Assembly: GCA_024304885.1 (NCBI GenBank)
Contig: JALJOM010000003.1
Location: 778,110-842,109 of the forward strand
Length of the DNA stretch: 64,000 nt
DNA from: Beijerinckiaceae bacterium
GTDB lineage: Bacteria > Pseudomonadota > Alphaproteobacteria > Rhizobiales > Beijerinckiaceae
Reading direction: 5' to 3'
A program made the translations under genes and the position numbers. This document shows positions 1 through 64,000 of this stretch, piece after piece. Each line of letters opens with the position of its first letter. The first letter of the stretch is position 1. The notes under the pieces are model-generated. The model was not told where the DNA came from and ran no database searches. It saw nothing but the letters and a program-made list of their open reading frames with translations.

Positions 1-2766
1 GTCGATCGCATGGTCGCCGAGATAGGGCAGGAGCAAGGTGTCGAGGACGGAGTGCCATTCGAGCCGATCCGGGCCCGAGCGCGCCCCGATCAGGGGATGC
101 CACGGGCTCGGGCGGATCATGCCCGCGGCCTCGACGGTCTCCGGCAGCCTGTATTGCTTGCGCTGCCAGGGGTAATGCGGCAGCGCAACCCGCGGTCCGG
201 GATCGGCGCCGAAGACCTTCTCGGCATCGACCTCGGCCCCGCGCGCGAGCGCCGTCGCGACCGCCGTGACGATCGGATCCTCGGCCTGGTCGCCGCGCGG
301 CAGGACGCAGAAGCTCGCGATCTCGTGCCCGCTCGCCGCCACGGTGTCGTTGATATGGGACAGCAGCGTCGGGCGCGGCGCGATCTCGACGAAGACCTCG
401 GCGCCGAGCCGGGCGGCTTCCGCGACCGCGTCGGCGAATCGGACGGGCTCGCGCACGTTGCGCCACCAATAGGTGGCATCGAGCTCGGCCCCGTCCGCCT
501 TGGCCGCGAAGACCGTCGAGACGAAGGTCACGGCGGCCTCGTGCAGCGGCAGGCCGGCGAGATCGTGCAGGAGCGGCGCTTTCACGGGGGCCATGAGCGC
601 GCTGTGGAAAGGATAGGCGAGGTCGAGGCCGCGGACCCTCCCGCCGTGGGGACGCGCCAGCGCGGGCATCCGCTCGAGGTCCTCGTCCGGGCCTGCGATC
701 GTGAAGGCGCGGGGACTGTTCACCGCGGCGATCTCGAGCCGAGGCAGCTCGGCCACGACCCGCTCGGCGGCTTCACGCGGTCCGATCAGGGCCGACATGC
801 CGCCGTGCCCATGCGTCAATTCCTGATGCAGGCTGCGGAAATGCACGACGCGGACGGCGCCTTCGAGATCGAGGATCCCGGCGGCCTCCGCGGCGGCGAC
901 CTCGCCCACGCTGTGGCCGAGGACGAAGGCCGGCTCGAGACCCTTGCAACGCAAGGCATAGGTTGCCGCGGACTGCACCGCGAAGAGCAGAGGCTGGGCG
1001 ACGGTCGCGAGGCGGAGCTTGGCTTCGAGGTCCGCGGCCCCGAGCGCCTGGATCAAGGACCAGCCGGCGAGCTTCTCGAAGGCCGCGCTCACGGCATCGA
1101 ACCGGTTCCGGAACGCCTCCGACAGCTTGTAGGCCGCAACGCCCATGCCCGCCCATTGGCTGCCGTTGCCGGCATAGACGAAAGCGACCGGCGCCGCGCG
1201 GCCCACCGCCGTGCCGAAGGTGAGGCGGGAGCGGTCGGCCGAATCGTCTCCCGCGGCCTCGAGCGCCGCGCAGAGAGACTCCGGCGTATCGTAAGGCACG
1301 ACGAGGCGCTCGGTCATGCGCTCGCGATGATGGCCGGCCGCCGCGACGATCTCCGCGGCCGCGGTGCGGTCGAGGCCGCGCAAGCGATCGGCATAGTCCG
1401 CGGCGAGCGCCGAAAGCGCAGCCTGGCTCTGCGCGGACAGCACGAGGTAGGACGGCGTCGGCGCGGGTGTCGTCACGGCCGAAGGTGCCGCGGCGTCGGC
1501 GATGATCACATGCGCATTGGTGCCGCCGAAGCCGAACGAGTTGACCCCGGCGAAGCGGATGGCGCCATTCCGCTCGAGCGGCTTCGGCTCGTCGCAAACC
1601 TCGAGGTTGAGGCCCGAGAAGTCGATGTCGGGATTGGGCTCCTCGAAATGGAGCGAGGCGGGGACCTCGTCGTGCTCGAGCGCGAGCATGGCCTTGAGGG
1701 TTCCGGCGAGGCCGGAAGCCGCTTCCGTGTGACCGATGTTGGTCTTGATCGAGCCGATCGGCAAGGGCTTGCCGCGGCGCCGTCCGAGCACCTCACCGAG
1801 CGCGCCCGTCTCGATCGGGTCCCCGACCCTCGTCCCGGTGCCATGCGCCTCGACGAAGGCGAGCCGCTCGGGATCGATCGCATAGTCGGCATAGACGCGC
1901 GACAAGAGCGCCGCCTGATAGGCCTTCGACGGCAGCGAGATGCCCGAGGTCCGCCCGTCGGAGTTCACGCCGGAGGCGTGGATCATCGCATGGATGCGGT
2001 CGCCCGCGGCGGCGGTGCGGTTGCGCAGCACGAAGACGACCCCGCCTTCCGCCCGGACATAGCCGTCGGCCTTGGCCGAGAAGGCCTGGCACAGCCCGGT
2101 GCGGGACAGCATCGAGGCCTGGGAGAAGCTCAGGAACCCGAACGGGCTCACGAGCGTGTTGACGCCGCCGACGATGGCCGTGTCGATGCGGCCCGAGCGC
2201 AAGGCGAGAACCGCCTCGTTCAAGGCGACGAGCCCCGACGAGCAGGCGGTATCGACGGTGAAGCTCGGCCCGTGCAGGTCGAAGGCATAGGACACGCGGT
2301 TCGAGATGATCGAGAGCGTGTTTCCGGTGGCGAAATAGGGATCGGCTCCCGCGCTGTCGAGGATGCGCAGGTTGCCGTAATCGAGAGCCGAGGCGCCGAC
2401 GAAGACGCCGGTCTCGGAGCCCGCGAGTGCGGAGGGCTTGATGCCCGCATCCTCCAGCGCCTCGAAGGTCAGCTCGAGCATCAGCCGCTGCTGCGGATCC
2501 ATCTGCTCGGCTTCGCGCGGCGAGAGGCTGAAGACGGAAGGGTCGAAGCCCCAGATGTCGTCGAGGACACCGCAGGACCAGGTATAGCTGCGGCCGCGCT
2601 CGTTCTGGCGCGGATGGTAGAGCCGCTCGAGCGACCATCGCTCGGCGGGGATCTTGGACACGGCGCAGCGACCCGCGCGAAGCAGATCCCAAAGCGCGTC
2701 GATCGACGGCGCTCCCGGCAAGCGACAGGAGCGGCCGATGATGGCAATATCGAGCGAATCTTTCAA
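1..2766 (-). CDS. Type I polyketide synthase, KS-AT-(DH) N-terminal part
   Basis: Iterative or modular type I polyketide synthase, cut by the window edge, so the reductive and carrier domains are not visible. In order: a ketosynthase (about residues 1-430) with the complete triad, Cys175 in DTACSSG, His308 in EAHGTGT and the KTNIGH histidine; an acyltransferase (about 530-830) with nucleophile Ser619 in GHSVGE and a PFHS motif at the HAFH position, which fits malonyl-CoA; then the start of a dehydratase hot-dog domain (HPLIG, ending at the edge near the expected catalytic His in DHAID). No ATG fits; a TTG at 2766 with a GGACGGGG ribosome site is the best start, because an in-frame stop lies about 45 bases further upstream. 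It follows a GNAT acyltransferase and an alpha-oxoamine synthase on the same strand after a 214-base gap, so it probably makes the acyl chain that those enzymes use. The domain calls are certain; the product is not known. Confidence 0.93.
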   Translation of the reverse strand, partial: MKDSLDIAIIGRSCRLPGAPSIDALWDLLRAGRCAVSKIPAERWSLERLYHPRQNERGRSYTWSCGVLDDIWGFDPSVFSLSPREAEQMDPQQRLMLELTFEALEDAGIKPSALAGSETGVFVGASALDYGNLRILDSAGADPYFATGNTLSIISNRVSYAFDLHGPSFTVDTACSSGLVALNEAVLALRSGRIDTAIVGGVNTLVSPFGFLSFSQASMLSRTGLCQAFSAKADGYVRAEGGVVFVLRNRTAAAGDRIHAMIHASGVNSDGRTSGISLPSKAYQAALLSRVYADYAIDPERLAFVEAHGTGTRVGDPIETGALGEVLGRRRGKPLPIGSIKTNIGHTEAASGLAGTLKAMLALEHDEVPASLHFEEPNPDIDFSGLNLEVCDEPKPLERNGAIRFAGVNSFGFGGTNAHVIIADAAAPSAVTTPAPTPSYLVLSAQSQAALSALAADYADRLRGLDRTAAAEIVAAAGHHRERMTERLVVPYDTPESLCAALEAAGDDSADRSRLTFGTAVGRAAPVAFVYAGNGSQWAGMGVAAYKLSEAFRNRFDAVSAAFEKLAGWSLIQALGAADLEAKLRLATVAQPLLFAVQSAATYALRCKGLEPAFVLGHSVGEVAAAEAAGILDLEGAVRVVHFRSLHQELTHGHGGMSALIGPREAAERVVAELPRLEIAAVNSPRAFTIAGPDEDLERMPALARPHGGRVRGLDLAYPFHSALMAPVKAPLLHDLAGLPLHEAAVTFVSTVFAAKADGAELDATYWWRNVREPVRFADAVAEAARLGAEVFVEIAPRPTLLSHINDTVAASGHEIASFCVLPRGDQAEDPIVTAVATALARGAEVDAEKVFGADPGPRVALPHYPWQRKQYRLPETVEAAGMIRPSPWHPLIGARSGPDRLEWHSVLDTLLLPYLGDHAID

Positions 2767-2980
2767 TGAACCCCGTCCAGGTTGCCCGGCTAGGTCGGTC
2801 GATACCGGTTCCTATCGTCGGATAAGGGTCTGGCGATTGTGGCGGAATTTCCGATCACCGGCGCGGGGAACCGAGTTCGTCCTCGGCTTTCGTTCCGGGT
2901 CGGTGCTAGGCTCTAGGTGACATACCGCGCCGGATGTCGACATTGGTTACTCGTCACATTCTCCATAGCCGAGTCGCGGG

Positions 2981-4120
2981 CTAGATGGAACGCTCGTAGA
3001 TCCGAAACCGGCGAGTTATCCGCGCCTGGAGCCGCCCGACCAGGTTCAAAACGGCACGATTGGTCTCGAGCATCCAGCTGATCTCGATTTCCTCGACGCC
3101 ACCTCTGCGCGCCTGCTCGATCGCCTCGGCGAGGAGCAGGCAAACGGCGAGCGCGCCGACCCGCGTGCCGCGCCATTTCGGGGCGACGCCGATCATCGGG
3201 ATGCGGCTGCGGCGCGTGCCCCGTACGTGGAGCCTCCACGCGAGCGTCGCGAAGCCCTGCGGCAGCAGCCGGCCGTGGAGCCCGGCGAGGGCCTCGTTCA
3301 CGTCGGGGATCTGGGCGACGACGGCGATCGGCTCGCCCTTCCATTCGGCGAGGCGGACCCAGCCGGGCTTCGAGACGGGCAGCATGAGGCGCGCGATCAT
3401 GCGTGCTTCCGCCTCGCTCACCGGGACCGAGCCCCAGTTCCGCTGCCAGGCGTCGTTGTAGAGCTTCATCACGCGGGGGAAGCCCGACCGCCACGTCGCG
3501 AGGGATAGGCCCTGCGTCGAAATCCGGCTCGCGCACGAAGCCTTGGCCGTGACAGCGGCGACCTCGGAGCAGAACCTCGGCTGGTCCACCGTGCAGCAAG
3601 CCGCGAGAAGATCCATCACCTTGCGGCACCCGGCCGACTCCAGGTGCTTTGCATAGTAGGGGGGCGCGTGATTCGTGCGGACCGTGTGAGGCTGCTCGAA
3701 ACCCTCGATCAGCAGCCCTGCCTCGTGATTGATCGAGACGCCGTAGGGCCCTTGCATGGACCGCAGGCCGGCTCTGCGCAGCGTCGCCGCGGCGGTATCG
3801 AGCAAGCTCGTGAACACACGCGGGTCGTCGACCCCCTCGAGCAGGCCGAAGTGCCCGGTCCTGGAGCCGTGCCGCTCGAGGAACGCCGGGCTCACGATCG
3901 TCGCGATTCGCCCGACCGGCACATCGTCCTTGAAGGCGACGAAGGTCCGAATCTCGTTCTCGGTGACGAGCGGGGAGCGTCCGGGATCGAAGGCGAGCCG
4001 GTAGTCCAGGTGAAGCGGCTCGACCCAGCGTGGATTGCCCGCCTCTGCACGCCGTGCGGCATCGAGGAAGCTCCCGAGGCCGGATGGCCCGTGAACCTCG
4101 CGGACATCGATCGCCGCCAA
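2981..4120 (-). CDS. GNAT-superfamily acyltransferase, YghO-like
   Basis: Large (379 aa) GNAT-fold protein of the family annotated as N-acetyltransferase or YghO-like, not a simple small acetyltransferase. The N-terminal half carries the family signatures NPRWVEPL, the VGRIATI strand and GPYGVSINHEAGLLIEGF; the C-terminal half has a second GNAT-like lobe with GVAPKWRGTRVGALAV, resembling the acyl-CoA pyrophosphate-binding loop. Bacterial ceramide synthase has been assigned to the GNAT superfamily, so N-acylation of the amino-ketone made by the upstream alpha-oxoamine synthase is a reasonable inference, but it is not proved here. Start is a TTG at 4120, only 12 bases after the upstream gene's stop; no ATG or GTG fits better and the ribosome site is weak. 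Same strand and almost certainly the same operon as the alpha-oxoamine synthase, with the polyketide synthase next downstream. Confidence 0.85.
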   Translation of the reverse strand: MAAIDVREVHGPSGLGSFLDAARRAEAGNPRWVEPLHLDYRLAFDPGRSPLVTENEIRTFVAFKDDVPVGRIATIVSPAFLERHGSRTGHFGLLEGVDDPRVFTSLLDTAAATLRRAGLRSMQGPYGVSINHEAGLLIEGFEQPHTVRTNHAPPYYAKHLESAGCRKVMDLLAACCTVDQPRFCSEVAAVTAKASCASRISTQGLSLATWRSGFPRVMKLYNDAWQRNWGSVPVSEAEARMIARLMLPVSKPGWVRLAEWKGEPIAVVAQIPDVNEALAGLHGRLLPQGFATLAWRLHVRGTRRSRIPMIGVAPKWRGTRVGALAVCLLLAEAIEQARRGGVEEIEISWMLETNRAVLNLVGRLQARITRRFRIYERSI

Positions 4121-4132
4121 CGGCTTGCCCGG

Positions 4133-5491
4133 TCACCTGGCCGCGCCCACGATCGAGAGCCCGTCGCCGATCGACTTCATCGACTCTGCGACCGCGTCGC
4201 AGGTGGCGTGAATTTGCGCGCTCGTGTGCTCCGAGGTCAGGAAGAAGCGCAACCGCGCGCAGCGCTCCGGAACCGCCGGATGAATGATCGGCTGGACGTT
4301 GATGCCATGATCGAACAGCATCTGGCTCAGGCGAACCGCGATGATCGAATCGTGCACGACGATCGGGACGACGGCATGGCCGAGGCTCGTCCCGACGTTC
4401 AAGCCGCGCGCGGTCGCAAGCTCCCAGAACAGCTTGCTGTTGGCCCTGAGGCGGGCGACCCGCTCGGGCTCGCGATGCAGCACGGCGAGCGCGGCGAGCG
4501 AGGCCGCGGCCATCGGCGGCGGCATGCCGACGCTGTAGACGAACCCGCCGGCCATGCACTTGAGATATTCGACGAGCGCGGTCTGCCCGGCGATATAGCC
4601 GCCGCAGCCGGCGAGCGTCTTGGACAGGGTTCCCATCCAGATATCGACCTCGCACGGATCGACCCCGTGCAGCTCGAACAGCCCCTTGCCGGTCTCGCCG
4701 AGGACGCCGAGGCCATGAGCCTCGTCCACCATGAGCCATGCGCCGTAGCGCTTCTTGAGCTCGACGAGCGCCGGCAGGTCGGGATAGTCACCGTCCATGC
4801 TGTAGAGGCCTTCGACGACGATCAGCACGCGCTCGTAGCGCGCCCGGTGCTTGGCGAGCAGCTCGTCGAGCGCGGAAAGGTCGTTGTGCTGGACGGCCCG
4901 CCGCTCGGCGCCGGACAGCATCGCGCCCAAGAGGATGCTGTTGTGGGCGAAGCTGTCGTAGACGACGAGGTCGCGCGGTCCGAGCAAGGCGCCGATCGCG
5001 GAGACGTTGGTTGCATGGCCGCTGACGAAGACGATGGCGGCTTGCTGGCCGTAATGCGCGGCGAGCGCGCTTTCGAGCTCGCGATGCAGCGGCCGCTCGC
5101 CGGCGACGAGGCGGCTCGCCGAGCACGAGGTGCCGAAGGTCTCGATCGCGGCGGCGGCAGCGGCCTGAACCTCGGGATGCCCGTTGAGGCCGAGGTAGTC
5201 GTAGGACGAGAAGTTGATGCAGCTGCGACCGCCGATCAGCGCCGTCGCGCCGGAGCGAGCCTCGTGCATCTTGAAGAACGGGTTGGCGAGGCCCACGACA
5301 TCGGCCATGGATCGCTGGAGCCTCAGCTCGTGCATGCCGGGCAGGGTCGTGAAATCGGTCATCGCGGCATACGGCGACTGCTTGGACGCTCGTCCCTTGT
5401 CCCCGTTCTGCTCGGCATCACGCCGTCGCAGCACTAGATTCTGCAAGACCTCGCGCGCATCGTCCCGGAGCCCGGTCTGAGTACTTTTCAT
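4133..5491 (-). CDS. Alpha-oxoamine synthase (serine palmitoyltransferase / KAPA synthase family)
   Basis: PLP-dependent fold-type I enzyme that condenses an acyl thioester with an amino acid, losing CO2. The PLP lysine is Lys291 in GTLSKTLAGCGG, the aspartate pairing with the PLP nitrogen is Asp256 in VDEAHG, and His183 lies in the FAHNS motif. At 452 aa it has about 50 residues more at the N-terminus than BioF, a long leader seen in serine palmitoyltransferase-like and PKS-linked members. No biotin genes are near; its neighbours are a GNAT acyltransferase (12 bases downstream), a polyketide synthase and a divergent CDP-alcohol phosphatidyltransferase. This argues for release of a polyketide or fatty chain as an amino ketone (sphingoid-like base) rather than biotin synthesis. 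The amino acid substrate cannot be read from the sequence. Family assignment is secure; the pathway is inference. Confidence 0.92.
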   Translation of the reverse strand: MKSTQTGLRDDAREVLQNLVLRRRDAEQNGDKGRASKQSPYAAMTDFTTLPGMHELRLQRSMADVVGLANPFFKMHEARSGATALIGGRSCINFSSYDYLGLNGHPEVQAAAAAAIETFGTSCSASRLVAGERPLHRELESALAAHYGQQAAIVFVSGHATNVSAIGALLGPRDLVVYDSFAHNSILLGAMLSGAERRAVQHNDLSALDELLAKHRARYERVLIVVEGLYSMDGDYPDLPALVELKKRYGAWLMVDEAHGLGVLGETGKGLFELHGVDPCEVDIWMGTLSKTLAGCGGYIAGQTALVEYLKCMAGGFVYSVGMPPPMAAASLAALAVLHREPERVARLRANSKLFWELATARGLNVGTSLGHAVVPIVVHDSIIAVRLSQMLFDHGINVQPIIHPAVPERCARLRFFLTSEHTSAQIHATCDAVAESMKSIGDGLSIVGAAR

Positions 5492-5826
5492 GCTGCGGCA
5501 TGCCTTTCGTTACGTCTGCATCGCATCGCGACGCCTCGATTCGGGACTCGACACTCGATCCGGCTCCATAACGCAGCAAAAGCTCGCCGGTCAGATCCCA
5601 GCCTCCTTTCTCATCGTCGTCGTTGTTTCTTAAGCTCGCCTGAAAGAAACTCGAAATCAATCCGAGCCACGCCTCCGTCACATTTCGTCACAAGAATGAT
5701 GACGTTGTGAACATTTCGGCTTGCCTTGCCTCGCGCATATGAGAAAATTCATCATAGGTCACGATCTTCGTCCAGCCCATCATTCCCGCATCGCTGGAGC
5801 GTGCCGAGCGTCAAGCCCGAGGTCCT
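5492..5826. other. Divergent promoter region between the alpha-oxoamine synthase and CDP-alcohol phosphatidyltransferase genes
   Basis: 335 bases with no convincing gene. It must hold the start signals of the leftward lipid operon and the rightward phosphatidyltransferase gene. Around 5675-5712 there is an AT-richer stretch with repeated GTCAC/GTGAC-like half-sites (TCACATTTCGTCAC and, inverted, GATGACGTTGTGA), which could be an operator. No defined promoter could be assigned. Confidence 0.35.
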
Positions 5827-6570
5827 ATGTCGGCCGGTTGCCGAGTGCAAGCCAATCTCGTTGCGCGCCACGAGCGCCGCGCTCTCGACTGGATGTGCGA
5901 GCGGATGCCGCCGTGGGTCACCTCGGACGGCTTGACCGTCGTCGGCATGGGCGGTGCCGCGCTCGCGCTCGCGGGCTATTGCGCGACAGGCCTCGATCCG
6001 GCTCTGGTCTGGCTCGCGACCCTCGGGATCGTGGTTCATTGGCTCGGTGATTCGCTCGACGGCAGCCTGGCTCGGTACCGTGGCTGCGAGCGACCGGGCT
6101 ACGGCTATTATCTCGATCACGCGGTCGATGCCCTGTGCAATCTCGCGATCGTCGGCGGTCTCGGGCTGTCGAGCTTCGTGCGGCTCGACGTCGCCCTGTT
6201 CACGCTCTGCGGCTACTACCTTCTTTGTATTCACGTGTTCCTGCACAACCATGTCACGGGAGTGCTCAGGCTGTCCTTCCTGGCTCTCGGCCCGACCGAG
6301 CTCAGGATCGGCCTCGTCACGATCAACACCGTGTACGTCTTCCACGAAAGCTTCGGCGCGTCGGCGCGAGGCCCCTTTTCCGCCTATGACTTCTTCTTGA
6401 TCGGGGTAGGTTGCGTCTTCGTCGCGATCTTCGTCTTTCAGCTCGGCGCGACACTTCGGTTGCTGCGCGGGTTCGGGCCGCATGACGAGCGACGGCCCGA
6501 GGCGAGACCGGCCGCGGGGCAAGCACGAGCTCAGAGGGTAGAGACGAAATCCTCGATCCTCGCGAAATAG
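5827..6570 (+). CDS. CDP-alcohol phosphatidyltransferase family membrane protein
   Basis: Integral membrane enzyme that transfers a phospho-alcohol head group from a CDP-activated donor. The CDP-OH-P signature is present around residues 77-104: DSLDG, then AR, then GYYLDHAVD, giving all the expected Asp and Gly positions with one extra residue in the central spacer. About five or six hydrophobic segments follow. At 247 aa it is in the normal size range. It is divergent from the alpha-oxoamine synthase and overlaps the end of the convergent glycosyltransferase gene by 40 bases. Next to a polyketide synthase and a sphingoid-type synthase it may add the head group to an unusual lipid; a housekeeping role such as phosphatidylglycerophosphate or phosphatidylcholine synthesis is less likely because the sequence does not look like PgsA or Pcs. 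Substrate unknown. Confidence 0.85.
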   Translation: MSAGCRVQANLVARHERRALDWMCERMPPWVTSDGLTVVGMGGAALALAGYCATGLDPALVWLATLGIVVHWLGDSLDGSLARYRGCERPGYGYYLDHAVDALCNLAIVGGLGLSSFVRLDVALFTLCGYYLLCIHVFLHNHVTGVLRLSFLALGPTELRIGLVTINTVYVFHESFGASARGPFSAYDFFLIGVGCVFVAIFVFQLGATLRLLRGFGPHDERRPEARPAAGQARAQRVETKSSILAK

Positions 6571-7844
6571 GCGATCCGGTCGGCCTCGTGCGACGTCCCC
6601 GCGCCAGCTCGCGCCCCACGCAATGGCTCGCCATGTGCCAAGGCGCGAATCGCTTCGAGCCACGCCGCCGCGTCGTTCGGGCCGAGCAGCGTGAGGACAT
6701 CGCTCGAGATCGAACGAAATGCCGGGATGTCGGACGCGACGACCGGGATACCGGCAGCCAGAGCCTCGCGCACCGGAAGCCCGTAGCCCTCCGCGAAGGA
6801 GGGCATCAAGAGCGCGCGCGCGCCGTCGAGGAGATGCTTCATCGCCGGCGTGGAAAGCCCCGCGACCTCGACGACATGGCGGGCGAGCGCGGACGATCGT
6901 TCGAGAAGATCGGCCACGGGCTCGAGCTTCCAGCCCCGCGTGCCGACGATCACGAGCTTCGGTGCGCCCGCCCCGTCACGCCGCACGAGCTCGTGCCACA
7001 GGTGCAGCAGCATCAGATGATTCTTGCGCGGCTCGATCGTGCCGCAGACGACGAAATAGGGGTGCCGAGAGAGCGCGACGTCACGGGCCGGGGTCGAATG
7101 AAAGATCGGCGCGACGGGGACGGGCGCGACGAGGATCGGCATCGCCTTGCGCCCGCGCCGGGCGAGATGGGCCGAGAGGCTCTCCGCGACGGTCTCGGTC
7201 GCGACGATCGCTCCGGCGCCGAAGCGCGCGAGATTGGCGAGGCGGCGACGATGGCGCGCATATTCCTCGTCGCGGAAATAGGCCGGCAGCTCGAGCGGCA
7301 GGAGATCATGGATGAAGAACACGGCCTTCATGTCCGGCCGGGCTTCGAGCCATTCGAAATAGGACGATATCCACAGGGGAAATTGGCTGGCGTTGACGTA
7401 CCGCGCCCCGCGGGGCAGCGCCTTCTGCGGCGAGCTGCCGATCGGCCCGCCGTAGCGCCGGCACCAGCGCAGGATCCCGGCGAGACGCCCGCTCCGGCCC
7501 TCCGTCACGCGAGGCACCGACGCGGCCGGCCGATCGGGCGGCTCGGGTCCCGCCAGATACGCCGCGACCTTCAGAAAGGCCGGATCCGCGATCGGGTCCT
7601 TGTCCTCGCCCCAATGCGCGGCAATTCCGTCGATCGCTGCATGCGAGGCCTCGGCGGAGAAGAGCCGCGGGCGGAGCACGGCGGTCGCGATCAGCCCGAA
7701 TCGATCCGGGACGGCGGGATCGACGAGACGCATCGCCAAGGCATGATCGACCCGATCGATCCCGTTCGGGGTCGCGGTCAGGACACGGGTGACCAGCCGG
7801 GTGATGTCATAGGCGATCGGCGCCGACAAAGTCCCCGCCTTCAC
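6531..7844 (-). CDS. GT4-family glycosyltransferase
   Basis: Glycosyltransferase with GT-B fold, 437 aa. The C-terminal half carries the nucleotide-sugar site typical of family 4: YFVVCGTIEPRKNH at the domain junction, then PSFAEGYGLPVREALAAGIPVVASD, where the E-x7-E pair contacts the donor sugar. The N-terminal half is the acceptor domain and has no recognisable subfamily signature. No signal peptide or membrane segment, so it works in the cytoplasm or at the inner face of the membrane on a lipid or polysaccharide acceptor. Starts with GTG at 7844, overlapping the stop of the upstream DUF1491 gene by four bases (GTGA), so the two are translationally coupled. Its 3-prime end overlaps the convergent phosphatidyltransferase gene. 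Donor and acceptor are unknown; a link to the lipid cluster is possible but unproved. Confidence 0.88.
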   Translation of the reverse strand: MKAGTLSAPIAYDITRLVTRVLTATPNGIDRVDHALAMRLVDPAVPDRFGLIATAVLRPRLFSAEASHAAIDGIAAHWGEDKDPIADPAFLKVAAYLAGPEPPDRPAASVPRVTEGRSGRLAGILRWCRRYGGPIGSSPQKALPRGARYVNASQFPLWISSYFEWLEARPDMKAVFFIHDLLPLELPAYFRDEEYARHRRRLANLARFGAGAIVATETVAESLSAHLARRGRKAMPILVAPVPVAPIFHSTPARDVALSRHPYFVVCGTIEPRKNHLMLLHLWHELVRRDGAGAPKLVIVGTRGWKLEPVADLLERSSALARHVVEVAGLSTPAMKHLLDGARALLMPSFAEGYGLPVREALAAGIPVVASDIPAFRSISSDVLTLLGPNDAAAWLEAIRALAHGEPLRGARAGAGTSHEADRIAYFARIEDFVSTL

Positions 7845-8179
7845 CCGACAAGATCGAGGAAGGAGCGGCCCTGCCGGTCCTCGGCCTCGACGATCCAGAG
7901 GTCGGGATCGAAGCGGATTTCGGCCGCGAGCCGGCGCTCGGCCTCTGAAGAATCGATCCAGTCCTCGCGATGGAGCTTGGTGAACATCCGGTCCTGGCCG
8001 TCCGCGAGCTCGCTCTGCGGCGCCGGTCCGAACACGGCGGCAGTGCCGTCGAGCCGATCGATCTTCACGAAGATCGCACCGGCCTCCGCCGCGCCGCGGC
8101 GGCGCAGGACGGCGGGAGCGCCTTCGACCTCGCAGCGGCGCAGATAGGCGGAGACCCAGATATCGGCGCGAAGACGCAT
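7841..8179 (-). CDS. DUF1491 family protein
   Basis: Small soluble protein of 112 aa found almost only in alphaproteobacteria. The family features are visible: an N-terminal ADIWVSAYLRRCE segment, a central GAIFVKIDRLDG strand, and a C-terminal RIRFDPDLWIVEAED-like segment (here EIRFDPDLWIVEAED). No catalytic motif is recognisable and no function is known. It is translationally coupled to the downstream glycosyltransferase by a four-base overlap, although elsewhere this family sits beside many different genes, so the coupling says little about function. Starts with ATG at 8179; a divergent dipeptidase gene begins 164 bases away. Confidence 0.85.
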   Translation of the reverse strand: MRLRADIWVSAYLRRCEVEGAPAVLRRRGAAEAGAIFVKIDRLDGTAAVFGPAPQSELADGQDRMFTKLHREDWIDSSEAERRLAAEIRFDPDLWIVEAEDRQGRSFLDLVG

Positions 8180-8343
8180 CGCTGTCTCGAACCCTCGATG
8201 GTCGAATGTCAGGAGATCGCGTTTTGGAGATGCCGGCCGGCCCCTGTAGGATGAGCGCGAGTCGGGCGATACGTCGGCGGCGGCACGGCCCGCGCTCGGA
8301 AATGTGACAGGACGCCGTATTTCATGGCGATCAGGAGGCTAGC

Positions 8344-9726
8344 ATGGCCGCGCTCGAGACGGTTCTGGACAAGATCGACTCCAATCTCGACGCCTCGCTC
8401 GGGAGGCTGTTCCGTCTGCTCGAAATCCCGTCGATCTCGACCGATTCGGCCTATGCCTCCGAATGCCGGACGGCCGCGGAGTTTCTCGCCGCCGAGCTCG
8501 TCGCGCTCGGCTTCGACGCCAGGGTCGAGCCGACTCCAGGTCATCCGATGATCGTCGCCAAGGCCAAAGGCCCGCGGCCCGATCTGCCGCATGTCTTGTT
8601 CTATGGCCATTACGACGTCCAGCCGCCGGATCCGCTCGAGTTCTGGCAGACCCCGCCCTTCGCGCCTCGCCTCGCGGACGCCGAGACCGGCAAGCAAATC
8701 GTCGCGCGCGGCGTCGCCGACGACAAGGGCCAGCTCATGACCTTCGTCGAGGCCTGCCGCGCCTTCCGCGAGACCGGGGAGCTGCCCTGCCATATCACGA
8801 TCCTGCTCGAAGGCGAGGAGGAAACCGGCTCGCCGTCGCTGCCGGGCTTCCTCGAGGCGCACAAGGGCGAGCTCGAAGCCGATCTCGTCCTCGTCTGCGA
8901 TACCCTGATGTGGGACCGCGCGACGCCCGCGATCACCACCATGCTGCGCGGCCTCGTGCTCGAGGAAGTGGTGATTCGAGGAGCCGATCGCGACCTGCAT
9001 TCGGGCCTCTTCGGAGGGGCGGCGGTCAATCCGATCCACGTGCTGGCGAAGATCATCGCCGATCTCCATGACGCCGACGGGCGCATCACCTTGCCTGGAT
9101 TCTACGACGGCGTCGCGGAATTGCCCGAGGAGGTCGCCGAGCAATGGGCCGGCTTGCGGTCGCACGAGGGCGAGTTCCTGCGCCAGGTCGGCCTCTCCGT
9201 TCCCGCCGGGGAGAAGGGCAGGGGCGTCCTCGAGATGGTCTGGTCGCGGCCGACCTGCGACGTGAACGGCATCATCGGCGGCTATACCGGCGCGGGCTCG
9301 AAGACCGTGCTGCCGGCGGAAGCCAGCGCCAAGTTCTCGTTCCGCCTGGTCGGGACGCAGGACCCCGCCAAGATCGCCGCGAGCTTCCGTGCCTTCGTGA
9401 CGGAGCGGCTGCCGAAGGATTGCAAGGTCGAGTTCGTCTCCCACGGCGCCTCGCCGGCCCACCAGCTGCCCTTCGGCTCGGAGGCCTTGACCCGCGCGGT
9501 CCGGGCACTCGAGGCCGAATGGGGCAAGCCGCCCGTTCTCGCCGGCTGCGGCGGATCGATCCCGATCATCGGCTCCTTCAAGAAGGATCTCGGGATGGAC
9601 GCGCTCATGATCGGCTTCGGGCTCGAAGACGATCGGGTCCATTCGCCGAACGAGAAATACGAGCTTTCGTCCTTCCACAAGGGGACGCGGAGCTGGGCGC
9701 GGGTCTTGAACGCGCTCGCGCTGTGA
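8344..9726 (+). CDS. M20 family metallopeptidase (dipeptidase)
   Basis: Zinc-dependent dipeptidase of the M20/M25/M40 group, 460 aa, cytoplasmic. The di-zinc site is visible: His in YGHYDVQPP with the Asp two residues on (about residues 95-98), the general base and metal Glu pair in EGEEETGS, and the later His in RDLHSGLFGG, which starts the lid/dimerisation domain. The C-terminal catalytic half ends with the GFGLEDDRVHSPNEKYEL motif holding the last metal His. All key residues are present and the length is normal. The start has a strong ribosome site (AGGAGG, seven bases upstream). It stands alone on its strand between the DUF1491 gene and the mercury locus. The exact peptide substrate cannot be told. 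Confidence 0.93.
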   Translation: MAALETVLDKIDSNLDASLGRLFRLLEIPSISTDSAYASECRTAAEFLAAELVALGFDARVEPTPGHPMIVAKAKGPRPDLPHVLFYGHYDVQPPDPLEFWQTPPFAPRLADAETGKQIVARGVADDKGQLMTFVEACRAFRETGELPCHITILLEGEEETGSPSLPGFLEAHKGELEADLVLVCDTLMWDRATPAITTMLRGLVLEEVVIRGADRDLHSGLFGGAAVNPIHVLAKIIADLHDADGRITLPGFYDGVAELPEEVAEQWAGLRSHEGEFLRQVGLSVPAGEKGRGVLEMVWSRPTCDVNGIIGGYTGAGSKTVLPAEASAKFSFRLVGTQDPAKIAASFRAFVTERLPKDCKVEFVSHGASPAHQLPFGSEALTRAVRALEAEWGKPPVLAGCGGSIPIIGSFKKDLGMDALMIGFGLEDDRVHSPNEKYELSSFHKGTRSWARVLNALAL

Positions 9727-9792
9727 ATTTGCCCTGAACCCGGTTTTCCGGCGCGCGTGGTCCTGCGCGACCTCGGCTCCGCGGGGAAAAAT

Positions 9793-10527
9793 TCAAGCCC
9801 CCGTCGTCGCGTCCGCGAGGGCTCGCTCGTAGAAGGCAGCGAGCGCCTCGAGCTCGCTGGCGCAATCGCCCTCGAAGCAGGACCCGTGCATCACCGCGAG
9901 GCGGCGCGGACGCAGGGCTGCGAGCCTGCGGAGGGTCGGCGCCGTGGCGGGCGTCAGCGCGGTCGCTCGAAACGCGGTCTCTGCCGCGATCGCGGCCTCG
10001 ACGATCGACGTCGCGGTGACGGCAGGCCCTCGGCCGAGCTGGGTGAAGAGGTCACCACAAAACAACGTGCCGGTACTTTCCTCGTAGAGCAGCCCCGATT
10101 CCCAGGCATGGGGGACGTGGGGTGTATCGAGGTAGCGCATGTGTCGTCCGCCGATGTCGAGAACCTCGCCGTCGTCTAGCGCGCGGGGCGGCCGATCGGC
10201 CATATCGTCCAGCGAGACTAGGCATGCCGTGTGGCCGTGGACGACCTTTGCCGCAGGTGCCGCGGCAAGCCACAGGTTCATCGCCCCGCATTCGTCCGCC
10301 TCGACATGGCCGAACCCGATCCAGCGCAATCGCTCGATCGGAAGGATCGTGGCCAGCGCCGCCGAGACCTCGGGAAAGAGCCGGCGCGGACCGCAATGAA
10401 ACAAGAGCGGCTCCTCGGCGTCGACGAGATAGTGGTTGAAGGTGAAGCCGGCCGGCGCCGCGATGTCCGGCACGTAGCGCGAGAAACGGTAGATTCGCTC
10501 CGCTATTTCGTCGATCTTTGTGTCCAT
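9793..10527 (-). CDS. Metallo-beta-lactamase-fold protein, oxygen-binding di-iron (ODP) type
   Basis: 244 aa protein with the metallo-beta-lactamase fold in the version seen in flavodiiron proteins and the oxygen-binding di-iron protein. The metal motif is HVEADE (His74, Glu76, Asp78), followed by further ligands in DTPHVPHAWESG, the FCGDLF aspartate and MHGSCFEGD. Glu instead of His at the second metal position marks the non-hydrolytic, redox-type branch rather than true hydrolases. There is no flavodoxin domain, so it is not a complete flavodiiron reductase; sensing or binding O2, NO or peroxide is the likely role. Start is taken at ATG 10527 because the family N-terminus (ERIYRFSRYVPD) begins just after it. 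It lies downstream of merR on the same strand, separated by 179 bases with a strong hairpin. Confidence 0.85.
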   Translation of the reverse strand: MDTKIDEIAERIYRFSRYVPDIAAPAGFTFNHYLVDAEEPLLFHCGPRRLFPEVSAALATILPIERLRWIGFGHVEADECGAMNLWLAAAPAAKVVHGHTACLVSLDDMADRPPRALDDGEVLDIGGRHMRYLDTPHVPHAWESGLLYEESTGTLFCGDLFTQLGRGPAVTATSIVEAAIAAETAFRATALTPATAPTLRRLAALRPRRLAVMHGSCFEGDCASELEALAAFYERALADATTGA

Positions 10528-10596
10528 GCGACGCCTCGCCTGCCCAGAGGAAGAAACCCGCGCCGATCGATCGACGGCGCCTCCGAAGTATAAAGT

Positions 10597-10630
10597 GCGG
10601 CCTTCCGATCCGATGGGATCGGAAGGCCGC
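10597..10630 (-). terminator. Perfect 15-bp stem-loop between merR and the ODP-like gene
   Basis: Two 15-base arms (10597-10611 and 10616-10630) are exact reverse complements around a GATG loop. The arm is GC-rich (GCGGCCTTCCGATCC). Read on the minus strand it follows the merR stop by about 77 bases and is followed by CACTTTATAC, which is only weakly T-rich. A transcription terminator or attenuator behind merR is the simplest reading; a mRNA processing or protein binding site is also possible. Confidence 0.5.
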
Positions 10631-10706
10631 ATGAATTGGTCCCGTTCCATGTCGCCCCGCACGACGGTCACAATACTGCCAGGCCCGCGAAGCTCGAGCT
10701 CCAAGG

Positions 10707-11174
10707 TCACCTGCCGCGTGTCGGGCGACGACGACGCGAAGGCGGGTCAGTCGCTCTCTCGGGGACTTGGGTTTGCTCGTCCTTCGCCAAGGATTCGATA
10801 ATCGGGCAGCCCGCGTCGGATCCTTCCTGGTCGCATCGAGAGACCAAGCTCGCGAGCGAGTCGCGCAACCTCGATAGGTCCGAGATCTTGCTCTCGATGA
10901 TCTCGAGTTTGGCAATGGCGAGATCACGGGTCTCTGCACAGGCCCCTGCGAGTTCGAGCCGTTGCAGCACCACGATCTCGTCGAGAGAGAAGCCGAGGAC
11001 CTGGGCGCGCTTGATGAAGCGAATGCGATTCACCACGTCGGGCGGGTAGCGCCTGACGCCGCGAAAGGGCTTGGCCGGCTCGTCGATCAAGCCACGCCGC
11101 TGGTAGAAGCGGATCGTCTCGACGCCGACCCCCGCCTCGCGGGCCGCGACGCCGATGGACATGCTTTCGATCAC
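10707..11174 (-). CDS. merR: Mercury-responsive transcriptional regulator MerR
   Basis: 155 aa MerR-type activator-repressor of the mercury operon. The N-terminal winged helix reads GVETIRFYQRRGLI with RRYPPDVV in the wing; a long dimerisation helix follows. The three Hg(II)-binding cysteines are present with the spacing of Tn501 MerR: one in LAGACAET, then SRCDQEGSDAGCPI with nine positions between the last two. This makes it a true mercury sensor rather than a copper, zinc or SoxR relative. Start is set at GTG 11174, which has an AAGGA site eight bases upstream and gives the usual N-terminal extension; ATG 11162 is the alternative. It is divergent from merT across a classic mer operator. 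The final 25 residues are Arg/Pro-rich and unlike the family. Confidence 0.93.
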   Translation of the reverse strand: MIESMSIGVAAREAGVGVETIRFYQRRGLIDEPAKPFRGVRRYPPDVVNRIRFIKRAQVLGFSLDEIVVLQRLELAGACAETRDLAIAKLEIIESKISDLSRLRDSLASLVSRCDQEGSDAGCPIIESLAKDEQTQVPERATDPPSRRRRPTRGR

Positions 11175-11185
11175 GCAAATTTTCC

Positions 11186-11217
11186 TTGAGCCCGTACCGC
11201 GGTACGGAAGGTAAACC
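11186..11217 (+). promoter_or_regulatory. mer operator-promoter
   Basis: A -35 like TTGAGC (11186-11191) is followed by a perfect 16-bp palindrome CCGTACCGCGGTACGG (11192-11207) and by GTAAAC/TAAACC (11211-11217) as -10, giving the abnormally long 19-20 base spacer typical of MerR-controlled promoters. The dyad sits within the spacer, as in Tn501. MerR bound here would hold RNA polymerase inactive until Hg(II) binding untwists the DNA. It drives merT-merP and is at the divergent merR start. Confidence 0.9.
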
Positions 11218-11250
11218 CTTAAAGACTCGAATGTGCCGGAGGCAATTTCC

Positions 11251-11601
11251 TTGGCTGACACCTATGGACGCAAGACACTCGCTGCCGGTGCCCTGGCGGC
11301 GATCGGGGCCTCGCTCTGCTGCGTCGCGCCCCTCGTCTTGCTCGGCCTCGGCATCAGCGGGGCCTGGATCGGTATGCTGACCGCGCTCGAGCCGGCGCGA
11401 CCCGTCTTCGTCGTCGCGACGCTGGCCTTCCTCGGCCTCGCCTTTCGCAAGCTCTATCTCGTGCCCCGAAGCTGCGCCGTCGGCGCGCCTTGCGCCGAGC
11501 AGAGGGTCCTCGGGCGGCAGAAGCTCGCCTTCTGGATGGTCGGCCTCTCGGCGCTCGGCCTCCTCGCCGTGCCCGAGCTCGCGCCGCTGCTCCTTTATTG
11601 A
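11251..11601 (+). CDS. merT: Mercuric ion transporter MerT
   Basis: Inner membrane Hg(II) importer of 116 aa. The first membrane helix carries the vicinal cysteine pair (GASLCCVAP) that accepts Hg(II) from MerP, then SGAWIG and a second helix, the cytoplasmic loop with a second Cys pair (RSCAVGAPCAEQ) that would hand the ion on, and a third helix at the C-terminus. Length and layout match Tn21/Tn501 MerT. The start is placed at TTG 11251 with GGAGG eight bases upstream, which gives exactly the usual size; a GTG at 11233 is in frame but lacks a ribosome site. First gene of a rightward operon with merP and an AhpD-like gene. No merA reductase follows, so the fate of imported Hg(II) is unclear from this window. 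Confidence 0.93.
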   Translation: MADTYGRKTLAAGALAAIGASLCCVAPLVLLGLGISGAWIGMLTALEPARPVFVVATLAFLGLAFRKLYLVPRSCAVGAPCAEQRVLGRQKLAFWMVGLSALGLLAVPELAPLLLY

Positions 11602-11614
11602 AAGGACACCCCAC

Positions 11615-11890
11615 ATGCGCCGCATCCTGCCCGTTTTGCTCGTCGCGCTCCCGGTCGCCGCGGCGGCGGCCACGCCGCAGACCGTCACGCTCGCCGTTCA
11701 GAGAATGACGTGTTCCCTCTGCCCGGTGACGATCAAGAAGTCGCTCGAGAAGGTGACCGGGGTGAAGGCGGTTGCGGTCGATTTCGACAAGAAGACCGCG
11801 ACCGTCACCTATGATCCGGACAAAACCACGCCGGACGCGCTCGCCGAGGCGACCACCGACGCAGGCTATCCCTCGTCCGTGGCACACTAG
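11615..11890 (+). CDS. merP: Periplasmic mercury-binding protein MerP
   Basis: 91 aa secreted heavy-metal-associated (HMA) domain protein. A signal peptide covers about residues 1-19 (hydrophobic core ILPVLLVALPVAAAA). The metal motif is MTCSLCP (the GMTCxxC loop of the ferredoxin-like HMA fold), followed by TIKKSLEKVTGVKAV, and a normal C-terminal strand with TYDPDKTT. It binds Hg(II) in the periplasm and passes it to MerT, encoded 13 bases upstream. The ribosome site AAAGGA is seven bases before the ATG. All key residues are present and the length is typical. Confidence 0.93.
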   Translation: MRRILPVLLVALPVAAAAATPQTVTLAVQRMTCSLCPVTIKKSLEKVTGVKAVAVDFDKKTATVTYDPDKTTPDALAEATTDAGYPSSVAH

Positions 11891-11899
11891 GCGAGGGCC

Positions 11900-12274
11900 A
11901 TGACCGCGAGCACGATCGACCCCGCCCTCGACCTCTACGCCGAGTTCGGCAAGCTCGCCAAGGGCACGACAAGGCACATCGCCGCCATGCGGCAGGAGGC
12001 CATCTTCACCGACGGCGCCGTCCCGGCGCGGACGAAAGCGCTCGCCGCCGTGCTCTGGGCCGTCTCGGCCCGCTGCGAGCCCTGCTTCAAATATTACGTC
12101 CAGGAGGCGATCCGGCTCGGCGCGACCGAGGGCGAGCTCGGGGAGTTTCTCGCGGTCGCCGCCGTCATGGGGGGCTGCGTCGGCGAGATGTGGGCCTTGA
12201 AAGCCTTCAAGGCCTACAAGGACATCATTGCCGGCGCGGTCGCGCCAGCGCCCGAGCCCTCCTGCTGCCACTGA
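11900..12274 (+). CDS. AhpD/carboxymuconolactone decarboxylase-like protein with CxxC, in mer operon
   Basis: 124 aa protein with the all-helical AhpD fold. The redox pair is Cys-Glu-Pro-Cys in SARCEPCFKYY; the His that lies four residues after the second Cys in AhpD is Tyr here, so peroxidase-partner chemistry may be altered. A third Cys occurs in VMGGCVGEM, and the chain ends in SCCH, an extra thiol/His tail that could bind metal. It begins nine bases after merP and belongs to the mer operon, so a role in thiol redox or Hg(II) handling is likely. The family is known; its function with mercury genes is not. It ends against the convergent murJ gene. Confidence 0.82.
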   Translation: MTASTIDPALDLYAEFGKLAKGTTRHIAAMRQEAIFTDGAVPARTKALAAVLWAVSARCEPCFKYYVQEAIRLGATEGELGEFLAVAAVMGGCVGEMWALKAFKAYKDIIAGAVAPAPEPSCCH

Positions 12275-12281
12275 ACGACGA

Positions 12282-13835
12282 TCACGGTCCCTTGCGCGGG
12301 GGTGAGCCGGCGGGCCGCCGCAGCCGGACCCCTGCGACACGCAGCGTGGCGAGCAGGACGGCGCCATAGACGAGCCCGCCCGCGAGACCGAGAAGAACGA
12401 GGGTCAGCTCGTTGTCGAAGCGAGTCACCGAGCCGGCGAAACGCGCGATCGCCGGTTCGCCCGTCAGCGCGAGGACTGCGAGGCCGAGCGAGGCGAGCGT
12501 CACGCAGGTGCAGGTCTTCCACAAAGTGAGATCCGGCCTCATGGTGCCGCGACGCCAAGCTAGGGCGACTAGAAGGAGAAGGTTGGTCCAGGCTCCGATC
12601 GCGGTCGCGCCGGCGAGGCCGACGGCGCCGAAAGGCTCGAACAGGACGATCTTGAACACGACATTGATCGCGACGGCCCCGAGCGAGATCAGCATCGGGG
12701 TCCGGGTGTCGCCCTGCGCCTGGAAGCTCGCGACCGCGGAGCGCACGAGGACGATCGCGACGAGCCCGAAGCCATAGGCCTCGAGCACGGCGGCGGAAGC
12801 GCGCACGGCCTCTTGCGTGAAGGCACCCCTGAGGAAGACGCCCCGCATGATCGCGTCGGGAATCATGATGAAGGCGATGAAGAAGGGTGCCGACAAGGCG
12901 ATCGTGAGCGCCATGGTCCGGTTTTGCGCCGCGATCGCGTCACCGTGCTTTCGTGCCGCGACGAGCCGGCTCATCTCGGGCAAGAGAACGGTGCCCGCGG
13001 CAATGCCGATGACCCCGATCGGCAGCTGGTAGATGCGATCGGCATAATAGATCGAGGACGGCCCCCCGGTCGGCAGCATGGAGGCGAGGATCGTATCGGC
13101 GAAGAGCGCGATCTGGGTCCCTGCCGAGCCGATCACCGCAGGCCCGAGCATGGCGAGAAACCGCCGCACGTTCTCCGTCCAGAGCGGCAAGGCGAATCGT
13201 TCGAGGATGCCGTTGCGCCAGGCGGCATAGGTCGTCATCGCGAGCTGCAGCACGCCGGAGACGACGACGCCGACGCTCGCCGCGACCGCGGCATCGGGAA
13301 AGAGGAAGGCGACGAGGAGGAATCCGATCACCGACACGTTCATCAGGACCGGCGCGAAGGCCGCGACGGCGAAGCGGCCGTGCGCGTTGAGCGTCGCCGA
13401 CTGCAACGTGACCAAGGTGACGAGCAGGAGATAGGGAAAGGTGATCCGGGTCAGCGTGACGGTCAGGGAGAATTTTTCCGGATCGGTGCGAAACCCCGGC
13501 GCCAGCAGATCGACGAAAGCCGGGGTGAAGGCCCAGGCCAGCGCCAGCACGAGGATCTGGGAGAGGAGGAGGAGCACGAACACCCGCCCGGCGAAGCTTC
13601 GCGCCGCGGCTTGTCCTTCGCCCTCGAGCACCCGGGAATAGCTCGGAACATAGGCGGCGTTGAAGGCGCCTTCGCCGAAGATCGCCCGGAAATGATTGGG
13701 CAGCCTCTGCGCCACGACGAAAGCATCGGCGAGGAGCCCGGCTCCGAGAATCGCGCCGAGCGCAATGTCGCGCAGGAACCCCGTCGCCCGAGAGAGCAGC
13801 GTGAATCCGCCGACGGACAGGAGGTTCTTCAGCAT
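12282..13835 (-). CDS. murJ: Lipid II flippase MurJ
   Basis: MOP-superfamily flippase (517 aa, about 14 membrane helices) that moves lipid II across the inner membrane for peptidoglycan synthesis. The N-terminus LLSVGGFTLLSRATGFLRD and the loop GEGAFNAAYVPSYSR are MurJ/MviN signatures, and conserved Arg residues of the central cavity are present. Length is normal for the family. It lies seven bases after a GT2 glycosyltransferase gene on the same strand and is probably co-transcribed with it. The essential single-copy role is established for the family; only the operon inference is mine. Confidence 0.95.
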   Translation of the reverse strand: MLKNLLSVGGFTLLSRATGFLRDIALGAILGAGLLADAFVVAQRLPNHFRAIFGEGAFNAAYVPSYSRVLEGEGQAAARSFAGRVFVLLLLSQILVLALAWAFTPAFVDLLAPGFRTDPEKFSLTVTLTRITFPYLLLVTLVTLQSATLNAHGRFAVAAFAPVLMNVSVIGFLLVAFLFPDAAVAASVGVVVSGVLQLAMTTYAAWRNGILERFALPLWTENVRRFLAMLGPAVIGSAGTQIALFADTILASMLPTGGPSSIYYADRIYQLPIGVIGIAAGTVLLPEMSRLVAARKHGDAIAAQNRTMALTIALSAPFFIAFIMIPDAIMRGVFLRGAFTQEAVRASAAVLEAYGFGLVAIVLVRSAVASFQAQGDTRTPMLISLGAVAINVVFKIVLFEPFGAVGLAGATAIGAWTNLLLLVALAWRRGTMRPDLTLWKTCTCVTLASLGLAVLALTGEPAIARFAGSVTRFDNELTLVLLGLAGGLVYGAVLLATLRVAGVRLRRPAGSPPRKGP

Positions 13836-13842
13836 CGAGGGC

Positions 13843-14826
13843 TCATGGCCAGTCGGCTCGCGAGTCGGGCGCGAGGGTGTCCTCGCCCTGCGGCTCGACC
13901 CCGATGTGCTCCTCGACCAGGTAGAGAGGCCGGCGCTTCACCTCGTCGAAGATGCGGCCGACATAGGCGCCGATCACGCCGAACGACAGGAGCTGGATCC
14001 CGGCGAAGAAGGTGATCGAGACGATCAAGGACGCATAGCCCGGCACGTCGACGCCGAGGATCAGCGTTCGGGTCAGGAAGAAGGTCGCGAGCGCCAGGCC
14101 GAGCAGGGAAACGGCCAAGCCGATATAGGTCCAGACCCTGAGCGGCAGCGTCGTGAAGGACATGAGCCCGTCGAGCGCGAAAAGGGTGAGCTTGCGAAAG
14201 CTGAACCGCGTTGCGCCATGGGCCCGCGGTGCGACCTCGAAGGGAACGCCGATCGACTTGAAGCCGATCCAGGCATAGAGGCCTTTGGAGAATCGCGCGT
14301 GCTCGCGCATCTTGCGCAACGCGGCGACGGCCTTGGCATCGAGCAAGCGGAAGTCGCCGGCGCCTTCGGGCAGTTCCGTGTCGCCGACCGAGGCGAAGAG
14401 CCGATAGAAATGCTCGGTGAGGAACCGCCGGACGGGATGCTCGCCCGCGCGATCGACCCTTTGGCCGTAGACGTTCTTGTAGCCTTCGCGCCAGCGCGCG
14501 ACGAAGGTCGCGATCGCCTCCGGCGGGTGCTGGAGGTCGGCGTCGATGATGACGACGGCCGCCCCCCGCGCGTGGTCGAGGCCGGCGGCGATCGCGACCT
14601 CCTTGCCGAAGTTCCGGCTGAGGGCCAGAGCGCGGATTCGGGGGTCGTCCTCATGCACCGCGCGCACGACGGCGAGCGTGTCGTCGGTCGATCCGTCGTC
14701 GACGAAGAGGACCTCGAACGAGGCCGCGCAAGCGGAGAGCACCGGCACCAAGCGCCCCAGGAGCGGGCCGATATTGGCGGATTCGTTCAGGACCGGAACG
14801 ATCACGGAGAGTTCCGGATCCGGCAT
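13843..14826 (-). CDS. GT2 family glycosyltransferase (polyprenyl-phosphate type, DPM1/ArnC/GtrB-like)
   Basis: 327 aa glycosyltransferase of GT-A fold that would load a sugar onto a polyprenyl phosphate. The catalytic half has LSVIVPVLNESANI, VDDGSTDDT, the SRNFGKEVAIAAGLDHA motif and the metal-binding DADLQHPPE. The C-terminal part has two membrane helices (about residues 230-255 and 265-290) followed by YVGRIFDEVKRRPLYLV, the pattern of GtrB/ArnC enzymes. Start is ATG 14826. Upstream of murJ on the same strand, and divergent from a ChbG/HpnK-type deacetylase gene; a deacetylase beside such a transferase suggests that an N-acetyl sugar is attached to a lipid and then deacetylated, as in the lipid A aminoarabinose-type routes. 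Sugar identity is unknown. Confidence 0.92.
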   Translation of the reverse strand: MPDPELSVIVPVLNESANIGPLLGRLVPVLSACAASFEVLFVDDGSTDDTLAVVRAVHEDDPRIRALALSRNFGKEVAIAAGLDHARGAAVVIIDADLQHPPEAIATFVARWREGYKNVYGQRVDRAGEHPVRRFLTEHFYRLFASVGDTELPEGAGDFRLLDAKAVAALRKMREHARFSKGLYAWIGFKSIGVPFEVAPRAHGATRFSFRKLTLFALDGLMSFTTLPLRVWTYIGLAVSLLGLALATFFLTRTLILGVDVPGYASLIVSITFFAGIQLLSFGVIGAYVGRIFDEVKRRPLYLVEEHIGVEPQGEDTLAPDSRADWP

Positions 14827-14988
14827 GGCATTCACCCATCCTGTCTTCGGGCGCCCGAAAGGGGTCCGCCTTTGTGTTCTTATCGAGACGATCCGTCCCG
14901 GGGATGAAGCGCGAGAGGCAGCGAATCTGTTGCCTTCGATGCACCCTTGCCCGAGATAGGGTGCGCAATCGGCGGTAGCAGGTGAGGC

Positions 14989-15870
14989 ATGACGAGCGAG
15001 AAGGCGACGGGGCTCGAGGCAAAACGGCGCGGGAGGCCCGCTTTCCGGTTCATTCTCTGCGCCGACGATTTCGCGCTGTCGGCTGCGGTCAGCCGCGGCA
15101 TTCTCGAAGCCTTGGACGCGGGGCGGATCAGCGCGACGAGCGCCATGACGACGCGACCGTCCTGGCCAAAAGGAGCCGCCGACCTCCGCGGCTTCGCGGG
15201 GCGAGCCGATATCGGGTTGCATATCGACCTGACGCTCGGAGCGCCGCTCGGCCCGATGCCGACCTTCGCGCCGACGGGGTCGCTGCCCGATCTCTACCGG
15301 GTCCTCGGGCTCGCCCGCAAGGGCAGGCTGCCCGAACGAGAGATTCGCGACGAGATCGCCCGCCAGATCGATGCTTTCGTCGAATATTTCGGCACCTGGC
15401 CGGACTTTGTCGACGGCCATCAGCACGTGCAGGTCCTTCCGCGGATTCGGACCTGGCTCCTCGATGCTCTCGACCACCGCGGGCTCGCGGGAAAGGTCTG
15501 GCTGCGCGACAGTGCGGATCGTCCTTGGCGCATCCTGCGGCGCGGCATCGAGGCGACGAAAGCGCTGGCGATCGCCGTTCTCGGCAAGGGCTTTTCTCGG
15601 GAGGCGCGTCGCCGCGGCTATGCGACGAACGAGGGCTTCGCCGGCTTCTCGCGCTTCGATCTCGCGCGCGACTACGGGGCCGACTTCGGGCGATATCTCG
15701 AGGCGCCGGGCGGGCGCCACCTCGTGATGTGCCATCCGGGCTATTGCGACGCGGAGCTCGCGTCCGTCGACGCGGTCACGCTGACGCGCGAGCGTGAGCT
15801 CGCCTTTCTTCTGTCCGATGATTTTCCACGGGCGCTGGAGCGCGCGGGCGCTGCCCTCGCGCGTTTTTGA
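14989..15870 (+). CDS. ChbG/HpnK (YdjC-like) family polysaccharide or glycolipid deacetylase
   Basis: 293 aa TIM-barrel-like deacetylase of the YdjC family. Metal and catalytic residues are in CADDFALS (Asp-Asp), the ADIGLHIDLTLG motif (His) and DGHQHVQVLP (His-x-His), with MCHPGYCD near the C-terminus supplying another His. The family includes ChbG, which deacetylates chitobiose, and HpnK, linked to hopanoids. No other hopanoid genes are close, but the divergent GT2 gene makes a lipid-linked amino sugar a fair guess. The ribosome site AGGTGAGG precedes the ATG. An SDR oxidoreductase gene follows after 23 bases. Confidence 0.88.
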   Translation: MTSEKATGLEAKRRGRPAFRFILCADDFALSAAVSRGILEALDAGRISATSAMTTRPSWPKGAADLRGFAGRADIGLHIDLTLGAPLGPMPTFAPTGSLPDLYRVLGLARKGRLPEREIRDEIARQIDAFVEYFGTWPDFVDGHQHVQVLPRIRTWLLDALDHRGLAGKVWLRDSADRPWRILRRGIEATKALAIAVLGKGFSREARRRGYATNEGFAGFSRFDLARDYGADFGRYLEAPGGRHLVMCHPGYCDAELASVDAVTLTRERELAFLLSDDFPRALERAGAALARF

Positions 15871-15893
15871 ACTCTGCGACAATAGGGGGAGTC

Positions 15894-16667
15894 ATGTATC
15901 GTGCGAGCGCGAAGGACGGCATCGCCTGGGTGACGGGCGCGAGCGGAGGGATCGGCCGCGCGGTCGCTCGGGAACTCGCCGAGCGCGGCTACGTGGTCGC
16001 CACCACGGCGCGGCGGGCGGACGAGCTCGACCGGCTGGCCGCCGAGGAGCCCCGCATCCTGAGCTATCCGGGCGACGTCACCGACCGCGCCCAGATGGCG
16101 CGGCTCGTCGCCGAGATCGAGGCCGCGCACGGGCCGATCGCGCTCGCCTTTCTCAATGCCGGCGTCTATTTCCCGGCCGAGCGCAAGGGCTTCTCGGCGG
16201 AGGTCGCCTGGCGCACCCTCGAGGTCAATCTCGGCGGCACGATCAACGGCCTCGATCCGTTGATCGGCGTCATGAAGGCGCGCGGAAAGGGCCAGATCGC
16301 GATCAATTGCTCGCTCGCGGGCTATTCCGGTATCCCGGGCTCGGCCGCCTATGGCGCGTCGAAGGCCGCGCTCATCTATCTCGCCGAGGCCTTGAAGCTG
16401 ACCTACGACCGGGTCGGGCTCACGTTCCAGGTGGTGAGCCCGGGCTTCGTGGCGACCGACATGACGGCCCACGCGGATTTCGAGATGCCTTTCCTCATGA
16501 GCGCCGGGCAGGCGGCGACGCTCGTCTGCGACGGGTTCGAGCGCGGCGGCTTCGAGATCACCTTTCCGCGCCGTCTCGCCTATGCGGTGCAGCTCGCGTC
16601 GATCCTGCCCTATCCGCTTCGGTTCTACATCATGCGCCGCATCACGAGCTTCCATCAGCAGGAGTGA
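15894..16667 (+). CDS. SDR family NAD(P)-dependent oxidoreductase
   Basis: Classical short-chain dehydrogenase, 257 aa. The cofactor motif is TGASGGIG; the arginines after strand 2 (ATTARRADEL) fit NADP(H). The catalytic set is present: Asn in NAGVYF and NLGGT, Ser in NCSLAGYSG, Tyr and Lys in YGASKAAL. The C-terminal region is more basic and hydrophobic (RRLAYAVQLASILPYPLRFYIM), suggesting contact with the membrane and a lipid-like substrate. Start is ATG 15894 with an AGGGGGA site; an in-frame TTG near the stop of the upstream deacetylase is less likely. Probably co-transcribed with that deacetylase. Substrate unknown. Confidence 0.9.
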   Translation: MYRASAKDGIAWVTGASGGIGRAVARELAERGYVVATTARRADELDRLAAEEPRILSYPGDVTDRAQMARLVAEIEAAHGPIALAFLNAGVYFPAERKGFSAEVAWRTLEVNLGGTINGLDPLIGVMKARGKGQIAINCSLAGYSGIPGSAAYGASKAALIYLAEALKLTYDRVGLTFQVVSPGFVATDMTAHADFEMPFLMSAGQAATLVCDGFERGGFEITFPRRLAYAVQLASILPYPLRFYIMRRITSFHQQE

Positions 16668-16712
16668 CGCTGGAGCATTTTCCGGCGAGGCGAAAGCCGC
16701 CTCGCGCGTGCT

Positions 16713-17600
16713 CTACTTCTTGGGCCCGGCCTTCTCGGCGTCGGGCTTCGGCGCGGCTCCGGGAGGCGGCGGCGGCGGAGCCGGCGGCTCGGTCCGCTCG
16801 ATCTTGGCGTTCTTGCGCAAGCTCGCGACGAGCTCGCCTTGCGCCTTCTGCACGACATAGCGGGTGACCTGGTCCTTCACCTCGTCGAAAGGAGGAAAGG
16901 TCGTCTGGCGCTTCCCCTCGAGCTTGATGACATGCCAGCCGAACGGGCTCTTGACGGGCTCCGAGATCTGCCCGGGCTCGAGCTTGAACGCGGCATCGGC
17001 GAACTCGGGGACCATGCGGCCTTTGGTGAACCAGCCGAGATCGCCGCCCTCCGATCCCGGATCCTTCGAGACCTCCTTGGCGACCTTGGCGAAATCTTCG
17101 CCGCCCTTGACCCGCTTCAGCGCGGCCTTGGCGTCGGCCTCCTCGGGCACGAGGATATGCCTCGCATGAACCTCGGTCTCGGGCTTCTGCGCCTTCTTGG
17201 CTTCCTCGTAGGTCGCCTTCAACGCCGCGTCGGTGACCGCGGTCTTGGCGATCTGCCCGAGCAGGATTTCCATGAGCAGCTTGTCGCGCTGGAAGGCCAG
17301 CTTCTTGGCGAAATCGGGACCCTGGTCGAGCTTGTCCGCCTTGGCCTTCTGCGCGACCAGCTGCCCGTCGATGAGGAAATCGAGCACGTAGGACTCGCGC
17401 GCCTTGCCCTCGAGCTGCGGCGGCAGGTTCCCTGCGAGCTCTTCTGCGGCGAGCTTCACGTCCTCGTCGGTGATCTCGGTCCCGTTGACCTTGGCGAGGA
17501 CCTTGGCGGCGGCCTCGGGAGACCCGATGCCGGTGACCGCCAGGCCCGTGACGGCGACGATCGTGACTGCCACGAGTCGCGCGAAATTCGTCTTGTTCAT
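16713..17600 (-). CDS. Periplasmic parvulin-type peptidyl-prolyl isomerase (PpiC/SurA-like)
   Basis: 295 aa secreted chaperone. A signal peptide covers about residues 1-31 (FARLVAVTIVAVTGLAVTG core, cut near PEAAA). A SurA-like N-terminal helical region follows, then the parvulin domain from about residue 145 with VHARHILVPEEADAK, FAKVAKEVSKDPGSEGGDLG, and FGWHVIKLEGKR. The C-terminus is a proline-rich linker (PPAPPPPPPG) with a charged tail, which is unusual for the core family but common in rhizobial homologues. It assists outer membrane and periplasmic protein folding. Start is ATG 17600, because only there does the signal peptide begin. Divergent from secA, an arrangement that fits a secretion-linked role. 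Confidence 0.93.
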   Translation of the reverse strand: MNKTNFARLVAVTIVAVTGLAVTGIGSPEAAAKVLAKVNGTEITDEDVKLAAEELAGNLPPQLEGKARESYVLDFLIDGQLVAQKAKADKLDQGPDFAKKLAFQRDKLLMEILLGQIAKTAVTDAALKATYEEAKKAQKPETEVHARHILVPEEADAKAALKRVKGGEDFAKVAKEVSKDPGSEGGDLGWFTKGRMVPEFADAAFKLEPGQISEPVKSPFGWHVIKLEGKRQTTFPPFDEVKDQVTRYVVQKAQGELVASLRKNAKIERTEPPAPPPPPPGAAPKPDAEKAGPKK

Positions 17601-18138
17601 GCGGATGTCTCCGGACGAGGTAAGGAGGGGCAGACCGTGCGGTCGTGGCGGCAGCCGGGCACGGTCCGAGGCTCGGATGCCGCTCGGGCTCGTGCCGCGA
17701 CAACGACCCCGCGACAATGACCAAACGACAATGACCAAACGACGACATCCGGCCAAAGGCCGAACCCGAGCCGGCGACAGGATGCACGGACCGGGTGATT
17801 TGACAAGGCGGAAGCCCACTCTTATCTGTCGATCGCACTTTCGCGCAAGGCAGGTCGGTTCAGACGTTCGGCTCTCCGAGGCTCGAGCGCGCTGCTTGGC
17901 CGGCATACGACGACCGGCGTGCGACGACCGGCATGTCGGCTCGGCCGGACCTCGGGTTCTCGGCCGCGGGCATGTCCCATCGCGTGCCGCCGCGAGCCCT
18001 CGCGCGCGAGACTGTTCCGCGACCGTCGCCGAGGCCGCGGCCGGCGCGGTCGGAAGGGCGGAGCCGTATCACAGCCCTCGTCGTGAACGATAGCCGCTCG
18101 TCGGATCGCTCGGCGTCCCCCAGAAAGGTTCCTTGGTC
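17601..18138. other. Divergent region between the parvulin gene and secA, with a 14-bp tandem repeat
   Basis: 538 bases with no convincing gene. It holds the promoters of both genes. At 17712-17739 the 14-mer CGACAATGACCAAA occurs twice in perfect tandem, and a related CGACGACATCCGGCCAAA follows at once. The secA ribosome site AGAAAGG is at 18122-18128. Nothing else could be assigned. Confidence 0.5.
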
Positions 18139-20973
<2,835 letters not shown>

Positions 20974-20983
20974 CGCATCGCGA

Positions 20984-20997
20984 TTGACCTCGATCAA
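20984..20997. promoter_or_regulatory. FNR/FixK-like box
   Basis: TTGAC-CTCG-ATCAA matches the FNR/FixK consensus TTGAT-N4-ATCAA at nine of ten positions. It is 11 bases after the secA stop and about 250 bases upstream of the next gene, and forms part of a short dyad (GACCT...AGGTC). Distance to the next start is long, so it is only a candidate site. It could also be part of a weak secA terminator. Confidence 0.3.
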
Positions 20998-21249
20998 GGT
21001 CGGCCGGTCGTCACAAAGCTATGGCAAGGTCCTGCCCCGAACCGAGCCCGGGGCTGGTGCGTTTGCCATGGGATGCGAGGCTCGGGTCGCGGTACGGTTC
21101 GACATCCGTCGGCGCGCGCTCATCGTGGCGTCTCGCCGGCCGATCCCGCCGGCTCGGCCGGCGAGACGAATGTCGAGGTCGTCGCATCCCCTCGTGCGGC
21201 CCGCTACCGAACAGCCGAGACGACAGTCGACACGCGGAGGAAATCAATC

Positions 21250-22215
21250 ATGCCCGTTCGGATCACTCGCGGGACCCAGATCACGCTCGTCACCTCGACA
21301 GTGCTCGCGGGAGCGGCTTGGCTCGCCATCACAGCTTCCGTCGTTCCCGCCGCGGCCGAGGCGGGCCAGAGCACCGAAGCCGCGCCGCCACAGGTCGAGG
21401 CACCAGCCGCGGAAGCACCAGCCGCGGAAGCACCGGCCAAGGAGACCGAGCATGGTGGTCACGGCGGCATGATGGGCGGCGGCATGCATGGTGGCATGCA
21501 GATGCAGGGGGGCACGCAGGAAGGCGGCATGTCGGGCTGCAAGATGATGCAGGGCGGTACGCACGAAGGCGGCACGCACGACGGCGGCATGCAGGGCTGC
21601 AAGATGATGCAGGGCGGCATGCACGAAGGCGGAAAGCACGACGGCGGCATGCAGGGCGGCGATCACGCCGGCATGAAGCACGACGGCAAGGACGCCGCGC
21701 AGGAGAAGACGGCCGAGGCGAAGGCCGCCGAGATGCGCAAGATGATGCACGAGATGATGAGCACTATGGCCGCCCGTGCGGATGCGCGGCTCGCCGCGCT
21801 GAAGACCGAGCTCGCGATCACGGATGCGCAATTGCCGCAATGGACTGCCTTCGCCGATGCGGTCCGCGCAGCGGCACGGGCGATGGAGCAGGCCCACAAG
21901 GACAAGATGGCCGCGGAAGCCGCCGCGCGGATGCCCGAGCCGAAGCCGGCCCCAGCCCCCGAGCCGACGCCGGGCGGGACCAGGGTCTATCCGGGCATGG
22001 AGGCGATCAAGAAGCTCGACGTCCCGGCGCCGGCGCCGCAACTGCCGCCGGGGAGCCTGCTCGCGAAGGTCCATGCTCACGAGCAGATGATGACCCGGCA
22101 TCTCGACGGCCTGAGGGCGATCGAGGTCGCTCTCGCCCCCCTCTATGCGACCTTCGACGACAAGCAGAAGGCGATTGCCGACGGGCTGAAGATCGGTCCC
22201 ATGGGCGTGATGTGA
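21250..22215 (+). CDS. Secreted Met/His/Cys-rich Spy/CpxP-like metal-binding protein
   Basis: 321 aa exported protein. Signal peptide or anchor about residues 1-33 (VLAGAAWLAITASVVPAAA). Residues about 45-65 are an Ala/Glu/Pro linker with a repeated PAAEA unit. Residues about 70-145 are a low-complexity block of Gly, Met, His and Cys: units of the form GGM-x-GCKMMQGG-x-HEGG occur twice almost exactly, with further HDGGM and MQGG units. From about 160 a helical part resembles the Spy/CpxP family, with an ITDAQLPQW motif in place of LTxxQ, and a second helix pair near the C-terminus. Periplasmic chaperone or metal (copper, silver, mercury) sequestration is the likely role. Start ATG 21250 has AGGAAA upstream. 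A FNR-like box lies 250 bases before it. Confidence 0.85.
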   Translation: MPVRITRGTQITLVTSTVLAGAAWLAITASVVPAAAEAGQSTEAAPPQVEAPAAEAPAAEAPAKETEHGGHGGMMGGGMHGGMQMQGGTQEGGMSGCKMMQGGTHEGGTHDGGMQGCKMMQGGMHEGGKHDGGMQGGDHAGMKHDGKDAAQEKTAEAKAAEMRKMMHEMMSTMAARADARLAALKTELAITDAQLPQWTAFADAVRAAARAMEQAHKDKMAAEAAARMPEPKPAPAPEPTPGGTRVYPGMEAIKKLDVPAPAPQLPPGSLLAKVHAHEQMMTRHLDGLRAIEVALAPLYATFDDKQKAIADGLKIGPMGVM

Positions 22216-22865
22216 CGGCTGTCGCGGAGATGCAGGCGGGTGCCCACCGGCCCGTTTGCGAATCGAGCTGAGCCGATGATCTGAAGCCATGGGCTCGACC
22301 ACGAATGTGCGATTTCGCACATCTCGAAGCGGCGTCGTGCGTTAGCAATTCCGGCTCGGCGCCTCCGGAACCCGGGCCTTCGAACGGAGGATGTCTCGGC
22401 TCCGGAGCGCCTCGCGCGTCCGCGGGATCGGAAAGCGCTCGGCCCACGCGGGTTTGGACGGCGAGGATCGGGTAAGACATTTCCAGGGCTGGTGCCGGGC
22501 TGCCCGGCACCGAAAGCCACTCCGGCGTCGGGCGATACGACCAATGTCCGCATGGGCTTGCCCGACAGTCGCAAGTTCGCCGTTGCCGCCGGAAAATGCC
22601 TCCTTCCACCATCGGTAGCGTCGGGCGGGGGCCTCCGGAACTCGGTTCCGGCGGGCCCCCCTGCCGGCGTGTGGAATCCGCTCGGCGGGCCTGAGCGGGC
22701 GCTCCCGGTTTCGATCCTCTCTCGGCCGCCTGAGGTGCAACGACGAAACGGCCGAGAAGCGCGCGCTCCCGGGGTTCTGCAAGACCCCGTGGCCCGGTGC
22801 CTGCCCTGTTCACCGGGCGCCATCATGCTATAGTCGCGATCACGCGGTCGTGACGGGATGGTCAT
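22216..22865. other. 650-base intergenic region with an 18-bp palindrome
   Basis: No reading frame here resembles a known family on either strand. One perfect inverted repeat, ATGTGCGA-TT-TCGCACAT, lies at 22305-22322, 90 bases after the metal-binding protein gene; it has no T-run and might be an operator or a hairpin. A TATAGT element at 22829-22834 may belong to the promoter of the LuxR-type gene. Confidence 0.4.
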
Positions 22866-24065
22866 ATGGGGGCCGTCGAGCATTTGAAGACCTTGTGCTG
22901 CCTCGGGCTCACGCCCGAGAGCGCAATGGTCGCCGCCACGCCCCTGCTGCACGAGATCATCCCGCATGGATGGTCGCGCTGGGCGCTCCTCGAGCCGGAC
23001 GGCACGATCTCCAGCGGCTATTCCGAGAATCCGGCGACGTCCGCCGTCCTTCGCGAGCGGATGTGGAGCTTCATGGACGATCCGACGAGCCCCTTGTCGC
23101 TCTGGATGCCGTGCTTCCACGCGGTCGGCATCGGCTGGACCTTGCAAATGCAAGGTCGCGGCTGGCTCGACAACCGCTGGTACCGCGAGATCGAGGCCCC
23201 GCTCGATTCCTGCTGGGTTCTCGACGCGATGATCGGTGAGGCCGGCCGCACCTACGCGATCGTTTCGGCGACACGTCCGCACAGAGCGCATCCTTTCACC
23301 AGCACCGACGTCGAGAGGCTCGAACGGGTACGTCCCTGGCTCGCCCATGCGTTTCGTCGGGCGCCGCAGACCAACGCGCCGTCGATCCCCGAGCTATCGG
23401 CCGCTGTCGGCAGCCCCGTCGCGAGCGGGGAGATGCTCCTCGCGCCGGATGGCAGGATGTTGTTTCAGACCTGTGGGCTCGACTACCTGCTGCGGAGGGT
23501 CCTCGAGGGCGAGCGCGGCAACCATACGCACCACGTGCCGTCCCATGATCGGCTCCCGCCGCAGGTCCAGAGGTTGATCGGCCGTTTGGTCGGGTCGGCG
23601 CATGGGACGTCGAGCATGCCGCCGCGCATGAATGTGCCGACCGCTTATGGCGTCGTCACGCTCGAAGCGAAATGGCTGGTTCCGCCGGGAGAGGTTCCCA
23701 GCGAGGTCGCGAGGGATCCCGACGGCTGCCACGTCGCGGTGACGATCGAGCTGCGCGAGCATCCCATCGCCTACGCCGCCCGCATCTTGCGCGAGAGCGG
23801 GGCCACGCCCGCGCAAATCAAGGTGGGCGTCCAGCTCACCTTGGGCAAGACCAAGCCGGCGATCGCGGAGGAGCTCGGCTTGAAGCTCACGACCGTTGGA
23901 GACCTGACCAAGAAGCTCTACCAGAATCTCGACGTCCACAATGCGACGGAGCTCGGCACGAAAATTTGGCTTCGCACGCATCACGGCAAGGGGCAGGGGC
24001 TCGAGCCATCGGCTGCGCCGGCCGCTCGAGGACGACACGCGACCGCCTCCCTGTTCCGGACCTGA
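22866..24065 (+). CDS. LuxR-type (GerE-HTH) transcriptional regulator
   Basis: 399 aa regulator. The N-terminal two thirds (about residues 1-290) is a single large sensory region, GAF/PAS-like, without a response-regulator receiver domain and without a recognisable ligand motif. The C-terminal part has a LuxR-type helix-turn-helix: LGKTKPAIAEELGLKLTTVGDLTKKLYQNLDVHNATEL. This region is a little divergent: TTV-GDL replaces the common NTVKTH and GKTKPAIA the common GLSNKEIA. After it, about 30 residues form a basic, Ala-rich tail. Stands alone between a metal-binding protein gene and a convergent acyltransferase. Signal and targets unknown. Confidence 0.82.
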   Translation: MGAVEHLKTLCCLGLTPESAMVAATPLLHEIIPHGWSRWALLEPDGTISSGYSENPATSAVLRERMWSFMDDPTSPLSLWMPCFHAVGIGWTLQMQGRGWLDNRWYREIEAPLDSCWVLDAMIGEAGRTYAIVSATRPHRAHPFTSTDVERLERVRPWLAHAFRRAPQTNAPSIPELSAAVGSPVASGEMLLAPDGRMLFQTCGLDYLLRRVLEGERGNHTHHVPSHDRLPPQVQRLIGRLVGSAHGTSSMPPRMNVPTAYGVVTLEAKWLVPPGEVPSEVARDPDGCHVAVTIELREHPIAYAARILRESGATPAQIKVGVQLTLGKTKPAIAEELGLKLTTVGDLTKKLYQNLDVHNATELGTKIWLRTHHGKGQGLEPSAAPAARGRHATASLFRT

Positions 24066-24201
24066 GCCGGCGGCGAGCCCGGAGCCTCGACGAGGTCGTG
24101 CCCGCGCGTCCATGGCCAAGCCCGTCGGGCTCGAGGTAGGTCGGCCCCGTCAGAGTGGTGCCTCGCGACACCCGCGCCGTGCGTCGATGCGTGAGCGCGC
24201 T

Positions 24202-25341
24202 TCACCTGGCCTGCTCTTGCTCCACCTCGAGGGATTGAACCCTCTCTACCTTGGGCGGGACGCGAAGCAGCCAGCGCTTGACCCGGTCTTCGACGGGTCT
24301 TTCGAAATACAGGTAAACGAAACAGCTGATCGCTGTCAGTCCGGTGATGAACGCAAGCGCGATCGGCAAGCTCTTCAATTCTCGACCGTCGCCGCCTTCC
24401 ACGCACAACCACAGCAGGCCCCACAGGGGAAACTGCAGGATATACATGCCGTAGCTCGCCTGTCCGAGGAGCACGCCGAAAGATTTGAGAGGTCCATCAC
24501 TCATTTGGACTTCGGCCAGGGACAAGACGAGCGGGGGAAAGAGCAACGTGATCCAGGTGTCCCGTTTCAACAGAAGGAAGGTCGTCTCGCTGTCGACTGC
24601 CATAAGGACCAGGATCAATCCCGCGATCGGCAAAGCCAAGCGTGGGCTGACAGTGACCGAGCGATGGTAGAGACATCCGGTCGCCATGCCCAACAAGAAG
24701 AGCGGGATCGCCAGGGGCGGAAATTGCGTGAGATAGGATCCGAGAGTGACCTGGAGAGAGGTTCCGTGCAACAGCCAAACCGATTCCAGGGTCGGGAAGA
24801 GGGATATCCGCATTGCGCAGCCGATCCCGGATGCCGCTAGCACTCCCCATACAATTGCAGTCCTGGCAGCAACGAGCCGCATGAACAAGATCGGAAACAA
24901 GAGATAGAAGAGGGCTTCGCAGCTCAGCGACCAGCCGGGCGCGTTCCATTTGCCCGATGCTCCAGGGATCCACGACTGAATCAGGCCGGTCGACAAGCCG
25001 CCAAAGACCGCCGAGTACTCGAGCGCGTTGAGGTTCCATCCCCTCACTCCGATGACGGTGACGCCAGTCAGGATCGAAGCCAGAAGATAGACGGGGTAGA
25101 TGCGAGCGATCCGCCTGATCCAGAACCGGGTGCGATCCATCGGTGTCGCATACGACACGTAAACGAGGATAAAACCCGACAGGATGAAAAAGAAAGGAAC
25201 CCCAATATACCCGCTCGCCACGATATTCTGCACCCACACCGGGGAATCGCGCAACCCGAAGACGGCATAGTGCAGGAGCGCAACGAGCAGCGCGGCAAAG
25301 AACCTCACAATCGTCAAAGCAGGAAGATCTCTTGGTCTCAT
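24202..25341 (-). CDS. Acyltransferase 3 family membrane protein (OafA/OpgC-like)
   Basis: 379 aa integral membrane protein with about ten helices that O-acetylates (or succinylates) a surface sugar or lipid. The N-terminus shows the family motif: TIVRFFAALLVALLHY with the catalytic-type His, then GVPFFFILSGFIL and the Arg-rich WIRRIARIYPVYL. At the other end YFERPVEDRVKRWL matches the usual C-terminal FERP box. No SGNH domain is fused. Start is ATG 25341 with AGAGG upstream. It is alone in its direction and convergent with the LuxR-type gene. Local base composition is more AT-rich than its neighbours, which hints at a transferred gene. Acceptor unknown. Confidence 0.9.
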   Translation of the reverse strand: MRPRDLPALTIVRFFAALLVALLHYAVFGLRDSPVWVQNIVASGYIGVPFFFILSGFILVYVSYATPMDRTRFWIRRIARIYPVYLLASILTGVTVIGVRGWNLNALEYSAVFGGLSTGLIQSWIPGASGKWNAPGWSLSCEALFYLLFPILFMRLVAARTAIVWGVLAASGIGCAMRISLFPTLESVWLLHGTSLQVTLGSYLTQFPPLAIPLFLLGMATGCLYHRSVTVSPRLALPIAGLILVLMAVDSETTFLLLKRDTWITLLFPPLVLSLAEVQMSDGPLKSFGVLLGQASYGMYILQFPLWGLLWLCVEGGDGRELKSLPIALAFITGLTAISCFVYLYFERPVEDRVKRWLLRVPPKVERVQSLEVEQEQAR

Positions 25342-25389
25342 GGCTACCTCTGGAGAAGCAGAAGGGCGAAGGGCTTTGCTCCGAATCGC

Positions 25390-25497
25390 TCTAGAGCCGT
25401 TTCCGATCCGGTAGATTCGGACACCAAATCTACATCCTTGTTCTGTTGCAATCTCCGACGGCGCGAACCAATGTCCGGTTCGCTGGAGATTGCTCAA
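25390..25497 (+). repeat. Dispersed intergenic repeat, E-type copy 1
   Basis: Starts CTCTAGAGCCGTTTCCGATC and ends TGGAGATTGCTCAAAC. It shares order and sequence with the copy at 28566-28705: a TAGAGC start, a GAATCGGA-type segment, CTACATyCTTGTTyTG-TyGCAA, a variable middle, and GGTTCGCTGG-AGATTGCT at the end. Ends carry AGAGC...GCTCT-like complementarity, so transcripts could fold into a stem. Confidence 0.7.
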
Positions 25498-26295
25498 ACC
25501 GTCGTCAAGGCGATCGAGATACGCGGTCGAACCAGCAAAATCAAACGCGGCTCACCCGCGGAAGGGACTATGTGGCCGTCTGTCGGCGCTGCAAGCGTCA
25601 GCTTTGTGTTGTGATGGGTTTGATCGTTTATCAGTCGTCCGGGAGTCGAGTTGGTCGGATGCATCGGCCGGCGGGATGACGCGTCCCGAGCTTTCGTTGT
25701 GGCGGTATGACTGTGGCCCTCCACGAGGGCCGTGATCTTCGCCTGCATGCGGTTTCCGATCTGGCGGAATTGAAAACCTTTCCACATTCTTGCTTTGCCG
25801 GATTGTCGCGTCGCTTGATGGGTGCCGGCACGCATCGTCGGCAATTCAGGAACCGGATGTGGTTCCATCGACTTCGTTCCGGCATCGGATCGGCGTTCGC
25901 CAGCGCAGAGAAGGTCCACGAGGAAGCGTCCGGCGCTCGCCCGGCGGCATCAAGCGTGCTATCGAGCGTCCGTCCGAGTTCCATCAGCCGGCAGGCTGAC
26001 GCCTCGGCCCGTCACCGCAAGGCGGCCGACCGTGCCCGCGTCATCGATGGCTCGACGATGAGAGACGACCGCTCGGCCGGCCCGGTACCCGAGGTGGCCA
26101 CGAGCGTCGTCCGCGACCTCGTACCCTATGGAAAGCCTCGTACCCTATGGAAAGGAAGCGGTTCTCGGCAATGAACGCGGGTGCGCTCGGCTTCGGATCG
26201 CGGCGAAAGGCAAGCCGCTCTCGATGCAACGACAGAAGCAGCGCGCGGGGTCGTGTCGCAAGCCGCGCGCTGCATCCGTGCCGGGAGCCGATGCG
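25498..26295. other. Non-coding or decayed region upstream of the alpha/beta hydrolase
   Basis: About 800 bases without a recognisable gene. Around 25757-25812 there is a diverged piece resembling the E-type repeat (TTTCCGATCTGGCGGAATTG ... CCACATTCTTGCTTTG). A 19-bp unit CCTCGTACCCTATGGAAAG is repeated exactly in tandem at 26117-26135 and 26136-26154. Open frames in this stretch have no family resemblance. Confidence 0.45.
26117..26154. repeat. 19-bp perfect tandem duplication
   Basis: Two identical 19-mers, CCTCGTACCCTATGGAAAG, directly adjacent, 142 bases before the alpha/beta hydrolase ATG. This looks like a recent slippage or a doubled protein-binding site. Confidence 0.8.
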
Positions 26296-27207
26296 ATGAC
26301 CCGACCGACGCCCGGCTATGCCAGCCGGTTCTTCTTCGCGTCCGACGGCCTGAGGCTCCATGCTCGCGATTACGGGTCCGAGAACGGCGTCGGTATCCCC
26401 GTCGTGTGCCTCGCCGGGCTCACCCGGAACTCAGCGGATTTCCATCCCCTCGCGACGGCGCTCGCGGCGGGCGGCGCGGGGAAGCCGCGGCGCGTGCTCG
26501 CGCTCGATTATCGAGGCCGCGGCCGCTCCGGCTACGATCCGAATTGGCGAAACTACAGCCTCGAGGTCGAGAATGCGGACCTCCTGACGGTTCTCGACGC
26601 GGCGAGGATCGAGCACGCGATCTTCGTCGGAACCTCGCGGGGCGGGCTCCATGCGATGAGCTTGTCGGCGACCTGTCCCACCGCCATCGAAGGCGTTGTC
26701 CTGAACGACATCGGGCCGGTTCTCGATCCTGCCGGAATTGCGCGCATCCGCTCCTATGTCGGCAAGATGCCCGAGCCTCGGTCGCTCGACGAAGCCGTCG
26801 CCGTTCTCCGGGGGATGATGGAGGATCGCTTCACAGCTCTCGGCGCGGCCGACTGGATCGCTTTCGCGACGGCGACCTTTGGCGATTGGAATGGCGAGAT
26901 CCGGCTCCTCTACGACACGAACCTCGCGAACGCCTTCGCGGAGTCTGTGTCCGCGACACCCTTGCCGACCTTCTGGCCTCTGTTCGACGGATTGCGAGGC
27001 CGCCCGGTCCTCGTCATCCGCGGCGCGAATTCCGACCTGCTTTCGCCGGGGACGGTGGCCGAGATGGTGTCGCGTCACCCGGCCTGCGAGGTTCATGTCG
27101 TCGAGGGACAGGGCCATGCGCCGCTTCTCGGCGACGCTTCGACGATCGACCGGATTTGCCGCTTCGTGGCCGAGGTGGAGACGGCCGCCGAGGCGAGAGG
27201 TTCCTGA
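26296..27207 (+). CDS. Alpha/beta hydrolase
   Basis: 303 aa cytoplasmic hydrolase with the alpha/beta fold. The nucleophile elbow is GTSRGG (Ser near residue 118), the oxyanion region LAGLTRNSADF follows strand 3, the acidic residue lies in VIRGANSD, and the catalytic His is in GQGHAPLL near residue 273. DYRGRGRSGYD before the elbow is typical of esterase, lactonase and haloperoxidase-like members. Start is ATG 26296; the frame is open further upstream but without a ribosome site and with poor codon usage. The tRNA-Phe gene follows after 93 bases. The substrate is not apparent from neighbours. Confidence 0.9.
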   Translation: MTRPTPGYASRFFFASDGLRLHARDYGSENGVGIPVVCLAGLTRNSADFHPLATALAAGGAGKPRRVLALDYRGRGRSGYDPNWRNYSLEVENADLLTVLDAARIEHAIFVGTSRGGLHAMSLSATCPTAIEGVVLNDIGPVLDPAGIARIRSYVGKMPEPRSLDEAVAVLRGMMEDRFTALGAADWIAFATATFGDWNGEIRLLYDTNLANAFAESVSATPLPTFWPLFDGLRGRPVLVIRGANSDLLSPGTVAEMVSRHPACEVHVVEGQGHAPLLGDASTIDRICRFVAEVETAAEARGS

Positions 27208-27300
27208 GCGCCGGCGAGGAGTGCGCATCCGGCGCTGGACAATCTCCGCGCGGCTCCTCTATAAGCTCCGGACGCTCGGCGCCTCGGCGCTCGGCCCTCC

Positions 27301-27376
27301 GCCCAGGTAGCTCAGTTGGTAGAGCATGCGACTGAAAATCGCAGTGTCGGTGGTTCGATTCCGCCCCTGGGCACCA
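27301..27376 (+). tRNA. tRNA-Phe (GAA)
   Basis: 76-base cloverleaf. Acceptor arm GCCCAGG pairs with CCTGGGC, the D arm reads AGCTCAGTTGGTAGAGC, the anticodon arm is GCGAC-TGAAAAT-style with GAA in the loop, the T arm holds GGTTCGATTCC, and CCA is encoded. It marks the left boundary of a gene-poor stretch that ends at tRNA-Pro. Confidence 0.96.
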
Positions 27377-28202
27377 CTTTCGTCAGCGCGACGCCGCCCG
27401 CCAACTCATCGCGCAGGTACGACTTCACTCCGCTTCGTCGCACCATGTTCTCGACAGGTCATTCCTTTCAAAAAGCTAGGTGAATTCAACGTATTGCAAT
27501 AGCCGGACTGTGCTACGAAGGCGCGCTACGGGGTGCTTTTCAGGATCGTTCGGCCGATGCGCCGCAAGGGTTCCGGCAAGGCTCAACCCGTTCAGCGCGG
27601 CCCTGCCGACGTTCGAGCGCCGCGCGATCGGCCGCACTCTTGCAGTCCCGCTGGTCGGTAAGCGAATGGCGGCCGAGGCGACCATCACCGAGAGGATGGC
27701 CGCGATCCGGTGCGCCCTCCGCACCTCTGGACTCGAGCGAGGCCGAGATCAGGTGTGCCGACGCGGCGGCCGAGCTCGAACGAGCATCGCTCGCTCTGTG
27801 GGACATGGTCGAGCCGCTCACCCCGAGCCATATGCAAGCCGTGGCCATGGCGGGAGAACTCGATCGGGCTTGGCCGAAATCCGAGAAAAGCACCGAGGGG
27901 AATGCGGTCGCGGCGATCCATGATCGGGAGCGGGGCCGGTTCGTGCCAACGGCCCCGAGCGATTACGACCGATTGACCCGGCACGGTGAAGTCTTCATGC
28001 GGCCCGCTCGATGCGTCCCTACGTGGTCCGATGACGTACGCCGAGCGCACGGCCCACCACGAAGAACGACACAGTGTCGCGATAAGCGAGCAGCATGCGC
28101 GCGCGATCGAGCCGTGCCGCCGGTTCTGTGCGCGATCGTGTGATCGACGAAAGCAGCGTCGAATCTTTCGAAGTCTCCGCGTCCGCCGGAGGATACGCGC
28201 TG
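27377..28202. other. Gene-poor stretch after tRNA-Phe
   Basis: 825 bases with only short frames. A rightward frame at 27640-28143 (possible 167 aa) has a moderately protein-like middle (AELERASLALWDMVEPLTP) but no family match that I recognise, no good ribosome site and out-of-frame similarity continuing upstream, so I read it as decayed sequence at most. Confidence 0.4.
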
Positions 28203-28565
28203 CTACGATTTTGTCTTGCGCCAGAAATAGCATCGAGAATCGACGCGTACGAGAGGATCGGTAATCCCACGCTCGGAACGGAACTGGTCAACGGCTTTTG
28301 CACAGTAGGTCCAACGGTCCTCGCCGTAGTCGTCGATAATGGCAAAGCCCCCTACAGAGAGCTTCTCGTAGAGATGGGTCAAACCCTCCATCGTCGACTC
28401 GTAGTAGTCACCGTCGAGGCGAAGGATCGCAAGCCGCTCGATCGGTGCCGTCGGCAACGTGTCCTTGAACCAACCCTTCAGGAAACGGACCTTGTCGTCG
28501 AGCATCCATAGGGCCTTGTCTTGCATGGCCATTCGAGAAGCGAGGGCAGTTCTACGACGAATGGG
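28203..28565 (-). pseudogene. Truncated TylF/MycF-type O-methyltransferase (C-terminal fragment)
   Basis: About 110 residues match the C-terminal half of the TylF (macrocin O-methyltransferase) family: VRFLKGWFKDTLP, then LAILRLDGDYYESTMEGL with the metal-binding Asp, and GGFAIIDDYG with the second metal Asp pair. A complete member has about 240-260 residues including the SAM-binding half, which is missing here. The coding similarity stops at the boundary of the E-type repeat at 28566, so a rearrangement at that element probably removed the 5-prime half. An ATG at 28532 could start a fragment, but it would lack the SAM site. Such enzymes usually sit in sugar or surface polysaccharide clusters. 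Confidence 0.75.
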
Positions 28566-28700
28566 CTAGAGCGATTTCCGCTCCAGCTGAATCGGAAACC
28601 GGCTCTACATTCTTGTTTTGTCGCAATTTCGCATCGATGTCGATCACTCGAAACGTCGAGATCGATATGCGAACCGGTATCCGCTTCGCTGGAAATTGCT
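28566..28700 (+). repeat. Dispersed intergenic repeat, E-type copy 2
   Basis: Begins CTAGAGCGATTTCCGCTCCA and ends GGAAATTGCT, just before the A-type unit. It contains GAATCGGAAACCGGCTCTAC and ATTCTTGTTTTGTCGCAATT, also found, diverged, at 25390-25497 and inverted at 61648-61720. It directly abuts the truncated methyltransferase. Confidence 0.75.
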
Positions 28701-28859
28701 CTAGAGCGGGACGAGGAAAAGTGGATATCGGTTTTCCGGTGCAATCGAGTTTACGCAGATTGCGTAAACTTATCTGCTTATCGCGCTCTACACGTTTGGA
28801 ATCGATCACGTGTCATGACTTTGGATCGATTCGATCCAAAGTCATGACACGTGATCTAG
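28701..28859 (+). repeat. Dispersed intergenic repeat, A-type (copy A, the most complete)
   Basis: 159-base unit that begins CTAGAGCGGGA and ends CACGTGATCTAG. Inside are two perfect palindromes: AGTTTACGCA-GAT-TGCGTAAACT (28748-28770) and a 26-bp inverted repeat with a one-base centre at 28804-28856. Other copies: 35533-35687 (inverted), 40479-40595 (inverted, internally different) and 47076-47230. The termini CTAG...CTAG and lack of coding suggest a MITE- or REP-like element. Confidence 0.88.
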
Positions 28860-29014
28860 TCGCCGCTTCCGCCAGTGCGCCGAGATCCTTTACGAGACGT
28901 GGGCGGTCGTCGAGCGGTTCTTGCCCAATACTAATCATTTCTGCGACAATCCCAAAATTTCGTCGACTTTGCAGTGACTTTCCTGTGCATCATCTTAAAG
29001 AGCTTACCGGAAAA

Positions 29015-29092
29015 TGGTCGGAGTGGCGGGATTCGAACCCACGACCCCTAGTCCCCCAGACTAGTGCGCTAACCGGGCTGCGCTACACTCCG
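29015..29092 (-). tRNA. tRNA-Pro (GGG)
   Basis: 78-base gene on the minus strand with encoded CCA. Acceptor arm CGGAGTG/CACTCCG, D arm GCGCAGCCCGGTTAGCGC, anticodon arm CTAGT-CTGGGGG-ACTAG with GGG, and T arm GTGGGTTCGAATCCCGC. It lies downstream of a MerR-type regulator gene on the same strand, a gene pair commonly seen in Hyphomicrobiales. Confidence 0.96.
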
Positions 29093-29272
29093 ACTTTCGC
29101 GACTTATAGAGAAGGCACCGCGCGTGCGCAACGCCGCGCGCAGGCTCCCTATCCGTCAGCGGCGCTTCGTGCCGTTGCCACCCTTGCACATCGCCAGCGA
29201 TCTTTCGCAACAGCGAGATCGTAATGGGAGAAGGATCGCACCTTCACGGCTGGCGGTCCCGTCGAGGCAGGC

Positions 29273-29818
29273 TCACCCGCGCCGCGCGGCGGCGAGTATT
29301 TCGACGCAGCGCTCGAGATCGACGAGGACCTCTCGAAGCTTCGTCAAATCCTGCGCTCCGAGAGCGCGGCTCGGTGCGGCAGTCGCGACCGCGGCCAGTG
29401 CATCCGGTCCCGGGGCCGCGTCGTCCGGTTCTTCCCCGGCCTCTGCGCCGAGCGGCGTCGGCGCGTGGTCCTCGGTCGCGGGGGGCTCCTCGCCGTCCTC
29501 GTCCAATGCCGTGAGCGCCACCGAGAGAGCCGTCGCGATCGGCGCGCCGTCGCGGGAGGCCGTCGTGACCGCCCGCACGCCGCGCTCCTTCAAGATGCGC
29601 TGCACGCCCCTGATGGTGAAGCCTTCCGCATAGAGGAGCTGCTTGATCGCGCGCAAAAGCTCGATGTCCTGTGGCCGATAGTAGCGCCGGCCGCCGCCGC
29701 GCTTCAGCGGCTTGATCTGAGGAAACTTCGTCTCCCAGAACCGCAGCACGTGCTGCGGGACGTCGAGCTCTGTCGCGGCCTCGCTGATGGTTCGAAAGGC
29801 GTCGGCGTTTTTCTCCAT
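29273..29818 (-). CDS. MerR family transcriptional regulator (tRNA-Pro associated)
   Basis: 181 aa regulator. The MerR winged helix is at the N-terminus: [44 protein letters not shown], and [18 protein letters not shown]. There is no cysteine-rich metal loop. The middle is an acidic, Ala/Pro-rich low-complexity linker (about residues 110-150) and the end is a coiled-coil-like helix ([18 protein letters not shown]). Homologues in rhizobia usually sit between ihfA and tRNA-Pro; here glpK lies upstream instead, so the locus has been rearranged. Start ATG 29818 has AAAGG at proper spacing; the ATG two codons earlier overlaps that site. Function not known. Confidence 0.88.
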
Positions 29819-29837
29819 GGCCATCCTTTCTCGCCCG

Positions 29838-31328
29838 CTAGGCGCGATGCGCGAGCGTGCGCGCGATCGCGTCGCGCCAGCCCTCGACGGCCCGGGCACG
29901 CCGAGACAGTTCCATCCGAGGTGCGAAGCCGGCCCCTTTGGTCCAGGTCGCCATGACGGCCGAAAGTCCGGGATAGAGCCCGGCGCCGAGCCCGGCGAGA
30001 AAGGCCGCGCCGCGCGCCGTCGCCTCGAGCAGGCTCGGCCGCTCGACCGGCAGCTCGAGAATATCGGCCAGGAACTGGCAGAACCAATCATTGCCGGCCA
30101 TGCCGCCGTCGATGCGCAAGGTGGTGGCGGGGGCACGGCCGCTCCCGGCCGCGAGCGCCGCCAGCAAATCGAGAGTCTGGTAGGCGACCGACTCGAGAGC
30201 CGCGCGAGCGAGATGGGCCACGCTCGTGTCGGAGGTCAGGCCGCAGATCAGGCCGCGCGCATGCGGATCCCAATACGGCGCGCCGAGCCCGACGAAGGCC
30301 GGCACCATATAGACCCCGCAATTGTCGTCGAGCCCCGCGGCCAGGGCCTCGGCCTCGCTCGCTCGGGCGATCACCTTCAGCCCGTCGCGCAGCCATTTCA
30401 CTGCGGCTCCGGCGACGAAGATCGCTCCCTCGGTGGCGTAGGTCGGGGTGCCGTCGAGGCGATAGGCGACGGTCGAGAGCGTCCCCGCCCGCGGAGGCAC
30501 GCATTCGGCGCCCGTGTTCACCAGGATGAAGCATCCGGTGCCATAGGTCGCTTTCGCCATGCCGGGCGCGAGGCAGGCCTGGCCGACGAGAGCGGCTTGC
30601 TGGTCCCCGGCGAGTCCCGTGATCGGGACCGCCGTTCCGAGCAGGTCCGGCGTGGCGGTCCCGTAGGGAAAGGCACTGTCGTGGACCTCCGGAAGGATGC
30701 ACTCGGGAATCTTGAAGATTTCGAGCAGCTCGGGAGCCCAGGCCTGGCGCGTGATGTCGAACAGCAGGGTTCGCGAGGCGTTGGTCGCATCCGTCGCATG
30801 GACGCGCCCGCCGGTCAGGCGCCAAACGAGAAAGCTGTCGATCGTGCCGAAGGCGAGCGCGCCACGCTCGGCGTTCCGGCGGGCGTCCGGAATAGTATCG
30901 AGGAGCCAGGCGAGCTTCGTCGCCGAGAAATAGGGATCGAGGAGGAGCCCGGTTCGGGCCCGCACGAGATCCTCGAGCCCGTCCGCGCGCAGCCTCTCGC
31001 AGAGCGGGGCCGTACGGCGATCCTGCCACACGATCGCAGGATGGACGGGCTCGCCCGTGTCGCGGTTCCAGAGGGCCACCGTCTCGCGCTGGTTCGCGAT
31101 GCCGATCGCGGCGACCCGCCGGCCGGACTTTTCCACAGCCTCGCGCATGGTCGTGACCGTGTCGCGCCAGATGTCCTCGAGATCGTGCTCGACCCATCCG
31201 GCCTGTGGATAATATTGGGGAAATTCCTTCTGCGAGCAGGCGAGGAGGCGCCCTTCGCCGTCGAGGACGAGGCTGCGCGTAGACGTCGTGCCTTGGTCGA
31301 TTGCCAGGATGCTGTCCACGCTATTCAC
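29838..31328 (-). CDS. glpK: Glycerol kinase
   Basis: 496 aa FGGY-family kinase that makes sn-glycerol 3-phosphate from glycerol and ATP in the cytoplasm. The N-terminal phosphate loop is [13 protein letters not shown], followed by the glycerol contact residues in [14 protein letters not shown] (Arg-Glu) and the Asp in [13 protein letters not shown]; the C-terminal FGGY signature region reads [11 protein letters not shown] and [16 protein letters not shown]. Full length. Start is GTG 31328, overlapping the glpD stop by eight bases (GTGAATAG); a GTG three codons further on is the alternative. Operon glpD-glpK, which allows growth on glycerol. No uptake facilitator is seen here. Confidence 0.96.
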
Positions 31329-32856
31329 AGCGGTCTTCCCCTCGCTGCGACACGACCCGTCCCCGCACGTAGCCGGCGACGCAGGCGCGCGCCTCTTCGG
31401 TCATATGCAGGCCGAGCTTGGAGCGGCGCCAGAGCACGTCCTCGCCGGTCTCCGCCCATTCCTCGTCGAGAAGATAATCGATCTCGGCTCGGGTAAGGCC
31501 CGCGCCGAAATCCGTCCCGAGATCGGCGAGGCTTCGTGCCTTGCCGAGGAGCTTGCGGGTCCGCGTGCCGTAAGCCCGAGCGAGACGGTTCGCCATGGCA
31601 TCCGGCAGCCAGGAATATTCGGCACGAAGCTCGCCGACGAAACGATCGAGATCGGCATCGGCGAGATCGCCGCCCGGCAGCGGAACCCGATCGGTCCAGG
31701 CGCCCTTGGACGGCAGGTCGAGCAAGGGCACGAGGCGCTCCATCGCGTCCTCCGCGAGCCGACGATAGGTGGTGATCTTCCCGCCATAGACGGTCAAGAG
31801 GGGAGCCTCTTCGGCCGGCGCGTCGAGGCCGAGGACGAACTCCCGGCTGATGGAGGAGGCGCTTTGTGCGGCATCGTCGTAAAGCGGGCGCACGCCGGAA
31901 TAGCTGTGCACGATCGCGCTCGGGTCGAGCTTTTTCACGAAGCAGCGCGAAACCGCGCGGCAAAGATAGGCAATCTCCTCGGACGTGGCCGCGGCCTCGC
32001 GCGGATCGCCCGCGAAGTCCAGCTCGGTCGTCCCGACGAGGGAGAACTGCCGCTCGTAAGGGATCACGAAGACGATGCGGCGATCGTCGTTCTGCAGGAT
32101 GTAGGCATGCTCTCCCGTATAGAGCCGAGGCACGAGGATGTGGCTGCCCTCGACGAGGCGCACCGGCGCGGCTTCCCTTGCGGATCCGGCCATGGCCTCG
32201 ACTTGCGAGACCCAGGGCCCGGCCGCATTGACGACGACCCGCGCCGTGACCTGGAGCGGGGACCCGTCGCGCAGATCGACGAGCCCGGCGCGCCACGAGT
32301 CGCGACCGCGCTCGAGAAAGACACAGCGGGTTCGCGTGCGAATCTCGGCGCCGCGCTCGCGCGCGTCGAGCGCATTCGCGACGACGAGCCGCGAATCGTC
32401 GACGACGCAATCCGAATAGGCAAAACCCGTGGTGAACCGACCGGAGAGCGGTGCGCCTTCCGCGCAGCGGCGCAAGTCGAGCCGGCGCGATCGCGGCAGG
32501 CGCGTTCTGCGGGCGAGCCAATCGTAGAGAAAGAGCCCCGTCGTGATCAGCCAGGGTGGACGGAGCGCTTTGTCCACGGGCAGCACGAAGCGCATCGGAC
32601 GGACGAGATGCGGCGCCATTGCCAGGAGGATCTCGCGCTCGATCAAAGCATTGCGTACGAAACGAAAGGCGCGCTGCTCGAGATAGCGCAGCCCGCCGTG
32701 GATGAGCTTGCTCGACGCCGAGGAGGTCGCTCCGGCGAGGTCGGCCTCCTCGCACAGGAGCACCGAGAGGCCGCGGCCCGCTGCGTCGCGTGCAATGCCG
32801 GCACCGTTGATGCCGCCGCCGATCACCAGAAGATCGAAATGCGTGCCTTGTGCCAT
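31321..32856 (-). CDS. glpD: Aerobic glycerol-3-phosphate dehydrogenase
   Basis: 511 aa FAD flavoprotein that oxidises glycerol 3-phosphate to dihydroxyacetone phosphate and feeds electrons to the quinone pool at the inner membrane. The dinucleotide fold is at the N-terminus (LLVIGGGINGAGIARDAAGRG), followed by SKLIHGGLRYLEQ, the substrate region with VVNAAGPWVSQV, YSGVRPLYDD, and the VYGGKITTYRRLAE motif near residue 350. The C-terminal DAO-C domain is complete. Start is ATG 32856 with GAGAGG upstream; an earlier in-frame ATG is nine codons away. First gene of a glpD-glpK operon. It is divergent from an ABC exporter gene pair. Confidence 0.96.
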   Translation of the reverse strand: MAQGTHFDLLVIGGGINGAGIARDAAGRGLSVLLCEEADLAGATSSASSKLIHGGLRYLEQRAFRFVRNALIEREILLAMAPHLVRPMRFVLPVDKALRPPWLITTGLFLYDWLARRTRLPRSRRLDLRRCAEGAPLSGRFTTGFAYSDCVVDDSRLVVANALDARERGAEIRTRTRCVFLERGRDSWRAGLVDLRDGSPLQVTARVVVNAAGPWVSQVEAMAGSAREAAPVRLVEGSHILVPRLYTGEHAYILQNDDRRIVFVIPYERQFSLVGTTELDFAGDPREAAATSEEIAYLCRAVSRCFVKKLDPSAIVHSYSGVRPLYDDAAQSASSISREFVLGLDAPAEEAPLLTVYGGKITTYRRLAEDAMERLVPLLDLPSKGAWTDRVPLPGGDLADADLDRFVGELRAEYSWLPDAMANRLARAYGTRTRKLLGKARSLADLGTDFGAGLTRAEIDYLLDEEWAETGEDVLWRRSKLGLHMTEEARACVAGYVRGRVVSQRGEDRCE

Positions 32857-33115
32857 CCGGCCTCTCGAGTCCTGGTTCGGCAAAGGTCTCGCTGCCTCTC
32901 ATCCGCCATATCCGAGGCGCGAGTCGGCGGGTGACGCGCGTCAGACGGAGCCTTTCTGCGGAGCCGCGTGTTGACGGAAGCGGCGCGCATTGGTCTATCT
33001 CCGCCGCGCCCGGCCACGGCAGCGTGCGATCGTAGCGGCAGCTCGAACTATCGCGGTCGAAATCGATCGATTCGATCCGTATGCACCATGATCCAGCGGG
33101 GGTCCGATCCGAAGA

Positions 33116-33919
33116 ATGGCGTTGCTCGCACCTTTCCTCAATGCCTGGCACTTTCGAGAGCTCATTCGCGCCGTCGTGCGGCGTGAGCTCGCGGCGAGGT
33201 TCTCCGATACGATTCTCGGCTGGGTCTGGGCGGTCTTCGGCCCGCTCGTCATGCTCTCGGCCTATACGTTCGTCTTCTCGTCCGCGGTCGGCCTGCCCGT
33301 TTCGGCGAAAGGCGGCGGCTTCGGGGCCTATGCGCTCTCGATCTTCTCGGGCCTCATCGTCTTCAACCTCTACAGCGAGATCGCCTATCGCTCGCCGAGC
33401 CTGCTGCACGAGCATGCGGGCTTCATCAAGAAGTCGATCTTTCCCTCCGAGACGCTGGCCTGGACCGCAACAATCCGGGCCTGCGTCTACAGCGCGATCA
33501 GCTTCGCCGTGCTTCTCGTCTTCCTCGTCGTGCTGACCTTTCGCTTGCCCGCGACCTCCGTGCTGCTGCCCTTCGTCTTCGCGCCGTTTTTCCTTCTCCT
33601 GCTCGGGACGTCATGGTTCCTGATGGCGCTCGGCTCGTTCACGCGTGATGTCGGCTATCTCATGATCTCGATCGTGCCGGTGCTCATGTTCGCGACGCCG
33701 ATTTTCTACTCGATCGACGACGTGCCTCCGGACCTGCGCATTTACGTTCACTTCAACCTTATCGGCAATTATGTCGAGATGATCCGTAATCTCTTGTTAC
33801 TCGACACGGTTCCGAGCCTCGGCCTATACGTGGGAACGACCGTGGCGTCGATCGTGATGTTCTACTTCGGCTATGGCTTCTTCATGAAGTACAAGGCGGT
33901 CTATGTCGATGTCATCTGA
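33116..33919 (+). CDS. ABC-2 type permease for polysaccharide export (Wzm/KpsM-like)
   Basis: 267 aa membrane subunit with six helices. The family layout is clear: an amphipathic N-terminus (FRELIRAVVRRELAARFSDTILGWVW), membrane segments at about residues 35-57, 73-93, 117-143, 151-173, 183-203 and 240-258, and the LFATPIFYSIDDVP-type loop (here MFATPIFYSIDDVP). It exports a lipid-linked polysaccharide or O-antigen with the ATPase encoded next, which overlaps it by 17 bases. No glycosyltransferase genes lie beside it, so its cargo is unknown. Confidence 0.92.
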   Translation: MALLAPFLNAWHFRELIRAVVRRELAARFSDTILGWVWAVFGPLVMLSAYTFVFSSAVGLPVSAKGGGFGAYALSIFSGLIVFNLYSEIAYRSPSLLHEHAGFIKKSIFPSETLAWTATIRACVYSAISFAVLLVFLVVLTFRLPATSVLLPFVFAPFFLLLLGTSWFLMALGSFTRDVGYLMISIVPVLMFATPIFYSIDDVPPDLRIYVHFNLIGNYVEMIRNLLLLDTVPSLGLYVGTTVASIVMFYFGYGFFMKYKAVYVDVI

Positions 33920-34643
33920 CCTGGTAATCCGCTGCGATCGCGTGGGCAAGGCGTATCAGCTCTACCTGCGCCGCAACGACCAGCTCAAGCAGACCTTGCT
34001 CGGGGCCTGGAGGCAATTCTATCACGAGCATTGGGTGCTGCGTGACGTGAGCTTCAAGGTCCATCGCGGCGAGACGGTCGGGATCATCGGCCGCAACGGC
34101 GCGGGCAAGACGACGCTTCTGCAGATCATCTGCGGGATCACGCAGCCGACGCACGGCATGATCGAGGTCAAGGGGCGGATCGCTCCGATCCTCGCGCTCG
34201 GCGCCGGCTTCGATCTCTGCCTCACCGGTCGAGAGAATGCCTTGATCGGCGGAGCGATCCTCGGGATGCGGCGCTCGGAGGTCCTGGCACGGCTCGACTC
34301 CATCAAGGATTTCGCCGACATCGGCGATTTCTTCTACCAGCCCCTGAAGATGTACTCGACCGGCATGGCGGCGCGGCTCGCCTTCTCGATCTGCGCCCAT
34401 GCGGACGCCGATATCCTCATCGTCGACGAGGCACTCTCCGTCGGCGATGCGGCCTTCGGGACGAAATGCGACGCTTTCATCAAGAACTTCACGACGCATG
34501 GAACCGTGCTCGTCGTCTCGCACGACCTCGACACCCTGACCACGATGTGCGACCGAGTCGTCTGGATCGAGGACGGCCTCGTGCGCGATCTCGGCAAGCC
34601 GAAGGACGTCATCCACTCCTATCGCCACGCGATGCAGGCGTGA
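33903..34643 (+). CDS. ABC transporter ATPase for polysaccharide export (Wzt/KpsT-like)
   Basis: 246 aa ATP-binding subunit. Walker A is GRNGAGKTTLL, the signature is in MYSTGMAARLAFS (the YSxGM form typical of polysaccharide exporters), Walker B is DILIVDEALSVGD, and the switch His is in LVVSHDLDT. The protein ends soon after the nucleotide-binding domain, without the C-terminal carbohydrate-binding domain of Wzt O9a, so it is KpsT-like in build. Start is ATG 33903 within the permease gene, giving translational coupling; ATG 33909 is the alternative. Confidence 0.93.
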   Translation: MSMSSDLVIRCDRVGKAYQLYLRRNDQLKQTLLGAWRQFYHEHWVLRDVSFKVHRGETVGIIGRNGAGKTTLLQIICGITQPTHGMIEVKGRIAPILALGAGFDLCLTGRENALIGGAILGMRRSEVLARLDSIKDFADIGDFFYQPLKMYSTGMAARLAFSICAHADADILIVDEALSVGDAAFGTKCDAFIKNFTTHGTVLVVSHDLDTLTTMCDRVVWIEDGLVRDLGKPKDVIHSYRHAMQA

Positions 34644-34694
34644 GGGCGAGCACCGGCTATATCGAGTCGGAAGGTCCCCTGGCTCCCATGTTGG

Positions 34695-35462
34695 TCATTG
34701 GGCGAGCTCCCAGGTGACCTGAACCTCCGTGCGCAGGGTCTGGACCCCGGGCTCGACGGGAACCGCGGCCGGGCCGTCCGGCGCCGCCGCGCGCGCCATG
34801 GCGACCGAGGGAGCGGTCGGGACGGGACCATAGGACGGCGGAGCGATCGACAGCACCCGGCCGAGCCGGATGCCGAGCCCGGTCGTATAGGATTGCGCCT
34901 TGCGCAAGGCATCGCGGACCGCATCCACGCGTAGCGCCTCGTACTTGACCTCCTTGCCTTCGACGTCGAACTCGATCTCCTCGACGCGATTGGCGCCCCT
35001 GTCGATCCACCTCGCGACGAGGTCGCCGACCTTGCCGATCTGGCGGACGCGCACGCTCAGCGCATTGCGGGCGCTGTAGCCGCGCATGACGCGCTTCGTC
35101 GTCCGCCCGTCGTTGTCGCGGATCTCGTCATAGACCGGCGTGAGGGCCACCGCGCGGGTCTTGATGTCCTTGGCGTCGATCCCCTGCGCCTTGATATCGG
35201 CCACGACGGCCTGCACGGCCAGGGCGTTTTCCCGTGCGGCATCGGCCGCCTTCGGCCGCTCGGTGACGACCCCGAGCAGGATCGTCGCGATGTCCGGCGC
35301 GACCTCGGCGCTCGCCGTGCCAGTCACCGTGATCGAGGGAACGATATCCTTCAAGGGACCGATGACGGGATAAGTCTGCGCGACGGCCGGCCCCGACACG
35401 GCGACGGCGACCACCGCGGCCGAAAGGGTTCTCTTGGATCGGATCAGGGAGCAGACGAGCAT
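34695..35462 (-). CDS. SIMPL domain (DUF541) periplasmic protein
   Basis: 255 aa exported protein. The signal peptide is about residues 1-28 (SKRTLSAAVVAVAVSGPAVAQ). The SIMPL domain follows, with ITVTGTASAEVAPDIATILLGV, a region rich in GIDAKDIKTRAVALTPVYD, the GYSARNALSVRVR strand and EEIEFDVEGKEVKYEALRVDAVRDALRKA. The family includes bacterial outer-membrane-stress proteins such as BP26 of Brucella, and its biochemical role is unclear. Start is ATG 35462, where the signal peptide begins. Its end lies 51 bases from the convergent ABC ATPase gene, and an A-type repeat stands upstream. Confidence 0.9.
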   Translation of the reverse strand: MLVCSLIRSKRTLSAAVVAVAVSGPAVAQTYPVIGPLKDIVPSITVTGTASAEVAPDIATILLGVVTERPKAADAARENALAVQAVVADIKAQGIDAKDIKTRAVALTPVYDEIRDNDGRTTKRVMRGYSARNALSVRVRQIGKVGDLVARWIDRGANRVEEIEFDVEGKEVKYEALRVDAVRDALRKAQSYTTGLGIRLGRVLSIAPPSYGPVPTAPSVAMARAAAPDGPAAVPVEPGVQTLRTEVQVTWELAQ

Positions 35463-35532
35463 GAGCGGCCCTCGGGTGAATTGCGACCACACCCGAGATT
35501 GCGCATGGCGGGCTGACCGCCGCAAGGCCAGC

Positions 35533-35687
35533 CTAGATCACGATGACTTTGGATCGAATCGATCCTAAGTCATGAAACGTGATGGATTCCAAAAGTCTAG
35601 AGCGGGATAGGCAGATAAGTTTACGCAATCTGCGTAAACGCGATTGCGCCGGAAAACCGATGTCCCCTTCTCATCATCCCGCACTAG
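35533..35687 (-). repeat. Dispersed intergenic repeat, A-type copy B (inverted)
   Basis: Starts CTAGATCACGATGACTTTGG and ends CATCCCGCACTAG. It carries the same two palindromes as copy A, TTTACGCA-ATC/GAT-TGCGTAAA and the GACTTTGGATCGA dyad, the latter with a few mismatches. It separates the SIMPL gene and rlmN promoters, so it may be read as part of the rlmN upstream region, ending 52 bases before the rlmN ATG. Confidence 0.88.
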
Positions 35688-35739
35688 AGGACGTGCGACG
35701 AGTTCTTCAGCCATTCCTGCCGCCGTGCTATGAAGCCGC

Positions 35740-36924
35740 ATGACCTTTACGACGACGATCGTATCGCAGCGCCTGGAGCCTAAGGCCTCGCTCGCCGGCG
35801 CGACGCGGCCGGAGCTCGCCGCCGCGCTCGGCGCGATCGGCGTGCCCGATCGCGAGCTGCGCATGCGCGTGGCGCAGCTCTGGCACTGGATCTATTTCCG
35901 CGGCATGACCGATTTCGATGCCATGGCCAATGTCGGCAAGGGACTGCGCCGAGCGCTCGCCGACGCCTATTCTCTCGTGCGGCCGGACGTCGTCGCCGAG
36001 CAGGTCTCTCGTGACGGGACCCGCAAATGGCTCCTGCGACTCGCCCCTGTCGGCGCGCAGGCCGAGGGCGCGGAGATCGAATGCGTCTATATCCCGGAAA
36101 GCGACCGCGGCACGCTCTGCGTTTCGAGCCAGGTCGGCTGCACGCTCACCTGCGCCTTCTGCCATACCGGGACACAAAAGCTCGTCCGCAATCTGAATGC
36201 TTCCGAGATCATCGGGCAAATTCTCGTAGCGCGCGAGCGGATCGGCGACTTTCCCGGCCTTCCGCCGCCGGCAGACGGGCAGGTCCCGACCGACGGCTCG
36301 CGCTATATCTCCAATATCGTCTTCATGGGGATGGGCGAGCCGCTCTACAATTACGACAACGTGCGCGACGCGCTCTCGGTCATGGCGGACGGCGAGGGGC
36401 TCTCCTTGTCGCGGCGCCGGATCACCGTCTCGACGGCGGGCGTGGTTCCGCGCCTGCCCGACCTCGGTCGCGAGACCGGCGCCATGCTCGCGATCTCGCT
36501 TCATGCCGTGCGCGACGAGCTGCGCGATCGGCTCGTGCCGCTCAACCGCAAATATCCGATCCGCGAGCTGCTCGACGCCTGCCGCGCCTATCCCGGAGCA
36601 TCCAACGCGCGGAGAATCACCTTCGAATACGTGATGCTGAAGGACGTGAACGATTCGCCCGCCGAGGCGCGCGAGCTGGTGCGGCTCCTGACGGGCATTC
36701 CCGCCAAGATCAATCTCATCCCGTTCAATCCCTGGCCCGGCACGAGCTTCGAATGCTCGAGCGACGAGAGGATCGGGAGGTTCTCGCAGATCGTCTTCGA
36801 TGCCGGCTATGCGAGCCCGGTGCGTACGCCGCGCGGCCGTGACATCCTCGCCGCTTGTGGACAATTGAAGAGCGAGACCGAGAAATTGCGCGCGAGAGCG
36901 GTGCTCGCCGTGGCCGCGGATTGA
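35740..36924 (+). CDS. rlmN: 23S rRNA (adenine2503-C2)/tRNA methyltransferase RlmN
   Basis: 394 aa radical-SAM enzyme that methylates A2503 of 23S rRNA and A37 of some tRNAs. The [4Fe-4S] triad is CTLTCAFC near residue 130; GMGEPLYNY is the SAM region, and the catalytic Cys residues are in FECSSD (near residue 337) and the CGQLK motif close to the C-terminus. The N-terminal accessory domain has [17 protein letters not shown]. Complete and intact. An A-type repeat ends 52 bases upstream. It converges with dsbB, stops only seven bases apart. Confidence 0.96.
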
Positions 36925-36931
36925 CGCGCGT

Positions 36932-37447
36932 TCACGTCCGCGAGACCACGGCTCCCCGAGCCGCGAGTCCGGCGAGCCCTGCCGAGATCAGGGCGTTCCA
37001 GCCCGCGAGCGAGAGCCCGAAAATTCGCAGGGCCGGAGCGTCGCAGCGCACGACCTGCACAGTCTCGAGCTGAGCCAGGAAGTCCTCGGCGGAGCCGGCG
37101 CGCGGCAATGCGCCTGTGCAGGCGGAAGGTCCCGGCCAGAAGCCCCATTCGACGCCGGCATGATAGGCGCCGAAGGCCGCGCTCCCGGCAAACACTATCG
37201 CGAGGAGGATAAAGGCCGCCGTCACCGGGTGCCCCGCTCCGCGCACGGCGAGCAGCGCGGTTGCTCCGGCGAGAGGTATCCCGAGGTAATAGGGCCAGCG
37301 CTGCCAGAGGCAGAGCTCGCAAGGCGCGTAGCCCAGCGCCTCGAAGGTCCAGGCGCCGCCGATCGTCGCCGCGGCGATCACGAGGATCGCGAGCGCGGAA
37401 AGAAGAGCGGCCCGGTGGATCCCCTCCATCCCGGTCCCGAACCTCAC
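36932..37447 (-). CDS. Disulfide bond formation protein DsbB family
   Basis: 171 aa inner membrane protein with four helices that re-oxidises a DsbA-type partner and passes electrons to quinone. The first periplasmic pair is CELC in YAPCELCLWQRWPYY; the second pair is the Cys in PGPSACTGALP and in VQVVRCDAP, the usual DsbB arrangement. The conserved Arg after the first pair (QRWPY) is present. Start is GTG 37447, overlapping the stop of the upstream YqaA-type gene by four bases, so the two are coupled; ATG at codon 7 is an alternative. No DsbA is in view. Confidence 0.92.
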   Translation of the reverse strand: MRFGTGMEGIHRAALLSALAILVIAAATIGGAWTFEALGYAPCELCLWQRWPYYLGIPLAGATALLAVRGAGHPVTAAFILLAIVFAGSAAFGAYHAGVEWGFWPGPSACTGALPRAGSAEDFLAQLETVQVVRCDAPALRIFGLSLAGWNALISAGLAGLAARGAVVSRT

Positions 37448-38025
37448 ACGAATTTCGCGGCGAGCCAGAACCCGAGCACCACGCCCAAGGCCAGCAGGGC
37501 GAGGAACCAGCCGAAATATTTGTCGAGGAGGTCCTTGATCGGCTCGCCGAACCGATCGAGCAGCACCGCCACCAGATAGAATCGGGCGCCGCGGGTCAGA
37601 AGGGAGAGCACGATGAAGAGGGGCAGATCATAAGCGAGCAAGCCGCTCGTGATGGTCACGATCTTGTAGGGGATCGGCGTCAGGCCCTTGAAGACGATGA
37701 CGGCCCAGCCCCACTGAGCATAGAGCAGGCGCATCTCCTCGACCTTGTCGCCGTAGCCGTAGAGCCCGATGAGCCATTTGCCGATCGTCTCGAAGAGAAG
37801 AGCGCCGATCGCATAGCCGAGCACGCCGCCGGCGACCGAGGTCAAGGTGCAGATGAGCGCATAGGTCCAAGCGCTCTTCGGACGCGCGAGCGACATCGGG
37901 ACCAGGATCGTGTCCGGCGGGACAGGGAAAAAGGAGCTTTCGGCGAAGGCTACGGCTCCGAGCGCCCAGGGCGCATGGCGGTTCTCGGCGAGGCTCAAGG
38001 TCCAGTGATAAAGTCGTCGAAACAT
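37444..38025 (-). CDS. YqaA/DedA (SNARE-associated) family membrane protein
   Basis: 193 aa membrane protein. It shows the VTT/DedA features: an N-terminal AFAESSFFPVPPDTILVPM motif (the E...F/P.P.E-like box), GGVLGYAIGALL in the middle, and GWAVIVFKGLTPIPYKIVTITSG, where conserved Pro and charged residues form the re-entrant loops. Homologues act as lipid scramblases or transporters (for example C55-phosphate recycling in other DedA groups). Start is ATG 38025. Upstream of and overlapping dsbB in one operon. Which lipid it handles is unknown. Confidence 0.9.
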   Translation of the reverse strand: MFRRLYHWTLSLAENRHAPWALGAVAFAESSFFPVPPDTILVPMSLARPKSAWTYALICTLTSVAGGVLGYAIGALLFETIGKWLIGLYGYGDKVEEMRLLYAQWGWAVIVFKGLTPIPYKIVTITSGLLAYDLPLFIVLSLLTRGARFYLVAVLLDRFGEPIKDLLDKYFGWFLALLALGVVLGFWLAAKFV

Positions 38026-38236
38026 GGTACTCGCTTGCCGGAAGAGACGCGCGACGGCATACGCTGCGGCTGGGAAAGCAGCTCGAATGACGCGCACCCC
38101 GTCTCTCGGGGCCGCCACTCGCGCCGTTGCACCCTTTCTGTGCCCGGTTTCGGTTTCGAAGTCCATAACCCGACGGCAGCGCGCGACCTGGCCGCGCAAG
38201 CCTCGATCCAGACAGAAAGTCGAGAGATCACGTGAT

Positions 38237-38968
38237 ATGCTTCGACCCTTTCCGAATCGACCCTCGCACGCAGCCGAGACCGGTGAGGCCAGGCTCCGCA
38301 CGCGCTCGTTCATCAAGGCGGTCCTCATGCTCGGCCTCTGTGCCACGATGATCCACGGCGATGCCGTCCTCGCCCGGCCGGTCGGAACCCGGCTCGATAC
38401 GCGGCAGGCCCGCGCCGAGGTCTCGAGCCTCATCGACGGCTTCCAAGCGCGGCTCCTCGCGGCGCAAACTGCGACGGCAGCGCTCGAGGCCTGGTGCGCC
38501 GAGCACAAGATGGCGCAGGTTCCGGCCATCAAGGCACGGATCGTCTCCGGGATCGACAAGCCGCTCACGAGCGAGCAGCGCGAGCGCCTGCAGATCGGCG
38601 CCGAGGAGCCGGTCAAGTACCGGCGCGTCGAGCTCGTCTGCGGCGAGCACGTCCTGTCCGAGGCCGACAATTGGTATGTGCCGGGCCGCCTGACCGCCGA
38701 CATGAACGGGATCGTCGAGACGACCGACACGCCGTTCGGCCAGGCCGTCGCGGCGCTGCGGCCGTCGCGCAAGACCTTCTCGGTCACGCATCTCTGGGAG
38801 CCGACGCAGCCTGCTCCCTCGCTCGACCCGGGGACCCAGGCTCGACCGCTCGACATTCCCTGGGGCCTGCTCGAGCATCGTGCCTTGGTCGTGACCGGCG
38901 ACGACGTGCCCTTTGCCGAGGTCCGCGAGACCTATACGCGCAACATCCTGGGCTTCGCCGCGCCCTGA
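38237..38968 (+). CDS. Secreted chorismate-lyase-like protein
   Basis: 243 aa protein with an N-terminal export signal (about residues 26-46, VLMLGLCATMIHGDAVLA). The rest resembles the UbiC/UTRA chorismate lyase fold as found in uncharacterised alphaproteobacterial proteins: VKYRRVELVCGEHVLSEADNWYVPGRL, then NGIVETTDTPFGQAV. True UbiC is cytoplasmic, so a cytosolic lyase role is unlikely; ligand binding in the periplasm fits better. ATG 38237 is chosen because it precedes the signal; it has a GAGAG site. It is divergent from the yqaA-type gene and 185 bases ahead of the metalloprotease. Function unknown, fold assignment moderate. Confidence 0.72.
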   Translation: MLRPFPNRPSHAAETGEARLRTRSFIKAVLMLGLCATMIHGDAVLARPVGTRLDTRQARAEVSSLIDGFQARLLAAQTATAALEAWCAEHKMAQVPAIKARIVSGIDKPLTSEQRERLQIGAEEPVKYRRVELVCGEHVLSEADNWYVPGRLTADMNGIVETTDTPFGQAVAALRPSRKTFSVTHLWEPTQPAPSLDPGTQARPLDIPWGLLEHRALVVTGDDVPFAEVRETYTRNILGFAAP

Positions 38969-39153
38969 CCTCGAGCAGCTTCGAGTCGCAGGTCTACAGT
39001 CTTGCGCTCCAGAGACGGCTTTCGCGCGACGACGGCGCAGCCTTGCCAGAGAGCCGAAATTCGGGGATTTTGGCATACGAACACGGGCCCAGCCGGCGAA
39101 TCTCGGCTAACGGGTGTCAGCTGGGTCTTGCTGTAGGCTGCTGGAGGCACGCC

Positions 39154-40419
39154 TTGCCGGACGTCACCCTCGAAGGGCCTGTCGGCCTTCGCTTCCGGAC
39201 AGAAAACGTCCGCAACCTGGAGCGCGATCAGGACAAGATTATCGATCTCTTGCGCTTTATTCCAGGGGAAGACGGTGGAAAGCGGGAGGCGTGGATGACA
39301 CGGCCTAACGCGGGCCCAGACAATATGTGCCCGCGCGAGCTGGCCGATGCGATTTGGGATTTCCAGTCCCTGTGGAAGTTCCGCGGCCTGTTCCAGGTAG
39401 TCGATGGCGTCGCCGATCCGGGCAGGACCACGATCGCGCACCTGAACCGCCTGGTGTCCGATTGGGAAAAAAGGAAAGGCCTTAAACCGCTCCCGTCCCC
39501 GCCACCTGCGCCATCCGCCCGCGCGCGGTTCACGGCGCTCGACCGACTCCAGGGATTTGACCCCACTCCCCTCAATCCGTCGGTCCCGGGCGAAGCGTTT
39601 CAAGCGTTGCCCGTCGGCAGCAAGACCGCGACCGTCCGTCTCGTTGGCGGAGACAGCGAGACGGCCGCCAACCTCGATGTAACCCTGTCCGGTTTCGGCT
39701 CCCGGCCCGCCACGGGCGTAGTCTTCACAGAGCTCACTGCTCGCGACAAGCCGACACGCCCGTTTCGGTTGCGGAGCGGCGCGACGACCGGCGGCGCGGT
39801 GCTGACCGCGAGCAACCCCGACGGCAGCGTCGCTGGCCGGCTACAGATAGCCGTCTTGCCGCGCAAATCCCTCTCGGTGCGCTTTTACATCCTGTCGGAC
39901 ACGTCAGGCGAATTGGGACACCGAGCGAAGGCGATTTCACGCGCTGAAATTCCAGAGTTTGTGCGCGTCGCCGACCGGATTTGGTCTCAGGCGAATATAG
40001 GCGTGACGTATGCGGGCACCCACGATTTCGTGTTCAAGGGCGACGCGGGCGACGTAGTCGATGCACACCAGGTGGTTCTACAGTTCGGCGACCAGAAACA
40101 AGCCGAGAAGACTCCGGCGGATCGACATGTGATCTTCGTCTGGGAGCTTTCCGACAAAGCCAAAAAAAAAGTGAGGGGCGAAACTCCCTTCAAGGGGCCG
40201 GTCATCTGCCTCCACCATATACTGCATCCCCCCAGCAGCATATTCGCGCACGAACTCGGCCATTCCTTGCAACTCGAACACAAGCACGCGCGCGGAGACC
40301 CGGAAAATCTCATGATCCGATCGTCGGTCAGCCCACGTTGCTCAACAGGGATCAGATTCTTTTTGTCAACCCCCCTTGAGGCAAGGATCGGTCGAAACGC
40401 AAACAGGGCTGTGCCGTGA
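39154..40419 (+). CDS. HELGH zinc metalloprotease-like protein with peptidoglycan-binding-like N-terminus
   Basis: 421 aa. N-terminal about 110 residues have the AIWDFQ...VDGVADPGRTTIAHLN pattern found in peptidoglycan-binding-like modules. A Pro-rich linker (LPSPPPAPSA) follows, then a beta-rich middle domain (about 150-250), then a metzincin-like catalytic part: FAHELGHSLQLEHKH gives HExxHxxxxxH, and a Met (ENLMI) ten residues on can be the Met-turn. The last 25 residues look like frame run-out and end close to a dispersed repeat. Start is TTG 39154, with GGAGG six bases upstream; there is no ATG nearby. No signal peptide, so export would need another route or the enzyme acts inside, as in toxins. 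Possible effector or defence protease; function unproved. Confidence 0.72.
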   Translation: MPDVTLEGPVGLRFRTENVRNLERDQDKIIDLLRFIPGEDGGKREAWMTRPNAGPDNMCPRELADAIWDFQSLWKFRGLFQVVDGVADPGRTTIAHLNRLVSDWEKRKGLKPLPSPPPAPSARARFTALDRLQGFDPTPLNPSVPGEAFQALPVGSKTATVRLVGGDSETAANLDVTLSGFGSRPATGVVFTELTARDKPTRPFRLRSGATTGGAVLTASNPDGSVAGRLQIAVLPRKSLSVRFYILSDTSGELGHRAKAISRAEIPEFVRVADRIWSQANIGVTYAGTHDFVFKGDAGDVVDAHQVVLQFGDQKQAEKTPADRHVIFVWELSDKAKKKVRGETPFKGPVICLHHILHPPSSIFAHELGHSLQLEHKHARGDPENLMIRSSVSPRCSTGIRFFLSTPLEARIGRNANRAVP

Positions 40420-40478
40420 GCGTAACGTAATGGCGACGAGGTCCTCGAAGCGAAACAGAAGGCTTCTTCAGCAGGCGA

Positions 40479-40595
40479 GATCACGATGACTTTGGATCGA
40501 ATCGATCCAAAGTCATGAAACGTGATCGATTCTAAAAGTTTAGAGCGGGATGCGAGCAGAAGACCTCTTTACACTATTCCTCATCCCGCTCTAAA
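40479..40595 (-). repeat. Dispersed intergenic repeat, A-type copy C (inverted, rearranged)
   Basis: Starts GATCACGATGACTTTGGATC and ends CATCCCGCTCTAAA. The long GACTTTGGATCGA-A-TCGATCCAAAGTC dyad is intact, but the TTTACGCA palindrome is replaced by a different segment (GCGAGCAGAAGACC). Its outer end overlaps the last five bases of the gabD-like gene, and the TAG stop of that gene is formed from the element's TTTAGAGC end. Confidence 0.85.
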
Positions 40596-42045
40596 GCCCC
40601 CCCATGCAGACATATTTGAGGTCGAGATATTCCTCGGTCCCGTAGCGCGAGCCCTCGCGGCCGATGCCGGATTGCTTCACCCCCCCGAACGGGGCCTCGA
40701 CCGCGGAGATCACCCCCTCGTTGACGCCGACGAGGCCGGCCTCGATCGCCCGCGCGACACGCCACACACGGCCGATGTCGCGCGAGAAGAAATAGGCGGC
40801 GAGCCCGTACTCGCTGGCATTGGCGAGCCGGATCGCCTCCTCTTCCGTCTCGAAGCGGACGAGCGGCGCGACGGGGCCGAAGATCTCCTCCTCGAGGAGC
40901 TGCGCCTCGGCCGGCACCTCGACGAGCACGGTCGGCTGGTAGAACGTGCCGCCCCGCGGATGGCGGGCGCCGCCGGTCAAAGCTCTCGCACCCTTGCCCA
41001 AGGCGTCGGCGACGAGCGCCTCGACCTTCGCGAGCGCCTTCTGCGAGATCAAGGGGCCCTGCTGCACCCCGGGCTCGAAGGCCGGGCCGACCCGGGACGC
41101 CGCCGCCGCCTCTGCGAGCTTGTTCGCGAAGGCGTCGTAGATGCCCGCCTGGACGAGGAAGCGATTGGCGCAGACACAGGTCTGGCCCGAGTTGCGGAAC
41201 TTCGAGCCGATCGCGCCTTTCACCGCGGCGTCGAGATCGGCGTCGTCGAAGACGATGAAAGGCGCATTGCCGCCGAGCTCGAGCGAGACCTTCTTGATGG
41301 TTTCGGCACCCTGGCGCATGATCTTGCGCCCGACCGCGGTCGAGCCTGTGAACGAGATCTTGCGCACCAGCGGATGTGTCGTGAGCACGAGCCCGACCTC
41401 CTCGGTGCGGCTCGTCGGCAGGATGTTCAGCACGCCCGCTGGAATCCCGGCCTCCTTGGCGAGCGCTCCGAGCGCGAGCGCAGAGAGCGGGGTCTCGGCG
41501 GCGGGCTTGACGACGCAGGTGCAGCCGACTGCGAGCGCCGGTGCGATCTTGCGCGCGACCATGGCGCTCGGGAAGTTCCACGGCGTGATCGCCGCGGTGA
41601 CCCCGACCGGCTCCTTGAGCACGAGGACCTCGCGGCCGGCAACGGGCGCCGGAACCACGTCGCCATAGATGCGGCGGGCCTCCTCGGCGAACCATTCGAT
41701 ATAGGACGCGCCATAGGCGATCTCGGCCCGGGCCTCGGCGCGGGGCTTGCCTTGCTCGCGGGCGAGGAGATCGCCGAGCTCGTCCTGGTGGCGCATGACG
41801 AGCTCGCACCATTTGCGCAGCAGGCGCGTGCGGTCGCGCGCCGTGAGCGCCCGCCAAGCCGGGAAAGCCGCGTGCGCGGCGTGGATCGCGACCTCGGCGT
41901 CCGCGGCCGTGCAATCGGCGACTCGCGCGACGAGGGTCCCATCGGCGGGGTTCGTCACCTCGAAGCTGCGCCCGTCCGATGCCTCGACGAAATGTCCGTC
42001 GATCAACGCCTGGTGGCGGGCGAGCTTCGAGTCGCGTGCATTCAT
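40591..42045 (-). CDS. NAD(P)-dependent succinate-semialdehyde dehydrogenase (GabD-like)
   Basis: 484 aa aldehyde dehydrogenase. The catalytic set is complete: Asn in ITPWNFPSAM, Glu in SLELGGNAPF, Cys in NSGQTCVCANRF, and the closing Glu-Phe in EEEIFGPVAP. FTGSTAVGRKI marks the cofactor site. GabD-type features include the KFRNSGQTCVCANR run, where the second Cys can form the redox switch of SSADH. It would oxidise succinate semialdehyde to succinate, linking GABA breakdown to the TCA cycle. No gabT is adjacent. Start is ATG 42045 with AAGGTGA upstream. The stop codon lies in a dispersed repeat. Confidence 0.9.
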   Translation of the reverse strand: MNARDSKLARHQALIDGHFVEASDGRSFEVTNPADGTLVARVADCTAADAEVAIHAAHAAFPAWRALTARDRTRLLRKWCELVMRHQDELGDLLAREQGKPRAEARAEIAYGASYIEWFAEEARRIYGDVVPAPVAGREVLVLKEPVGVTAAITPWNFPSAMVARKIAPALAVGCTCVVKPAAETPLSALALGALAKEAGIPAGVLNILPTSRTEEVGLVLTTHPLVRKISFTGSTAVGRKIMRQGAETIKKVSLELGGNAPFIVFDDADLDAAVKGAIGSKFRNSGQTCVCANRFLVQAGIYDAFANKLAEAAAASRVGPAFEPGVQQGPLISQKALAKVEALVADALGKGARALTGGARHPRGGTFYQPTVLVEVPAEAQLLEEEIFGPVAPLVRFETEEEAIRLANASEYGLAAYFFSRDIGRVWRVARAIEAGLVGVNEGVISAVEAPFGGVKQSGIGREGSRYGTEEYLDLKYVCMGGL

Positions 42046-42171
42046 CGCTTCACCTTCCTGGCCGGTCCTGTCCCGAGCGGACCCTCGGGGCGGAGCCTGC
42101 GCGTTCGACAAACGAAAACAGCACCGCGGCGCCTATGCGCCGCGGCGAAACTCGGATCTAGCTGCCTCGGG

Positions 42172-42963
42172 TCACGCGGGGTCGGAGTGCCCGGACGGGC
42201 GGACCGCCGCCATCATGTAGTTGATGTCCATGTCGTGGGACAGATGCCACTTGCCGCCGATCGGGTCGTAGGCGACCCCCGCCTCGCCGGCCGGCTCGAG
42301 ATGTCCAGCCCGAAGCGCGGCGGCGAGCTCGTCGGGCGTCACGAACCGGTTCCAGTCGTGCGTCCCCCGCGGCACCCAGCCGAGCACATATTCGGCGCCG
42401 ACGATCGCGAAGGCATAGCTCTTCAGGGTGCGGTTCAAGGTCGCGGCGAACAGCATGCCGCCGGGGCGCACCAGCGAGGCCGCATGGCGCAGGAAGCCGC
42501 GCAGGTCGCGCACATGCTCGATCACCTCCATGGCGACGACGACATCGAAGCGAACGGCCTCCTCGGCCAGAGCCTCGACGCTGATCGAGCGATAGTCGAT
42601 CGAAAGGTGCGAGCGCGCGGCATGGCTCCGGGCGACCTCGATATTCTGCTTCGCCGGATCGATCGCGGTGACGGCGGCACCGAGCCGCGCGAGCGATTCG
42701 GCCAGGATTCCGCCGCCGCAGCCGATGTCGAGGATCGCGAGGCCTGCCAGCGGCGACTCCGCCTTTCGGTTGCGGGGCGCGCCGTCAGCCGTGAAATGGC
42801 GGCAGATTTCATCGCGGATATAGGCGACCCGCACCGGGTCGAGCTTGTGCAGGGCGCGCATCGGCCCGTCGGGCGCCCACCATTCCGCGGCGAGCCGGTC
42901 GAATCGCGCGACATCCGCCGGATCGACCGTGCCGTCGCGCCGGAGCTTTTCCTGGAGTGCCAT
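42172..42963 (-). CDS. ubiG: Ubiquinone biosynthesis O-methyltransferase UbiG
   Basis: 263 aa SAM-dependent methyltransferase for both O-methylation steps of ubiquinone synthesis. It has the DVARFDRLAAEWWAPDGPMRALHKLDPVRVAYI family N-terminus, SAM motif I ILDIGCGGGILAESLA, the EVIEHVRD motif and the membrane-contact helix around TLKSYAFAIVGAEYVLGWVPRGTHDW. Length normal. Divergent from lysC across 156 bases, an arrangement well conserved in rhizobia. Start ATG 42963. Confidence 0.96.
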   Translation of the reverse strand: MALQEKLRRDGTVDPADVARFDRLAAEWWAPDGPMRALHKLDPVRVAYIRDEICRHFTADGAPRNRKAESPLAGLAILDIGCGGGILAESLARLGAAVTAIDPAKQNIEVARSHAARSHLSIDYRSISVEALAEEAVRFDVVVAMEVIEHVRDLRGFLRHAASLVRPGGMLFAATLNRTLKSYAFAIVGAEYVLGWVPRGTHDWNRFVTPDELAAALRAGHLEPAGEAGVAYDPIGGKWHLSHDMDINYMMAAVRPSGHSDPA

Positions 42964-43119
42964 GACCTGACCTTCTCTCGACGGAAGCGCGGCACGGTGC
43001 CGACGCGCTCCGCCGCCGCGAGCGAGCGCGATTGACTCGCCGCACCGAGCCCCGCATGTATAGCCGCCACGCCGCGACCCCTGCCGCGCGCCGCACCGAC
43101 AGGAGCCCTTCTCGACCCG

Positions 43120-44358
43120 ATGTCCCGTCTCGTGATGAAATTCGGCGGCACCTCGGTCGCGAATATAGAGCGCATTCGGAACGTGGCAAGGCATGTGGAG
43201 CGCGAGCGCGCCGCGGGCCACGATATCGCGGTCGTCGTCTCGGCCATGGCCGGCAAGACCAACGAGCTCGTCGGCTGGTGCAAGGAAGCCTCGGAGCTCT
43301 TCGACCAGCGCGAGTATGATGCGGTCGTCGCCTCCGGTGAGCAGGTCACCTCGGGTCTTCTCGCCCTCGTGCTGCAGCAGCGCGGGGTCGCGGCGCGCTC
43401 CTGGCAGGGCTGGCAGATCCCGATCCTGACCTCGGGGACTCACGGTTCGGCGCGAATCGAGTCGATCGACGGCAGCGCGATCCTCGAGGGGTTCGAGGCC
43501 CGCAAGGAGGTTGCCGTGATCGCGGGCTTCCAGGGGCTGCATCAGAAGACCCGGCGCATCGCGACGCTCGGCCGCGGCGGATCCGATACGAGCGCCGTCG
43601 CGCTCGCCGCGGCCCTCGGTGCGGAACGCTGCGACATCTACACCGATGTCGACGGCGTCTATACGACCGATCCGCGCGTGGTGCCCAAGGCGCGGCGGCT
43701 CGATCGGATCGCGTTCGAGGAAATGCTCGAAATGGCGTCGCTCGGCGCCAAGGTGCTCCAGGTGCGCTCGGTCGAGCTCGCCATGGTGCACAAGGTAAAG
43801 ACCTTCGTCCGGTCCTCCTTCGACGATCCCGCCGATCCGAGGCCCGGCACCTTGATCTGCGGCGAGGAGGATATCTTGGAACAGCCGGTCGTCACGGGAA
43901 TTGCCTTCTCGAAGGACGAGGCCCTGATCACCTTGCGCCGCGTCGCCGACCGGCCCGGCATGGCCGCGGCCATCTTCATGCCGCTCGCCGAGGCCGATAT
44001 CAATGTCGACATGATCATCCAGGTCGCCTCCGAGGACGCCGTCGCCACGGACATCACCTTCACGGTTCCGGCCGCGGAGCTCGAGCGTGCCGAAAAGATT
44101 TTACATAAGGCGCAGCCTCACATAGGCTTCGCCAGCTTGAACGGCGCGAGCGACGTGGTCAAGATCTCGGCGATCGGGATCGGCATGCGCAGCCACGCTG
44201 GGGTCGCGGCGCGCGCGTTCAAGGCACTTGCCGAGAAGGGAATCAATATTCGTGCGATCACGACATCGGAGATCAAGTTCTCGGTGCTCATCGAGGCGGC
44301 CTATACAGAATTGGCGGTCAGGACCCTCCATGCGCTCTATGGTCTCGACAAAGCTTGA
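43120..44358 (+). CDS. lysC: Aspartate kinase
   Basis: 412 aa, first enzyme of the lysine/threonine/methionine pathway; it phosphorylates L-aspartate. The N-terminal kinase has KFGGTSVANIERI, the GRGGSDTSAVALAAAL motif and YTDVDGVYTTDPRVV. Two ACT domains fill residues 265-412, where lysine or threonine would bind for feedback control. Size fits the monofunctional alpha/beta-less type of alphaproteobacteria. Start ATG 43120. ptsP follows after 304 bases in which I see no gene. Confidence 0.96.
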   Translation: MSRLVMKFGGTSVANIERIRNVARHVERERAAGHDIAVVVSAMAGKTNELVGWCKEASELFDQREYDAVVASGEQVTSGLLALVLQQRGVAARSWQGWQIPILTSGTHGSARIESIDGSAILEGFEARKEVAVIAGFQGLHQKTRRIATLGRGGSDTSAVALAAALGAERCDIYTDVDGVYTTDPRVVPKARRLDRIAFEEMLEMASLGAKVLQVRSVELAMVHKVKTFVRSSFDDPADPRPGTLICGEEDILEQPVVTGIAFSKDEALITLRRVADRPGMAAAIFMPLAEADINVDMIIQVASEDAVATDITFTVPAAELERAEKILHKAQPHIGFASLNGASDVVKISAIGIGMRSHAGVAARAFKALAEKGINIRAITTSEIKFSVLIEAAYTELAVRTLHALYGLDKA

Positions 44359-44662
44359 ACGCCCGGGCGCGCCGCGAATTAAAGGCCACGACGCCGCGTT
44401 TCCCTTGCGGTCCGGAGTTTGCACCGGCTAGAACAGGGATGCGGCGAACCATTATCGTGGAGAGGGCCGAGCGCGACCAGGGCCGCTGGCCGGTCGCGAC
44501 GCCGTCTCGGACATCAGCCGGAGCCGCCGATCCGGCACGGAATCGTTTCAATTCGAATGATCGCGGGCCTCCGGCCGAACGGAAGGAGGCTCGACTTTCC
44601 CTTGGACAGCCGGCTTGCCGATCAAGGACCACGAGACCTACGGGCCTAAGCAGGAACCCGCG

Positions 44663-46927
44663 ATGTTCGGCGCGCTCGGCGGTCCGCGCCTGCTGCTGCG
44701 CCGGCTCCGCGAGGTCATGGTCGAGCCGATCAGCCCGCAGGCCCGGCTCGACAAGATCGTCGTCCATATCGCCGCGAACATGGTGGCCGAGGTCTGCTCC
44801 GTCTATGTGCTGCGCGCCGACGGACGGCTCGAGCTGTCGGCGACGGAGGGCCTGAACCGGGAGGCGGTTCACCTCACCACGATGCGGACGGGAGAAGGCC
44901 TCGTCGGCTTGATCGCCGAGACGGCCGAGCCACTGGCGCTCTCGGACGCGCAGCGCCATCCCGCCTTCTCCTACCGGCCGGAGACCGGCGAGGAGATCTA
45001 TTCCTCCTTCCTCGGCGTGCCGATCCTGCGCGGCGGCAATACGCTCGGTGTCCTCGTCGTCCAGAACCGGGCCCATCGCACCTATTCCGAGGAAGAGGTC
45101 GAGGCATTGCAGACGACGGCGATGCTGCTCGCCGAGATGATCGCCTCGGGCGAGGTGCAATCCGTTGTCGTCCCCGGCAGCTATATCGCGCTCAGGCGCC
45201 CGCTCGCGCTGTCCGGAACGCCGATCGCCGACGGCGTCGGTCTCGGCCATGTCGTCCTCCACGAGCCCCGGATCGTGGTGAAGCAGCTCGTCGCGGAGGA
45301 CATCAAGCGGGAGACCGAGCGGCTCGATACCGCGATCGAGGCCATGCGCCAGTCGATCGACCGGCTGATCGACAGCCGGGTCATGGGGCCCGGCGAGCAT
45401 CGCGAGGTTCTCGAGACCTTCCGCATGTTCGCGCACGACCGCGGCTGGCTGCGCCGGCTGCGCGAGGCGGTGACGAGCGGCCTCACCGCGGAGGCCGCGG
45501 TCGAGCGGGTGCAGAACGATGCCCGTGCCAAGCTGCAACGCCGCACCGAGCCCTACCTGCGTGAGCGGCTGCACGACCTCGACGATCTCGCCAACCGGCT
45601 CCTGCATCAGCTGACCGGCCAGAGCTATGTCACATCGCACGAGGATCTCCCCGCCAACGCGATCGTCGTCGCCCGCACCATGGGTCCCGCGGCGCTTCTC
45701 GAATATGATCGCACCAAGCTGCGCGGCCTCGTGCTCGAGGACGGCAGCGCAGGGAGCCATGTCGCGATCGTCGCCCGCGCGCTCGGCATCGCGGCCATCG
45801 GCGGGGTCTCCAACATCATCGACTTCGTCGAGCCGGGCGACGCGATCATCGTCGACGCCACGACCGGCGACGTTCACGTGCGCCCGCCGCACGACGTCGA
45901 GCGGGCCTATGCCGAGAAGGCGCGGATGCGCGCGCGACGGCAGGAGCAGTACCGCAAGTTCCGCGACGTCCCGACCGTCACCCGGGACGGGACCCGGATC
46001 GATCTCGGCATGAATGCCGGCCTCCTCGTCGACCTCCAGCATGTCGAGGAGACCGGCGCGAGCTCGATCGGCCTGTTTCGGACCGAGTTCCAGTTCATGC
46101 TCGCCGAGCGCTTTCCGCGCATGCGCGAGCAGGAAGCGCTCTACCGCGCCGCCCTCGAGCAGATCAGTGGAAAGCCGATCACGTTTCGAACGCTCGATAT
46201 CGGCTCGGACAAGCATCTACCCTATATGACGAAGATCGACGAGGAGAACCCTGCGCTCGGATGGCGCGCGATCCGAATCGGGCTCGATCGCCCCGGGCTC
46301 CTGCGCATGCAGCTCCGGGGATTGCTGCACGCCGGGGCCGGGCATCGGCTGCGCATCATGTTCCCGATGATCGCGACCGTCGAGGAGTTCGAGCAGGCGA
46401 AGGCGCTCGTCGAGCGCGAGATCGCGCATTTGCGCCGGCACGGCCGCGCGCTGCCGCACCATCTCGAGCTCGGCGTCATGGTCGAGGTGCCGTCCTTGCT
46501 CTGGCAGCTCGACGAGATCTGCCCCCGTGTCGATTTTCTGTCGGTCGGCTCGAACGACCTCGTGCAATATCTCTATGCCGCGGATCGCGAGAACAAGCGC
46601 ATCAGCGACCGCTACGATGTCCTGTCGGCGCCGATCCTGAGGGCGTTGAAGTTCATCGTCGACAAGGCGCAGGCCGCGCGTAAGCCGGTCACGCTCTGCG
46701 GCGAGATCGGCGGGCGGCCGCTCGAGGCCATGGCGCTTCTCGCGATCGGCTTTCGCAGCTTGTCGATGTCCGCCGCCTCGATCGGGCCGGTCAAGGCCAT
46801 GGTCCTCGCGACGGACCTTGCGCGGCTCGAGCCCTTTGTCGCCGAGCTCATCGCCGAAAGCCACGGGAGCAGCTCGCTCCGCGAGAAGCTTCGTCGGTTC
46901 GCCGAGGAGCACACCATTCCCGTGTAG
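44663..46927 (+). CDS. ptsP: Nitrogen-PTS enzyme I (PEP-protein phosphotransferase, GAF domain)
   Basis: 754 aa enzyme I of the regulatory nitrogen phosphotransferase system; it takes phosphate from PEP to NPr and then EIIANtr. An N-terminal GAF domain (about residues 15-150, which senses glutamine or 2-oxoglutarate in relatives) is followed by the PEP-utilising N-terminal helical part, the phospho-histidine in GSAGSHVAIVARAL (near residue 370), GLFRTEFQFM and the catalytic barrel ending with SVGSNDLVQYLYAADREN and the active Cys in LCGEIGG. Start is ATG 44663 with AGGA upstream; a TTG 16 codons earlier is less likely. The TAG stop starts a TAGAGCCTGTTTC piece like the E-type repeat. Confidence 0.96.
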   Translation: MFGALGGPRLLLRRLREVMVEPISPQARLDKIVVHIAANMVAEVCSVYVLRADGRLELSATEGLNREAVHLTTMRTGEGLVGLIAETAEPLALSDAQRHPAFSYRPETGEEIYSSFLGVPILRGGNTLGVLVVQNRAHRTYSEEEVEALQTTAMLLAEMIASGEVQSVVVPGSYIALRRPLALSGTPIADGVGLGHVVLHEPRIVVKQLVAEDIKRETERLDTAIEAMRQSIDRLIDSRVMGPGEHREVLETFRMFAHDRGWLRRLREAVTSGLTAEAAVERVQNDARAKLQRRTEPYLRERLHDLDDLANRLLHQLTGQSYVTSHEDLPANAIVVARTMGPAALLEYDRTKLRGLVLEDGSAGSHVAIVARALGIAAIGGVSNIIDFVEPGDAIIVDATTGDVHVRPPHDVERAYAEKARMRARRQEQYRKFRDVPTVTRDGTRIDLGMNAGLLVDLQHVEETGASSIGLFRTEFQFMLAERFPRMREQEALYRAALEQISGKPITFRTLDIGSDKHLPYMTKIDEENPALGWRAIRIGLDRPGLLRMQLRGLLHAGAGHRLRIMFPMIATVEEFEQAKALVEREIAHLRRHGRALPHHLELGVMVEVPSLLWQLDEICPRVDFLSVGSNDLVQYLYAADRENKRISDRYDVLSAPILRALKFIVDKAQAARKPVTLCGEIGGRPLEAMALLAIGFRSLSMSAASIGPVKAMVLATDLARLEPFVAELIAESHGSSSLREKLRRFAEEHTIPV

Positions 46928-47075
46928 AGCCTGTTTCTGCGCGCCTGACGAAGGCACTCGCAAGCGCCGGCGATGCTTCGCACGTTCGATCTCGATGCTT
47001 CGATCGATCGGCATCGATGCGAGAATACGACGAAACGAGACTGGCGAGCCGCTTTGCGATCGGCCCGGATCGGGG
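46924..47075. other. Possible decayed E-type repeat between ptsP and repeat copy D
   Basis: Begins TAGAGCCTGTTTCTGCGC at the ptsP stop codon, which recalls the TAGAGCCGTTTCCGATC start of the copy at 25390. The middle is rich in CATCGATCGATGC-like dyads (46994-47018). The match is short and the rest diverged. No gene is seen. Confidence 0.35.
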
Positions 47076-47230
47076 CTAGAGCGGGATGAGGAAAAGCGTA
47101 CAGCGGTCTTCCGGCGCAATCGCGTTTACGCAGATTGCGTGAACTTATCTGCCTATGCCGCTCTACACTTTTGGAATCGATCACGTTTCATGACTTTGGC
47201 TCGAGTCGATCCAAAGTCTTCGTGATCTAG
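47076..47230 (+). repeat. Dispersed intergenic repeat, A-type copy D
   Basis: Starts CTAGAGCGGGATGAGGAAAA and ends TTCGTGATCTAG. It keeps the GTTTACGCA-GAT-TGCGTgAAC palindrome (one mismatch) and a shortened GACTTTGG-x-TCGA dyad. It ends 53 bases before the prfA ATG, so it is part of the prfA 5-prime region. Confidence 0.88.
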
Positions 47231-47283
47231 CTGCACGACCCCGGCCGACGCGCTCCCCCGACCATCCTGTCCCCGCGAAACCC

Positions 47284-48357
47284 ATGTTGCCCGAAGACAA
47301 GCTCGAACTCATCCTGCGCCGCTACGAGGAAATCTCGGCGAAGCTCACGGAAGCGCCCGAGGCCTCGGTACTCGTCGCCTTGTCGCGCGAGCTCTCCTCG
47401 CTCGAAGGCGTCGTCGCCGCCATCCGCGGCTATCGCAGGGAGGCGCTCGAGGTCAGCGGCCTCGAGGCGCTCGAGGCGGATCCTGGCACGGAGCCCGAGA
47501 TGCGCGGCCTCGTCGAGGAGGAACTGCGCGAGGCGCGCGCGAGGCTCGAGGCGCAAGAGCACGAGCTTCGGATCGCGCTACTGCCCAAGGACGAAGCCGA
47601 CGCGAAGAGCGCGATCCTCGAGGTGCGCGCCGGAACCGGCGGGGACGAGGCGGCGCTCTTCGCCGGCGACCTCTTCCGCATGTACCAGCGCTATGCCGAA
47701 TCCAAGGGCTGGCATGTCGAGGTCCTGTCCGCGAGCGAGGGAACCGCGGGCGGCTTCAAGGAGATCGTCGCCGAGATCGAAGGGAGCGGGGTCTTTGCGC
47801 GGCTGAAGTTCGAATCCGGCACCCACCGCGTGCAGCGCGTGCCCGACACCGAGACCCAGGGCCGCATCCACACCTCGGCGGCGACTGTCGCGGTCCTGCC
47901 CCAGGCCGAGGAGGTCGATGTCGCGATCAACGAGGCCGAGCTCAAGATCGATACGATGCGCGCGCAAGGCGCGGGTGGCCAGCACGTCAACAAGACCGAG
48001 TCGGCGATCAGGATCACCCACATGCCGACCGGGACGATCGTCTTCGTCCAGGACGAGCGCTCGCAGCACAAGAATCGCGCCCGCGCCATGGCCTTGCTGC
48101 GCACCAGGCTCTACGACATGGAGCGCCAGAAGCTCGACGCGGAGCGGGCCGCGGACCGCCGCGCGCAAGTCGGATCTGGGGATCGCTCGGAGCGCATCCG
48201 CACCTACAACTTTCCGCAGGGGCGGCTGACCGATCATCGGATCAACCTCACCCTCTACAAGCTCGACAAGATCATCACAGGTGAGGCGCTCGACGAGGTG
48301 ATCGACGCTCTGGTGACACATCACCAGGCTCAGCAGCTGGCCGCGAGCGAGAGCTGA
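47284..48357 (+). CDS. prfA: Peptide chain release factor 1
   Basis: 357 aa class I release factor that ends translation at UAA and UAG. The catalytic GGQ is in [17 protein letters not shown]; the codon-recognition loop is at about residues 185-192 ([14 protein letters not shown], where the RF1 P-x-T type element VPDTE lies); the C-terminal [13 protein letters not shown] is conserved. Complete. prmC, the usual partner, is not next to it: a transglutaminase-like gene follows after 97 bases with a hairpin between. A dispersed repeat precedes it. Confidence 0.97.
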
Positions 48358-48391
48358 ACCGCAGGAAGCTCGCGCGGGAACCAATCCGGGA

Positions 48392-48433
48392 CCCGCGAAT
48401 TCACGACGTCCGAGCCAGACGCGAATTCGCGGG
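48392..48433. terminator. Stem-loop downstream of prfA
   Basis: CCCGCGAATTC (48392-48402) and its exact complement GAATTCGCGGG (48423-48433) are separated by 20 bases. There is no T-run. It stands between the prfA stop and the transglutaminase-like start, so it may be a weak terminator, an RNA stability element or an operator. Confidence 0.4.
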
Positions 48434-48454
48434 CCGCACTCGCGGGATTCATCG

Positions 48455-49297
48455 ATGCTGATCCGATATGGCTACGAGCTGACCTTCTCGTGCCCGCAGC
48501 CGACCATGATGGTGTGCCTGCTCGACGCCCATCCGGAGCGCTCGCAACATCTACGCTACGAAAGTCCCCCGACGACGACGCCGACGATTCCGACGACGAC
48601 CTATCTCGACATCTACGAGAATCTCGTGCGCAGGTTCGTCGCGCCGCAGGGGGATCTGACGATCACCTCGGATGCGGTGATCGAGGACAGCGGCCGGCCC
48701 GACCGCGTCGCGCTCGAGGCGCGGGAAGTGCCCGTCGAGCGCTTGCCCGACGCCTGCCTGCTTTTCCTCCTCGCCAGCCGCTATTGCGAGAGCGACAAGC
48801 TCGCGGACATCGCTTGGGGCCATTTCGGGTCGAGCCCCCGGGGATGGCGCCGGGTCCAGGCGATCTGCGATTTCGTCTCGGATCATCTGACCTTCGGCTA
48901 CGAGCACGCCCGTGCGTCGCGGACCGCCTACGAGGCCTATCAAGAGCGGATCGGCGTCTGCCGCGATTTCGCCCATCTCGCAGTCGCCTTCTGCCGCGCG
49001 ATGAACATCCCGGCCCGATATGCGAACGGGTTCCTCGGCGATATCGGCGTGCCGCCGGATCCCGCGCCGATGGATTACAACGCCTGGTTCGAAGCCTACC
49101 TCGACGGTGGCTGGGTCACCTTCGACGCGCGCCATAACATACCACGCATCGGCAGGATCACGGTCGCGCGCGGCCGCGACGCAACCGACATCCCGCTCGT
49201 GACCTCGTTCGGTCCCCACGTCCTGACGACCTTTCGCGTGTGGACCGACGAGGTCGGTCCGGACCTGCTGCAGGACCTCCGGTGCCGTCGCGCGTGA
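48455..49297 (+). CDS. Transglutaminase-like cysteine protease family protein
   Basis: 280 aa soluble protein. An N-terminal domain (about 1-130) has the RYGYELTFSCPQPT strand of this family; the transglutaminase core follows with the Cys in RIGVCRDFAHLAVAFCRAMNIPARY. In textbook members the next catalytic residue is His in a HAWFE motif; here it reads DYNAWFEAYL, and the only nearby His is in FDARHNIPRIGR. The Asp of FDARHN is present. So either this branch uses another His or activity is altered. It may act on peptides or peptidoglycan crosslinks. It follows prfA but with a gap, so the two may not share a transcript. Function unknown. Confidence 0.87.
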   Translation: MLIRYGYELTFSCPQPTMMVCLLDAHPERSQHLRYESPPTTTPTIPTTTYLDIYENLVRRFVAPQGDLTITSDAVIEDSGRPDRVALEAREVPVERLPDACLLFLLASRYCESDKLADIAWGHFGSSPRGWRRVQAICDFVSDHLTFGYEHARASRTAYEAYQERIGVCRDFAHLAVAFCRAMNIPARYANGFLGDIGVPPDPAPMDYNAWFEAYLDGGWVTFDARHNIPRIGRITVARGRDATDIPLVTSFGPHVLTTFRVWTDEVGPDLLQDLRCRRA

Positions 49298-49333
49298 CGT
49301 GAGCGGTCACCCCGTCGGGCCGGCTGTCGCTCG

Positions 49334-50866
49334 CTATCCGGCTCGGTGCGCGAAGGCGGCCAGTCGCGCCATCTGGACCGCGAGAGGCTGACCCTTCCGC
49401 GAGGACCCCGGCTCGGCGATCGCGAACCGCGCCACGAGGCGCATCAGCTCCTCGGTCTCGCCCTCGAGCCCGCGCGTCGCCGCCGTCGCCTGCTCGACCA
49501 TGGCGGCATTCTGCTGGGTCAGATGATCCATCTGATGGACGGCGCTGTTCACGCCCTCGAGACCGTCCGACTGCTCCTTGGCCGAGGCGGCAATCGTGGT
49601 GACGCGGCGGTCGATGTCGATCACGCGCTCGATGATCCGCTCGAGCGACTGGCCCGTCTCGCCGACGAGGCCGACACCGGCATTGACCTTCTCCGAACTC
49701 GTGACGATCAGGGCCTTGATCTCCTTGGCGGCCTCCGCGGAGCGCTGCGCCAGCGCGCGGACCTCCTGGGCGACGACAGCGAAGCCGCGCCCGGCTTCCC
49801 CCGCGCGGGCCGCCTCGACGCCGGCATTGAGGGCGAGGAGATTGGTCTGGAACGCGATCTCGTCGATCACGCCGATGATGCTCGAAATCTTCTGCGACGA
49901 GGATTCGATCTCGCTCATCGCGGCAATCGCCTGCTTCACGACCTCCTCGGATTGCTGCGCGTCGCGCTTCGCCGTGGCGACCCCGCGCGAGACGTCCAGC
50001 GCGGCCTCGGCGGTCTGCTTCACGCTCGCCGTCAATTGCGCGAGCGCCGCGGCGGATTGCTCGATGCTCGCGGCCTGCTTCTCGGTGCGATGGGACAAGT
50101 CGTCGGACGCCTGGGCCATTTCCTCGGCCCCGGTCCGAATCGCCCGGCTCGAGGTCGCGACGGCGGCCATGGTCTCGTGTAGCTTGTCGAGCGCGGCGTT
50201 GAAATCCCGCTTGAGCCCCGAGAACTCGGCGGCGAGCTCGGAATCCACACGGGACACGAGATCGCCCGAGGCGAGGTGCTCGAGCGCGGTCGCCATCGCC
50301 TGCATGGCCTCGGTCGTCTTGCGTGCCGCTTCCGCCCGGGCCTCCTCGGCGCGGCGACGCTCCTCGGCGAGAGTGTCGAGATAGATCGAGATCGCATAAT
50401 CCATGTCGAGCATGACGGCTTTCATCAAGGCCGACAGGGCGCCGGCCATCTTGGCGGCGCCGGCCTTGTTGCGCAGGAAGAGGCCCGGCCATTGGTCCTC
50501 GACCACGGCGTGGACGAGCTGCTCGGTCACCAAAGCATAGCCGCCGATATACCAGCGCGGCTCGAGGCCGAGATGCGCATGGGCCCGGCCGATGCCCTCG
50601 ACCGCGCGGACGTAGTCGGCGCCGTACTCGGCCGTACTTATGATCGCCCAATGTTGCTCCTGGCGGCCCTTGGCGCCCGTCATGTGGGCTTCGTCCTTGA
50701 AGAATCTCGCGGTCTCGGGCGTCTGCCGGACCTTGTCGTAGAACACCGCGAGCGCCGGGCCGATCGCCTTGCCGAGGAGCGGCTTCAGCGCCTTCAGCCG
50801 CGCTCGGGCAGCCGCATCGAAGCCCATGAAGGTCAAGCGCTGCTGCAATGGGTCTTTTTCGCTCAT
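49334..50866 (-). CDS. Soluble globin-coupled chemoreceptor (HemAT-like)
   Basis: 510 aa methyl-accepting protein with no membrane segment. Residues about 1-170 are a globin sensor domain; the proximal haem His is probably that in [12 protein letters not shown], and [13 protein letters not shown] fits helix G. A HAMP-like/coiled linker (about 185-245, [20 protein letters not shown]) leads to the MCP signalling domain, whose hairpin tip is [23 protein letters not shown]. This is the build of HemAT, an O2 (or NO/CO) receptor for aerotaxis. Start ATG 50866. No che or flagellar genes are near. The DUF6398-like gene is divergent. Confidence 0.92.
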
Positions 50867-51031
50867 GAGAGGGTCCTGCGAGGTCGGTGCTTGTGCCCGT
50901 TGTTGCCGAGCCTGTGCACAACGCGAGGATCGTGTTGCGCGAGGCGGACGAATCGACTCGGTTCGAGACGAGCTTGGACCTCCGAATTTGTCCGGGGCTG
51001 ACCATCCGAGCGCGCCAGAAGGATGATCCTC

Positions 51032-51886
51032 GTGGCCGAGACCAAGTCCCTGAAGGTGCCGAAGGCCATGGCCGTGACCTACGAGGCGGTCACGGGGGCG
51101 ACCGACGGCTTTTGCCGCGACCATCTCGATGCGGAATACGCGAAGCTCGCGCGCAAGGCGGTTGCCGCGCTCTGCCGCAAGCGGCCGAGCCCTCTCGCGC
51201 GCGGCGAGCCGCGCACCTGGGCTTGTGCGGTTCTCTATGCCCTGGGCCAAGTGAACTTCCTGAGCGACAAGAGCTTCGCACCCACGATGCGGCTCGCCGA
51301 TCTCTGCGCCCGCTTCGGGGTCGGCGCCAGCACGGGAGGCAGCAAGGCGAAGATCGTGCGCGACGCGCTCGGCATGGATCGCACGGACACCGGGTGGATT
51401 CTGCCGAGCCTCTTGAAGGACCACCCGCTGGGCCTGCTATGGGCGATCGACGCCTTGCTCTCGGGCAGGCGCGAGATGCCACCGGAGTTGCTGGAGCTCG
51501 CCGTCGCCGCCGGGATCGTTCCCGGCGTCGCGCCGTCGCGCGAGCCGAGCATGGGGATCGATGATCGCGCGCAGACGGGCCGGCTCCTCGGCGAGCTCGA
51601 GAAGGCCCTCCCGCTCTCCGCCTCGGTCACCCCGGATCTGATCCCGAGCTTGCGCGAGATTTTCAAGTCGGCCGTCATCCCCGTGCAATGGCAGGTCACG
51701 CGCCTCGAATATCTCGGCGACGAGGGCGGTATCATGTGCCACATCGTGGGTGACGTGGGCCGCACCGACGATGTTGTGCTCGTCTCGATCACCCATCTCG
51801 CCTTCGACGAGAGCACCCCCTGTGCCCGTGAGATCGCGGCCTACCAAAGGCACCGCTGCGAGCGCTTGCGCCTAGCCGCGGCATGA
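51032..51886 (+). CDS. DUF6398-like protein of unknown function
   Basis: 284 aa soluble protein. The first 110 residues resemble the DUF6398 family: [19 protein letters not shown], then the [23 protein letters not shown] motif and [19 protein letters not shown]. The second half has an AHSA-like or unrelated fold that I cannot place; it includes [28 protein letters not shown] 51032 is preferred since AAGG lies nine bases before it; the ATG three codons upstream overlaps that site. The stop abuts the convergent MFS gene, with no gap. No function can be assigned. Confidence 0.75.
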
Positions 51887-53116
51887 TCAGCCAGCCGTCC
51901 GGGCTTCGTGCATCAGGACCGCGACGATCGCTCCTGAGACGAAGGTCAGGACGCCGACGGACGCGATCGCAGCGGAGAAGCCGAATCGATCGGCGACGAG
52001 ACCGGCCGCCAGGGCTCCGATCGCGTAGCCGAGATCGCGCCAGAAGCGGTACACGCTGAGCGAGCGCGCGCGCCATGTCGGGTGGGACGCATCCGACACG
52101 GCGGCGATGAGGCTCGGATAGACCATGGCCGTGCCGATCCCGAGCAGCAGGCTGCCGACGAGCCACGACGTGAAGTCGCGCGTGGCGGCGGTCAGGAACA
52201 GGCCACCCGCCTGCACCCACATGCCCGCGACGATCAGCCCCTTGCGTCCGAGCCGGTCGCTCAGAGGACCGGTCGCGATCTGGAGCAGGCCCCAGGTCAC
52301 GGGGTAGACGCCCTTCAGAAGGCCGATTCGCTCGACGCCGAGCCCGTAGGCGGCGAAGAACAAGGGAAAGATCCCCCAGCTCATGCCGTCGTTGAGGTTG
52401 TTGACGAGGCCGGCCTGGGATGCCGCGAAGAGGTTGCGGTCCTTGAACGAGGTCAGCGCGAAGATTTGCCGAAATCCCATCGCGGGCGCGGGCTCGACGC
52501 CGCTCGCCTCGAGCCGCACATGGTCGCGCGTATCGCGAACCAGCAGGATAGAGAGCAGGGTGCCGAGGACCGCGTAGCCGATGCCGAGCGCGATCGGCGC
52601 CGGGCGTAGCCCGTGGCGCGCGGCGAGATAGCCCGTGGCGAGCGCCGTTGCGCCGACCGCGAGATAGCCGGCGAACTCGTTCAAGCCCACCGCGAGGCCG
52701 CGCGATTGCGGCCCGACGAGATCCACCTTCATGATGACGGTCATCGACCAGGCGAGCCCCTGGTTGATCCCGAGCAGGATATTGGCGGCGACGATCCATT
52801 CGTAGCTCGGGGCGAGCATGATCATGAACGGTACCGGCAGGCCGATGAGCCAGCCGAGCACCAGCACGCGCTTGCGGCCCCACAGATCGGCGAGCTGGCC
52901 GGATAGGAGGTTGGTCAGCGCCTTGACCACGCCGAAGCCGATGATGAAGGACGTCACGAGGGCGGTGGAGGCAATGTGGAATTCCTCTGCGCCGATCAGG
53001 GGCACGACCGTGCGCTCGATCCCTACCATCCCGCCGACGAAGGCGTTGATCAGTACGAGCAAAGCGAATTGAGGCCAGTTGGCGCGAAGGCCGAGGACGA
53101 TCTCCCGCTTTCCCAC
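51887..53116 (-). CDS. MFS transporter
   Basis: 409 aa major facilitator with 12 predicted helices. The family motif between helices 2 and 3 is GQLADLWGRKRVLVLG (the G-x-LaD-x-GR-kr pattern), and the mirror motif between 8 and 9 is GPLSDRLGRKGLIVAG. It lacks an obvious substrate signature; drug or metabolite export is the usual role for such proteins. Start is GTG 53116. Stops directly beside the DUF6398-like gene. Divergent from the HTH-like gene. Confidence 0.9.
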   Translation of the reverse strand: MGKREIVLGLRANWPQFALLVLINAFVGGMVGIERTVVPLIGAEEFHIASTALVTSFIIGFGVVKALTNLLSGQLADLWGRKRVLVLGWLIGLPVPFMIMLAPSYEWIVAANILLGINQGLAWSMTVIMKVDLVGPQSRGLAVGLNEFAGYLAVGATALATGYLAARHGLRPAPIALGIGYAVLGTLLSILLVRDTRDHVRLEASGVEPAPAMGFRQIFALTSFKDRNLFAASQAGLVNNLNDGMSWGIFPLFFAAYGLGVERIGLLKGVYPVTWGLLQIATGPLSDRLGRKGLIVAGMWVQAGGLFLTAATRDFTSWLVGSLLLGIGTAMVYPSLIAAVSDASHPTWRARSLSVYRFWRDLGYAIGALAAGLVADRFGFSAAIASVGVLTFVSGAIVAVLMHEARTAG

Positions 53117-53195
53117 GAATGCACCTCACGTTCATTTCCGGGAGCCTGCGGTTCGCCGCGCTTGACCCGAGCCATCCAGGGTCCAAGACTAGCGC

Positions 53196-53747
53196 ATGGC
53201 CCCGATCGAGAAAGCCCGCGCCGCGCTCGCCGCGAATCCCCTGCCGCAAAGCCCCTATGTCGAGGTGATCGGTGATGTGATCGTCATCAAGTCGGGCTTC
53301 AGCGAGCAGCTCCTCCAGATCTTGCGCTGGGTCCCGAAGGTCGAGTGGCGGCCGGAACGGCGCTGCTTCCTCGTGCCTCTGACCGGCCTCGAATCGGTGC
53401 GCGCAGTCCTGCCGGAGATTCTGAGGCTCGCCGAGCTGACCCGGCCGCAGGCGCGTGAGGGCGCCGGACATGACGCGGACGAGCCCTCTTCGCCGCGGGC
53501 CCTGTTCCAGTCGGCAGCGCGACTGCTTTTCGGAACGGACTGGCAGCGCGACACCGCCCGCGCACTCGGCCGTGACGAGGTGGCGCTCGCCCGTTGGATG
53601 GCGGGCGAGGATACGCTCGACGACGTGGATCTCCTTCTGGCCGAGATGCTGGCTCTCGTGCGCCGGCGCGCGGACGAGATTGCGCGAGCGGCCGACCGTT
53701 TCGCCGCGGCGATCGGCAAGGAGAGCCGGGGAGGGGACCCGAGCTGA
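53196..53747 (+). CDS. Small HTH-like protein of unknown function
   Basis: 183 aa. The first 75 residues form a small alpha/beta unit (YVEVIGDVIVIKSGFSEQLLQILRWVPKVEWRPERRCFLVPL), which recalls the HARP-type or SMARCAL-like substrate-handling fold. The C-terminal half has a DNA-binding-like run, LFGTDWQRDTARALGRDEVALARWMAGE, with the typical HTH spacing of proteins that read as GxxWQxxLARxLGV. The end is a charged helix. It may be a DNA-associated regulator. The gene stands alone, convergent with thiD. Confidence 0.7.
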   Translation: MAPIEKARAALAANPLPQSPYVEVIGDVIVIKSGFSEQLLQILRWVPKVEWRPERRCFLVPLTGLESVRAVLPEILRLAELTRPQAREGAGHDADEPSSPRALFQSAARLLFGTDWQRDTARALGRDEVALARWMAGEDTLDDVDLLLAEMLALVRRRADEIARAADRFAAAIGKESRGGDPS

Positions 53748-53775
53748 CAGCCGGGCGAGCCTCGCCTTTGGCCTT

Positions 53776-54639
53776 TCAGTCTTGATCCGGGGCGCGCGCG
53801 GGATGCTTCGACGCCCAGAGATCATAGAAATGGTTAAGTGGCCCCGCCCCGTGGCCGACACGAAGCGCAGAGGACGCCGCGAGCGCGCCCGAAAGATAGG
53901 CCTTGGCAGCGGTGATCGCCTCGGCGAGGTCATGCCCGTGGGCGAGATGGGCCGCGATCGCGGAAGCCAATGTGCAGCCGGTGCCGTGGGTGTTGCGTGT
54001 GGTGACGCGCGGCGCGGAGAGCACTCGGCACGCATCGCCGTCGAGCAGGAGATCGTCCGAGGTCGGGCCCGCGCCATGGCCTCCTTTGACGAGCACGGCT
54101 CGCGCGCCGCGAGTCCTTAGTGCCTGCGCGGCCTCGCGCATCGCGGCATGATCCGCCTCGACCTCCTTGCCGGTCAGCGCTGCAGCCTCGGCGAGGTTGG
54201 GCGTCACGAGGGTCGCGAGGGGAAAGAGGTGGCGGACGATCGCCTCAGCGACGCCCGCGCCTGCCAGCGAGGCGCCGCTCGACGCCGCGAGCACGGGATC
54301 GAGCACCACGAAGGGCGGGCGATGGGCCGCGAGGCGGTCCGCCACCATCGCGACGGTCTCGGCCGTCGCGAGCATGCCGAGCTTGACCGCCGCGACCTCG
54401 ATATCCGCGAAGATCACGTCGATTTGCCGCGCCACGAACTCGGGGGGCACGCCGTGGATTGCGGCGACGCCCTGCGTATTCTGCGCCGTCAGCGCCGTGA
54501 TCGCGCTCATGCCGTGGCAGCGCAAGGCGGCGAAGGTCGCGAGATCGGCCTGGATCCCGGCACCGCCGCAGGGATCGGATCCGGCGATCGAAAGTACGTT
54601 CGGGACGCGGGCCGGGGCAGGGGGGTGCATTTCGCTCAT
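53776..54639 (-). CDS. thiD: Hydroxymethylpyrimidine/phosphomethylpyrimidine kinase
   Basis: 287 aa ribokinase-fold enzyme that phosphorylates HMP twice in thiamine synthesis. Motifs: VLSIAGSDPCGGAGIQADLATFAALRCHGMSAITALTAQNT at the N-terminus, KLGMLAT, DPVLAASSGASL, TPNLAEA, and the anion hole with catalytic Asp GTGCTLASAIAA. Length is normal. ATG 54639 is taken; ATG three codons later is an alternative. No TPP riboswitch was recognised upstream. Confidence 0.95.
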   Translation of the reverse strand: MSEMHPPAPARVPNVLSIAGSDPCGGAGIQADLATFAALRCHGMSAITALTAQNTQGVAAIHGVPPEFVARQIDVIFADIEVAAVKLGMLATAETVAMVADRLAAHRPPFVVLDPVLAASSGASLAGAGVAEAIVRHLFPLATLVTPNLAEAAALTGKEVEADHAAMREAAQALRTRGARAVLVKGGHGAGPTSDDLLLDGDACRVLSAPRVTTRNTHGTGCTLASAIAAHLAHGHDLAEAITAAKAYLSGALAASSALRVGHGAGPLNHFYDLWASKHPARAPDQD

Positions 54640-54954
54640 GGGTCGCTCGATCGGATGGGGTTACGGCACGGCGAGCGAGCTAGCTCGGGGGATCGCGATG
54701 TTGCATCATCTGCAGCGGCGCGGGCATATGTTTCGGCGCCGAGCCTGTGGGTGTCGTCGACCGCGGATGGCATGGTTCCAAGGATGCTCGCGCCGCTCGC
54801 GCCTCCGGCCGGCGGGCCGTCCTGCGGCGCTCGGGCGTCTTGCGAGCAGGGTCTGACCTCGCTCTCGACTCTCGATCATGGATTGCCGATATAGTGCCGA
54901 TGTTGCAATGCGAGCCGGCATCCGAGCTCGCCGGAAGGTGTGCCGGGCTCCCAC
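54640..54954. other. Divergent region between thiD and argC
   Basis: 315 bases with no recognisable gene, riboswitch or strong hairpin. It must carry both promoters. A GGAAGG site at 54933-54938 lies before two argC start candidates. Confidence 0.4.
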
Positions 54955-55878
54955 ATGCGCGGAAGAATCTTCATCGACGGCGAGGCGGGCACCACCGGGC
55001 TCGGGATCGTCACGCGGCTCGAGGCGCATCCCGGGATCGAGCTTCTGAGCCTGCCGCCCGAACGGCGCAAGGACCCGAAGGCCAAGGCGAAGGTCATGGC
55101 CGCGGCGGATGTCGTCGTGCTCTGCCTGCCGGACGACGCCGCGCGGGAGAGCGTCGCGCTCGCGGCGACGCTCGGGGCCGCGGCGCCGCGCCTCCTCGAT
55201 GCCTCGACCGCGCACCGCGTTGCGGATGGATGGGTCTATGGCTTTCCCGAGCTCGTCCCGGGACAGGCCGAGGCGATCGGCGGCGCGAGGCTCGTCGCCA
55301 ATCCGGGATGCTACGCGACCGGCGCGATCGCGCTCCTGCGCCCGCTCGTCGATGCCGGCCTCGTCCCGACGGATTTTCCGGTTACCATCACCGCGGTCTC
55401 CGGCTATTCCGGCGGCGGCAAGACCATGATCGCGGCCTACGAGAGGGGCGAGGCGCCTCCCTTCGAGCTCTACGGGCTCGACCTCGCGCACAAGCATCTC
55501 GCCGAGATCGCGTGCTACAGCCGGCTCGACCGGCGGCCGATCTTCATTCCTTCGGTCGGAAATTTCGCCCAGGGGATGCTGGTCGGCGTGCCTTTGTTTC
55601 TCGACGCGCTTCCGGGCAAGCCCAGGGGCGACGAGCTCGAGGCGGCGCTCGCCGCCCATTATTCCGCCGATGGGCCGGTCAGGGTGGTTCCGACGGTCGG
55701 ATCTCCCGGCCGGATCGAGCCCTGCGCGCTGAACGGCAGCGATCTCCTCGAGCTCAGGGTCTATGCCAACGACAGCACAGATCAGGCGTTTCTCGTCGCG
55801 CGGCTCGACAATCTCGGCAAGGGGGCCTCAGGTGCGGCGGTGCAAAATCTCGCGCTCATGCTCGCCGCGCGCTCGTGA
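54955..55878 (+). CDS. argC: N-acetyl-gamma-glutamyl-phosphate reductase, type 2
   Basis: 307 aa NADPH-dependent reductase of arginine synthesis. The short form of ArgC (type 2) is clear: [14 protein letters not shown] at the nucleotide fold, [19 protein letters not shown], the catalytic Cys in [10 protein letters not shown] (near residue 115), the [11 protein letters not shown] loop, and the His in [12 protein letters not shown] 54955 is selected to match the family N-terminus (M[14 protein letters not shown]); a GTG five codons upstream is in frame but overlaps the GGAAGG site. Complete. Confidence 0.95.
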
Positions 55879-56139
55879 GAAAATTCAGGTCGCGCCGCGC
55901 GAAGTTCGGGACAGGAAAATCTCCCGAGGACCATTTCCGTGAGATCATTGCGACAAAGAGTCGTCACTCGACTGAACCAAAAAGTGGTTGCTGATTTGTC
56001 ATCGATATGAAATGCAGCAATAGGCTCTGAAGCGAGTCGAAAACCCGCCTGGTCTGGGTGTGTGCGACCAATATTCGTCGATCACGCCACAATATCGGGC
56101 ATAAGCCCACCTAGAATTGTTATAGATGGAGGTTACGCC

Positions 56140-56394
56140 GTGGTTCGAGACACTCTCCCGAGCATCGTGTCGCTCGGTCGTCTTTCGCGGTTCGGTCTTG
56201 GAACGGCGGTCGCCGCTTTGTTGGTGGCCGGCTCCCTGAGCATTTCCGGCACGACCGCCGCACAGGCGCAGTCCAAGGAAGCCTGCATCGAGGCCTGCAA
56301 GGTCGAGAAGAAGAAATGCACCGATGGAATGGGAACCGAGGAGATGTGCGGCGCAGATCTCAAGGAATGCACCCAGGCCTGCGAGAAGAAGTGA
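56140..56394 (+). CDS. Small secreted six-cysteine protein
   Basis: 84 aa. The start is GTG 56140, fixed by a GGAGG site seven bases upstream. Residues 1-43 give an export signal (VAALLVAGSLSISG core, TTAAQAQ cut site). The mature part of about 40 residues has six cysteines in a mirror-symmetric pattern, CX3C-X6-C-X9-C-X6-C-X3C, with many Lys and Glu between. This suggests a two-helix hairpin closed by disulfides, or a metal site. I know no family by this pattern. A strong terminator follows 67 bases after the stop. The gene is alone between argC and the convergent phaC. Confidence 0.78.
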   Translation: MVRDTLPSIVSLGRLSRFGLGTAVAALLVAGSLSISGTTAAQAQSKEACIEACKVEKKKCTDGMGTEEMCGADLKECTQACEKK

Positions 56395-56460
56395 CGGTCG
56401 GGCGAACGTTGCGCCCGTAGCAGCCGGCTTCGGGCTCGGCCTTCGAGCATCGATGGTTTC

Positions 56461-56492
56461 CATAGGCCGCGTTTCGCGGCCTATGTTCTTGT
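56461..56492 (+). terminator. Intrinsic terminator between the six-cysteine gene and phaC
   Basis: An 11-bp perfect stem, CATAGGCCGCG-TTT-CGCGGCCTATG (56461-56485), is followed by TTCTTGT. It lies 67 bases after the stop of the small gene and four bases before the phaC stop on the other strand, so it may serve both. Confidence 0.8.
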
Positions 56493-56495
56493 GGG

Positions 56496-58439
56496 TCAAT
56501 AGCGCACCCGGACATATTCTCCCGGAGCGTCACAGAGCGGCGCGAGCTCGCCGTCCCCCGGGACCCGCGCGGGAACCTTCTCCGGCGCTTGCCGGGTGAC
56601 CCATAGAGCCCAGTCCTCCCACCAGCTCCCCTTGTGCTCCGTCGCCGAGGCGAACCAGTCGTCGAAGGTCCCGGTCACCGGCCCGCCGGTCCAATAGGGA
56701 TACTTGGGCTTGGCGACCGGATTGATGACCCCCGCGATATGGCCGGATCCGGCCAGCACGAACCGGACCTCGCTGCCGAGCAGGCGGGCGCCGATGAAGA
56801 CCGATCGCGCCGGCGCGATATGGTCCTCCTTCGTGGCGAGGTGATAGACCGGGATCGTGACCTTCGACAGATCGAGGATCTTGCCGCTGAACTTGGCCTT
56901 GCGCTTCGCCAGGCGGTTCTCGAGATAGCACTGGCGCAGGTAGGAGAGGTGGTTCCGCGCCGGCATCCGCGTCGAATCCGCGTTCCAGGCGAGCAGGTCG
57001 AAGGCGAGCGGGGCCTGGCCCTTGAGGTAGTTGTTGACGACATAGGACCAGATCAGGTCGTCCGGGCGCAGCATGTTGAAGGCATTGGCCATCGCCGAGG
57101 CATCGAGATAGCCGGTCGCGGCCATGCGCTCCTCCAGCGCCTTCAGATGCTCCTCGTCGACGAAGACCTTCAGATCGCCGGCCTCGCTGAAATCGGTCTG
57201 CGTGGTGAAGAACGAGGCGCTTTCGATCCTCTTGTCCTTGGTCTTCGCCATATAGGCGAGAGTCATCGCGAGCAGGGTCCCGCCGATGCAATAGCCGATC
57301 GCGGTGACGTTCTTCTCGCCGGTCGCCTCGAAGATCGCATCCAGCGCGTCGAAGATGCCCTCGCGCATATAGTTCTCGAAATCCTTGTCGCGGTGGCTCT
57401 CGTCGGGATTGACCCAGGAGATCACGAAGACCGTGAGCCCTTGCGACACGGCATAGCGGACGAAGCTCTTCTCCGGGTTGAGGTCGAGGATGTAGAACTT
57501 GTTGATCCAGGGCGGGATGACGAGTAGGGGCCTTTTGTAGACCTCCTCGGTCGTCGGCGCATATTGGATGAGCTCGATGAGGTCGTTGCGGAAGACGACC
57601 TTGCCCGGGGTGGTCGCGAGATTGACCCCGATCTCGAACTTGGAATGATCCACCCGCCTGATCTTGAGCTGGCCGCCACCGGCCTCGAGATCCTCGGCGA
57701 GGAAGGCCGCGCCGCGCACCAGGTTCTCGCCCTGCGAGGCCCAGGTCTCCCGAATGAGCTCGGGATTGGTCGCGAGGAAATTCGTCGGCGAGAAGGCGCT
57801 CGAGAGCTGCCGGAAATAGAACTTCGCCTTCTCGCGGACCTGGGGCTCGAGGCTGTCGGATCGGTCGACGAGGTCGGCCGCCCAGTTCGACAGGATCGCA
57901 TGTGCCTGGCGGAGAAAGTCGAAATAGGGGCTCTCGCGCCATTCCGGTGCGGAAAAGCGCTTGTCCGTCGGGTCGTGAGGGATGATCGGCGTGTCGGTCT
58001 CGCCGGACAAGCGCCGCAACGTATGCGCCCAGAGGCCGAGGAACTCGCGGCCGAGCGTCGTTTGCGCCTCGAGCGTCCGGGCCGGGTCGGCTAGCCAATA
58101 TTCCGCGACCTTGCCGAAGGAGCGAAAGGCATCGGCGACCGTCGGCGACATGCCGCCTGCGACCTGGCCAGCGGCTTGCCCGGCATCGACCGGCTTGAGG
58201 CAGGCGGCGAGCGCCTTGCCGCCTTGCTCCATCAGCCGGGCGAAATTATAGCCGAGCCGCGCGAGGTCGATCGCCGTGGATCCGGCCTCGCTGTCTTTCG
58301 CAGCGGTGACGGCCGGCTCGGCTCTCGACACCGATCCGTCGCGCCGGCTCGATCTTGCGATAGTCTGCGCCGAGGGTGCATAGTTCTTGCTTCCACGCTG
58401 TCCGGGATCACCGGCGTGGTCAGTTCTTCTCGAGCTCAT
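56496..58439 (-). CDS. phaC: Class I poly(3-hydroxyalkanoate) synthase
   Basis: 647 aa polymerase that joins 3-hydroxybutyryl-CoA into PHB on granule surfaces. The alpha/beta core has the lipase-like box GYCIGG, with catalytic Cys near residue 369; Asp lies in TKEDHIAPARS and His in GSGHIAGVINP. The N-terminal domain is as in class I enzymes, extended by about 45 basic and Ser-rich residues. VISWVNPDESHRDKDFENYM is family-typical. Start ATG 58439. phaA/phaB are not in this window. The 300 bases to the divergent secreted-protein gene hold no recognised gene. Confidence 0.96.
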   Translation of the reverse strand: MSSRRTDHAGDPGQRGSKNYAPSAQTIARSSRRDGSVSRAEPAVTAAKDSEAGSTAIDLARLGYNFARLMEQGGKALAACLKPVDAGQAAGQVAGGMSPTVADAFRSFGKVAEYWLADPARTLEAQTTLGREFLGLWAHTLRRLSGETDTPIIPHDPTDKRFSAPEWRESPYFDFLRQAHAILSNWAADLVDRSDSLEPQVREKAKFYFRQLSSAFSPTNFLATNPELIRETWASQGENLVRGAAFLAEDLEAGGGQLKIRRVDHSKFEIGVNLATTPGKVVFRNDLIELIQYAPTTEEVYKRPLLVIPPWINKFYILDLNPEKSFVRYAVSQGLTVFVISWVNPDESHRDKDFENYMREGIFDALDAIFEATGEKNVTAIGYCIGGTLLAMTLAYMAKTKDKRIESASFFTTQTDFSEAGDLKVFVDEEHLKALEERMAATGYLDASAMANAFNMLRPDDLIWSYVVNNYLKGQAPLAFDLLAWNADSTRMPARNHLSYLRQCYLENRLAKRKAKFSGKILDLSKVTIPVYHLATKEDHIAPARSVFIGARLLGSEVRFVLAGSGHIAGVINPVAKPKYPYWTGGPVTGTFDDWFASATEHKGSWWEDWALWVTRQAPEKVPARVPGDGELAPLCDAPGEYVRVRY

Positions 58440-58739
58440 TCGCAGGGTCCACGGGCTTGTGCCGCCGCCGGCGGGACGGGCTCGACGAGGGAGGGCGGAC
58501 CCACCCGCTCGAGCCGAAGGGATTTTGTTGCACCGCGACGGCGATCGGCGGTATGGGCAAGTTCGCCGAGGAGGCCATCGCGCGCTCGCGATCCGCGAAG
58601 CCGCGACGATGAGATCCCGCGAAGCTCCGTCGATCTTCCGTCACAATAGGCTTCAATCGTGCCGATGCGCAATCGACGAGTGGCAGGGATGCAAGGCAAG
58701 CGCACGCAGGGCAAGGCATCCGGTGCGATCGGAGCGACC

Positions 58740-59096
58740 ATGAGGCCATATGCCTTTCTCGCCGCCGGCTTGGTCCTCGTCGCGGGGGTGGAACTTCGCG
58801 CCCAGGAGGCGGCGACGGCTCCCCAGCCGCCTTCCGAGCTGGAGAAGGCCTTGGGCATCAGGACGGATGTTCCCGAGGCCAAGGGGTTCGTGCAGGGCAC
58901 CCGGCCGGCGCCCGAAGGGCTCGCTTTCGGCACTCCCTACGCCACCGACAAGTCTCGCCCGCGCCCACGCAGCAAGGCCGAGGTCGAGGCCTTGAGACGT
59001 GACCTCGAGGCCGCAGGCGCGCGCAATCGTGCACGCTCTGTCGAGACCAAGTCGGCCGGGGCCGCGTCGCCCGCGAGGACGGTCCCGCCACGATGA
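58740..59096 (+). CDS. Small exported protein of unknown function
   Basis: 118 aa. A signal peptide covers residues 1-22 (FLAAGLVLVAGVELRAQ). The remainder is polar and likely disordered: a SELEKALGIRTDVPEAKGFVQ segment, then Arg/Ala-rich sequence. No family is recognised. ATG 58740 has GGAG five bases upstream; an upstream in-frame ATG at 58659 would add an unlikely basic leader. It is divergent from phaC and 150 bases before the PurD-like gene, with a TAGAGCGATTTCCGGCG piece (59112-59128) like the repeat ends in between. Confidence 0.65.
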   Translation: MRPYAFLAAGLVLVAGVELRAQEAATAPQPPSELEKALGIRTDVPEAKGFVQGTRPAPEGLAFGTPYATDKSRPRPRSKAEVEALRRDLEAAGARNRARSVETKSAGAASPARTVPPR

Positions 59097-59246
59097 GCTT
59101 TCGGCCCCGCCTAGAGCGATTTCCGGCGAGGCGGACGCCGGTTCGGGTCGCTCGAAGGCCCGCCTGATTTTCCTTCCACCTCGAGACCATGGCTTCGCGC
59201 GGGACCGCGCCGATGGCCCGAGGCCCTGCCACGAGGTAACCGAAAC

Positions 59247-60422
59247 ATGCGAGTCTTGGTGATCGGCGACGGCGCGCGCGAGCATGCCTTGTGCTGGAAG
59301 CTCGTAGAATCGCCTTTGGTCGACGAGCTCTATTGCGCGCCCGGCAGCACCGGCGTCGCGCTGCTCGCCGAATGCGTGCCGATCGCCATGGGCGCCTTGC
59401 AGACGATCCTCGCCTATTGCGAGGACAACGACATCGAGTTCGTCGTCGTCGATGCGCTGGTCGCGATGGAGAACGGTCTCGTCGATATGCTGAACCGCAA
59501 CGGCTATCCGTCGTTCGGCCCGGACATGGGCGCGGTGAAGCTCGAAACCTCCAAGGTCTTCGCCAAGGAGTTCTGCAAGCGCCATGCGATCCCGACGGCG
59601 CGGTTCGAGCGGTTCAAGGATGCCGAGGCCGCGCGCCGCTACCTCGCCGAGACCGGCTTTCCCGCGGTGATCAAGTCGGACGCCGTCATCGACGGCCGCA
59701 AGGTCGCGATCTGCCGCACGAAGGAGGAGGCCGAGGCCGCGATCAAGGCGCGGCTCGGCGGGGCAGAGGACGAGGAGATCGTCGTCGAGGAGTACCTTAC
59801 CGGCACCGAGATCGGCTTCTCCGTCATCACCGACGGATTGGTGGTGCTGCCTCTCACCTCGACGACGCCGCGCTGGGACGGCGAGGACTCGACGGAAATC
59901 CAAGGCTGCCTCTCGCCGGCGCCCGAGGTGACGCCAGAGATCGAGGCGGAGCTCGTCGAGAAGATTTTCCTGCCGACGGTCGAGCAGATGAAGGCCGAGC
60001 GGCGCATGTGCAAGGGGCTGGTTTCCGCCTCGATCATGCTGACCGCGGAGGGGCCGAAGCTCCTCGACTACAAGATGCGCTTCTCGGATCCCGAATGGCA
60101 GGTGATCATGCTGCGCATGAAGGGTGACGTCATGCCGGCGCTGGTCTCGTCCTATGACGAGATGCTCTATCGGTTCAATCCGTTCCGCTGGAACGACGAG
60201 GTTGCGGCCGCGCTCGTCATCAAGACCGACGGCGAGCGCGATCCCGAGCATGTTCTCGCCGCGATCGATTCGGCCGAGCTCGCCGACTCGGACATTGTGG
60301 TGTTCCAATCCTACAAGGATCGTGAGCTCGGCGTGACCGCGGGCGGCAAGGATGTGGACGACGTCAGGAAAAGGCTGCGCGAGGCGGTCGAGCGGATCAA
60401 CCACGTGCTCGCGATGGAGTAA
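59247..60422 (+). CDS. Diverged PurD-like ATP-grasp protein
   Basis: 391 aa, homologous to phosphoribosylamine-glycine ligase: VLVIGDGAREHALCWKL at the N-terminus, KVFAKEFCKRHAIPTARF, EEYLTGTEIGFSVITDG, LSPAPEVTPEIEAELVEKI and the C-terminal AGGKDVDDVRKRL. Yet sites that are near-invariant in PurD have changed. The AAGKGV ATP loop reads VIDGRKVAI; the DGDTGPNTGGMGAY loop is replaced by RWDGEDSTEIQGC; the E-x-N-x-RFGDPE metal motif is DYKMRFSDPEWQ, with the metal Asn as Lys. It is also about 35 residues shorter. So it is probably a paralogue with a different or lost reaction, unless it is the sole purD of the genome. Start ATG 59247 has GAGG upstream. Confidence 0.85.
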   Translation: MRVLVIGDGAREHALCWKLVESPLVDELYCAPGSTGVALLAECVPIAMGALQTILAYCEDNDIEFVVVDALVAMENGLVDMLNRNGYPSFGPDMGAVKLETSKVFAKEFCKRHAIPTARFERFKDAEAARRYLAETGFPAVIKSDAVIDGRKVAICRTKEEAEAAIKARLGGAEDEEIVVEEYLTGTEIGFSVITDGLVVLPLTSTTPRWDGEDSTEIQGCLSPAPEVTPEIEAELVEKIFLPTVEQMKAERRMCKGLVSASIMLTAEGPKLLDYKMRFSDPEWQVIMLRMKGDVMPALVSSYDEMLYRFNPFRWNDEVAAALVIKTDGERDPEHVLAAIDSAELADSDIVVFQSYKDRELGVTAGGKDVDDVRKRLREAVERINHVLAME

Positions 60423-60666
60423 GGCGGGCCGGTAACTACCGAGCTCGTCCTTGGGGGCTGGAACGATCGGCTATTGTCAGACTTTGCCAATCACCTCTCG
60501 GCGGGCATTATCGGCGAGGCGGGATCGCTTCTGTCAATGACGCGAGCTCGAGCTCGCGCCGGCGCAGGCGCAGGCGGTGCTGCGCATCACCGACAGAAGC
60601 AGCCCGCTCGCCACACTACGCCGCCGTAGGATGAATGGCAGGCTGCGGCTTGCATTGCGCCCGTGA

Positions 60667-61032
<366 letters not shown>

Positions 61033-61059
61033 GTCGCGGCAACGTGCAGCCTTGCCGAC

Positions 61060-61527
61060 CTACTCGTCGAAGTCGGGGATCATCTTGTTGAGGGTCCGCA
61101 CGATGCTCTGCGCGCCCTTGGTCATGGCCTCGTAGCAGCCGTTCATCTCCTCGTCCATCGTGAAGCCCTCGTGGTCGAATCTCACGTGGGTCCCGCCGTC
61201 CGCGTTGGGCGTGAGCGTCCATGTCGCGATCGTGTCGATGTAATGCCCGAAGGCCTTGAGCTCCTGATGCCCGCCTTTCCAGGTGAAGGAGATTTTCTGG
61301 TTCTCCTCGCAGTCGAGGACCTGGCATTGGAACTCGCCGTCCCAGCGCTCGATCGGCCGGCTGCGGAGCGTGAACTTGTGGCCGAACTCGGGCTTGAGGT
61401 CGTTCTTCATGAACCAGAGCGCGAGGCATTCCGAATCGGTGATCGCGCGCCAGACCTTTTCGATCGGGTAAGCCATGTCGGCCTCGACGACGATGGAGCG
61501 TGTGGGGGTCTCGGCATTCTCCGTCAC
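61060..61527 (-). CDS. SRPBCC (AHSA1-type) domain protein
   Basis: 155 aa soluble single-domain protein. Features: IVVEADMAYPIEKVWRAITDSECLALWF at the N-terminus, the FQCQVLDCEENQKISFTW strands, WTLTPNADGGTHVRFDHEGF, and a C-terminal long helix. This is the START-like cavity fold of Aha1-type proteins, which bind lipids or hydrophobic ligands or act as stress proteins. Start is GTG 61527. No ArsR-type partner gene is adjacent. The ligand is unknown. Confidence 0.9.
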   Translation of the reverse strand: MTENAETPTRSIVVEADMAYPIEKVWRAITDSECLALWFMKNDLKPEFGHKFTLRSRPIERWDGEFQCQVLDCEENQKISFTWKGGHQELKAFGHYIDTIATWTLTPNADGGTHVRFDHEGFTMDEEMNGCYEAMTKGAQSIVRTLNKMIPDFDE

Positions 61528-61647
61528 TCGTGCGACTCCTCGATGTCTCTGCGCGCGCGGCGCTCATGCTCGCGAATACGAGGCACGATCTGTGCCATAG
61601 AGACTTGCGCTCGCAGATCGCCGGTGCCGCGTGACCGACATTGATGC

Positions 61648-61720
61648 GACATCGATGCGAAAATCCGCTAAAACAAGAACGTAGAGTCGGCTTTCCGATT
61701 CCGCCGGATCGATGAGAGCA
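61648..61720 (-). repeat. Dispersed intergenic repeat, E-type (inverted, partial)
   Basis: Read on the minus strand it contains GAATCGGAAAGCCGACTCTAC then TTCTTGTTTTAG and TTTCGCATCGATGTCGC, in the order found in the copy at 28566-28700. Lies 62 bases upstream of the sensor kinase ATG. Confidence 0.7.
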
Positions 61721-61781
61721 ATTTGCAGCGGAATGGACCGCTGCGCGGCTTCGCGCCGCGAAAATGCTCGAAGGGTCTCGC

Positions 61782-64000
61782 ATGGTTCTGTTCCGACGGC
61801 GAAGCCTGTTCCGCAAATACGTTCTGTCCCTCGTCGGGCTGGTCGTCTTCGTGCTCGCCGTCATCAGCGCGGTCGATTTTTGGATCACCTTCCGCGACAC
61901 CAAGGCCGCCCTCCTCGCCGAGCAGGCGGAGAAGGCCGGCATCGCGGCGCGCCGTGTCGAGCAGCTCGTCTCCGATCTCGAGCGCCAGATCAGCTGGGCG
62001 ACGCATGCGAGCGCGGTCTCGCTCGAGCAGCGCCGCAATGAATATCTCTTCATCCTGAGGCGTGAGCCCGAGATCGTCTCGATCGCTCAGCTCGACGGGG
62101 CCGGCAAGGAAGTGATCCGTGTCTCGCGCGATGGGGTCGTGCTCGGCAGCGGCGAGGATCGCAGCCGCAGCGCGGCTTTCCTCAACCGCCGGCAAGACCT
62201 CGCCTGGTTCGGGCCGATCCTTCATTCGGCGTCGGGGACGCGCATGGAGGTGGCGCTGGAGCACGCGGGCAAGGACGCCGGGGTGACGGTGGCGGAGGTC
62301 GACCTCGGGTTTCTGTCCGATATCCTCGACGGGATAAAGGCGAGCGACGGCATGTCCGCTTATATCACGACGGCACAGGGGCGCCTCGTCGCGCATGTCG
62401 ATCGCGACCTTCTCGCCCGCGACCCCGACCTCTCCGGCGTGCCGCAAGTCGCCGCGCTCGCCAAGGGCGACCGATCGGTCGAGATCGGCGTCACGCCCGG
62501 CGGCGAGAAAGTGCTCACCACGGCCGCGGCGCTCTCGCGGATGGGCTGGTACGTGGTCGTCGAGCGACCGCTTTCTGCAACCTATCGCGGGCTCGGCGAG
62601 CTCGCGCTGCGGCTCTGGGGCTTCTTCGTCCTCGGCGTCGTGCTCTGTGTCGCGGCGGGACTGCTCCTCGCGCGGCGCATGACCGTGCCCATCAAGGCGG
62701 TGCAGGCCGGAGCCTCGCGGATCGCGGCGGGCGATTTCGACCAGTCGATCAATGTCAAGACCGGCGACGAGATCGAGCTTCTCGCCGACGAGTTCAACCG
62801 GATGGCCGGGCAATTGCGCGAGGTCTATGCCGGGCTCGAGCAGAAGGTCGCGGACCGGACCGAGGATCTCGCGCGGTCGGTGCGCGAGCTCACCGCGCTC
62901 GAGGAGGTCGGTCGCGCTCTCTCCGCCTCGCTCGCGCTCGAGGACGTGCTGGCGACGATTCTCACCCGAGCGGTGGAGCTCGCCGAGGCTGACGGCGGCG
63001 CCGTCTACGGCTTCGATCGCGCCCGCGGCAGCTTCTCCCTCGCCGGCGCCCACGGGCTCGATCCCGGCCTCGTCGCGGCGCTGCGCGGCGTGGAGGCGAC
63101 GCGGCTCGAAGGGCTCCTCGGCGAGGTCGCCGCGCACGGACGGACGCTGCAAGTCCCCGAGATCGCGGAGGCGCCGGGCTTTCCGCTCCAGGCGGCGACC
63201 CTCGCCGCGGGCTTCCGCTCGGCGCTCGTCGCGCCCCTGGTCGGCCCCGAGGGCGTCCTCGGGGCGCTCGTCGTCGAAAGCCGCACGCCCGGCCGCACCG
63301 CCGCCTCCAAGGTCCGGCTGATCCAGACCTTCGCGCATCAATCCGCCTTGGCGATGCACAATGCGCACTTGTTCCAGGAGGTCGAGGACAAGGGCCGCGA
63401 GCTCGCCATCGCGAGCGAGCACAAGTCGCGGTTCTTCGCCAACATGAGCCACGAGCTCAGGACGCCGCTCAATGCCATCCTCGGCTTCACCGAGCTCTTG
63501 CAGGACGGGCTCTACGGCGAGCTGCCGGAGCGGGCGAAAGGGGTGCTCGAGCGGGTCCAGGCCAACGGCACCCATCTCCTCGGCCTCATCAACGACGTCC
63601 TCGACCTCTCCAAGCTCGAGGCCGGCGAGCTGTCGCTCCTGCTCGACGATTACTCGATGCGCAACGTGATCGACCACGTGGTGAGCACGAGCTTCGCGCT
63701 CGCCCATGCCAAGGGCCTGGAGCTGCGCCAGGAGATCGACGGCGAGCTGCCGCGCGGGCGCGGCGACGAGCGCCGCCTGACCCAGGTGCTCCTGAACATG
63801 GTCGGCAATGCGATCAAGTTCACCGACAAAGGCCACGTGGCGATCAAGGCGCGCGCGATCGGGGATCGCTTCGAGATCGTGGTCGAGGACACGGGACCCG
63901 GCATCGCGCCCGAGGATCGAGCCCGTATCTTCGAAGCCTTCCAGCAGGCGGACAACACCAGCACGCGACTGAAGGGCGGCACCGGGCTCGGCTTGTCGAT
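61782..64000 (+). CDS. Membrane sensor histidine kinase (cache-HAMP-GAF-HisKA-HATPase), 3-prime end outside window
   Basis: At least 739 aa, cut by the window edge. Membrane helix 1 is at about residues 14-34; a periplasmic double-cache-type sensor (about 35-275) follows, then helix 2 (about 288-308) and HAMP (with a TVPIKAVQAGASRIAAGDFDQ run). A coiled segment leads to a GAF domain (about 375-520), then HisKA with HKSRFFANMSHELRTPLNAI (phospho-His near residue 561), and HATPase with N box NMVGNAIKFTD and G1 box EDTGPGIAPEDRARIF; the G2 box GGTGLGLS reaches the edge. A receiver domain may follow. ATG 61782 has AAGGG seven bases upstream. No response regulator is in view. Confidence 0.94.
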   Translation, partial: MVLFRRRSLFRKYVLSLVGLVVFVLAVISAVDFWITFRDTKAALLAEQAEKAGIAARRVEQLVSDLERQISWATHASAVSLEQRRNEYLFILRREPEIVSIAQLDGAGKEVIRVSRDGVVLGSGEDRSRSAAFLNRRQDLAWFGPILHSASGTRMEVALEHAGKDAGVTVAEVDLGFLSDILDGIKASDGMSAYITTAQGRLVAHVDRDLLARDPDLSGVPQVAALAKGDRSVEIGVTPGGEKVLTTAAALSRMGWYVVVERPLSATYRGLGELALRLWGFFVLGVVLCVAAGLLLARRMTVPIKAVQAGASRIAAGDFDQSINVKTGDEIELLADEFNRMAGQLREVYAGLEQKVADRTEDLARSVRELTALEEVGRALSASLALEDVLATILTRAVELAEADGGAVYGFDRARGSFSLAGAHGLDPGLVAALRGVEATRLEGLLGEVAAHGRTLQVPEIAEAPGFPLQAATLAAGFRSALVAPLVGPEGVLGALVVESRTPGRTAASKVRLIQTFAHQSALAMHNAHLFQEVEDKGRELAIASEHKSRFFANMSHELRTPLNAILGFTELLQDGLYGELPERAKGVLERVQANGTHLLGLINDVLDLSKLEAGELSLLLDDYSMRNVIDHVVSTSFALAHAKGLELRQEIDGELPRGRGDERRLTQVLLNMVGNAIKFTDKGHVAIKARAIGDRFEIVVEDTGPGIAPEDRARIFEAFQQADNTSTRLKGGTGLGLS

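Follow-up and report, generated by a model that had tools for sequence, protein, structure and literature searches.

A polyketide synthase gene cluster of a Methylocella-related bacterium as a candidate second sphingolipid pathway

Results and Discussion

A Methylocella-related bacterium carries, alongside ordinary sphingolipid-type genes, a grouped set of genes for a type I polyketide synthase (PKS), an alpha-oxoamine synthase (AOS), a GNAT acyltransferase, a CDP-alcohol phosphotransferase and a GT4 glycosyltransferase (GT) (Table 1). On balance we favor the view that this set constitutes a second, PKS-fed sphingolipid pathway. The original prediction of a ceramide phospholipid with a polyketide backbone is partly supported. 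The four gene types on which it was built were borne out in the window, the whole stretch of 64,000 nucleotides that was analysed, and the GT, tail-to-tail with the CDP-alcohol gene, is a fifth member. The GNAT gene sits between those of the AOS and the PKS and begins 12 bp after the AOS gene ends. The same genes are grouped again in other genera, more than chance would give, and in Methylocella silvestris, a culturable and non-pathogenic species, all five stand together.

Table 1. Positions of the clustered genes in the window.
Feature	Position	Strand
Type I PKS of a single module, first 922 of 2474 aa (KS, AT and start of DH)	1..2766	-
N-acyltransferase of the tandem-GNAT kind, similar to bacterial ceramide synthase, 379 aa	2981..4120	-
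Alpha-oxoamine synthase (AOS), serine palmitoyltransferase (SPT)-like, PKS-linked clade, 452 aa	4133..5491	-
CDP-alcohol phosphotransferase, proposed head-group enzyme, 247 aa	5827..6570	+
GT4 glycosyltransferase, conserved neighbour, convergent with the CDP-alcohol gene	6531..7844	-

In the proposed pathway, the fully reducing single-module PKS would use malonyl units iteratively to build a long saturated acyl chain. Because the PKS has no thioesterase, the chain would stay on its ACP, and the AOS would release it in a decarboxylative condensation, the amino acid partner being most likely L-serine, to give 3-keto-sphinganine. A short-chain reductase of the SDR type would then reduce the ketone and the GNAT may N-acylate the base, giving a ceramide. 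On this ceramide the membrane CDP-alcohol phosphotransferase could place a phospho-alcohol head group, and the GT4 enzyme might add a sugar to the lipid itself or to its head group; the order of these late steps is presumed. Since a GT also belongs to the set, the product may be glycosylated. It is likely an outer-envelope lipid and possibly anchors a surface polysaccharide. The fuller picture is offered tentatively: two parallel sphingolipid pathways, the second yielding a PKS-built phospho-glyco-ceramide from the sga/rkp core, a dedicated GNAT ceramide synthase and a CDP-alcohol enzyme acting as a ceramide phospho-alcohol synthase comparable to insect CPES.

Chain synthesis and release

A single open frame of 2,474 aa encodes the PKS and runs 4.7 kb beyond the left edge of the window to contig position C3:773451. 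The DNA left of position 1, where further domains had been expected, encodes the rest of the DH followed by a middle region, ER, KR and ACP. The full order is KS-AT-DH-(middle)-ER-KR-ACP, with intact catalytic motifs and Pfam matches for KS, AT, DH, ER, KR and ACP, and no thioesterase. The enzyme is thus built like the PKSs of the sgaAB and rkpA-rkpG core, being single-module, fully reducing, type I, ACP-terminated and devoid of a thioesterase. It can be aligned end-to-end with the PKSs of M. silvestris (55% identity), Sinorhizobium (rkpA-type, 39%) and a Pseudomonas plasmid (37%). The objection that the PKS might end in a thioesterase and lie in an unrelated cluster failed, given the missing thioesterase and an AOS of the PKS-linked clade in the same cluster.

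The AOS matches Pfam Aminotran_1_2 and has the PLP lysine motif TLSK. In a tree that took in rkpG-type proteins and the Pseudomonas plasmid AOS and left out SgaB, it falls in a PKS-linked clade of 41 rows (support 96/98), together with Sinorhizobium rkpG-type proteins and PKS-linked AOSs of Pseudomonas, Burkholderiales, Planktothrix and Streptomyces. The canonical SPT-type AOS that the genome also encodes groups elsewhere, in a clade with 8 rows (support 100/99). A long branch within the PKS-linked clade leads to one AOS with no PKS in view (locus L123). As a member of this clade encoded by the PKS, with only the GNAT gene between, the window AOS belongs to the same core. It was rejected as a BioF by its TIGR00858 score (351.6, below the cut-off of 426.45). 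The suggestion of a stand-alone BioF that replaces a missing one likewise failed, because a true BioF (score 439.3) is encoded elsewhere in the genome, adjoining BioD. Both the window AOS and the canonical SPT-type AOS of the genome score below the cut-off of every NCBIfam SPT model.

The lack of a thioesterase, the PKS-linked clade and the PfSgaAB precedent all speak for the predicted release of the PKS chain by the AOS, whereas the novelty of this core idea is lost: a paper of June 2025 had already described sphinganines made by a PKS and an AOS (PMC12134224), and the core is also present in rkp-type capsule clusters. The AOS of that system, PfSgaB, uses L-serine (PMC12134224), and by analogy with such relatives the chain would pass to the window AOS and the amino acid would be serine. 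Relatives of the AOS serve several pathways and the substrate is not readable from its sequence, so that glycine, alanine or another amino acid might be used, or the amino ketone might be secreted as a signal or natural product rather than become a sphingolipid. This we regard as improbable: the AOS shares its clade with other PKS-linked AOSs, the characterised system of the same type prefers L-serine almost exclusively (PMC12134224), and the GNAT, CDP-alcohol and GT neighbours fit a membrane lipid.

The acyltransferase

The GNAT has a predicted tandem GNAT fold and, as would suit a protein of the bacterial ceramide synthase type, full-length homology to E. coli YghO, the comparison that had been proposed (32% identity), and to the GNAT encoded next to the canonical SPT-type AOS of this genome (30%). 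Its Pfam Acetyltransf_1 match is barely above the cut-off (21.2 versus 20.7 bits). Within the clade of window-type GNATs (25 rows), an AOS gene directly precedes the GNAT gene in 24, the exception being Beijerinckia mobilis (L060). Among the 23 rows tallied for the PKS, it lies in the same stretch in 18, elsewhere in the genome in 4 and nowhere in 1 (Roseiarcus). The operon order PKS-AOS-GNAT is found in 11 Methylopilaceae/Chelatococcus loci and in Aquibaculum; in the Methylopilaceae, no CDP-alcohol or GT homologue was found within the fetched stretches.

The GNAT could instead acylate another amine, such as an amino sugar or the head group, or have an unrelated function that was joined to the operon. 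Three congeners (G103, G126 and G144) keep the PKS, AOS, CDP-alcohol and GT genes and miss the window-type GNAT, which makes the GNAT optional and not essential to the system. When the window AOS was used as a query against the stretches (3–21 kb) around 57 more distant GNAT loci, 31 had no AOS, and so homology to this GNAT is no proof of ceramide synthesis; the listed neighbours of yghO in E. coli K-12 include no AOS either. The top fold matches of the GNAT are small-molecule and tandem GNATs, and a search for solved structures related by sequence found none (best E 0.037). We nevertheless think a role other than ceramide synthesis unlikely, though it deserves more weight than the glycine or alanine alternative for the AOS, and N-acylation of the sphingoid base to a ceramide is kept as the putative function.

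Head group, sugar and ketone reduction

The CDP-alcohol enzyme matches Pfam CDP-OH_P_transf (23.4 versus a cut-off of 22.0 bits), has an intact motif, DSLDGSLAR(x9)GYYLDHAVD, and is predicted to keep an intact membrane helical fold. Insect CPES, an enzyme with a CDP-alcohol phosphotransferase domain, is described as making ceramide phosphoethanolamine (PMC9550178). Its reported motif, D(X)2DG(X)2(A/Y)R(X)8-16G(X)3D(X)3D, covers the spacing of 9 in the window protein; the two are likened by motif only, and CPES is a eukaryotic enzyme (PMC9550178).

The genetic tie to the PKS was followed in 149 genomes of the family. This PKS, counted at an identity of at least 46% over KS-AT, is present in 31; some match at E ≤ 1e-100 is found in 49, the further 18 being weaker or fragments. 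With p-values that are inflated by relatedness throughout, a PKS accompanies the CDP-alcohol match in 19 of 33 genomes at E ≤ 1e-10 (p = 6e-8) and in 19 of 21 at E ≤ 1e-40, a limit chosen after the list was seen (p = 5e-14), the window-type GNAT in 8 of 9 genomes, one of them with a contig-edge fragment (p = 1e-5), and any GNAT match in 15 of 44 (p = 0.01). The PKS and CDP-alcohol genes are at most 10 kb apart in 13 of the 19 genomes with both, and the GT gene is tail-to-tail with the CDP-alcohol gene in 11 of the 15 distinct loci holding both (window uncounted). The enzyme might still make an ordinary glycerophospholipid or inositol phospholipid beside the PKS by accident. The proximity, the 19 of 21 strong matches and the pairing with the GT argue against this, and we give it little credence. 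The CDP-alcohol enzyme is genetically tied to the PKS. Against its place in the proposed pathway, the PKS is absent from 14 of the 33 genomes with a match.

None of the genes next to the set encodes an SDR of the cluster type, and the SDR encoded at 15867–16667 reaches at best 34–39% identity with cluster SDRs. The one at C3:2827059, encoded away from the cluster, shares 45% identity with the L062 locus SDR and 40–48% with the SDRs of several further PKS-AOS loci, and is the best candidate for the ketone reductase.

Relation to known systems and to capsule loci

Fumonisins and sphingofungins are mycotoxins, and to our knowledge their fungal clusters have no GNAT or CDP-alcohol head-group enzyme. 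In these clusters a PKS and an AOS are reported to give sphinganine-like products (PMC12134224). Among bacteria, PfSgaAB of Pseudomonas fluorescens MYb115 makes C24–C28 sphinganines and probably phosphoglycerol sphingolipids (PMC12134224), to its authors' knowledge the first example of PKS-derived bacterial sphingolipids (Peters 2025, PMC12134224). PfSgaAB(C) pairs an iterative type I PKS with an adjacent AOS having SPT activity, as is proposed for the window cluster, and part of its product bears a phospho-head group (PMC12134224); the likeness is drawn from published descriptions. Its products are sphinganines in free form and, probably, phosphoglycerol sphinganines; the main text mentions no acyltransferase, CDP-alcohol enzyme or capsule (PMC12134224), whereas the window cluster has a GNAT, a CDP-alcohol phosphotransferase and a GT4 enzyme. 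The candidate SDR of the window genome is unlinked, unlike that of PfSgaAB(C). The canonical ceramide pathway of Caulobacter (Spt, bCerS and CerR) also combines an AOS with an N-acyltransferase, and a CDP-alcohol-domain protein, CC_1159, is assigned to head-group assembly; its fatty acid is described as coming from AcpR/AasR or CoA (PMC11087976, PMC11324152), as against the dedicated PKS proposed here. At C4 the window genome also keeps a canonical SPT-type AOS-GNAT pair, separate from the cluster. No published description was found of the PKS-AOS core joined with a GNAT, a CDP-alcohol enzyme and a GT. The cluster suggests that the PKS route extends to full phospho-ceramides, with N-acylation and head-group steps of its own, in methanotroph-related Alphaproteobacteria.

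Which lipid the rkpA/wcbR PKSs make, and whether it is a sphingoid anchor for surface polysaccharide, is an old question that the cluster makes testable. The same chemistry could instead serve a surface polysaccharide exported by an ABC system, giving its lipid anchor or carrier and not a free membrane sphingolipid; this has been proposed for Sinorhizobium rkp-1, where rkpA and rkpGHIJ are put forward as lipid-anchor genes (PMC3557214). If this is true, it would also tell which lipid the rkp/wcb capsule clusters make. The rkp-1 (rkpA-J) and related capsule lipid genes have a collinear PKS (39% identity in Sinorhizobium, 37% in Pseudomonas) and an AOS of the same clade, and the PKS-AOS core is part of loci for capsule or polysaccharide export in Sinorhizobium, Pseudomonas, Paraburkholderia, Shinella and Caballeronia. 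KpsE- or Wza-type genes occur in the PKS/AOS/GNAT stretches of 11 of the 22 family genomes examined (31 hold the PKS), in two of the 11 as edge fragments, and in none of the more distant GNAT loci (57, with stretches of at least 20 kb for 28).

The surroundings of the window genes differ from this pattern. All five fetched rkp-type loci (Sinorhizobium, Shinella, Pseudomonas and Burkholderiales) have an SDR gene and one of the LTA-synthase/sulfatase family (phosphoglycerol transferase-like), the latter annotated as LTA synthase in three and found by tblastn only in Sinorhizobium and Shinella, and neither is beside the window genes; a tblastn search with the Pseudomonas protein (E 1e-6) found no match to the latter in the 103 kb around the cluster. 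Capsule_synth is found by Pfam in the Sinorhizobium and Pseudomonas loci and as a tblastn homologue in those of Paraburkholderia and Shinella, with none in Caballeronia. Neither beside the window genes nor anywhere else in the genome was there a Capsule_synth (KpsC/KpsS/RkpJ, PF05159) match, while a control search matched in E. coli and B. subtilis (2/14). The KpsE pair and the best Wza match of the genome are encoded a long way from the cluster, and 25 kb separate it from the ABC pair at 33116–34643. The stretches of the Methylopilaceae trio lack KpsE- and Wza-type genes, and the capsule locus on an Acidisoma plasmid has an AOS of the canonical grouping with no PKS annotated nearby. An anchor function is a possibility to be taken seriously, to which we assign less than an even chance. 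In Aquibaculum, the PKS-AOS-GNAT genes adjoin both an SDR gene and one for a Capsule_synth protein.

Organization of the cluster and the PKS

The host, with a genome of 3.82 Mb (window at C3:778110-842109), is placed in the genus of G040, a genome with a contig that matches Methylocella silvestris TVC NZ_PDZR01000013.1 letter for letter along the 16,082 bases that were compared, and is therefore Methylocella or a near relative in the Beijerinckiaceae. To the left of the PKS, a reading of the sequence alone finds a histidine-kinase-type gene and others with no visible link to the cluster.

Genes of the cluster (window positions unless a contig is named)
Gene	Position	Strand	Arrangement
Alpha-oxoamine synthase (AOS)	5491-4133	minus	first in transcription order
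GNAT	4120-2981	minus	second in transcription order, after AOS
PKS	2766 to C3:773451	minus	third in transcription order, after GNAT
CDP-alcohol phosphotransferase (CDP)	5827-6570	plus	tail to tail with GT4 gene
GT4 glycosyltransferase	7844-6531	minus	meets CDP gene tail to tail

The PKS is a single open frame of 2,474 amino acids that contains motifs of KS (DTACSS, EAHGTG, KTNIGH), AT (GHSVG, YPFHS), DH (HAIDGQVILP, DSCFH), ER (GGAGGVG), KR (GGLGGFG, QGAYVAAN) and ACP (GLDSL). The ER, KR and ACP were found in the DNA left of position 1, where the original prediction had proposed to look for the rest of the enzyme. The methyltransferase pattern GxGxG, sought in the middle part between DH and ER, was not found, and Pfam detects no thioesterase domain in the 2,474 residues. 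A PKS ending in a thioesterase, or one lying in an unrelated cluster, is ruled out by the domain content and the neighbors. In BLASTP alignments spanning about 2,500 columns, the window PKS is 55% identical to that of M. silvestris, 45% to Hansschlegelia, 44% to Aquibaculum, 40% to Shinella, 39% to Sinorhizobium, 38% to Paraburkholderia and 37% to a Pseudomonas plasmid; for those of Caballeronia and Planktothrix the alignment is broken into pieces.

Alternatively, the PKS could supply the GNAT rather than the AOS. This is thought unlikely, because an AOS accompanies the PKS in 13 of 18 PKS stretches of family genomes, all 13 from genomes without a GNAT of the window protein's clade (window-type GNAT). 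Supply of the AOS is the favored reading.

Identity of the AOS

Both the PLP motif TLSK and DEAH are present in the window AOS, which scores under the BioF cut-off and all SPT cut-offs of NCBIfam. The SPT test says little here, since the genome's own canonical SPT-type AOS likewise misses its NCBIfam cut-offs. The PKS-linked AOSs (a label taken from gene neighborhood, rows with no PKS in view being kept unlabelled) cluster together in a tree of 53 rows, in one group of 41 (96/98), which includes the window protein and rows from Sinorhizobium/Rhizobium, Shinella, Pseudomonas, Burkholderiales, Planktothrix and Streptomyces. The canonical AOS of the genome, on contig C4, lies in a separate group of 8 rows (100/99). 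The AOS of locus L123, with no PKS in view, falls inside the PKS-linked group on a long branch. The tree was built without L055 (short frame), L093 (stop filter), four duplicate loci and PfSgaB, the AOS of Pseudomonas fluorescens MYb115; its long outgroup branches (BioF, ALAS, L007, L091) meet, so that the root and the outgroup positions are unsure.

A stand-alone BioF, which the original prediction had named as the competing identity, is ruled out: the true BioF adjoins BioD elsewhere in the genome and scores 439.3 bits against a cut-off of 426.45. A housekeeping SPT is likewise ruled out, as a canonical SPT-type AOS with a GNAT after it occurs at G000:C4:7845-10466 of the host (locus L042) and the tree separates the two AOSs. 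Given this canonical pair, the host genome may have two sphingolipid pathways. A further AOS-like enzyme of the same genome (L007, G000:C3:2545223-2546260) is under every NCBIfam cut-off listed. Elsewhere, the AOS match lies within one long annotated gene on a Planktothrix plasmid (L146:5560-13158, a type I PKS) and on a Streptomyces plasmid (L145:8383-13206), apparent fusions of an AOS to a larger protein.

A conserved core with an added GNAT

A PKS match at E <= 1e-100 is found in 49 of the 149 family genomes; 31 of these, with at least 46% identity over KS-AT, are taken as PKS genomes, and the remaining 18 (two short fragments, G025 and G127, and 16 weaker matches) are not. A CDP match at E <= 1e-10 occurs in 33 of 149, 19 of them PKS genomes (p = 6e-8; all co-occurrence p-values are inflated by kinship of the genomes) and 14 without the PKS. 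At E <= 1e-40, a limit chosen after the list was seen, 19 of 21 have the PKS (p = 5e-14); G089, whose CDP match has 41% identity at E 1.5e-34, falls outside this limit. The two genes lie within 10 kb in 13 of the 19 genomes with both.

The window-type GNAT occurs in nine family genomes of 149 (one as a contig-edge fragment), eight with the PKS (p = 1e-5), and any GNAT match in 44, of which 15 have the PKS (p = 0.01). Three genomes of the same genus (L150-L152) keep PKS-AOS-CDP-GT and a GT2 gene without the window-type GNAT. The family core is therefore PKS-AOS-CDP-GT, with the GNAT as an added part that is dispensable to it.

The GT2 glycosyltransferase adjoins CDP in Methylocella and Methylocapsa (L057:6082-7269 of M. 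silvestris TVC, L150-L152, L061) and is weakly HpnI-like (58.5 bits against a cut-off of 310). Over 103 kb surrounding the window cluster, no homologue of it was found; the GT2 beside the host SDR at C3:2827059 was rejected as one, giving no significant match.

Beyond the family, the order PKS-AOS-GNAT recurs in 11 Methylopilaceae/Chelatococcus loci, whose fetched stretches hold no CDP or GT homologue. In 31 of 57 more distant GNAT loci no AOS was found in the fetched stretch, among them L085, L104, L117, L129 and others of L079-L135 (Gammaproteobacteria and other groups), and no AOS is among the listed neighbors of E. coli yghO. By gene neighborhood, the YghO family extends beyond sphingolipid loci. 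One scan was limited to the best 80 of 140 loci; the GNAT tree dropped nine of 113 collected rows as duplicate or partial (L023-L025, L044-L047, L049, L073) and added the window, the comparison being made without Caulobacter CC_1154. Searching PDB sequences with a profile of the GNAT produced no usable match.

In E. coli K-12 (L170, NC_000913.3:3129043-3134823), yghO is near yghQ (putative transport protein), from which IS5 separates it, and near yghR, yghS and yghT (three putative ATP-binding proteins); the region may be a remnant lipid locus. GNATs of another branch adjoin a stand-alone ketosynthase in G022 and G062 (L051:9410-12094, L052:8999-11788); in L052 an AOS, an SDR and a small protein of ACP size also lie beside the GNAT. 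Type II parts may stand there in place of the chain-supplying PKS.

Proposed pathway

The general idea of the pathway is already published; this gene combination was not found in searches of the open-licence PMC literature, supplements excluded. The PKS-AOS pair PfSgaAB of P. fluorescens MYb115 has been shown to make C24-C28 sphinganines from L-serine, with phosphoglycerol forms as probable further products (PMC12134224). In the simplest reading, the first two steps of the window system would be the same. What is observed is the genes, from which we infer every late step. The ketone would next be reduced, possibly by a candidate SDR encoded elsewhere in the genome (C3:2827059; 45% identity to the SDR of locus L062). 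The GNAT would then N-acylate the product and the CDP enzyme would transfer a phospho-alcohol, most simply taking the place of the LTA-synthase-family gene carried by loci of the Sinorhizobium rkp type, and GT4 may glycosylate the product.

Relation to surface polysaccharide

The PKS-AOS core is common to the window and to Sinorhizobium, Shinella, Pseudomonas, Paraburkholderia and Caballeronia plasmid-collection records. All five of these loci carry SDR genes together with genes for capsule or polysaccharide export, Capsule_synth being confirmed by Pfam in two (Sinorhizobium, Pseudomonas). LTA-synthase-family genes are annotated in the Pseudomonas, Paraburkholderia and Caballeronia loci and were detected by tblastn in Sinorhizobium and Shinella. 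Of the 22 PKS genomes of the family whose fetched stretches were examined, 11 carry KpsE- or Wza-type genes there, two of them as edge fragments; such genes occur in none of the 57 more distant GNAT loci, 28 of whose stretches reach 20 kb. The host genome has no Capsule_synth protein, its KpsE and best Wza homologues are far from the cluster, and an ABC pair at 33116-34643 of the window is 25 kb away. For the window itself, the link to surface polysaccharide is weak.

A capsule locus on an Acidisoma plasmid (L147:11037-23929) has LTA-synthase-family, SDR and AOS genes, with no PKS annotated within 25 kb, and its AOS falls in the canonical SPT-type group of the 53-row tree. A capsule-lipid AOS may therefore be able to work without a PKS.
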